Origin: a virus
Virus record (IMG/VR): IMGVR_UViG_3300032240_002118
Coordinates: 1-30,826 of that record
Reading direction: 5' to 3' (one strand)
DNA: 30,826 bases
The position numbers and the translations under genes were made by a program. Positions 1 to 30,826 of this stretch are shown here, one piece after another. Within the stretch, counting starts at the first letter, position 1, and each line of letters begins with the position of its first letter. The notes under the pieces were generated by a model. That model saw nothing but the letters and a program-made list of their open reading frames with translations, was not told the origin of the DNA and did no database searches.

Positions 1-755
1 ATAGTACAACAACATCGGGTTCACATACATATACTTTACAATATACAGCAAGTTCTCCATTAGATGGTTCATTATATAAAACATCAACTACCACAACGGG
101 AACAGTTTCTAAATCTAATCCTGCTTCACCAACATTGAGTTCAACTCCATCGGTTCAGTTAGGATATAGTTCAAATCAAATTGAACAAGGTGCAACGGGT
201 AGTATCACATTTACATCATCATCTGCAAATCCTTCTAATAGTTGGAATTTGACAAGTGTAACAACAAATGTGGCATCACCTTATTATGTAACTGGCTCTG
301 CAACCGGTTCTACTTCGATTAGTATAACCGCAACTGCAAACTACGCATCTCCATCGGGTGATAATAGTCCTGATTTAACAACAACATCAACTACTACTAA
401 TACTTATAGTAAGATTAGAAGTTTAAGATATGGTGCAAGTGCAGCAACATCGTTTACGGCGGGAGAATTGGAAACACTGGCATTGTGGGATACTACATTG
501 GGTGGTGCAATAGGAACGATTGTAAAAGGAACAACAACCGCAAGTGGTCAATCGGTAACAATTAGTTGGAGTGGTGATAAATTCCATTATATAGTATTCA
601 ATAGTTCATTATCAAATTTATCAAATATTACAACAAGTGGATTTGGGGTATTGGGTTCATTTGCAGTGACAACAGTTGGACAATACAAAATTTACAAAAC
701 AACTACTTTACAGGCAGGTGGTGCAGGAAGTAGTATAACATATATATTAACGTAG
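1..755 (+). CDS. tail/fibre-associated protein, 3' part only
   Basis: The reading frame with codons starting at position 3 is open from the window edge to the TAA at 753-755, so this is the C-terminal part (about 250 residues) of a longer protein whose start lies upstream. A TTG at 135 could act as a start but nothing supports it, because the frame continues upstream with the same Ser/Thr-rich composition. The visible part is rich in Ser, Thr, Gly and small residues and is predicted to be mostly beta strand, with no Cys and no hydrophobic segment. This fits an extended or beta-sandwich virion surface protein. It lies 20 bases ahead of another tail protein and at the head of a fibre cluster. 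No specific family is recognised. A structural role is inferred from composition and position. Confidence 0.6.
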   Translation, partial: STTTSGSHTYTLQYTASSPLDGSLYKTSTTTTGTVSKSNPASPTLSSTPSVQLGYSSNQIEQGATGSITFTSSSANPSNSWNLTSVTTNVASPYYVTGSATGSTSISITATANYASPSGDNSPDLTTTSTTTNTYSKIRSLRYGASAATSFTAGELETLALWDTTLGGAIGTIVKGTTTASGQSVTISWSGDKFHYIVFNSSLSNLSNITTSGFGVLGSFAVTTVGQYKIYKTTTLQAGGAGSSITYILT

Positions 756-775
756 TAAAATAGAAAAGATACAAA

Positions 776-1333
776 ATGGCAATTATATTACCTGGTGGTT
801 TTAATATAACAAATAGTGACCCAGTCGATGCTAGATTTAGTTTAGCAGACCAAGCGGCACGTTATGCATTATCTGCCGCTAACATATATGAAGGTTTACT
901 TATCTATCAACGTGATACCAATACTATATGGGTATTAAAAGATACTACAAATGTAGGAAATGTTAATGGTTGGGAAGAAGTCCTATTAAGTAATAGAGGG
1001 GCGTTTCAAATTTATCCAACTTATGCAGATTTAACCGCTGTATATGCAAATTATTTTACGGATGGGCAAATTGTTTATGTTGTAAATACTAATACATTAT
1101 ATCAGGCAACTGTAACTTATGCAGATTTTGTCAGTACATTTAGTGATTCAATTATTTGGAACACTTATACGTTTGGCAGTGGAGTTTCGTACCAAGCATC
1201 AAATGGATTAACAGGTTCATTATCAGGTAGTACAATGGTATTTTCGTTGGATACTGGTTCTGCTCAATTTCAAAGTGGAGTAGAATATGTAATTTCTTCG
1301 GGTTCTTTTACAATTGACTGCGGTAAAATTTAA
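776..1333 (+). CDS. small tail fibre/adhesin-like protein (185 aa)
   Basis: ATG at 776 follows the previous stop by 20 bases, so the two genes are probably co-transcribed. The N-terminal half (about residues 18-60) reads ARFSLADQAARYAL followed by GLLIYQRDTNTIWVLKD. A second block near residues 98-112 has GQIVYVVNTNTLYQA. This kind of short beta-hairpin repeat, with an aromatic after a turn, is common in phage tail and fibre proteins that describe parameters of an attached carbohydrate or fibre. The C-terminal third is Ser/Gly-rich and includes a SLDTGSAQF segment that resembles the LDTGSTHF segment of the large fibre at 4803, which suggests a shared fibre ancestry. No enzyme motif or signal peptide is visible. 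The fibre role is inferred from composition, the shared segment and the neighbours. Confidence 0.6.
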   Translation: MAIILPGGFNITNSDPVDARFSLADQAARYALSAANIYEGLLIYQRDTNTIWVLKDTTNVGNVNGWEEVLLSNRGAFQIYPTYADLTAVYANYFTDGQIVYVVNTNTLYQATVTYADFVSTFSDSIIWNTYTFGSGVSYQASNGLTGSLSGSTMVFSLDTGSAQFQSGVEYVISSGSFTIDCGKI

Positions 1334-1351
1334 TAAATCTAAAATATCTTT

Positions 1352-1361
1352 ATACTTATAT
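1352..1361 (+). promoter_or_regulatory. candidate late promoter, ATACTTATAT
   Basis: Exact match to the ATA(C/T)TTATAT motif that precedes most transcription units of the structural region. It lies 97 bases before the start of the 1061-residue fibre gene, the longest such spacing in the window, and leaves room for a structured leader (hairpin at 1366-1381). Confidence 0.5.
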
Positions 1362-1365
1362 TCAT

Positions 1366-1384
1366 AACACTACATAGTGTTTTA
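1366..1384 (+). terminator. short hairpin, weak terminator or leader structure
   Basis: AACACT (1366-1371), loop ACAT, AGTGTT (1376-1381), followed by a T-rich stretch. The 6-bp stem is weak. It could end transcripts of the upstream gene or form the 5' leader of the transcript that starts near 1365. Confidence 0.35.
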
Positions 1385-1458
1385 TTATTTAGGCATATGT
1401 CCTTACAACCAAAAAATAAAGGTTTTCATTTAAATCAAAAAAACAAAAAAGGAAAAAA

Positions 1459-4400
1459 ATGGCACAAATAATTAAACATAGAAGGGGTTCGTTAGAAGCC
1501 GTATCAAGTGCTACAAAAAGAGCAGGTGAATTATTAGTTGTAACGGGTTCAGCAGGAATCACAGCAACTAATGGTAACTCAATCTTATTTGTAGGTATTG
1601 ATGGTTCAACAGTAACACCCGCAAATAAAATTTTACAAGGAACTACAACTCCAAATTTAACTGGTGCAACATATGATACCTCAATCGATGGTATTCCATT
1701 TTATAATACATCAACTGAAAAATTATACATCGTTAACAAAGGTGGTAACGTTGAAGTAAAAGCAACAGCACAAACAGATGGAACTGGAATCGTTTCAGGT
1801 TCATCACAAATAAATTTAGGAAGTGTAAGTGGAAACTCAACATCAAACGTAACTGAAGGAACAAACCTTTATTATACTGATGCTAGAGTTAAAACTAAAT
1901 TAAACGCTGAAACAGTAGTAAGTGGTTCATCACAAATATTTATTGATTCAACAAACGGGTATTCAACATTTAGTAGTTCAATTGCAACATCAATAAGTGC
2001 ATCAGTTGCAGCTGGTACTCCAACTTTTGCAAATATAGCTGGTAAACCTGCAGGATTAGTAAGTGGGTCTTCACAAGTAGTTGGTATCTTAACGGATTTA
2101 AATACTTTTAGTGGTTCACAAATTACTAAAAATGCAACGTTAGCATCTTATACCGCATCAGTTGATACTTCTTTCAGTACACAGGCAACTAAAAATGCAA
2201 CTCTTGCTACTTATACTGCAAGTTTAGATACTAAAAATGCAACTCTTGCATCTTATACCTCTTCAGTTGATACTCTTAATACTACTCAAACTTCTAGATT
2301 AGACCAACTATCTACATTTAGTGGTTCTGTGGAAACTAAAAACGCAACTCTTGCTACTTATACTGCAAGTTTAGACACTAAAAACGCAACATTAGCATCT
2401 TATACCGCTTCAGTTGATACTCTTAATACTACTCAAACTTCTAGATTAGACCAATTATCTACATTTAGTGGTTCACAAAATACTAAGAATGCAACTCTTG
2501 CTAGTTATACTGCTTCATTAGTTGCAGCATTTACTGCAAGTGGTGTCAATGTAACATTCAATGGTGACCAAACTATTAAAGGTAACTTATATGTTCAAGG
2601 TACACAAACAGTTGTTGACTCTACTACGATTAACTTAGCAGATAATGTAATAGTATTAAACGCAGCAGGAACATCCGATGGTGGTTTAGTTGTGAGAGAT
2701 GCTACAGGTGTTTCAACGGTCTCAGGTTCTTTACTTTGGGATGTAACTAATGATTACTGGAAAGTAGGAAAATTAGGTTCTGAATCTCAAATATTAACTG
2801 CAGGTGGTATGAATGCTGTTTCGGCTTCATCTCAAATAATTTATGCAAATATCTCTTCAATTCCAGCAGGAATTGTTTCAGGTTCATCGCAAATATTTGG
2901 TGGAAGTGGATTAGTTTCAAGTTCTGCACAAATTACATACGCAAGTATATCTTCAATCCCAGCTGGTATTGTTAGTGGAAGTGCTCAAGTAACTCCATTA
3001 TTACCAACCGGAGTAGTTAGTGGTTCTGCTCAAACAATAGCAAACTTACCAACAGGAACTATTAGTGGTTCTTCGCAAGTAACTTACACAAATATCTCTT
3101 CAATTCCTGGTGGAATTGTTAGTGGTTCTTCACAAATAGTTTCTTCATTGTCAGGTCAAAACGTAAGTTTTGGAGTGATTTCAGGTTCAAATTTAAATGT
3201 AACAGGTAACGTAAACATAGATGGTAACTTAATATTAGGTGGTACAATCACAATTGGTGATACAACATCTGATAATTTAGTAGTAAACGCAGATTTGAGT
3301 TCATCACTTATACCAAATGACGATAACGCATTTGATTTGGGTTCTACTTCTAAAAGATATAGAGCAGTTTATGGTACAAACATAAATGGTGCAATAAATG
3401 CAAACAATGGTGTAGTTTCGGGTTCATCTCAAATTACTTACGCAAATATCTCTTCAATTCCTGGTGGAATCGTTTCTGGTTCTTCACAAACTATAAATTA
3501 CTTAAACTCTGCAGCACCGGGTGTTATATCGGGTTCTTCACAATTGAATTCAACTACAATCAATCTTGCAACATTAACAAATGTAACTGCAAGTGGTTCA
3601 TTTAGTGGTTCGTTCAAAGGTGATGGTTCTCTATTAACAGGTATTGCAAGTACATTAGCATTTAGTGGTTCTACTGGTAACGATACACTTAATTTAAAAA
3701 CTGAAGCTTTATTAGTAACAGGTTCAAATTCAATATCTGCAGCAGTAACTAATAATACAATCACAATTACGGCTGATAATGCTACTACATCTACAAAAGG
3801 TGTTGCTTCATTCTCATCTACTAACTTTGATGTAACTTCAGGTAATGTAGCAATTAAAGCAAATGGTGTAACCGCAGCAACTTTAAATTCTAATGTTGCT
3901 GGTACTGGTCTTTCTTTAAATGGTGGTGACAATTCATTAAAAGTGAATTATGGTTCAACCTCAGGTACTGCAGTAGAAGGTAATACTTCATTGGTTGTAC
4001 AAGGAACAACCGGCCAAATCTCTGTTACAGGTGGTTCAGTTACTTTAGGTAGTGGTGGAACAGTAACTATTGGGTTACCTGATAACGTAACTATCTCTGG
4101 TTCATTACAAGCAAGAGGTGATGTAACATTAGGTACTTCAGTATCATCTTCAGTAACAATTAAAGGTAACTTATATGTTCAAGGTACAACTACAACAGTT
4201 GATTCAACGACAGTACAAATTGGTGATAACATCATCGAATTAAATGGTACCGGAGCGGTTAATGGTGGTTTATTAGTAAGAGACGTAACAGGTGTATCAA
4301 CTACATCAGGTTCATTACTTTGGGATACTACAAACGATTATTGGAAAGCAGGAAAACTAGGTTCTGAAAAAGAAGTTGCTAGATTTAATGCTACACCAAC

Positions 4401-4644
4401 ATCAGGTTCAGTTCAAGTAATAGGAGCAAGTGGATTATTTGTAAATTCTCAAATTTCTGATGATGCTGTTAAAGTAACTATTGGAACTGATTTGATAATC
4501 AATGGATTAACTGCTAACTCATTCGTAGTATCGAATAGTTCTAAGAAGTTAATTTCAGTAACTCCATCAAACGCTGGTGATTTGATTCAATGGAATGGTT
4601 CATCATTCGTTGCTTCAAACGAATTAGATGGTGGAACTTTCTAA
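1459..4644 (+). CDS. large repeat-containing tail fibre protein (1061 aa)
   Basis: A structural fibre protein predicted to project from the tail and carry receptor-binding function. The N-terminus (MAQIIKHRRGS, then AGELLVV) matches the short N-terminal domain of many phage fibres, typified by the BPP-1 major tropism determinant: a basic xIIxxRRG start followed by a GEL segment. It is shared with the proteins at 4803, 8579 and 11451. The body has 14-residue TKNATLASYTASVD-type repeats (about residues 225-350), many VSGSSQI units, and two copies of a 70-residue module at residues 373-442 and 901-970. A segment DLSSSLIPNDDNAFDLGS near 615 recurs in the next fibre. Unlike the fibres at 4803 and 9270, there is no C-terminal S74 chaperone. 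The start has a purine-rich AAAAAAGGAAAAAA just upstream. A terminator follows the stop. Confidence 0.85.
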   Translation: MAQIIKHRRGSLEAVSSATKRAGELLVVTGSAGITATNGNSILFVGIDGSTVTPANKILQGTTTPNLTGATYDTSIDGIPFYNTSTEKLYIVNKGGNVEVKATAQTDGTGIVSGSSQINLGSVSGNSTSNVTEGTNLYYTDARVKTKLNAETVVSGSSQIFIDSTNGYSTFSSSIATSISASVAAGTPTFANIAGKPAGLVSGSSQVVGILTDLNTFSGSQITKNATLASYTASVDTSFSTQATKNATLATYTASLDTKNATLASYTSSVDTLNTTQTSRLDQLSTFSGSVETKNATLATYTASLDTKNATLASYTASVDTLNTTQTSRLDQLSTFSGSQNTKNATLASYTASLVAAFTASGVNVTFNGDQTIKGNLYVQGTQTVVDSTTINLADNVIVLNAAGTSDGGLVVRDATGVSTVSGSLLWDVTNDYWKVGKLGSESQILTAGGMNAVSASSQIIYANISSIPAGIVSGSSQIFGGSGLVSSSAQITYASISSIPAGIVSGSAQVTPLLPTGVVSGSAQTIANLPTGTISGSSQVTYTNISSIPGGIVSGSSQIVSSLSGQNVSFGVISGSNLNVTGNVNIDGNLILGGTITIGDTTSDNLVVNADLSSSLIPNDDNAFDLGSTSKRYRAVYGTNINGAINANNGVVSGSSQITYANISSIPGGIVSGSSQTINYLNSAAPGVISGSSQLNSTTINLATLTNVTASGSFSGSFKGDGSLLTGIASTLAFSGSTGNDTLNLKTEALLVTGSNSISAAVTNNTITITADNATTSTKGVASFSSTNFDVTSGNVAIKANGVTAATLNSNVAGTGLSLNGGDNSLKVNYGSTSGTAVEGNTSLVVQGTTGQISVTGGSVTLGSGGTVTIGLPDNVTISGSLQARGDVTLGTSVSSSVTIKGNLYVQGTTTTVDSTTVQIGDNIIELNGTGAVNGGLLVRDVTGVSTTSGSLLWDTTNDYWKAGKLGSEKEVARFNATPTSGSVQVIGASGLFVNSQISDDAVKVTIGTDLIINGLTANSFVVSNSSKKLISVTPSNAGDLIQWNGSSFVASNELDGGTF
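2575..2784 (+). repeat. fibre module copy 1 (210 bp, 70 aa)
   Basis: First of four 210-bp in-frame modules in three fibre genes (others at 4159-4368, 5970-6179 and 10278-10487). Each encodes a GNLxVQGT opening, a central D(N)xIxLN, a GGLxVxD strand and an SGSLLWDxTxDYWKxG close. Lengths are identical with no indels. Confidence 0.85.
4159..4368 (+). repeat. fibre module copy 2 (210 bp, 70 aa)
   Basis: Second copy of the 70-residue module, in the same gene as copy 1. Its opening bases (attaaaggtaacttatatgt) are identical to those of copy 1, so the two copies could recombine and delete or duplicate the 1.58 kb between them. Confidence 0.85.
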
Positions 4645-4665
4645 TACGGAATAAATAAAAAATCA

Positions 4666-4696
4666 AAATCCCTCACAATAGTGGGGGATTTTTTTT
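4666..4696 (+). terminator. rho-independent terminator
   Basis: Stem AAATCCCTCAC (4666-4676) pairs with GTGGGGGATTT (4681-4691) through 11 pairs including one G-T wobble, with loop AATA. A run of eight T follows (4689-4696). It closes the first fibre transcript, 21 bases after the stop of the 1061-residue fibre gene. Confidence 0.9.
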
Positions 4697-4711
4697 ATCT
4701 TTTTGTTTTTA

Positions 4712-4738
4712 AATACTTATATAGGTAGGATAAGTATT
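4712..4738 (+). repeat. inverted repeat at promoter
   Basis: AATACTTAT (4712-4720) and ATAAGTATT (4730-4738) are perfect 9-bp inverted repeats separated by 9 bases. The left arm overlaps the candidate promoter ATACTTATAT. The right arm places ATACTTATCC on the opposite strand. Confidence 0.6.
4713..4722 (+). promoter_or_regulatory. candidate late promoter, ATACTTATAT
   Basis: Exact match to the late-promoter motif, 17 bases past the terminator T-run and 80 bases before the fibre start at 4803. A second, near-perfect copy lies 55 bases downstream. Confidence 0.5.
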
Positions 4739-4767
4739 ATATCTCACTTACATTTTATTAAATGTCT

Positions 4768-4777
4768 ATATTTATAG
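4768..4777 (+). promoter_or_regulatory. candidate late promoter, ATATTTATAG
   Basis: Nine of ten positions match ATA(C/T)TTATAT. It ends 25 bases before the ATG at 4803, the typical spacing for this motif in the window, so it may be the main promoter of this fibre gene. Confidence 0.5.
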
Positions 4778-4802
4778 GAAATAAAATAGGAAATCTTAAT
4801 TA

Positions 4803-7800
4803 ATGGCTGCAATATTACAATTACGAAGAGGTTCATCCAATGCTTCTCCCTCATTAACGGAAGGTGAATTATACCTACATCAAAATTCAGGCTCAATTCA
4901 ATTTGGAAGTGGTTCATATGCGTACACATTATTACCATTGAGTGCACCTGCGTATGGTAACATAAATTTAAAAGGTGATATCTCTGCATCAAATTTAACC
5001 TTAACAGGTAATTTAACTGTTGCACAAAATATAACTTTTGGTGGTACATTAATTACATTTGGTGATGCTAATACTGATAACGTAGTAATTACTGCAGATT
5101 TGAGTTCATCACTTATACCAAATGATAATAATGCTTTTGATTTAGGTGCTTCAAATAAAAAATGGAAAAATTTATATGCAGTTTCTGCATCAATTGATAG
5201 TATATCCGTACCGGGAAGTGGTATTTTATCATCATCTAATACCTCATTTGCAACTTATACTGGAAGTATTAATGATAAAAATTCAACTCTTGCATTATAC
5301 ACCGCATCAATAGATAATAAATTTGTGGCAGTGAGTAGTAGTACAAGTTCTTTAAATTCATATACACAATCACAAGATACTAAAAATTCAACTCTTGCAA
5401 CTTATACATCAAGTTTAGATACTAAAAATACAACATTAGGAATATATACTGCAAGTTTAGATACTAAGAATACAACTTTAGGAAATTATACGGCATCGAT
5501 TGATACAAAATGGAGTACATTATCAAATGTAACTGCATCTATTTTATCAGCAACGTCATCATTAAATTCTTACACGGCCTCACAAGATACTAAGAATTCT
5601 ACCCTTGCAAATTATACTGGTTCAATCGATACAAAGTGGAGTACATTATCAAATGTAACTGCATCGGTTTTATCAGCAACAGCTTCATTAAATTTTTATA
5701 CCCAATCACAGGATACTAAGAATTCAACTCTTGCAAATTATACTGCAAGTTTAGATACTAAGAATACAACTTTAGGTTTAGTGACAAGTTCTTTATTAGC
5801 ATTTACTGCTTCTGAAGAAACTAAAAACTCAACTTTAGCAAATTATACAAGTTCAATTGATACAAAGTGGAGCACGATACAAAATGTAACTGCTTCAGTA
5901 TTATCATATACTCAATCTTTAAAGGATGCAATAACAGTTAGCGGTGTAGATGCTTCATCAACTACTACTATTAAAGGAAATTTAGTAGTTCAAGGAACAC
6001 AAACATCAATTAATTCAACTGCAATTGTCTTAGGTGATAATATCATCGAGTTAAATGGTACGTCAGTTGCAAATGGTGGTTTATTAGTTAAAGACCCAAC
6101 TGCAATATCAACTATATCTGGTTCTTTATTATGGGATTCAACAAGTGATTATTGGAAAGGTGGTAAATTAGCAAATGAATCAAAAATACTTTTAGCAGAA
6201 GGTGATAATATAGTATCTGGTTCATCACAAATTGATTTAACCTCAACTACTAATTATGTAAGTGGTATTAAAACAAGATTAAACGTAGAAGGTGTTATAT
6301 CATCATCAATTCAAATAAATTTAAATGATGTAACTAATTTTTCAACATATTCACAATCAGTTGATAATAGAATAAATTCATTAAATTCTTATACATCTTC
6401 ACAAAATACTAAAAATACAACATTAGGAACATATAGTGGTTCAATTAATGATAAGTGGAGTACGTTACAAAATGTAACTTCATCTTTAATTAATGCAACT
6501 TCATCTTATGAAACAAACGGCAGAGGAATTATTAGTGGAAGTGCACAAGTAATTCCATTATTACCTACCGGAACAGTTTCTGGCTCTTCACAAATATTGG
6601 GTGGTAGTGATATTTTAAGCGGGTCTACTGCAATAGTATCAACCACTACCCCATCTATATCCAAAACAGGTTCTTTGTGGTTTAACGGAGATGATGGTAA
6701 CCTTTATATAAAATATGGTACTCAATGGATTCCAACATTTGGTTTACCATTATTACCATCAGGGTTAGTTTCAGCATCGTTGGATACTACTAATGTAGAT
6801 ATCACAATTAATGGTGGTACTATTTCTGCTAACCTAAGAGGTGGTGTAGTTAGTGGTTCTCAACAACTGACTAGTTCATATGATGCTAGATATGCATTAT
6901 CATCATCATTTCAAACATTATTAGGTGCGAATCCATTATCATCATTAGGTTCAGCCGCATTTTATTATGTAACATCATCTGCAGATATAGTGTTGGTAAG
7001 TGGCAGTGTTAATTATACAAACAATCATTTACTTACGGCAGGTGCTACTAAGAAATATGTAGATTGGAGAACTGAAGAACTTTTACTTGCAGCATCACTA
7101 GCAGATATTACTGCTGTTAATGCAGGTAGTGGTTTAAGTGGTGGAGGAATATCGGGAGATGTAACTCTTACATTAGATACTGGTTCTACTCATTTTACAA
7201 ATGGTGTTGATATTCGTTTGACATCTTTAAATTCTTACACATCTTCACAAGATACTAAGAATTCAACTCTTGCTACATATACTTCAAGTTTAGAAACTAA
7301 AAATTCAACTTTAGCAAGTTATACGAGTTCAAATAACACTACACAAAGTGAACAAAATAGTAGATTAAATAATTTAGAATTATATACTGGTTCGGTCCCA
7401 TCATTAAGTTCATTGAATTCTTACACATCTTCACAAGATACCAAAAATTCAACTCTTGCAACTTATACAAGTAGTTTAGAAACTAAAAACTTAACTCTTG
7501 CAACATATACAAGTAGTTTAGAAACTAAAAATTCAACTCTTGCTACTTATACAAGTAGTTTAGAAACTAAAAATTCAACTCTTGCTACTTATACTGCATC
7601 GGTTAATTCACAACTTTCAAACTTAACTCTTGCAACTTCATCTTACGAAACTAAGGGTAGAGGAATTATTAGTGGTAGTTCTCAATTAAGTGGAACTACT
7701 ATTACGGATTTAACTATTGTTAATTTAACAACAATTAATGAAACCGCATCGGTTATATTTAGTAGTGGCTCTAATAGATTTGGTGATTTTGGTAATGACA

Positions 7801-8579
7801 CACACTCATTTACAGGCTCAGTTCAAATATCGGGTTCACTTACAACTATCGGAGCATCAACTGCAACTTCATTTAACGGAGTAATAAATGCTACAAACGG
7901 AGTAATCTCAGGTTCATCACAACTTACTGCAACATTACCCACGGGGGTAGTTAGTGGAAGTTCACAAATTACTTACGCAAATATTTCTTCAATTCCTCCA
8001 GGCATAGTTTCAGGTTCATCTCAAATTATATTATTGTTACCAAGCGGAGTAGTTTCTGGTTCAGCACAAACAATAGCAAACTTACCAACGGGAACTATTA
8101 GTGGTTCTTCACAAGTAACTAGAACATTACAACAAATAACTGATACGGGTGCAACTACCTCAAATGCAATTACCATTTCAAATGCTACCGCATCTACAAC
8201 TAAAACAACTGGTGCTTTAATCGTAACAGGTGGTATAGGTGTGAATGGTGATATTAATGCAGGAGGTGATATTGTTGCCTTCGCATCATCGGATATTAGA
8301 TTAAAAAATAATATTAGACCAATCCAATCCCCATTAGAAAAAATTTCTAAAATAAATGGGTGTGAGTTCGAATGGAATGCTGAGTTACAAACTATTTATA
8401 GTGGTAAAGATTATGGAGTCATCGCTCAAGAAATTGAAGAAGTATTCCCTGAATTAGTACAAACAAGAGAAAATGGTTACAAAGCAGTTAAATATGATAA
8501 ATTAGTATCTGTTTTAATTGAAGGTATTAAGGAATTAACCAAACAAGTGGAATATTTAAAAACCAAAATAGAAAATTAA
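4803..8579 (+). CDS. long tail fibre with C-terminal S74 intramolecular chaperone (1258 aa)
   Basis: The largest protein in the window, predicted to form a trimeric, repeat-built tail fibre. It starts with the shared fibre N-terminal domain (MAAILQLRRGS, then EGELYL). Residues about 130-385 and 800-950 are rich in 14-residue TKNSTLATYTSSLE repeats, and a 14-residue period equals two coiled-coil heptads. A 70-residue module is at 390-459. VSGSSQ units flank it. The C-terminus is a peptidase_S74 domain: SDIRLKNN with Ser1163, then YGVIAQEIEEVFPELV and YKAVKYDKLV, ending in a predicted coiled coil. S74 domains fold the trimer and then cut themselves off at the Ser of the SDxRxK motif. Both Ser1163 and Lys1168 are present, so release of about 96 residues is expected. 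The stop TAA overlaps the next ATG by one base (TAATG), which suggests translational coupling. Confidence 0.92.
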   Translation: MAAILQLRRGSSNASPSLTEGELYLHQNSGSIQFGSGSYAYTLLPLSAPAYGNINLKGDISASNLTLTGNLTVAQNITFGGTLITFGDANTDNVVITADLSSSLIPNDNNAFDLGASNKKWKNLYAVSASIDSISVPGSGILSSSNTSFATYTGSINDKNSTLALYTASIDNKFVAVSSSTSSLNSYTQSQDTKNSTLATYTSSLDTKNTTLGIYTASLDTKNTTLGNYTASIDTKWSTLSNVTASILSATSSLNSYTASQDTKNSTLANYTGSIDTKWSTLSNVTASVLSATASLNFYTQSQDTKNSTLANYTASLDTKNTTLGLVTSSLLAFTASEETKNSTLANYTSSIDTKWSTIQNVTASVLSYTQSLKDAITVSGVDASSTTTIKGNLVVQGTQTSINSTAIVLGDNIIELNGTSVANGGLLVKDPTAISTISGSLLWDSTSDYWKGGKLANESKILLAEGDNIVSGSSQIDLTSTTNYVSGIKTRLNVEGVISSSIQINLNDVTNFSTYSQSVDNRINSLNSYTSSQNTKNTTLGTYSGSINDKWSTLQNVTSSLINATSSYETNGRGIISGSAQVIPLLPTGTVSGSSQILGGSDILSGSTAIVSTTTPSISKTGSLWFNGDDGNLYIKYGTQWIPTFGLPLLPSGLVSASLDTTNVDITINGGTISANLRGGVVSGSQQLTSSYDARYALSSSFQTLLGANPLSSLGSAAFYYVTSSADIVLVSGSVNYTNNHLLTAGATKKYVDWRTEELLLAASLADITAVNAGSGLSGGGISGDVTLTLDTGSTHFTNGVDIRLTSLNSYTSSQDTKNSTLATYTSSLETKNSTLASYTSSNNTTQSEQNSRLNNLELYTGSVPSLSSLNSYTSSQDTKNSTLATYTSSLETKNLTLATYTSSLETKNSTLATYTSSLETKNSTLATYTASVNSQLSNLTLATSSYETKGRGIISGSSQLSGTTITDLTIVNLTTINETASVIFSSGSNRFGDFGNDTHSFTGSVQISGSLTTIGASTATSFNGVINATNGVISGSSQLTATLPTGVVSGSSQITYANISSIPPGIVSGSSQIILLLPSGVVSGSAQTIANLPTGTISGSSQVTRTLQQITDTGATTSNAITISNATASTTKTTGALIVTGGIGVNGDINAGGDIVAFASSDIRLKNNIRPIQSPLEKISKINGCEFEWNAELQTIYSGKDYGVIAQEIEEVFPELVQTRENGYKAVKYDKLVSVLIEGIKELTKQVEYLKTKIEN
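5970..6179 (+). repeat. fibre module copy 3 (210 bp, 70 aa)
   Basis: Third copy of the shared 70-residue module, at residues 390-459 of the 1258-residue fibre. It has the same length as the others and the same SGSLLWDSTSDYWK close. Confidence 0.85.
7440..7607 (+). repeat. 42-bp tandem repeat, four units
   Basis: Four consecutive 42-bp units begin at 7440, 7482, 7524 and 7566, each encoding a T-K-N-(S/L)-T-L-A-T-Y-T-(S/A)-S type 14-mer. Adjacent units differ at only a few bases, which suggests recent expansion. More diverged copies of the unit lie at about 5380-5870 and 7240-7320 in the same gene and at about 2130-2530 in the upstream fibre. Confidence 0.9.
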
Positions 8580-9223
8580 TGGCACAAATTATTAAATTCA
8601 AAAGGTCAACGACCGCTGGAGCAATACCTACAACTGGTTCACTACAATATGGTGAAATAGCAATGAACGTTACCGATGGTAAGGTATTTTTTAGAAAGTC
8701 AGGTTCAGTAGATTCAATAGAATCAGTAGTAACAACCAACACTTCAACTGCTATAGCGGGTAACCTTAATATAACAGGTTCAATTACCGCTTCGTATTTT
8801 AAAGGTGATGGTAGTGGGTTAGAAAACGTAACAATTGCTCAGACGGCAACAATTCAACGTTCTTTTACTTCTTCATCTAGTTGGGTAGTTGCTCATAATT
8901 TTAATACTCCTAATGCAATTGCACAAGTGTATGATACCGATGGATACCAAATTATCCCATCAACATTAAGACATACTGATTATAATACTATAACAATTAC
9001 ATTTGAATCTGCTAGAAGTGGTTATGTAGTGGTAGCAAAGGGTGGTCATATAGTTAGTGGTTCAATTGATTCTGCTAATATCACTGGATTTAGTACTGCA
9101 GTAATAAATCAAGTAAATGCACTTGGTATTTTTAGTGGCTCATCTCAAATAACATTGAGTGGAGATGTAACAGGAACAGCAAATGCTTCAGTAATTTCTA
9201 GTATAGATGGCGGTTCAATTTAA
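8579..9223 (+). CDS. short fibre/adhesin protein, paralogue of the 11451 gene (214 aa)
   Basis: ATG at 8579 shares its first base with the stop of the preceding fibre. The N-terminus (MAQIIKFKRST, then GEIAMN and GKVFF) is the shared fibre attachment-type domain. A linker with ITASYFKGDGSGL, a motif frequent in phage fibres, follows at about residues 65-80. Residues about 92-157 form a beta domain beginning with RSFTSSSSWVVAHNF and ending YVVVAKGGHIVSG. The protein at 11451 has the same architecture and clear sequence similarity throughout, so the two are paralogues. The C-terminus carries a Gly/Ser segment with SGSSQI and SGDVTG. It is likely a partner of the upstream S74 fibre, for example a connector or a tip. 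This is inferred from the coupled arrangement. Confidence 0.8.
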   Translation: MAQIIKFKRSTTAGAIPTTGSLQYGEIAMNVTDGKVFFRKSGSVDSIESVVTTNTSTAIAGNLNITGSITASYFKGDGSGLENVTIAQTATIQRSFTSSSSWVVAHNFNTPNAIAQVYDTDGYQIIPSTLRHTDYNTITITFESARSGYVVVAKGGHIVSGSIDSANITGFSTAVINQVNALGIFSGSSQITLSGDVTGTANASVISSIDGGSI

Positions 9224-9230
9224 AAAAAAT

Positions 9231-9240
9231 ATATTTATTA
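9231..9240 (+). promoter_or_regulatory. degenerate late-promoter-like motif, ATATTTATTA
   Basis: Eight of ten positions match ATA(C/T)TTATAT. It ends 29 bases before the ATG at 9270, the usual spacing in this window. The same variant occurs before the tail tube gene at 17442. Confidence 0.35.
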
Positions 9241-9269
9241 GTAAATAAAATAAAAAAAAATCAAAAGCG

Positions 9270-11366
9270 ATGATAATACATAGTCCCATAATTTCAGGTT
9301 CACTAACCTTTGCAAGTGGTGCAACATTCTCCTTACCTTCAAATGGTACATTTAGTGGTACATTCAACGGGGCCGTAAACGCAACTAATGGTGTTGTATC
9401 CGGTTCTTCTCAAGTAACAGGAATTGGAAACGCACAATTAACAAATAGTTCAACTACTATTGGGTCAACTGCAATTGCATTGGGTTCATCTGCAACAACA
9501 ATAGCAGGTTTAACCTCAGTAACTTCAGCTACGTTTGTAGGGGCTTTACAAGGTAACGCAACAACCGCAACATCAGCAACAACTGCTGGAAGTGCAACAT
9601 CAGCAACATCAGCAACAACTGCTGGAACTGCAACAACTGCTGGAGCATTAACAACCTCAAGAACAATTAACGGAACTTCATTTGATGGTTCTGCTAATAT
9701 TACTATTCCAAACTTAGTATCGGGTTCTTCTCAAATAACTTATGCTAGTATTTCCACAATCCCAGCTGGAATTGTTAGTGGTTCTGCACAGGTAACACCA
9801 TTGTTACCAACCGGAGTAATCTCTGGTTCTGCACAACTTACTTCAACATTACCAACCGGAGTAGTTAGTGGTTCATCTCAAATAACATATGCAAGTATCT
9901 CTTCAATTCCTGGTGGAATTGTTAGTGGTTCTTCACAAGTAAACTTAGCAAGTGTAACTGGAAATACAACTACAAATGTTAGTGAAGGAACTAACCTTTA
10001 CTATACTGATGCAAGAGTTAAAACTAAATTAAACGCTGAGACAGTAGTTTCAGGTTCTTCTCAAATAAGTTTAGGAAGTGTAACTGGAAATTCTACATCA
10101 AATGTTACTGAAGGAACTAACCTTTACTATACTGATGCAAGAGTTAAAACTAAATTAAACGCTGAGACAGTAGTTTCAGGTTCATCTCAAATTACATTAA
10201 GTAGTGTAACTGGATATGGCACGGTCATTAACCAAAATTTATTAACAACTTCAGACGTAACACATAATAATTTAACATTAGCAGGTAACTTAACAGTTAA
10301 TGGTACTACAACGACTATAAATTCTACAACTCTTCAAATTGGAGATAATATAATTGAATTAAATGGTAATGGTTCAGCAAATGGTGGGTTATTAGTAAAA
10401 GACCCAACTGCACCAAATACAGTTTCAGGTTCATTGCTTTGGGATTCAACTAATGATTATTGGAAAGCAGGAGCAGCAGGTTCTGAATTACCATTAGTAA
10501 CTACAACAGGAACACAAACTCTTACTAATAAAACTATTAGTGGTGCATCAAATACATTAAGTAATATTGGAAATGGTTCTTTAACTAATAGTTCAATAAC
10601 AATTAATGGTAATGCGGTATCATTGGGTGGTAGTACAACAATTACTGCAACTGCAGCAAACGCATTAACAATTGGAACGGGGTTAAGTGGAACTTCATAT
10701 AATGGTTCTTCTGCAGTAACGATTGCAAACACAGGTGTAACTTCAATCACAACAAATACAGGTTTAAGTACGAATGCAAGTGCAACTGGTGGGGTAACAA
10801 TTACAAATACCGGTGTAACTTCAAATGTAGCAGGGACAGGTATTTCAGTAAGTGGTGCAACGGGTGCAGTTACCATCACAAATAGTGGTGTAACATCAGC
10901 GGTAGCGGGAACAGGTGTAAGTGTAAGTGGTGCAACGGGAGCAGTAACATTCTCTATTGGACAAGCAGTAGCAACATCATCAACACCAACTTTCGCAGGT
11001 TTAACAATCAACGGAGCAATAACTGCAACGGGTGATATCACAGCATTCTCTGCTTCAGATATTCGTTTCAAAGAAAATATCATAGCAATCGAATCTCCAA
11101 TTGAAAAAATCAAAATGATTAGTGGTAACACATATGATTGGAAAGCAGAAAATAAAGATATACATGGATTTGAAGGAAACGATGTCGGTGTAATCGCACA
11201 AGAAATTGAAGAAGTTCTTCCACAGTTAGTTGTAACTCGTGATAATGGATATAAAGCGGTTAAATATGACAAATTAGTTGCTCTATTAATCGAAGGTATA
11301 AAAGAACAACAAAAACAAATTGAAGATTTATCAAACAAAATTAATAAATTAGAAAATGAACTATAA
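9270..11366 (+). CDS. tail fibre segment with C-terminal S74 chaperone, no N-terminal attachment domain (698 aa)
   Basis: A second S74 fibre. It lacks the basic xIIxxRRG N-terminal domain and starts directly with a beta-repeat region (SGSLTFASGATFSLPSNGTF). Residues about 90-140 are an Ala/Thr/Ser-rich run (NATTATSATTAG type) leading into RTINGTSFDGSANITI, a typical phage fibre repeat. Two 42-residue units with EGTNLYYTDARVKTKLNAE follow, then a 70-residue module at 337-406, then Gly/Val-rich TGVTS repeats. The S74 domain begins at SDIRFKEN, with Ser596 and Lys601, and continues with VGVIAQEIEEVLPQLV. Self-cleavage would release about 103 residues. The missing N-terminal domain suggests a distal fibre segment that docks on another protein, perhaps the product at 8579. 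The stop codon lies in the stem of a strong hairpin. Confidence 0.9.
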   Translation: MIIHSPIISGSLTFASGATFSLPSNGTFSGTFNGAVNATNGVVSGSSQVTGIGNAQLTNSSTTIGSTAIALGSSATTIAGLTSVTSATFVGALQGNATTATSATTAGSATSATSATTAGTATTAGALTTSRTINGTSFDGSANITIPNLVSGSSQITYASISTIPAGIVSGSAQVTPLLPTGVISGSAQLTSTLPTGVVSGSSQITYASISSIPGGIVSGSSQVNLASVTGNTTTNVSEGTNLYYTDARVKTKLNAETVVSGSSQISLGSVTGNSTSNVTEGTNLYYTDARVKTKLNAETVVSGSSQITLSSVTGYGTVINQNLLTTSDVTHNNLTLAGNLTVNGTTTTINSTTLQIGDNIIELNGNGSANGGLLVKDPTAPNTVSGSLLWDSTNDYWKAGAAGSELPLVTTTGTQTLTNKTISGASNTLSNIGNGSLTNSSITINGNAVSLGGSTTITATAANALTIGTGLSGTSYNGSSAVTIANTGVTSITTNTGLSTNASATGGVTITNTGVTSNVAGTGISVSGATGAVTITNSGVTSAVAGTGVSVSGATGAVTFSIGQAVATSSTPTFAGLTINGAITATGDITAFSASDIRFKENIIAIESPIEKIKMISGNTYDWKAENKDIHGFEGNDVGVIAQEIEEVLPQLVVTRDNGYKAVKYDKLVALLIEGIKEQQKQIEDLSNKINKLENEL
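9951..10202 (+). repeat. 126-bp direct repeat, two units
   Basis: Units at 9951-10076 and 10077-10202 encode 42 residues each, with a block starting gaaggaactaacctt (9984 and 10110) that is essentially identical for about 75 bases. A third unit begins at 10203 and fades. A diverged single copy lies near 1800-1930 in the first fibre gene. Confidence 0.85.
10278..10487 (+). repeat. fibre module copy 4 (210 bp, 70 aa)
   Basis: Fourth copy of the shared module, at residues 337-406 of the 698-residue fibre. The opening strand has diverged (LAGNLTVNGT), but the GGLLVKD and SGSLLWDSTNDYWKAG parts are kept. Length is again exactly 210 bp. Confidence 0.85.
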
Positions 11367-11385
11367 TCCACACGGATTATAGTTC
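11358..11385 (+). terminator. perfect 12-bp hairpin overlapping a stop codon
   Basis: GAACTATAATCC (11358-11369), loop ACAC, GGATTATAGTTC (11374-11385). It contains the TAA stop (11364-11366) of the 698-residue fibre gene. There is no T-run after it, so it is a poor intrinsic terminator. It could protect the 3' end of the RNA or act with the next hairpin. Confidence 0.45.
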
Positions 11386-11386
11386 A

Positions 11387-11410
11387 CAAACCTCTTATAT
11401 AAGAAGTTTG
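11387..11410 (+). repeat. 24-bp imperfect palindrome
   Basis: CAAACCTCTTAT and ATAAGAAGTTTG are inverted copies with one mismatch and no spacer, one base after the preceding hairpin. The centre TCTTATATAAGA is a perfect palindrome and includes CTTATAT, part of the late-promoter motif. A protein-binding site is as likely as an RNA structure. Confidence 0.5.
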
Positions 11411-11450
11411 TAATTAAGTAATTATATAATGAAATTATTAAGTCATACAT

Positions 11451-12311
11451 ATGGCACAAGTATTAAAGCTAAAAAGAACAGCTGTTCAGGGTAAGATTCC
11501 TACCACCGCCACTCTAGAATTAGGAGAGTTGGCTATAAATACATACGACGGCCAATTATATTTTGAAAAAGATAATGGTGCACCGTCAATCCAATCAATA
11601 GTTGTTACTGATGCTTTAATTTCGGGTTCTCTTAATATTAGTGGTGCTATAACGGCTTCTTATTTCAAAGGAAATGGTAGTGGATTAACCAACCTACCAG
11701 CTGCAGATGTATCTCAAGTTGCTACCGTCACTGCATCATTTGATGCTGTATCATCTATTGCAGTTAGTCATAATTTTAATTCAAAAAATATAATAGTTTC
11801 GGTATACGGAACAAATGATACACAGATAATTCCATCATCAGTAGTACTTACCAATAATAATACTGCAACAATTGGATTATCATCTCCTCAAAGTGGATAT
11901 ATAGTAGTTGCTAAAGGTGGACATATAGTAAGTGGTTCTGCATCTGATTCAACTAGTTTAAATGGACAACCAAGTTCATATTATTTAAATTATGCAAATC
12001 AAACAAATAAACCAATTGGGTTAATATCGGGGTCATCGCAAGTAGTATACACATCAGTATCATCAATTCCAGCGGGCATTGTTAGTGGTTCTTCACAAAT
12101 AACTGGTTTAACCACATATAAAGAAATAGTTAGTGGTAATTCAACCTATTCAATTACTCATAGTTTAAATGAAGAGTATCCAATCGTTCAAGCATGGAAT
12201 ACTTCTAATAAAAGACAAGAAGTTCCATCTATAATAGAATCAACATCAGTTAATGCGTTGACAGTAACGTTTGCTGGAATATTTGCTGGATTAATTATAA
12301 TAAAAAAATAA
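11451..12311 (+). CDS. fibre/adhesin protein with duplicated beta domain (286 aa)
   Basis: Paralogue of the 8579 gene product. The N-terminus (MAQVLKLKRTA, then LGELAINTYDGQLYFEKDNG) is the shared fibre domain. A linker with ITASYFKGNGSGL follows. Residues about 88-160 hold a beta domain (ISVSHNFNS..., closing with YIVVAKGGHIVSGS) that matches the 8579 protein. The C-terminal 65 residues (YSITHSLNEEYPIVQAWN...EVPSIIES...LIIIKK) repeat the same pattern: a His near the start, a PS-x-I strand and a final hydrophobic strand. The domain therefore seems to have been duplicated in this copy. The C-terminal domain is the best candidate for the exposed receptor-binding tip, by inference. The gene lies 84 bases after an S74 fibre and 5 bases before the glycosyltransferase gene, so it is probably co-transcribed with the latter. 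Confidence 0.8.
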   Translation: MAQVLKLKRTAVQGKIPTTATLELGELAINTYDGQLYFEKDNGAPSIQSIVVTDALISGSLNISGAITASYFKGNGSGLTNLPAADVSQVATVTASFDAVSSIAVSHNFNSKNIIVSVYGTNDTQIIPSSVVLTNNNTATIGLSSPQSGYIVVAKGGHIVSGSASDSTSLNGQPSSYYLNYANQTNKPIGLISGSSQVVYTSVSSIPAGIVSGSSQITGLTTYKEIVSGNSTYSITHSLNEEYPIVQAWNTSNKRQEVPSIIESTSVNALTVTFAGIFAGLIIIKK

Positions 12312-12316
12312 TATAA

Positions 12317-13315
12317 ATGTTCTACGATGTATATTATACCACAGGTGGTGGGCCTTGGGTCAATGCAGGTTCTGATATTTGGGTAAATTTATGGATGGAA
12401 TTGATTGCACCTAAATTAGATGTAAAACCAATTCTTCTTATTCATAGAAATAAACCCAAAGGACATGAGGATTATCAATTTCCAATTGAAACTTACTGGC
12501 ATGGTGAAGATATTCAAAAATTTGAAGAACTATGTAAAGGTGCACGAAGAATTAATATCCTACATGGACATTACACTCCAATGAAACCAATCGTAGATAA
12601 TAAAGATAAAATTCATTCAAACATATTACACAATTCAGTAGACCATATCTTAAAATCTCAATTTGGAAGTGATTTACCAATAGGACATCATCCTTATATG
12701 AGTTCTGAATGGGAACAAGAGGTTACTAATTGGTGTGAAACTAATATATGGGTAGGATTATACGAAATACTTTATAAAAATATTAATATACCAAATTTTT
12801 ACGAATTTAAATGGAATCTACCACTATCCGAATCTAATAAGTTAGGATTTGCTGCAAGAAGTGAAGGTAGAAAAAATCCACATTATTTAGATAAAATCCC
12901 AAGTCTTATTTTTACTAACTCTGAAGAATTTAATTTACTTTGGAAAAATGGGGTAAAAGTAGATGTTTCAAAATCAAAATTATATCATTATAATCCAGAT
13001 TTTAAAAATACATTTTATGATATGGACTGGGGTATATCACATTCCGCATTTATATCAGAACCTTTTGGATATTCAATCTTTGAAGCGGTTGATAAAGGTA
13101 AATTACCAATACTACATTCTAGTTGGTGTAAATATTTAAATTATCCCTACCGAGCATCGTCTAAAACTGAATTTTTTGATATTTATACAAAGATTACTAC
13201 ATTACCTTATTCTGAAAAATTATATTGGTTCAATACTATAAAAACTTATATGATTGAAAAATATACGGATAAGAATAAGTGGATTGATTCATTATTAGAT
13301 ATTTATAACAAATAG
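12317..13315 (+). CDS. GT4-like GT-B glycosyltransferase (332 aa)
   Basis: Likely a retaining nucleotide-sugar glycosyltransferase. The Gly-rich TTGGGPWVNAGSD segment at residues 8-20 resembles the N-terminal donor/acceptor loop of GT-B enzymes. LGFAARSEGRKNP at 176-188 resembles the GxxxRxxxxKN stretch that opens the C-terminal nucleotide-binding lobe. FISEPFGYSIFEA at 245-257 contains an EX7E motif (Glu248 and Glu256), the signature of GT4-type enzymes that contacts the donor. No signal peptide or membrane segment is seen, so it acts in the host cytoplasm. It starts 5 bases after one adhesin gene and ends 11 bases before the Hint-domain tail gene. It lies inside the fibre cluster, so fibre or tail proteins are plausible acceptors. 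Host glycans are the alternative. The family call is fairly firm. The acceptor is inference. Confidence 0.8.
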   Translation: MFYDVYYTTGGGPWVNAGSDIWVNLWMELIAPKLDVKPILLIHRNKPKGHEDYQFPIETYWHGEDIQKFEELCKGARRINILHGHYTPMKPIVDNKDKIHSNILHNSVDHILKSQFGSDLPIGHHPYMSSEWEQEVTNWCETNIWVGLYEILYKNINIPNFYEFKWNLPLSESNKLGFAARSEGRKNPHYLDKIPSLIFTNSEEFNLLWKNGVKVDVSKSKLYHYNPDFKNTFYDMDWGISHSAFISEPFGYSIFEAVDKGKLPILHSSWCKYLNYPYRASSKTEFFDIYTKITTLPYSEKLYWFNTIKTYMIEKYTDKNKWIDSLLDIYNK

Positions 13316-13326
13316 GAAATACATAA

Positions 13327-14604
13327 ATGGCAACATTAACATCAGGACAAACCAAAAGTTTAAATTCATTAGGTGCAGCAACAGGTGTTGCAGCAGGACC
13401 AAGAGCATTATCAGCAGCAAAGGGAGATTCTACAGGCCCTATTGCAATGTCTTCATTCGCAATTGATTCCGTAGGTTCAGTAACTGGTTATACATACGCA
13501 GTTGAATCTACAAGTGAAACTTATACATTAGGGTTTACCGGTGCTGGTACAAATTTTGGTAGAATTAGTGGCAGAGCAGCAAACTTCACATGGAGTGTTC
13601 CTGCTGGTTCATATATAACATTAGGAACAAATAGTGGTACAACTGCTACTTTTAGTGTATCGGCAATGAATCCACAAGGTGTAGGTGCACAAAGTGTACT
13701 ACAAACAATTCAAACTCATACTATTAGAGCAATATTTGCAGATGGATACAATACTCATGCAACTGGTTATAACACTTCTAAAGATAAGACGGTTTATTCC
13801 GTAGATTCTTATGATGGTAACTCCGTTGCATTATGTTTAACATCTGATTCACCCGTAACAATGGCCGATGGTTCTATTAAGGAAGTTGGTCAAATTGAAG
13901 AAGGTGATAAACTAAAAGGATTTTCCTTAAACGGGTTATCCATTGATTCAGATGGTACATTTTATGATTGGTCTACAACTGAATTAAATACAACTGAAAA
14001 AGAAGTAACAGTTGTGAATGTAATATATTCATTTACTGGTAAATATTATAATATTAATAATGGTGAAATTACTGCTACATCAGAGCATCCATTATTAGTT
14101 AAAGATTCTACTGATAATTTATATAGATTTAAACAAATGTTTAATTTAATTATTGGTGATAAATTAATTAAATTCTCAAATGGCAATACACAAGAAATAG
14201 ATATAACATCAATAACAATTGATGAAGAAACCTCTGAAATTGTATCATTAGATGTAGAGGCAGAAGATACCTATTTAGTAAATGGATACATTACCCATAA
14301 TAAAGGTGGTAACGCATTTACAGATTTAGGAGCTCCTGGTGCACCAACCTCATTAGCATATGCATCTCCAAGTTTAAGTTGGGTGGCACCTACATCAACT
14401 GGAACAGGTGGTATTACTGCATATGATATACAAATATCATCTGCTAATACATTTGTTACAAATATAGTAGACAATACGGAATGGAGTACTACCACTATTG
14501 AAGTTAATACTTTATTAACGGCAGGAACATGGTATGCTAGAGTTAGAGCAATTGACCAAGGTCTTAAAGGTGCTTGGACATCTGCTTATTCATTTGTTAG
14601 ATAA
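13327..14604 (+). CDS. tail/adhesin protein with embedded intein-like Hint domain and C-terminal FN3 domain (425 aa)
   Basis: Three parts are visible. Residues 1-169 are a Gly/Ser/Thr-rich beta region of virion type. Residues 170-325 are a Hint (intein-like) domain: Cys170 starts CLTSDSPVTMADGSIKEVGQ (block A), ATSEHPLLV at 250-258 supplies the block B Thr and His254, and DTYLVNGYITHN ends at His324-Asn325. The 156-residue length leaves no room for a homing endonuclease. Residues about 337-425 are a fibronectin type III domain (PGAPTSLAY, SWVAPTSTGTGGITAYDIQI, TWYARVRA). The residue after Asn325 is Lys, not Cys, Ser or Thr, so this is a bacterial-intein-like domain rather than a classical splicing intein. 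Cleavage, or nucleophile-independent splicing, would separate or rejoin the N-terminal part and the FN3 part. It is the last gene of the fibre block. Confidence 0.85.
   Translation: MATLTSGQTKSLNSLGAATGVAAGPRALSAAKGDSTGPIAMSSFAIDSVGSVTGYTYAVESTSETYTLGFTGAGTNFGRISGRAANFTWSVPAGSYITLGTNSGTTATFSVSAMNPQGVGAQSVLQTIQTHTIRAIFADGYNTHATGYNTSKDKTVYSVDSYDGNSVALCLTSDSPVTMADGSIKEVGQIEEGDKLKGFSLNGLSIDSDGTFYDWSTTELNTTEKEVTVVNVIYSFTGKYYNINNGEITATSEHPLLVKDSTDNLYRFKQMFNLIIGDKLIKFSNGNTQEIDITSITIDEETSEIVSLDVEAEDTYLVNGYITHNKGGNAFTDLGAPGAPTSLAYASPSLSWVAPTSTGTGGITAYDIQISSANTFVTNIVDNTEWSTTTIEVNTLLTAGTWYARVRAIDQGLKGAWTSAYSFVR
13834..14301 (+). other. Hint / bacterial intein-like domain coding segment
   Basis: Cys170 is the codon TGT at 13834. 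His324-Asn325 is CATAAT at 14296-14301. The next codon is AAA (Lys). Catalytic residues for the N-S acyl shift (Cys, block B Thr and His) and for Asn cyclisation (His-Asn) are present. The downstream nucleophile is absent. Confidence 0.85.
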
Positions 14605-14631
14605 TTTTTTTATCGTTTGGGAAAAATCTAT

Positions 14632-14641
14632 ATATTTATAT
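14632..14641 (+). promoter_or_regulatory. candidate late promoter, ATATTTATAT
   Basis: Exact match to the ATA(C/T)TTATAT motif, 32 bases before the ATG of the 89-residue coiled-coil gene. It lies in a 69-base gap that holds no other signal. Confidence 0.55.
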
Positions 14642-14673
14642 ATATAACTAATTAATAAACAAAATATATCAAA

Positions 14674-14943
14674 ATGGCAGAAAAAATTAAGTTTACGGAA
14701 GACGAAGTCGCACAAATCAACAAATTACGAATTGAAGTTGGGGCTGTTTTTACTGAATTAGGACAAATTCATATTGAAAAAAGAAGAAGATTGTCAGAAT
14801 TAGAAGAAAGAGAACTAGAACTAACTAAACAACATTCGGATTTAATTATAACGGAAGAAACCTTATTTAAAGGTTTAAATGAAAAATACGGAGATGGTGA
14901 TTACAACCCTACAACGGGAGAATTCACACCAATCGCGGAATAA
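14674..14943 (+). CDS. small coiled-coil protein next to the tail sheath gene (89 aa)
   Basis: Family not recognised. Residues about 8-72 are almost entirely charged and leucine-rich (KRRRLSELEERELELTKQ at 37-54), predicted to be one long helix or coiled coil. A short Gly/Asp/Pro-rich tail (YGDGDYNPTTGEFTP) follows, of the type that caps phage structural proteins. There is no membrane segment and no Cys. It has its own candidate late promoter and a second candidate promoter follows it before the sheath gene, so it can be expressed alone or with the tail genes. A role as a small virion or assembly protein is inferred from position only. Confidence 0.7.
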   Translation: MAEKIKFTEDEVAQINKLRIEVGAVFTELGQIHIEKRRRLSELEERELELTKQHSDLIITEETLFKGLNEKYGDGDYNPTTGEFTPIAE

Positions 14944-14990
14944 TACTACGTTACGCATATATTAAAATAATATTTTAGAAAAAGTATCTA

Positions 14991-15000
14991 ATACTTATAT
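14991..15000 (+). promoter_or_regulatory. candidate late promoter, ATACTTATAT
   Basis: Exact match to the late-promoter motif, 36 bases before the sheath start. It is followed by the Shine-Dalgarno-like GGAG at 15025-15028, 8 bases before the ATG. Confidence 0.55.
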
Positions 15001-15036
15001 GTGTATCATTACACAAACTTAATAGGAGTAAATAAA

Positions 15037-17418
15037 ATGGCAGAAAAAATTGTATCACCTGGTGTATTCACAAGAGAAAATGATTTATCATTTTTATCAC
15101 AAGGTATTGGAGAAATAGGAGCAGCAATAGTAGGACCTTTTGCTAAAGGACCGGCTTTCCTTCCAACTATTGTTAATACGCAATCGGAATTTGAACAAAT
15201 ATTCGGTACACCTGATGGAGAATACTATACAGGGTACGCAGTACAAAACTATCTAAGAGAAGCAGGAACAGTTACAATTGTTCGTGTTGGTCACTTAGGT
15301 GGTTATTCACATGTAGCACCAATCGGTATCAAAGTAACTTTAACAAATGGTCCTCTTACAGGAACATATGCAAGTGGAAGTGAACATATCATCGGTACAT
15401 TACACGCTACATCAAATGGTAGTGAATCAACTGGTTTTGTAACTGGTTCAATCACATTTGCAAACGGAACATTAACTGATAGTTATTTTACGATTAGTGG
15501 AAGTAATATTGGTTATAATGGTTCAGCATCAATTGACCCTGCACAAGGAAATGATATTGGTGATGTATTTGGTGAATCCCCATTTGGAGCTAAAAAAGCA
15601 TATGTGTATACATACTTTGAAAAAACAGCTACTGATTTAACTGCATACTTATCTGCTGGTTCTGGTTCTATTTCATTAGTTCAATTACCAACTCAAGCAT
15701 TTATTGATGATACTTCATATGCAACTACTCCGTGGGTTAAATCTCAATTGATTAGTGGTCAAAGAAGTAACCTATTCCGTTTTCATACATTAGGTGATGG
15801 TAATCCATATAATACTGAATATAAAGTAAGTATTTTTAATGTTAAAGCAGCAGGAGTATCTGGTGCAACTGATTACGCAACATTCTCAGTAGTAATTCGT
15901 GGATTTAATGATACCGATAGAAAAAAATCAGTAAAAGAAACATATAACAACCTTAACTTAGACCCTGCATCTCCAAACTATATTGCTAAAGTAATTGGTG
16001 ATAGACATTTAACAATTGATGCAAATGGTAAACAAAGTGAAAATGGTGATTACGCAAATCGTTCTAAGTTAATTAGAGTAGAAGTATCATCTGAAGGTTC
16101 ATTCCCTATTATAGCAGCACCTTTTGGACATGGTGCGTATATCAATCCAATCGATGCAGCAGTAGAAACAATTGTTCCTGCAGTTATCTATTCAACCGGT
16201 TCTGCTAATAATACAGCATCATCTGGTTATAGATACTCTGGTATTGATTTAGAAACTACTGCAGTAAAAATAAATAATACACAATATTTAAAACCAATAC
16301 CGGGAACTGAATATAGTACTGGTAGAAATACTGATTTTACATTTGATGCAAACATTAATGCTATTGTGAATGGTGTAGTTTCAACCTATAATTTTGGTTA
16401 TTCATTATCAACTGATGATTCTGCTGATACAATTGCTAAAAGACAATTTACATTAGGATTTCAAGGTGGATTTGATGGTGTAACTCCAACAAGAGTAATA
16501 AGTAAAGGTTCTGATTTATCAGCAGGTAACTCACAAGGATTTAACTTAACAACATCAATTTCAAGTGGTTCAGTTGCATATGTAAAAGCAATCAACGCGG
16601 TATCTAACCCTGATGATTTTGATATCAACTTAATCGCAACACCTGGTATAGTTCGTAGATACCACTCATATGTATTTGATTACATAAGTGAAATGTGTGA
16701 GAATCGTGAAGATGTATTCTTCATTGGTGATGTAACTTCACAAGATGATTCAATTGATTTAGCAGTAGAACAAGGTGCAGCAGTAGATTCTAACTATGTT
16801 GGTACTTACTACCCGTGGGTTAAGACAATCGATAGAAACACCAACAAATTAACTGCAGTACCACCATCAGTATTGATGCCAGGTATCTACGCAGCAAATG
16901 ACGCGGTTGCAGCAGAATGGTTCGCACCAGCTGGTTTAAATCGTGGTGGAATCGTAGGAGCAGTTTCAGTATTGAATAGATTAACACACGCAGAGAGAGA
17001 TACATTATACGAAGGAAAAATAAATCCTATCGCATCGTTCCCTGGTGAGGGTATCGTGGCATTTGGACAGAAAACATTACAAGAAAAATCATCAGCGTTA
17101 GATAGAATCAATGTTAGAAGATTACTTATCAAAGTTAAGAAGTATATCGCTTCTACTTCAAGATACTTAGTATTCGAACAAAATACTTCTACCACTCGTT
17201 CAAGATTCTTAAATACAGTTAATCCTTATTTAGAAGCAATTCAACAAAGACAAGGTTTATATGCATTTAGAGTAGTAATGGATGAGACTAATAACACTCC
17301 TGATGTAATTGATAGAAATATATTGGCTGGACAGATTTTCTTACAACCAACAAAAACCGCTGAATTTATCGTGTTAGATTTCAACATCTTACCGACTGGA
17401 GCATCATTTTCAGCATAA
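15037..17418 (+). CDS. contractile tail sheath protein (793 aa)
   Basis: The sheath subunit wraps the tail tube and contracts to drive it through the cell envelope. The N-terminus has VSPGVFTRENDLS, the PGV-(F/Y)-x-x-E-x-D-x-S pattern that opens sheath proteins and links neighbouring subunits. The C-terminal quarter has NTVNPYLEAIQQRQGLYAFRV and a final strand pair (GQIFLQPTKTAEFIVLDFNI), the conserved sheath core. The middle, about residues 100-400, is more variable and includes Gly/Ser-rich insertions, as in the outer domains of T4-type sheaths. It is longer than T4 gp18 (659 aa). The start at 15037 is chosen because it has a TAATAGGAG ribosome-binding site and gives MAEKIVSPGVF. The earlier GTG at 15001 would overlap the promoter region. 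The tube gene follows, as in other myoviruses. Confidence 0.95.
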   Translation: MAEKIVSPGVFTRENDLSFLSQGIGEIGAAIVGPFAKGPAFLPTIVNTQSEFEQIFGTPDGEYYTGYAVQNYLREAGTVTIVRVGHLGGYSHVAPIGIKVTLTNGPLTGTYASGSEHIIGTLHATSNGSESTGFVTGSITFANGTLTDSYFTISGSNIGYNGSASIDPAQGNDIGDVFGESPFGAKKAYVYTYFEKTATDLTAYLSAGSGSISLVQLPTQAFIDDTSYATTPWVKSQLISGQRSNLFRFHTLGDGNPYNTEYKVSIFNVKAAGVSGATDYATFSVVIRGFNDTDRKKSVKETYNNLNLDPASPNYIAKVIGDRHLTIDANGKQSENGDYANRSKLIRVEVSSEGSFPIIAAPFGHGAYINPIDAAVETIVPAVIYSTGSANNTASSGYRYSGIDLETTAVKINNTQYLKPIPGTEYSTGRNTDFTFDANINAIVNGVVSTYNFGYSLSTDDSADTIAKRQFTLGFQGGFDGVTPTRVISKGSDLSAGNSQGFNLTTSISSGSVAYVKAINAVSNPDDFDINLIATPGIVRRYHSYVFDYISEMCENREDVFFIGDVTSQDDSIDLAVEQGAAVDSNYVGTYYPWVKTIDRNTNKLTAVPPSVLMPGIYAANDAVAAEWFAPAGLNRGGIVGAVSVLNRLTHAERDTLYEGKINPIASFPGEGIVAFGQKTLQEKSSALDRINVRRLLIKVKKYIASTSRYLVFEQNTSTTRSRFLNTVNPYLEAIQQRQGLYAFRVVMDETNNTPDVIDRNILAGQIFLQPTKTAEFIVLDFNILPTGASFSA

Positions 17419-17441
17419 ATTTTAAAAAAAAGAGAAACCTT

Positions 17442-17451
17442 ATATTTATTA
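17442..17451 (+). promoter_or_regulatory. degenerate late-promoter-like motif, ATATTTATTA
   Basis: Eight of ten positions match ATA(C/T)TTATAT. It ends 21 bases before the tail tube ATG. TAATAGGAG follows as a ribosome-binding site. Confidence 0.4.
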
Positions 17452-17472
17452 ATATAATAGGAGAAAATAAAA

Positions 17473-17961
17473 ATGGCAGAAATATTAGAGTTTAACGAAA
17501 TGTTCTATACCAACTTTGAACCAAAGATGAAAAATCGTTTCATCATGGAAATCGGTGGTATCCCTTCATATCTTATCAAAACCGCTAACAGACCAAACAT
17601 TCAGTTTGAACCTGTAGTATTAGAACACATCAACTTAAAAAGAAAGTTGAAAGGTAAAGGTGAGTGGCAAGATTTAGAAATCACATTGTATGACCCAATT
17701 GTACCATCAGGTGCACAGGCGGTAATGGAGTGGGTTAGAACTTCACACGAATCCCTAACAGGACGTGATGGATATGCAGATTTCTACAAAAAAGATATTG
17801 ATATCTATATGTTAGGGCCAGTGGGTGATAAAATTGAAAATTGGAAAATCAAAGGTGCATTTATCTTAAACGCACAATTTGGTGAATTAGATTGGACATC
17901 AAATGACCCTGCAGAGATTACATTAACGTTAGCTTATGATTACGCAATACTTGAATTCTAA
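17473..17961 (+). CDS. tail tube protein, T4 gp19-like (162 aa)
   Basis: Subunit of the inner tail tube, polymerised around the tape measure and surrounded by the sheath. Length (162 aa) is almost the same as T4 gp19 (163 aa). Recognisable parts are the N-terminal KMKNRFIMEIGGIPSYLIKT (residues about 18-37), the PNIQFEPVVLEHINLKRKL strand pair (41-59), the acidic/aromatic WQDLEITLYDP stretch (65-75) and the C-terminal FGELDWTSNDPAEITLTLAY typical of this tube family. It lies directly after the sheath gene with its own promoter-like motif and ribosome-binding site, and is closed by a strong terminator. This separate short unit fits the need for many tube copies. Confidence 0.93.
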   Translation: MAEILEFNEMFYTNFEPKMKNRFIMEIGGIPSYLIKTANRPNIQFEPVVLEHINLKRKLKGKGEWQDLEITLYDPIVPSGAQAVMEWVRTSHESLTGRDGYADFYKKDIDIYMLGPVGDKIENWKIKGAFILNAQFGELDWTSNDPAEITLTLAYDYAILEF

Positions 17962-17984
17962 TAGAATTAAAATATAAAATTAAG

Positions 17985-18013
17985 AAAGGAGATAGAAATA
18001 TCTCCTTTTTTTT
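17985..18013 (+). terminator. rho-independent terminator after the tube gene
   Basis: Perfect 10-bp stem AAAGGAGATA (17985-17994) with TATCTCCTTT (17999-18008), a stable GAAA tetraloop and eight T (18006-18013). It closes the sheath/tube transcript 23 bases after the tube stop. Confidence 0.93.
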
Positions 18014-18031
18014 CAATTTTTTTTTATTTAT

Positions 18032-18041
18032 ATATTTATAT
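18032..18041 (+). promoter_or_regulatory. candidate late promoter, ATATTTATAT
   Basis: Exact match to the late-promoter motif between the tube terminator and the chaperone gene, 24 bases before its ATG. Confidence 0.6.
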
Positions 18042-18065
18042 ACAATAACAAAATAAAGGTAAAAT

Positions 18066-18821
18066 ATGTCACAATACGAATTCGCAACCGAAATAGTATC
18101 GTTACCATCACAAGGTAAATGCTATCCAACAACAAATCCATTATCAAGTGGTAATATTGAATTAAAATACATGACTGCAAGAGAAGAGGAAATTCTTACC
18201 TCTCAAAGTTTAATTAAAAAAGGTGTGGTATTAGATAAATTATTTGAAGCAATTATAGTAGATAAAGGAGTAAATCCGGATGATATCATATTAGGTGATA
18301 AAAATGCTATTATGTTAGCAACTCGTATTTTAGGATACGGACCAGAATATAAAATTCAAATACAAACTTCAACCGGTGAAACTGAATCTATTAATGTAGA
18401 TTTAGGTAAAGTTCAAACAAAAGATATTGATTTTAGTAAGTTAAGTTCTGATAATCGTTACCAATTTACAACATCAACTGGTAATGTAATAATTTTTAAA
18501 TTATTAACTCATGGTGATGAAAAAAGAATTGATAGCGATGTTACTGCAATGAAACGATTAAATAAAGATTCACTAGGAGGTGAATTAACGACACGTTATC
18601 GTTATATGATAGTATCAGTTGACGGAAACGAAGATACTAAATCAATTATTGATTTTATTAATAATAAATTTTTATCAAAAGATACTAAGGCTTTTAGAGA
18701 GTATTTAAAATTAATACAACCGGATATTAAAATGGAATTTAATTATACCGACCCAGAAACGGGAGAAACGGAGGTACGCTCAATTCCAATGGGCGTTAAC
18801 TTTTTTTGGCCTACCGACTAA
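18066..18821 (+). CDS. tail assembly chaperone / T4 gp26-like baseplate-hub family protein, zero-frame product (251 aa)
   Basis: Resembles the T4_baseplate (gp26) family. The N-terminal VSLPSQGKCYP matches the LPSxGxxYP opening. TAREEEILTSQSLIKKGVVLDKLFEAI (residues about 38-64) and ILGDKNAIMLATRILGYGPEY (about 75-95) match the family core. It lies between tube and tape measure genes, the classic place of the lambda gpG/gpGT-type chaperones that bind the tape measure before tube assembly. The zero frame ends at TAA 18819-18821 soon after Phe246-Phe247. A +1-frame open stretch continues to 19032 with no ATG, so a frameshift product of about 321 aa is expected. The short form is expected to be the more abundant one, as in other phages. 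A small baseplate hub role is the alternative to a chaperone role. Confidence 0.8.
   Translation: MSQYEFATEIVSLPSQGKCYPTTNPLSSGNIELKYMTAREEEILTSQSLIKKGVVLDKLFEAIIVDKGVNPDDIILGDKNAIMLATRILGYGPEYKIQIQTSTGETESINVDLGKVQTKDIDFSKLSSDNRYQFTTSTGNVIIFKLLTHGDEKRIDSDVTAMKRLNKDSLGGELTTRYRYMIVSVDGNEDTKSIIDFINNKFLSKDTKAFREYLKLIQPDIKMEFNYTDPETGETEVRSIPMGVNFFWPTD
18801..18807 (+). other. candidate frameshift site, run of seven T
   Basis: Zero-frame codons AAC-TTT-TTT-TGG contain TTTTTTT. A Phe tRNA in the P site on the second TTT (18804-18806) can re-pair one base downstream on TTT (18805-18807). Reading then continues with GGC CTA in the +1 frame, avoiding the stop 12 bases later. A -2 slip in the same run gives the same frame. 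Confidence 0.65.
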
Positions 18822-19032
18822 TTATTCTGTTACATTACATAAACAAATTTTTGAATTATGTTATTTTGGAAATGGGTTTATTCAATCAGATGTATATAGA
18901 TTACCGGTTCATTTAAGAAATTTTTATTATAAAGAATTGGTTGAAACTAAAAAAAGAGAAACCGATAATGCTAATAAAGCAACAAAAACTAGTCAACAAT
19001 CAAAAGGCCCTGGTGTAAGAGTGAGGAAATAA
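18808..19032 (+). CDS. frameshift extension of the tail assembly chaperone (74 codons, +1 frame)
   Basis: This frame is open from well upstream of 18808 to TAA at 19030-19032. It contains no ATG between 18721 and the stop, so it is most likely read by frameshifting from the 251-residue gene. The encoded segment is protein-like: LHKQIFELCYFGNGFIQSDV, then YRLPVHLRNFYYKELVETKK, then a Lys/Asn/Thr/Gln-rich tail ending GVRVRK. The pattern of an LPVxLRxFYxxxL helix followed by charged residues resembles the downstream part of tail-chaperone pairs. A terminator sits exactly on its stop codon, which confirms that the transcript unit ends here and not at 18821. The alternatives are a sequencing error in the T run that splits one gene, or initiation at a TTG near 18937. 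The second would remove the conserved part. Confidence 0.7.
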   Translation, partial: GLPTNYSVTLHKQIFELCYFGNGFIQSDVYRLPVHLRNFYYKELVETKKRETDNANKATKTSQQSKGPGVRVRK

Positions 19033-19048
19033 ATTCCTCACTTTTTTT
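19020..19048 (+). terminator. rho-independent terminator after the frameshift extension
   Basis: Stem AGTGAGGAA (19020-19028) with TTCCTCACT (19034-19042), loop ATAAA holding the extension's TAA stop, and seven T (19042-19048). Confidence 0.92.
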
Positions 19049-19055
19049 ATGTCTT

Positions 19056-19065
19056 ATATTTATAT
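19056..19065 (+). promoter_or_regulatory. candidate late promoter, ATATTTATAT
   Basis: Exact match to the late-promoter motif, 8 bases past the terminator T-run and 20 bases before the ATG at 19086. TAATAGGAG is placed between. It probably drives the long unit from here through 27850, since no terminator is visible inside it. Confidence 0.6.
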
Positions 19066-19085
19066 GAGTATAATAGGAGAACCTT

Positions 19086-19337
19086 ATGAAATTAACTGAA
19101 ACAAAGAAAAAAAGTATAAAAGAATTTATAACCAAAAAACATTCTTTAAAAGAAGGTATAATTGATTATATTTTTGGAAAAGTTCTTGTCAATAAATTAA
19201 AAAAAGATAAAGATTTTGTTACTATGGCTACTAAATTAGATGCTGATATGCAAAAAATTAGAGATAAAGTAGAACAACTAAAGAAGGATGGTAAAAAAAT
19301 CCCTGCACATTACAAAGCAATTTTAAATATACAGTAA
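19086..19337 (+). CDS. small basic helical protein ahead of the tape measure (83 aa)
   Basis: Family not recognised. It is Lys-rich (roughly a quarter of residues) and predicted to be helical throughout: SIKEFITKKHSLKEGIIDYI (residues 10-29), then a long charged helix with KLDADMQKIRDKVEQLKKDG (50-69), ending AHYKAILNIQ. No membrane segment or Cys. It has a clear ribosome-binding site (AGGAG) and heads the operon that contains the tape measure, 17 bases upstream of it. A helper of tape measure or baseplate assembly is plausible from position, but nothing in the sequence proves it. Confidence 0.7.
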   Translation: MKLTETKKKSIKEFITKKHSLKEGIIDYIFGKVLVNKLKKDKDFVTMATKLDADMQKIRDKVEQLKKDGKKIPAHYKAILNIQ

Positions 19338-19354
19338 TCTGATATTAATATACA

Positions 19355-21919
19355 ATGGCAAAAAATGTAAATAAAATTGTAGGAGATGCACAAGAAGATT
19401 TAGTAAGAAAGCAAAAGGAATCGGTACGTCTTCAAAATGACTATAATGATGCCTTAAAAGTTTCTGCATCTATTAACAAAGGTATTATTGATGGTATTGA
19501 TGATGAGATTGATTATAGAACAACATTAGGTAAGAAAGTAAAAAACTATAATGATGAATTAAAATCATCAATATCACAGCTATCTACCTCAGAGGATGTT
19601 GCAAAAAAATTAGTAGAGATTGAAGCCGAAAAAGAAAGAATTGGAAAATCTTACTTTGGTTCAAATAAAGCAGTTGGACAAGAAATGCTACGTTCATTGG
19701 CTGTTGCCGAAGAAAGTTTAAATATTGAACATCAACGATTAGCAATAACTGAAAAAGTAAATGATGCAGCTACACAATTATCAGAAAGTTTAAGTAGTTC
19801 ATTTGATGGATTAGTTTCAGGGGCCAGTAACATACCTGTAATAGGTGGGTTATTGGGTAAACTTGGTAATGCTGGGTCAACAGCTATAAACGATAAATTA
19901 GGTACGGCAGCTAAATCATTTGTAAGTGATTTTGCAGGTGGATTGAGAGGTGGAGCAACAACAATGGAAGCATTAAGTGGGGCAGCAGGTGGGTTAGGTA
20001 CATCATTAATGGCCGCATTAACATCTCCATTAATAATAATTGGATTAATTGTTGGTGCTCTTGCATTGGGAGTAAAAAGATTTAGTGAAATAGATTCAGC
20101 AGCAAAATCATTTAGAGATACAACTGGTTTATTAAATTCACAAACCACAGGCTTAAAACAAAATATTGAATCTATATCTAAAGATTTTGCAACATTAGGT
20201 GTAAGTGCGGAGGATGTAGGTAAAGCTGCGGGTGCCTTTACTACTGAATTTAGTGGAATAGAACAACCTTCAAAGGCAGTATTGGGTTCTATGGTTGCCT
20301 TAAATAAAAACTTTGGTATTGGAGTAGAACAAGGTGCACAATTAAATAAAGTATTTCAAAATATAGGTGGATTAACGGCTGAACAATCACAAGCCCTAAT
20401 AGGTCAAACTGTTCAAATGGCTAAGATGGCAGGAGTTGCACCCGGTCAAGTTATTAAAGATATGGCGGATAGTTCCGAATATGCATATCGTTATTTTAAC
20501 GGGTCACCTAAAGCATTAGCAGCAGCAGCAGTTCAAGCAGCAAAGTTGGGAACATCGATTAAACAGGCAGGTGCAGTAGCAGATAGTCTATTAGATTTTG
20601 AAACTAGCATTACATCAGAGTTAGAAGCAAGTGCAATATTAGGAACAAATTTAAACCTTTCTCAAGCAAGATATCTAGCAGCAAATGATGATGTTTTAGG
20701 TGCACAACAGGAAGTATTAAATCAAGTAGCAAGTTTAGGTGATTTAACAAAATTAAATAAATTTGAACAAGAAGCCCTTACCAAAGCAACTCATATGGAA
20801 ATGGGTGATTTAATAAATCAACAAAGAATTAGAGAACAATTTGGCAAATTAGATAAAGACCAATTGGCATCTGCAATGTCTTTAATGAATACTGGTAAGG
20901 ATATTAGTAAAATGACTAAATCTGATTTAGATGCACAAACAAAAAAATTAGCCGCACAACAAGAGATGCAATCCGAAATGGATAAATTATCAAATAGTAC
21001 GGCAGGATTAGGAACTGGAATTATGGATATGTTTGCACCGGCCGCAGCTTTTTTAATAACAATGATAACTGATGTTGTAGATGTGGTAAGTAGTCTTTTA
21101 ATGCCTGCATTTTCTGCAATAGGTAGTGCACTTAAAGTATCATTTGGAATACTTGGTGCTATTTGGAATGTATTTATGGCAATACTAAAACCAGTATTTG
21201 CTATTGCTGGTGCTATTATGGAAAATATATCAGAACCATTGCGTATGGCATCAGATTCTTTACAACCATTATTTGCAAAATTTGCACAACTAAAAGATAA
21301 AGTAATGGCTGCAGTTACCCCTATATTACCTGTTTTTAAATTTATAGGTGTTTTATTAGGAACAGTAATTGGAGGAGCAATAGATATAATGGTCGATGCT
21401 TTTAGTGCAGGGTTTGATATTATATTTAGTATTATTGAAGGTGTTAGTGATTTTTTCCAAAAATATTTAGTGGCACCATTACAATGGGTAATTGATAATG
21501 TATCTAGTGTATTTAGTTCAATTGGTTCATTTTTAGGATTTGGTGGAGATAGTGAAACACCAGCAGCTGCTGCTAGTACCTCAATGGGTACAACCCCAAC
21601 TGAAAGTGTAAACGATGGTGTGGTCCAAAAAGGAAAAGTAGTGGGTACTGACCCCGCCGATACTCTATTAGCAACTAAAGACCCTGGTAGTTTATTGGAA
21701 ACAATTGCGACAGGATTAGGAACTGGTATTGGAGGATTATTAGGTGGGTTAATGGGTGGAGGCCGTGATGATACCGCATTAATTGGTAAATTAGATGAAT
21801 TAATCGTTGCAGTTCAATCAAATAGAGATGTCTATATGGATAGGGAAAAAGTTTCATCAGCAGTAGTAAAAACAAACGAAAAAAGTGGTGAAAACCGATT
21901 TGGATTAATGGGAGCTTAA
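19355..21919 (+). CDS. tape measure protein (854 aa)
   Basis: Sets tail length, fills the tube and leaves first at infection. The usual features are present: a helical N-terminus with coiled-coil character (residues about 10-150), a Gly/Ala-rich hydrophobic segment at about 218-240 (MAALTSPLIIIGLIVGALAL), a long helical middle with repeated Ala/Gln/Lys blocks (250-545), then a cluster of hydrophobic stretches at about 556-626 and 650-700 that could cross the host inner membrane. The C-terminal end, from about 730, is Gly/Pro/Thr-rich with GLGTGIGGLLGGLMGGG. At about 0.15 nm per residue it would correspond to a tail near 125-130 nm, a rule-of-thumb estimate. No lysozyme or peptidase motif was seen. 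It lies after the chaperone and before baseplate genes, the expected order. Confidence 0.9.
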   Translation: MAKNVNKIVGDAQEDLVRKQKESVRLQNDYNDALKVSASINKGIIDGIDDEIDYRTTLGKKVKNYNDELKSSISQLSTSEDVAKKLVEIEAEKERIGKSYFGSNKAVGQEMLRSLAVAEESLNIEHQRLAITEKVNDAATQLSESLSSSFDGLVSGASNIPVIGGLLGKLGNAGSTAINDKLGTAAKSFVSDFAGGLRGGATTMEALSGAAGGLGTSLMAALTSPLIIIGLIVGALALGVKRFSEIDSAAKSFRDTTGLLNSQTTGLKQNIESISKDFATLGVSAEDVGKAAGAFTTEFSGIEQPSKAVLGSMVALNKNFGIGVEQGAQLNKVFQNIGGLTAEQSQALIGQTVQMAKMAGVAPGQVIKDMADSSEYAYRYFNGSPKALAAAAVQAAKLGTSIKQAGAVADSLLDFETSITSELEASAILGTNLNLSQARYLAANDDVLGAQQEVLNQVASLGDLTKLNKFEQEALTKATHMEMGDLINQQRIREQFGKLDKDQLASAMSLMNTGKDISKMTKSDLDAQTKKLAAQQEMQSEMDKLSNSTAGLGTGIMDMFAPAAAFLITMITDVVDVVSSLLMPAFSAIGSALKVSFGILGAIWNVFMAILKPVFAIAGAIMENISEPLRMASDSLQPLFAKFAQLKDKVMAAVTPILPVFKFIGVLLGTVIGGAIDIMVDAFSAGFDIIFSIIEGVSDFFQKYLVAPLQWVIDNVSSVFSSIGSFLGFGGDSETPAAAASTSMGTTPTESVNDGVVQKGKVVGTDPADTLLATKDPGSLLETIATGLGTGIGGLLGGLMGGGRDDTALIGKLDELIVAVQSNRDVYMDREKVSSAVVKTNEKSGENRFGLMGA

Positions 21920-21921
21920 TT

Positions 21922-24648
21922 ATGCCAACAATATTAGAATTATTTAGAGGTTCAAATAAAGATATAACTCCGAACATCCCGGATGAAACCCCTCTGCGTA
22001 AAATATTTCCAAATTCTCCACAAGATAAAGCAGTTCATTCATCCCAAATAAATTTAGTAAAACAAGAACTTAGTGGTATTCGTATAAAAAGTAAGGTGGA
22101 ATTAAACAATCCACTAATTTATGGTAATGAAGCAATTCGTATAGCAACTCGTAGTACATCATCGGTTGAGAAAATGAAACAAGCAACTGGTGGAAGTGCA
22201 GCTAGTGGTGGTTTGATTGGTAAAGCATTAGGAGCAATTACAGGTGGTGGGTTTGGTAAATTTCTTTTTGGAGGTAAAGTAACATCTCTAAATCAAGCAA
22301 GAGATGGTATAAATTCTCGTATAGGTATTCCAGTAAATGCTATACCAACTTATGTAAACAATACCGGTGAGTTACAAGCAGGAATTGAACCTGATACAAT
22401 GATTACACTTTCAAAAATCAGAAATGATGCAAAAGGTACAATTGTTGGTACGTTTTTAAAAAATACTGGTGGTGGAAACCCAAAAACAATTGGTAAACAA
22501 ATATTAGGTCAGGGTATCTCGTTAGTAAAAGATAAATTAAGAAAAGCCCTTTTTGGTAATCCAAATACATTAGGTGCTAATACTGCAGGTGCAACCGATA
22601 AATGGGAATATAGTTCAAAACTACCATATTCAAAACAAATTGATAATGTTAAGTTTAATTCAAAATCAGTAAGTAAAATAGATAAGGGTGCAACTGATAT
22701 TACTAAAAAAGTAACTCAATTACAACTTGATGCTAAAAAGAAATTAGGAGAGGCTAGTGCAAACGCAACTGCATCTTTAAAACAAAAATTAAAAGGGTCT
22801 GCATCACCAACTGCACTTGATGAACTTTTAGAGAAAAAAGATAATGAAAGACTTGAGAATGATAGACCATATAATAAAAAATATAGTTCATATGTAACAT
22901 CGAATAGTACAAAAACTAATTTAAAAATACCAACTACTGAATCTAATGATGTTGATAAAAAGGTAATAGAACTGCGTGAAGATGCAAAAAAGAAATTGGG
23001 TGAATCATCAAAAAATTCAACAGATTTATTAAAAAAGAAATTAAAAGGTACGGAATCTAAACCTGAAATAGATAAAGCAGTTGAAGCAAAAACTAAAACA
23101 ACTACTGCAACTCCAACCACTTATAGTGGAAAATTAGGTGATTATACAAACGAAAAAGTAAGTGAACGTATTGACTTATCATTAGTATCTCCTGTATATG
23201 GAATTGATAGACGAAAAACAAAAGGTGTGTTTGGTACATCACCATATGCATTCAAAGATGTAAAAAATAATACAGGTGCTGTTATGCCAAATGACCCTAC
23301 TCGTCCATATAGTGGAATAGTCGGTGGTACAAAAATTGGTACATTAGAAACTAAGTATGGAATAACAAGTAACAAAGGTGATTTAATCAATAGTTCGTAT
23401 GGAGTAGGTGGAACTCCACTTGGCTATCTTCCTGATGGTGATAAAAAAGATTTAATAACATTTGCAATTGCAGGTGTAAACGATAAACAAAAAGTATATT
23501 TTAGAACATTGGTAACCGGATTAAGTGAAACAGTTTCACCAACGTGGGATTCTGCTAAATTTGTTGGTAATCCATATAGTTATTACACTTATGGTGGAGT
23601 TGAAAGAAGTGTATCCTTACAATTAAAAATGTATTGTATGAACTCAAGTGAATTGGCATCAATGTGGCAAAGAATTCAATTTTTAACAAGTAAGGCATAT
23701 CCAACGATTGATAAGAGTAATTTAGTAAATCCTCCATTTATTGAATTTACATTAGGTAACATATATCAAAATAAAACTGCATTTATAAATTCGCTTTCAT
23801 ATACAATACCAGATGATGGGGTATGGGAAACTGGCATGGATGGTATGCAGTTACCAAAAATAGTTGAGGTACAATTTGAATTTAAATTTGTTGAAAATAT
23901 TGGAGTAGAACATAAATTATATGGAACTGCTATTTCAAAAGAAGCAGTCAAAACAATTAACAATAAAAGGGCTCAACAATCTGGTACTACAACTACTGTA
24001 AATCAACAACCAAAAACAGGTGGTACTGCAGCAACTACAAATAATGGAGGAAAAGCAACAGCATCTCAAGTAGTTCAACCAACAACTCCCCCACCACCAA
24101 TTAATAATGTTGGTGCACCACAAACCGAAGCACCTAAACCACAATCAAAGAGTGGTGGTATGTTAGGAGTAGATTCTACACCAAAATCATTGAATACAGG
24201 AAAACCAGCAGAGACACCAAAACAAAGTAATGACCCTGCTATGTTAACTTCAATTGCAATGAGTTCTCAAACAAAAGAAAGAGAAGATAAAGAAAAAGCA
24301 CTAAAAAAATATGATTCATATCCTGAATGGGTTAGAAGTATATTTGCATATCACGAAACAGGCGGCAGAAAACTTAACGAAATTAAAAAATTAAATGAAA
24401 CAGCGTTTTATTTTGAATGGGTTGATGAAGATGATGATACATACGAGCAAGTAGCACATGCCAAACTTAATGAAGATGGTACATTCCAAAATAATAATAT
24501 TAGTAGTTATTCAAGATGGTGTACAAAATTTAATGATGGAAAAGACCCTTTAAATAAATATTTCCATAATAAAGATGGAAAAATAGCATCTAAGACTGAA
24601 ATGGCAACAGCAAATACACCAAAATCATCAAATCAACTTGGATTTTAA
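21922..24648 (+). CDS. baseplate / distal tail-tube-like structural protein (908 aa)
   Basis: Probably a baseplate component that caps or starts the tube, by analogy with T4 gp48/gp54 and gpU-like proteins. The most diagnostic part is residues about 520-660: VYFRTLVTGLSETVSPTWD, then a YGGVERSVSLQLKMYC strand pair, SSELASMWQRIQFLTSKAYP, PPFIEFTLGNIYQNKTAFIN and LPKIVEVQFEFKFVE. This order (Arg-containing strand, helix, TxG-strand, Pro-Ile/Lys strand) is widespread in tail tube-related proteins. Residues about 255-430 hold two copies of a Lys-rich helical repeat with DAKKKLGE. The section from about 665 to 775 is Pro/Thr/Gln-rich linker, and the last 130 residues form a separate charged domain (YPEWVRSIFAYHETGG, FYFEWVDEDDDTYEQ). 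It is much longer than the T4 counterparts. The gene starts two bases after the tape measure stop. Confidence 0.65.
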   Translation: MPTILELFRGSNKDITPNIPDETPLRKIFPNSPQDKAVHSSQINLVKQELSGIRIKSKVELNNPLIYGNEAIRIATRSTSSVEKMKQATGGSAASGGLIGKALGAITGGGFGKFLFGGKVTSLNQARDGINSRIGIPVNAIPTYVNNTGELQAGIEPDTMITLSKIRNDAKGTIVGTFLKNTGGGNPKTIGKQILGQGISLVKDKLRKALFGNPNTLGANTAGATDKWEYSSKLPYSKQIDNVKFNSKSVSKIDKGATDITKKVTQLQLDAKKKLGEASANATASLKQKLKGSASPTALDELLEKKDNERLENDRPYNKKYSSYVTSNSTKTNLKIPTTESNDVDKKVIELREDAKKKLGESSKNSTDLLKKKLKGTESKPEIDKAVEAKTKTTTATPTTYSGKLGDYTNEKVSERIDLSLVSPVYGIDRRKTKGVFGTSPYAFKDVKNNTGAVMPNDPTRPYSGIVGGTKIGTLETKYGITSNKGDLINSSYGVGGTPLGYLPDGDKKDLITFAIAGVNDKQKVYFRTLVTGLSETVSPTWDSAKFVGNPYSYYTYGGVERSVSLQLKMYCMNSSELASMWQRIQFLTSKAYPTIDKSNLVNPPFIEFTLGNIYQNKTAFINSLSYTIPDDGVWETGMDGMQLPKIVEVQFEFKFVENIGVEHKLYGTAISKEAVKTINNKRAQQSGTTTTVNQQPKTGGTAATTNNGGKATASQVVQPTTPPPPINNVGAPQTEAPKPQSKSGGMLGVDSTPKSLNTGKPAETPKQSNDPAMLTSIAMSSQTKEREDKEKALKKYDSYPEWVRSIFAYHETGGRKLNEIKKLNETAFYFEWVDEDDDTYEQVAHAKLNEDGTFQNNNISSYSRWCTKFNDGKDPLNKYFHNKDGKIASKTEMATANTPKSSNQLGF
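22690..23090 (+). repeat. internal duplication in the 908-residue protein
   Basis: Two diverged copies of a segment, at residues about 260-340 and 345-425, each with the pattern (T/D)KKV, then DAKKKLGE(A/S)S, then (K/Q)KLKG, then a charged stretch and a Tyr-rich end. The DNA is less similar than the protein, so the duplication is old. Confidence 0.6.
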
Positions 24649-24661
24649 AATAAATTAAATT

Positions 24662-24949
24662 ATGTCAAGATATACAAATAATAAAATACAAAAACTCAAA
24701 GATGGTAGGGAAGTCTTCAGAACAAAGATATATCCAAATATACCATTGAGAGATACTGATATTTATGCAGTGACCCAGACGGGTGACAGATTGGATACAC
24801 TTGCACATCAGTTTTACGGAGATTCATCCTTATGGTGGATTATAGCAACTGCTAACAACATTCACGATGCACCATTCGCAGTAAACGATGGAACAATACT
24901 AAGAATACCCGAAAATTATTTAGAAATCGTAAATAACTTTTCAAAATAA
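24662..24949 (+). CDS. LysM-like baseplate protein, T4 gp53-like (95 aa)
   Basis: The central segment (residues about 35-86) is a LysM-type fold as found in baseplate wedge gp53 and in gpX-like tail proteins: YAVTQTGDRLDTLAHQFYGD, then SSLWWIIATANNI, then NDGTILRIP. Asp/Arg-Leu-Asp, the FYGD turn, the WW-IIA-AN helix and the final G-x-x-L-x-IP are all present. At 95 residues it is little more than the LysM domain plus a basic N-terminal arm, shorter than T4 gp53 (196 aa). It probably joins baseplate parts rather than binding peptidoglycan. It sits 13 bases after the 908-residue gene and 7 bases before the hub gene, within one operon. Confidence 0.82.
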   Translation: MSRYTNNKIQKLKDGREVFRTKIYPNIPLRDTDIYAVTQTGDRLDTLAHQFYGDSSLWWIIATANNIHDAPFAVNDGTILRIPENYLEIVNNFSK

Positions 24950-24956
24950 ATAAATT

Positions 24957-27458
24957 ATGCCAGGTTCATTTCCAAATTTATCAAATATATACACCGAATT
25001 AGAAACTACTCTAAAAAGTAGGGCAGGTAATAATAACCCGTGGAATGCAAAAGTAAATCCCGGTGTTAGTGGATTATCTACTTGGATTCGGTTATTATCA
25101 GGTGCATCGCCTAATGGATGTATATTGGAATCAATAAATCCGAATGCAAATGATTTTCAATCAGTCTATGGTTCACTTGGAGGAAGTTATATTGGGCCAG
25201 GTGCAGTAGGTAGAAATTTTAATGGAGATGAAATATTAATACCATCTGGTAAAAGTAGAGCACTTAGACCATCACCAATTATAACATCTATGACTATGGA
25301 TGAAAAAGCTGAAGGTGGTAGTCGATTAGCAACTATTAAAATTCGTGCATTTACAAAAGAACAAGGTGATATATTAGCAGGTTATTTTTTAGAACCAGGA
25401 TTTCATTGTCTATGTGAATGGGGATGGAATACTCAAAAATCAAATGCACAAAAAGTAGGAAGTGGTAATAAAGTAGATTTTTGTGAATTAGTTGCATATG
25501 ACCAATGGTCTACAATAAAAGATAAAAGAATTAAATCTGATTTTACCTATGATGCATTTTTAGGTATTGTAACAGGTGGTGGAATATCATTTGGTGATAA
25601 TGAAAGTTATGAATTGGAAGTAAAATTAACATCAATTGGTAATGTTGCTGAATATATGCAAACTCATAGAGATGCTAATAATACATCAAGTGATGACAAG
25701 GAAAGCGGAAAAACTTTTAAACCAGAGGAAATTGAATCTGCAGTAGGTGATAATAAAATTGGTGCTGCACTTTTCATGCAAATGTTTAATCAACTTCCTG
25801 GTCAAAAAAGAACACCTGAAGTTTATAATTTATGGACTCAACCTAAATGGGCAGATTCTGCTAATTTTGTAAATATGGATAAGGTTGTTGCTGAAACTCT
25901 GAAAGATGCTCTAACCGAATCAGCAGAATTAAAAACAGATAGTGGTAAAGATTTAGAAATACCGAAAGAATTACCACTATTATCAGAACATAAATTTATT
26001 AGATTTGAATTGGCTTGTGAAATTATAAATAAATACCCAATCCAATTAGCACGTAAAGGAAGTTCATGTCCTGGTTACGATACTCGTAGTAAGTTAATCA
26101 ATATTCAAAGTACTTATATTAGTGGATTTCCACATATGTTTTCAACTGACCCTACGAAATTATTTATACCAAATCCAACTACTCCAAATTTTAAATTTTT
26201 AGATGCACTTTCTGCGAAAACCGAAATAACTAAATTTATAGAATTTTCGGCATTAGACGATGCTAAAAACTTTGCTAATATACACCCTGAAGCAGAACTA
26301 ACATCATATCCGTGGCTACAACATGCAGATTCTAGAAAAGACCCTGCTACTGGTAAAGATAGAATAGTTCCATATGCATTTCCAAATACAAGAGGTTTAT
26401 ATGCAAAATCCCCCGCGGATTCTTCATTTATAGCAATACAAGAAAAAGCTAGATTTTGGGGATATCTAAAAGATTTATACATAAACTTTAATTTTTTTGT
26501 AGAATGTATAAGTAAGCCTAACTTTGTAATTAGAGATGTTTTTTATGAAATGTTAAATGGCATGTCGTCTGCATGTAATTCAATTTGGAAATTCCAAATA
26601 CAAGAATGTATTGTACCGAACGCAGCAGGCAAATATGAATTGGCAGTAGTTGATTTAAATTTTTTAGGTGATATCTCAAATAATAGTGGTATTACTACAT
26701 TTCAATCCAGAGGAGTTAAATCACCATTTATTAGTTGTGATTTCTCAGTAGAAGTTCCGGCAGCAATGATGTCATCGGTTGTAAATAATAAATTAAAAGA
26801 TGATAAAGGAAAAACATACGACCATAGTCCTGAATTAAACCCAAGACCTATGAAAGGAACTGTTTTTTCAAGAAGAGAGGATAAAGTAGGAACTGCCTTA
26901 GCAGGAATTCAACAAGCAGAAAAGGATACAACTGAAGACCCACCTGATACATCAAATACAGCTCCTGCAAGAAAATCGGCAGATGAATTGGAAAAGGAAG
27001 CAAAAATAGCTAATTTTGAATTTTTTATAAAAACAGGTGCAGTATATCCTAAAGTACAAAATAGAGAAGCAAAATTAGATATAACAAAATCCTGGTTTGA
27101 TTGGAATAGTAGTAATGATAATACGACAGAAAGTGTTTTAATGGTAGGTGCTTGGAACGATACTTCAGCCCTAAGACAATGTTTTTTAGTTGATAAAGGA
27201 TTAACTCCTATTCAAACTTTACAAAAACAGGCTGATAATAATACTCAAAATCCACCATTTGGTGTTGCTGATTTTGATTTTAAAGTACATGGGGTTAGTG
27301 GATTTAAAGTAGGTGACCAACTTCAAATAGATGGATTACCTGATAAATTCGGTGCACCTAATGTGTTTCAAGTAGTAAAAGTAGACCATACATTAGATGG
27401 TATGACATGGACAACCGATGTTAAAACTAAATTAAGAATAGTAGGTTCAGTTAAATAA
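24957..27458 (+). CDS. baseplate hub / virion structural protein (833 aa)
   Basis: Likely the central baseplate hub, the gp27/gpD-type protein that connects the tube to the spike. The N-terminal quarter has SPIITSMTMDEKAEGGSRLA (residues about 102-121), then TIKIRAFTKEQGDILAGYFL and PGFHCLCEWGWNT (about 148-160). The x-EWGW motif after a hydrophobic turn is typical of large phage hub proteins. The C-terminal 60 residues (VHGVSGFKVGDQLQIDGLPD, then FQVVKVDHTLDGMTWTTDV) match the OB-like end of gpD/gp27-type hubs. The middle (about 300-600) has no recognised domain but includes several Cys and Trp. It is about twice the length of T4 gp27 (391 aa), so the middle is probably an insertion. Neighbouring LysM and tube-like proteins support the call. 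No catalytic lysozyme motif is present. Confidence 0.75.
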   Translation: MPGSFPNLSNIYTELETTLKSRAGNNNPWNAKVNPGVSGLSTWIRLLSGASPNGCILESINPNANDFQSVYGSLGGSYIGPGAVGRNFNGDEILIPSGKSRALRPSPIITSMTMDEKAEGGSRLATIKIRAFTKEQGDILAGYFLEPGFHCLCEWGWNTQKSNAQKVGSGNKVDFCELVAYDQWSTIKDKRIKSDFTYDAFLGIVTGGGISFGDNESYELEVKLTSIGNVAEYMQTHRDANNTSSDDKESGKTFKPEEIESAVGDNKIGAALFMQMFNQLPGQKRTPEVYNLWTQPKWADSANFVNMDKVVAETLKDALTESAELKTDSGKDLEIPKELPLLSEHKFIRFELACEIINKYPIQLARKGSSCPGYDTRSKLINIQSTYISGFPHMFSTDPTKLFIPNPTTPNFKFLDALSAKTEITKFIEFSALDDAKNFANIHPEAELTSYPWLQHADSRKDPATGKDRIVPYAFPNTRGLYAKSPADSSFIAIQEKARFWGYLKDLYINFNFFVECISKPNFVIRDVFYEMLNGMSSACNSIWKFQIQECIVPNAAGKYELAVVDLNFLGDISNNSGITTFQSRGVKSPFISCDFSVEVPAAMMSSVVNNKLKDDKGKTYDHSPELNPRPMKGTVFSRREDKVGTALAGIQQAEKDTTEDPPDTSNTAPARKSADELEKEAKIANFEFFIKTGAVYPKVQNREAKLDITKSWFDWNSSNDNTTESVLMVGAWNDTSALRQCFLVDKGLTPIQTLQKQADNNTQNPPFGVADFDFKVHGVSGFKVGDQLQIDGLPDKFGAPNVFQVVKVDHTLDGMTWTTDVKTKLRIVGSVK

Positions 27459-27460
27459 TT

Positions 27461-27850
27461 ATGAGTATATTAGATTCATATAATAAGTTGGTGAAACCAA
27501 CCACATCGTTACCAAATGATTCATTTGATACCCATATTCCTATGCCATCTAAATTAGATTACACTCGTGGGTATATTACACGATATTTTATAAAAAAGGT
27601 AAATGATATCAATTCCCCTATATTTGAAATCGATTCAAAAACTTATTTAAGATTTCAAACAAATCCTTTATTCAGTCGTTGTTCCTTAAAATGGAGAATA
27701 TCTGGTCCAAAAGAAACTCAATATAGAGAAAATGGTGAGGTATTTGATGTAAATGTAAGTGAATCTAATAGAAGGGCAATAAAATTGGTATATGAAAAAA
27801 TTCCTACTTTAAAATTGTATCTACCTAATTTATTACAATTTTATAAGTGA
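27461..27850 (+). CDS. small baseplate-associated protein (129 aa)
   Basis: Family not recognised. The gene follows the hub stop by two bases and is the last of the long tail operon, so a baseplate role is likely. Residues about 32-60 (YTRGYITRYFIKKVNDINSP) and 64-92 (YLRFQTNPLFSRCSLKWRIS) are rich in Tyr, Arg and Phe and predicted to be beta strands. The last 25 residues (YEKIPTLKLYLPNLLQFYK) are hydrophobic and basic. No membrane segment is expected. The protein is compact and basic, with one Cys. Small proteins with an RGYITRYF-type segment occur beside hub genes in other phages, from memory and not checked. Confidence 0.65.
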   Translation: MSILDSYNKLVKPTTSLPNDSFDTHIPMPSKLDYTRGYITRYFIKKVNDINSPIFEIDSKTYLRFQTNPLFSRCSLKWRISGPKETQYRENGEVFDVNVSESNRRAIKLVYEKIPTLKLYLPNLLQFYK

Positions 27851-27892
27851 TACAAATCATAAAAAAATAATTATTGTTTTTACAAAATATAT

Positions 27893-27902
27893 ATATTTAT
27901 AT
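27893..27902 (+). promoter_or_regulatory. candidate late promoter, ATATTTATAT
   Basis: Exact match to the late-promoter motif, 14 bases before the ATG at 27917, the shortest spacing in the set. If the motif is a -10 element, the leader would be only a few bases long. Confidence 0.55.
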
Positions 27903-27916
27903 AAAACACAAAAGTT

Positions 27917-28693
27917 ATGCAAAAATACAAACACCTTACAACTGAAGAACTTCAACAAATGTCATTTGATTGGAGATACCGAGGCTTCACAGTTTTGGAA
28001 TTATTAACCGAAACGGAAGTAGACGAAATCAATGAAGAATTAGACCGTTTACGTGTCGACCGTAATGAAAAAGAACCGGGAAAATGGCAAGAGTTTGAAC
28101 CTATTATGTATCCACATAAGGAATCAGAAAAAATTGCTAAATTATTCTCACATCCAAAAGTATTAGAAGCAGCAGAATTCCTAATGGAAGGTGGAGTGGT
28201 TGGGTTACAAACTTGGGGTTATTACAAACCAAAAGGTGAATTGGGTAGAGACCAACATCAAAACGCATTCTATACGGGTTGTGGACATAATGAAATTATT
28301 AATACTGCGTTGGCATTAGATAATCACGACCCTGAAAACGGGGCAGTTTGGAACTACGAAGGTTCACATAGATTACCGGTGTTACCAATCGAAGATAACG
28401 AAGAAAGAAAAGCAACTAATACTGATAATTGGAGAAGTGAAAGAGGTAAGAGTTGTGTAATGCCTGAAGGACATAATTTTCGTAAGATTGAAGGATATCT
28501 TAAAAAAGGACAAGTTGCCCTTTTACATTCTCATGTAGTACATGGTTCAGAACCAAATAAAGACCCTAATAGAATGAGACGAAATTTCTTAGGTGGATAT
28601 CTCAAAGAAGGTGCATATTTTCATACTGGAAATCAAATGAAACGAGAAGCAATTGATATGTACGAAATGAGAAAAAAACATTGGGGTGAATAA
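27917..28693 (+). CDS. phytanoyl-CoA dioxygenase (PhyH)-like Fe(II)/2-oxoglutarate oxygenase (258 aa)
   Basis: Matches the PhyH family. The N-terminal YRGFTVLELLTETEVDEINE (residues 21-40) is the usual GF-xVxxxLLT-xE opening. RDQHQNAFYTG at 111-121 aligns with the metal-binding HxD strand. ENGAVWNYEGSHR at 140-152 matches the ENGxLxxxPGSH loop. HSHVVHGSEPN at 204-214 supplies the distal His209, and the Arg-rich MRRNF (220-224) supplies the 2-oxoglutarate Arg. In place of the expected HxD (HQDNFY type) the sequence has His114-Gln-Asn116, so the acidic iron ligand is replaced by Asn. Activity may be altered or lost. PhyH-like genes are frequent in aquatic phages and their substrates are mostly unknown. 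The gene has a late-type promoter and overlaps the next gene by 8 bases. A cytoplasmic product is expected. Confidence 0.85.
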   Translation: MQKYKHLTTEELQQMSFDWRYRGFTVLELLTETEVDEINEELDRLRVDRNEKEPGKWQEFEPIMYPHKESEKIAKLFSHPKVLEAAEFLMEGGVVGLQTWGYYKPKGELGRDQHQNAFYTGCGHNEIINTALALDNHDPENGAVWNYEGSHRLPVLPIEDNEERKATNTDNWRSERGKSCVMPEGHNFRKIEGYLKKGQVALLHSHVVHGSEPNKDPNRMRRNFLGGYLKEGAYFHTGNQMKREAIDMYEMRKKHWGE

Positions 28694-29417
28694 ATACAAA
28701 CATTTATATGTGTTTGGATGTTCTCATTCCTTAAATACTAATTCCATTGATAATACTTGTAAATCTTATGTAGATTTATTAGCGGATAAATTAGGTATAT
28801 TGACTGAAAATGTATACAATTATGCAATAAATGGTAGTTCAAATACTGAGAATTTATATTATCTAAATTCATTATATAGTAATATTAAATTCATACATCA
28901 AAATGACGATGTTGAATATAATAAGTATGGTAAAATATTACCCAGAAAATTGTATAATAATTCATTAATAATTTTTCAATTAACGTATTGGCACCGAATA
29001 GCTTTTCAACATTCAATTTTAAAAAAAAATGGAATAAATAGAATAGTTCCGTTTGGGCCATATAGACGATTTGATACAGAACCTCCATTTTACGATAAAG
29101 ATTTAAATACGTTTTGTGATATATACTATAATAAATTATCACATACCGAAATATTAGAAATAAATTTAATAGTATCCTTATATCATACATTAAAAAATAT
29201 TAATACTGAAAATAATAGTATAAATTCATTATTACTTTCATGGGATACCTTATCAATAAATTCATTGGATAGTTATATATCTAAAAATTTAAATAATTTA
29301 CAGCAATTGAGTATAGATAAAAAGTGGACATGCCACTCTGAATTGAATAATAACGATTTACACCTTACACCTAATGGTAATAAGGAATTTTCAGAGTATT
29401 TGTACTTGCAAATGTAA
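28686..29417 (+). CDS. SGNH/GDSL-like hydrolase family protein (243 aa)
   Basis: Starts at GTG 28686 inside the end of the PhyH-like gene (8-base overlap), giving MNKYKHLYVFGCSHS. No ATG is available before the first motif, which supports this start and suggests translational coupling. Motifs in order: block I FGCSHS (residues 10-15, nucleophile Ser13), block II YAINGSSN (46-53, Gly50), a block III-like IIFQLTYWHR (95-104), and block V DLHLTPNG (224-231, Asp224 and His226). These are the Ser, Gly, Asn/Gln and Asp-His positions of SGNH hydrolases, which remove acyl groups or cut esters in glycans and lipids. There is no signal peptide. The middle is Asn-rich and the gene is more AT-rich than its neighbours, perhaps acquired separately. 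A strong terminator follows. Confidence 0.75.
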   Translation: MNKYKHLYVFGCSHSLNTNSIDNTCKSYVDLLADKLGILTENVYNYAINGSSNTENLYYLNSLYSNIKFIHQNDDVEYNKYGKILPRKLYNNSLIIFQLTYWHRIAFQHSILKKNGINRIVPFGPYRRFDTEPPFYDKDLNTFCDIYYNKLSHTEILEINLIVSLYHTLKNINTENNSINSLLLSWDTLSINSLDSYISKNLNNLQQLSIDKKWTCHSELNNNDLHLTPNGNKEFSEYLYLQM

Positions 29418-29438
29418 TCAATTCATTACCAATATATT

Positions 29439-29470
29439 ATAACCCGTTGATTTTCAATGGGTTATTTTTT
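29439..29470 (+). terminator. rho-independent terminator, end of structural block
   Basis: Stem ATAACCCGTTGA (29439-29450) with TCAATGGGTTAT (29454-29465), 12 pairs including one G-T, loop TTT and a T-run to 29470. It separates the late structural genes from the right-end genes. Confidence 0.93.
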
Positions 29471-29503
29471 GTCATAAAAAAAGTAAAAATAAATGATAAA
29501 ATA

Positions 29504-29540
29504 TTTGGAAATATGGAAAATAATGTGTAGTTTAGCTTTA
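29504..29540 (+). promoter_or_regulatory. promoter class 2, copy 1
   Basis: TTTGG (29504-29508), then 24 bases, then TAGCTTTA (29533-29540), continuing as TAAGATTAAGAGATA. The spacing is identical in all three copies. TAGCTTT(A/G) fits the Bacteroidota -7 box TAnnTTTG. The leader ends ACTTAAAATATAAA just before the ATG. Confidence 0.7.
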
Positions 29541-29580
29541 TAAGATTAAGAGATACTAAAACACTTAAAATATAAAAGAT

Positions 29581-29985
29581 ATGACAACTGAAATTTCTCA
29601 CCGCGATTCTTTAATTCAACTTTATTCTGATTACCATAAAGAGGCTTATGGTTATCGTCCCACTTACAACTATTCTCTCTTAACAACGGAGGAGTTGGAG
29701 GCTGATTATGAGACATTCGGCCGTATTTGTAAGGAGAATGCCGAAGAGGAGACTAAAGCTGAGAAATTAGCAATTAAGAAATTTAATGAGACAATTAACA
29801 AGATGGTTAAAATGGGTGCCAACAACACCAAAACCGCCCTTCGTTGGATTTGTGAGGCTGGAGTTGAAGAAGATGGCTGGGATATGGATTTCTTTTTATG
29901 GAAAATGGGTATTTCTAAATATAGTTCAGAGGGCTCGGTAATCCATAATAAATTACTACCATTTTGGAGAAAAGCTCTAAAATAA
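29581..29985 (+). CDS. hypothetical protein, right-end early-type gene (134 aa)
   Basis: Family not recognised. It is acidic and Glu/Lys-rich. Residues about 45-80 (TTEELEADYETFGRICKE, then ENAEEETKAEKLAIKKF) are predicted helical, and WICEAGVEEDGWDMDFFLWK at 97-116 has four Trp/Phe residues with an acidic turn. No signal peptide, membrane segment or DNA-binding motif is obvious. Codons such as GAG and GCC are more frequent than in the fibre genes. It is preceded by the first of three near-identical promoter-leaders and follows the terminator that ends the structural block. It is therefore likely to be an early or middle gene, perhaps one that acts on the host. The function is unknown. Confidence 0.7.
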   Translation: MTTEISHRDSLIQLYSDYHKEAYGYRPTYNYSLLTTEELEADYETFGRICKENAEEETKAEKLAIKKFNETINKMVKMGANNTKTALRWICEAGVEEDGWDMDFFLWKMGISKYSSEGSVIHNKLLPFWRKALK

Positions 29986-29996
29986 TTAATAAATTA

Positions 29997-30033
29997 TTTG
30001 GAAAATTGAGAAAAAAGCTGTATATTAGCTGTA
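29997..30033 (+). promoter_or_regulatory. promoter class 2, copy 2
   Basis: TTTGG (29997-30001), 24 bases, TAGCTGTA (30026-30033), then TAAGATTGAAAGATATA and ACTTAAAATATAAA before the ATG at 30073. It is nearly identical to copy 1 over the second half of the leader. Confidence 0.7.
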
Positions 30034-30072
30034 TAAGATTGAAAGATATATAAAACTTAAAATATAAACGTT

Positions 30073-30294
30073 ATGATGAGTAGAATTGATATTAATGCAT
30101 TAAAGAAAATTGAAGAGGTATTTGGTTATTTTGATATTGACCAATCATTTGGTTCAAATGAGGTATATTTTCGATTTGGATATTGGGATAGAGTTGATGT
30201 GAAAAAATTAGAGGAAATCGTAGGACAATCAGTTGAAGAACGAGATGATTACGATGAGGATTGTGGATATCAATTTTGTTATATGTTAAAATAA
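30073..30294 (+). CDS. small acidic hypothetical protein (73 aa)
   Basis: Family not recognised. A very acidic C-terminal third (VEERDDYDEDCGYQFCYM, residues 54-71) follows a helix (ALKKIEEVFGYF) and a strand pair (NEVYFRFGYWDRVDV). There are two Cys near the C-terminus. The length is typical of early phage proteins that bind and alter host enzymes, but this is only an analogy. ATG at 30073 is followed at once by a second ATG. The first is chosen because the conserved leader places the start there. The third promoter copy begins two bases after its stop codon, so the gene spacing is minimal. Confidence 0.65.
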   Translation: MMSRIDINALKKIEEVFGYFDIDQSFGSNEVYFRFGYWDRVDVKKLEEIVGQSVEERDDYDEDCGYQFCYMLK

Positions 30295-30295
30295 A

Positions 30296-30332
30296 TTTGG
30301 TAATCTCAGCTATTCTTCGTATATTAGCTTTG
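30296..30332 (+). promoter_or_regulatory. promoter class 2, copy 3
   Basis: TTTGG (30296-30300), 24 bases, TAGCTTTG (30325-30332), the best match to TAnnTTTG. The leader ends ACCCTAAAATT before ATG 30363, a shorter version of the leader end of copies 1 and 2. Confidence 0.7.
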
Positions 30333-30362
30333 TAATAATAATTGATATTAAACCCTAAAATT

Positions 30363-30758
30363 ATGAATTCTTCAAATTTTGATAATCTCCCCGCCGGCCA
30401 ATTCTTAGATGTGACAGTTTCACTTAATGGAAAGGTTAAAACTCGTAATCTTAAAGTATGTAAAGTGAAGGCTCGTTCATTACTTTTTATTAACGTAGAT
30501 AAAGAAAATCGTTTGAATACCTTTTTTAAAGTAAAATATACTGATATTAAGGATTATTTACCGGCAGTTCACTTACTTCGAATGAAAGATGGTACATTAC
30601 CTGATAAATGGGAATCCGCGTGGGATTCAATTGGTTCACCATCACCATCGGTACAAAGTTATGGTAGGTTCGCTACTGCTACTAAGGGATTGGCATCTCA
30701 AGTTAGTAAACATTTTCCATCAACAACAAACTCAGCCGTTGGGTTTCCAATGGTATAA
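30363..30758 (+). CDS. hypothetical protein (131 aa)
   Basis: Family not recognised. The N-terminal half is predicted to be beta strand (FLDVTVSLNGKVKTRNLKVC, residues about 13-32, then ARSLLFINVDKENRLNTFFKV), followed by a DYLPAVHLLRMKDGTLPDKW segment. The last 40 residues are Ser/Thr-rich and probably disordered (GSPSPSVQSYGRFATATK). The start at 30363 is chosen over a TTG at 30342 because the conserved promoter-leader ends ACCCTAAAATT directly before this ATG, as for its two neighbours. It is followed 3 bases later by another gene. An early or middle gene is inferred from the promoter. Confidence 0.7.
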   Translation: MNSSNFDNLPAGQFLDVTVSLNGKVKTRNLKVCKVKARSLLFINVDKENRLNTFFKVKYTDIKDYLPAVHLLRMKDGTLPDKWESAWDSIGSPSPSVQSYGRFATATKGLASQVSKHFPSTTNSAVGFPMV

Positions 30759-30761
30759 CAT

Positions 30762-30826
30762 ATGAATATCGTATCAAATTTACCACCAGTATCGTTTCAA
30801 TCAGTAGTTGATGGCCAATGGTATAT
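30762..30826 (+). CDS. 5' end of a gene cut by the window edge
   Basis: ATG at 30762 opens MNIVSNLPPVSFQSVVDGQW and runs off the window after 21 codons. It starts 3 bases after the previous stop, with no promoter between, so it is probably co-transcribed. Too little is present to name it. Confidence 0.55.
   Translation, partial: MNIVSNLPPVSFQSVVDGQWY

Follow-up and report, generated by a model that had tools for sequence, protein, structure and literature searches.

A Fixed, Intein-like Hint Domain with an Invariant +1 Lysine in a Virion-Type Gene of T4-like Phages

Introduction

Bacterial intein-like (BIL) domains of type A (Amitai 2003, Dassa 2004 and Aranko 2013, as reviewed in PMC4031507) have a terminal His-Asn and no nucleophile at the +1 position, and when they splice, a freed amino group attacks the N-terminal thioester; the products of natural BIL domains are mostly cleaved, not spliced (PMC4031507, PMC7664689). 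Published accounts place BIL domains in variable parts of bacterial proteins (PMC7765530, PMC5874633). For the BIL2 domain of Tetrahymena, isopeptide formation with the side chain of a Lys has been reported (PMC8616854).

Here, we analysed a 30.8 kb IMG/VR record of a T4-like phage from water (IMGVR_UViG_3300032240_002118; 30,826 nt, called the window throughout), in which the initial annotation had noticed an intein-like Hint domain inside a tail protein, with Lys instead of a nucleophile after the terminal Asn. The annotation drew an apt comparison (review PMC4031507) with BIL domains in which cleavage or splicing proceeds although no nucleophile flanks the C-terminal end. No paper on this family was found in the literature covered, which includes few subscription journals.

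Results

The initial annotation had placed the Hint domain at 13834-14301, and these coordinates are exact: in the ORF reading, the profiles and the AlphaFold model, Cys170, TSEH and HN are intact and Lys comes next. The proposed position of the domain is likewise agreed by the ORF, Pfam and the AlphaFold model, with a beta-rich domain on its N-terminal side and an FN3-like domain on its C-terminal side. The gene is composed as follows:

13327..14604, + strand: whole ORF, 425 aa, made up of the N-domain, the Hint domain and the FN3-like domain (ORF reading)
13327..13833, + strand: N-terminal beta-rich domain, residues 1-169, without a named family (AlphaFold pLDDT 86.7, pTM 0.81)
13834..14301, + strand: Hint domain, residues 170-325 (profiles, AlphaFold model, fold matches)
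13834..13836, + strand: Cys170, block A nucleophile (80/80 in the non-redundant set)
14077..14088, + strand: block B TSEH, residues 251-254, with Thr251 and His254 (His 80/80; Thr 79/80, Ser 1/80)
14236..14274, + strand: block F, residues 304-316, EIVSLDVEAEDTY (alignment to 2lwy and 6y75; column counts)
14296..14301, + strand: His324-Asn325, block G (each 80/80; both synonymous codons in use)
14302..14304, + strand: Lys326, the +1 residue (133/133 distinct ORFs; 80/80 non-redundant; codons AAA 72, AAG 8)
14371..14586, + strand: FN3-like domain, residues 349-420 (Pfam fn3, a weak match of E 2e-4 that is below cut-off on the window ORF alone; found in 13/33 relatives)

The N-domain, whose C-terminal end is the conserved VDSYDGNSVAL, folds with confidence in AlphaFold; no confident PDB match was found for this model, nor any Pfam or PHROG match. 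For the Hint domain, the NCBIfam profile TIGR01445 (intein_Nterm) matches residues 170-258 at 27.7 bits (cut-off 24.5; E 3.9e-6), and is above or nearly at the cut-off in 30 of 33 relatives. Pfam Intein_splicing and PT-HINT are below cut-off for the window ORF and match many relatives. Searching with a family profile recovers the Clostridium thermocellum BIL structure 2lwy (E 3e-7) and Tetrahymena BIL2 (E 2e-6). In the AlphaFold model, the mean pLDDT is 83, with values of 67-94 for the blocks inside the Hint domain. The model aligns with the structures BIL2 6y75 (E 1e-9) and 2lwy (E 7e-7), with TM-scores by target length of 0.79-0.82, so that the nearest solved folds of the modelled Hint domain are those of BIL domains. 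A chance motif is ruled out by the profile match, the fold match and the conservation.

We then looked at the family as a whole. A whole-protein search gave 24 full-length relatives (identity 68-94%), and the same architecture was found by searches with the whole protein, a DNA pattern for ...THNKGGN (among the matches listed), an N-domain profile (207 relatives) and a Hint profile. The search of Hint profiles for phage homologues, which the initial annotation had called for, returned 270 relatives. Among isolated phages (INPHARED), there was no full-length relative of three family members, and only distant C-terminal Hint domains came up. The DNA pattern is biased towards Lys at +1, whereas the N-domain search and a search with a neighbouring gene are unbiased. 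In all 133 distinct ORFs that could be read from the Cys to the +1 position, Leu stands at -1 and Lys at +1. Clustering at a 90% cut gave a non-redundant set of 80 sequences (mean identity 0.53, lowest 0.40), in all of which Cys170, His254, His324, Asn325 and Lys326 are identical. Since only 20 of the 156 Hint positions are invariant, the chance that all four catalytic positions would be among them is P ~2e-4, if positions are taken as equal. The C-terminal part has four invariant positions among 100, Lys326 being one. In the same 80 sequences, +2 is G except for one D and one S, and +3 varies (G, T, A, S, V). Synonymous codons vary at the catalytic positions and at Lys326, the Cys codon being nearly always TGT. 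Block F departs from the usual pattern in the whole non-redundant set, with Ser/Thr307 where Asp is usual (F:4) and Asp314 where His is usual (F:13). One family member (L190) has a 289-aa ORF that stops inside the Hint domain, which is either a sequencing error or a truly broken copy.

The window carries T4-like tail genes, namely an S74 tail fibre, a sheath, a tube and a baseplate protein. Two of the genes downstream of the Hint gene recur with it:

14674..14943, + strand: small conserved ORF, 89 aa (in 308/313 fetched loci with the Hint gene; adjoins the Hint gene in relatives)
15001..17418, + strand: tail sheath gene, downstream of the Hint gene (Pfam Phage_sheath_1, PHROG 23; in 307/313 fetched loci)

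The 313 fetched loci overlap, as several searches return the same contigs. With the small ORF in 308 and the sheath in 307 of them, the Hint gene is a fixed tail-cluster gene in these phages; among the relatives, the listed distances place the sheath start ~390-420 bases past the Hint gene on the same strand. The term 'tail protein' in the initial annotation agrees with the location of the gene beside the tail sheath, and as a label it is drawn from position and domains; from these, the Hint protein is presumed to be present in the virion. Directly upstream lies a 332-aa ORF (window:12317-13315) without a convincing family match, which is beside the Hint gene in 279 of the 313 loci. The sheath itself, at 805 aa, is far longer than the 496-position PHROG sheath profile that it matches end to end. 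The tail fibre ORF (window:9270-11366) has a C-terminal S74 chaperone domain, which is of a known self-cleaving type, and the tail cluster may thus contain two self-processing proteins, the S74 fibre and the Hint ORF.

We next searched for copies without the Hint domain or with another +1 residue. The N-domain search, which is blind to the Hint domain, gave no Hint-less copy, and each readable member among the best 80 matches has the Cys and Lys at +1. The neighbour search with the 89-aa ORF, equally blind, gave a readable upstream gene in 74 of the best 80 loci, and all 74 belong to the family; some are cut by contig ends, and where they are covered, none is without the Hint domain and none has another +1 residue. 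A pattern for the spliced junction (VDxYDxN...LKG) had no match in viral contigs. Hence, no empty site was found in the N-domain, neighbour-gene and spliced-junction searches among the matches listed (best 80 per search), and rare Hint-less relatives may exist beyond these. The insertion site is fixed, with conserved flanks (VDxYDxN..L before the Hint domain and KG after it) and fixed gene neighbours, in phage. These results go beyond the initial annotation: in the sequences compared, Lys at +1 is an invariant of the family and not the lost nucleophile of one gene, and the Hint domain is never absent among the matches listed. Outside viral contigs, a scan of the genome_contigs set with the Hint profile gave 76 pattern matches, none confirmed as relatives, and no relative was found in plasmids. 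Probing with the L026 and L027 Hint domains for remote relatives gave the same family only, or nothing.

The Hint domain is under purifying selection, with a dN/dS of ~0.07-0.12 in those close pairs that have enough changes; the value for the window against one relative (L004) was left out, the Hint domain there belonging to another module. It is also the most conserved of the three domains, with a mean pairwise identity of 0.58, compared to 0.53 for the N-domain and 0.48 for the C-terminal part. The domain trees conflict strongly: neither the N-domain tree nor the C-domain tree is accepted by the Hint alignment, and vice versa (log-likelihood differences of 256-676, given with a warning on the number of replicates), and some pairs have an N-domain identity of 0.89 yet a Hint identity of 0.58. 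The three domains have therefore been swapped as modules between these phages, and the catalytic set and Lys at +1 are unchanged throughout this exchange.

Several other Hint proteins were noted as well. Two related ORFs, L409:2957-5323 (-, 789 aa; contig IMGVR 3300030419_004471) and L407:1228-3519 (+, 764 aa; contig IMGVR 3300047157_000197), have three Hint-like domains nearly back to back. Cys1 is absent from the first, and the last closes the protein with a terminal HNK; both ORFs score over cut-off for several Pfam Hint families. The second of these contigs also carries L408:1292-3802 (+), an 837-aa ORF with a proline/glycine-rich stretch and a C-terminal Hint domain ending in HNAKGGAPPG, which makes it the second Hint protein on a phage contig that also has a member of the window family. 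A 647-aa ORF (L413, on the contig of L040) has a Cys-rich stretch followed by a C-terminal Hint domain ending in HNKK, and a related ORF (L410, contig 3300012347_000377) has a single Hint-like match, which becomes degenerate towards its end. Phage NCTB (L320:21420-28679) has three clustered Hint genes by its tail fibre genes, BN7874_132, BN7874_135 (free-standing, 153 aa) and BN7874_136. A Lys immediately following HN is seen repeatedly among Hint proteins that are otherwise dissimilar, namely L413, BN7874_135 of NCTB (HNKVD) and LR756508 (HNKH).

Discussion

The fold, the motif set, its invariance, the fixed site and the purifying selection of the Hint domain are direct observations. The reading that we moderately favour is that of a fixed, permanently retained, type-A-BIL-like Hint domain in a virion-type gene of T4-like phages, which would join the two halves of the protein through the amine of Lys326. 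It is probable that the domain is active and processes itself, and the most likely useful outcome, at about even chances, is a ligation that depends on Lys326 and not just cleavage. In this scheme, Cys170 would accept the acyl group of Leu169 by an N-S acyl shift, aided by Thr251 and His254, to give a thioester that ends the N-domain. Cyclisation of Asn325, aided by His324, would cut the chain before Lys326, whose amine would then attack the thioester, thereby joining the N-domain to the Lys-Gly-Gly-FN3 part and freeing the Hint domain; cleaved halves would be the side products.

Because the side-chain amine of Lys is mostly protonated at neutral pH, the alpha-amine of Lys326 is more likely to be the attacker than its epsilon-amine. 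Any residue would supply the same alpha-amine, and the strict conservation of Lys therefore suggests a job for the side chain, which could be that of an acceptor, a helper of Asn cyclisation or a role in the finished protein. The departures of block F from canonical inteins could also give a different outcome. The idea of an acceptor has a precedent, since BIL2, the closest fold, is reported to make a Lys isopeptide; the amine linkage proposed in the initial annotation has the same precedent (PMC8616854). The further proposal of that annotation, that self-processing would give two alternative surface forms from one gene, is without support so far, as the sequences give no sign of partial processing.

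The strongest competitor of ligation, though itself unlikely, is that the Hint domain only cleaves, cutting at one or both ends so that the N-domain and the FN3 part come apart as the particle is assembled, with Lys326 either favouring Asn cyclisation or being left as the first residue of the FN3 fragment. The BIL domains characterised so far mainly cleave, and neither cut has a catalytic residue that varies; by itself, however, cleavage leaves the exclusive presence of Lys at +1 in every relative unexplained, and a loose FN3 fragment would need another hold on the virion. It is rather doubtful that the epsilon-amine of the invariant Lys replaces the +1 nucleophile and links the N-domain to the FN3 part by an isopeptide bond, in which case isopeptide splicing would, with the same doubt, extend to a large group of T4-like aquatic phages.

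In a further alternative, the Cys170 thioester would be passed to an amine of another virion protein, so that the Hint domain would act as a one-shot cross-linker of the N-domain, as BIL2 does with its ubiquitin-like domain. BIL2, the best fold match in the PDB, reportedly attaches the partner on its N side to Lys residues in other proteins (PMC8616854), and the Hint gene sits among tail genes, but an invariant acceptor Lys is already present in cis at +1 and there is no known partner protein, which makes such a transfer improbable. Still less probable is a dead structural relic, a rigid spacer between the N-domain and the FN3 domain without any chemistry. Beta-rich spacer domains are frequent in virion genes and processing has never been observed; nevertheless, the invariance of Cys1, the block B His, His-Asn and Lys at +1 at a mean identity of ~53% would be unexpected if shape alone mattered, and the Hint domain is more conserved than either of its neighbours.

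Class 1 inteins need Cys, Ser or Thr at +1 and come and go between alleles, and an ordinary selfish element of this class with a mutated +1 residue, although it would share the fold and the A, B and G motifs, is scarcely credible and was rejected, there being no member with a +1 nucleophile, no endonuclease and no empty site or insert-free allele among the matches listed, at a fixed site with fixed neighbours. A class 3 intein (no N-terminal nucleophile, and a block F Cys as part of the WCT motif) was rejected as well, as Cys170 is present and F:4 is Ser/Thr in 80/80 sequences. A Hedgehog/Hog Hint domain would have a sterol-binding region after the Hint domain and no terminal His-Asn step; here, HN is present and is followed by FN3.

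Inteins of phages are known mostly as selfish elements in genes of DNA metabolism (terminase, helicase, ribonucleotide reductase). The Hint domain described here looks obligatory and vertically kept in a virion-type gene of many environmental T4-like phages, and, if active, it would make covalent self-processing a part of the assembly of the tail or neck. The invariant Lys makes BIL ligation without a +1 nucleophile directly testable in one small protein, and the domain could also yield a new ligation tool.

Among known systems, class 1 inteins (gp41-1, Ssp DnaB) share the fold and blocks A, B and G with the window Hint domain. In the jumbo phages Phage NCTB, Erwinia phage Y3 and Alexandravirus (PHROG 38766), Hint domains likewise lie in or beside tail or virion structural proteins and are intact from Cys to HN in most cases. 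These, however, are C-terminal with a tail of 2-10 residues (HNAPVDQKH, HNAVMVAKK, HNTDIVAKAEKT, HNKVD, HNKH), have A, T or K at +1, and do not share the N-domain and FN3 domain of the window family. BIL2, from the Tetrahymena thermophila BUBL1 locus (6y75, 6tmm; PMC8616854), is the best PDB fold match (E 1e-9) at a sequence identity of ~20%, and in both, Lys is the candidate acceptor of the thioester; BIL2 is flanked by ubiquitin-like domains and has its acceptor Lys in the adjacent ubl5 or elsewhere, in other proteins, whereas here the Lys is the +1 residue itself. With the type A BIL domain 2lwy, the window domain shares the Hint fold, the block A Cys, the block B TxxH and the terminal His-Asn, together with the lack of Cys, Ser or Thr at +1 and of an endonuclease. 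It thus has all the sequence features by which reviews describe type A BIL domains, and self-processing is predicted for it. It differs from them in that +1 is always Lys and in block F, where Asn and His of 2lwy are replaced by Ser/Thr and Asp, and it occupies one fixed site with conserved flanks in a virion-type gene of phages. In summary, by sequence and modelled fold the window Hint domain fits the type A BIL domains, and it is unlike them in its setting.
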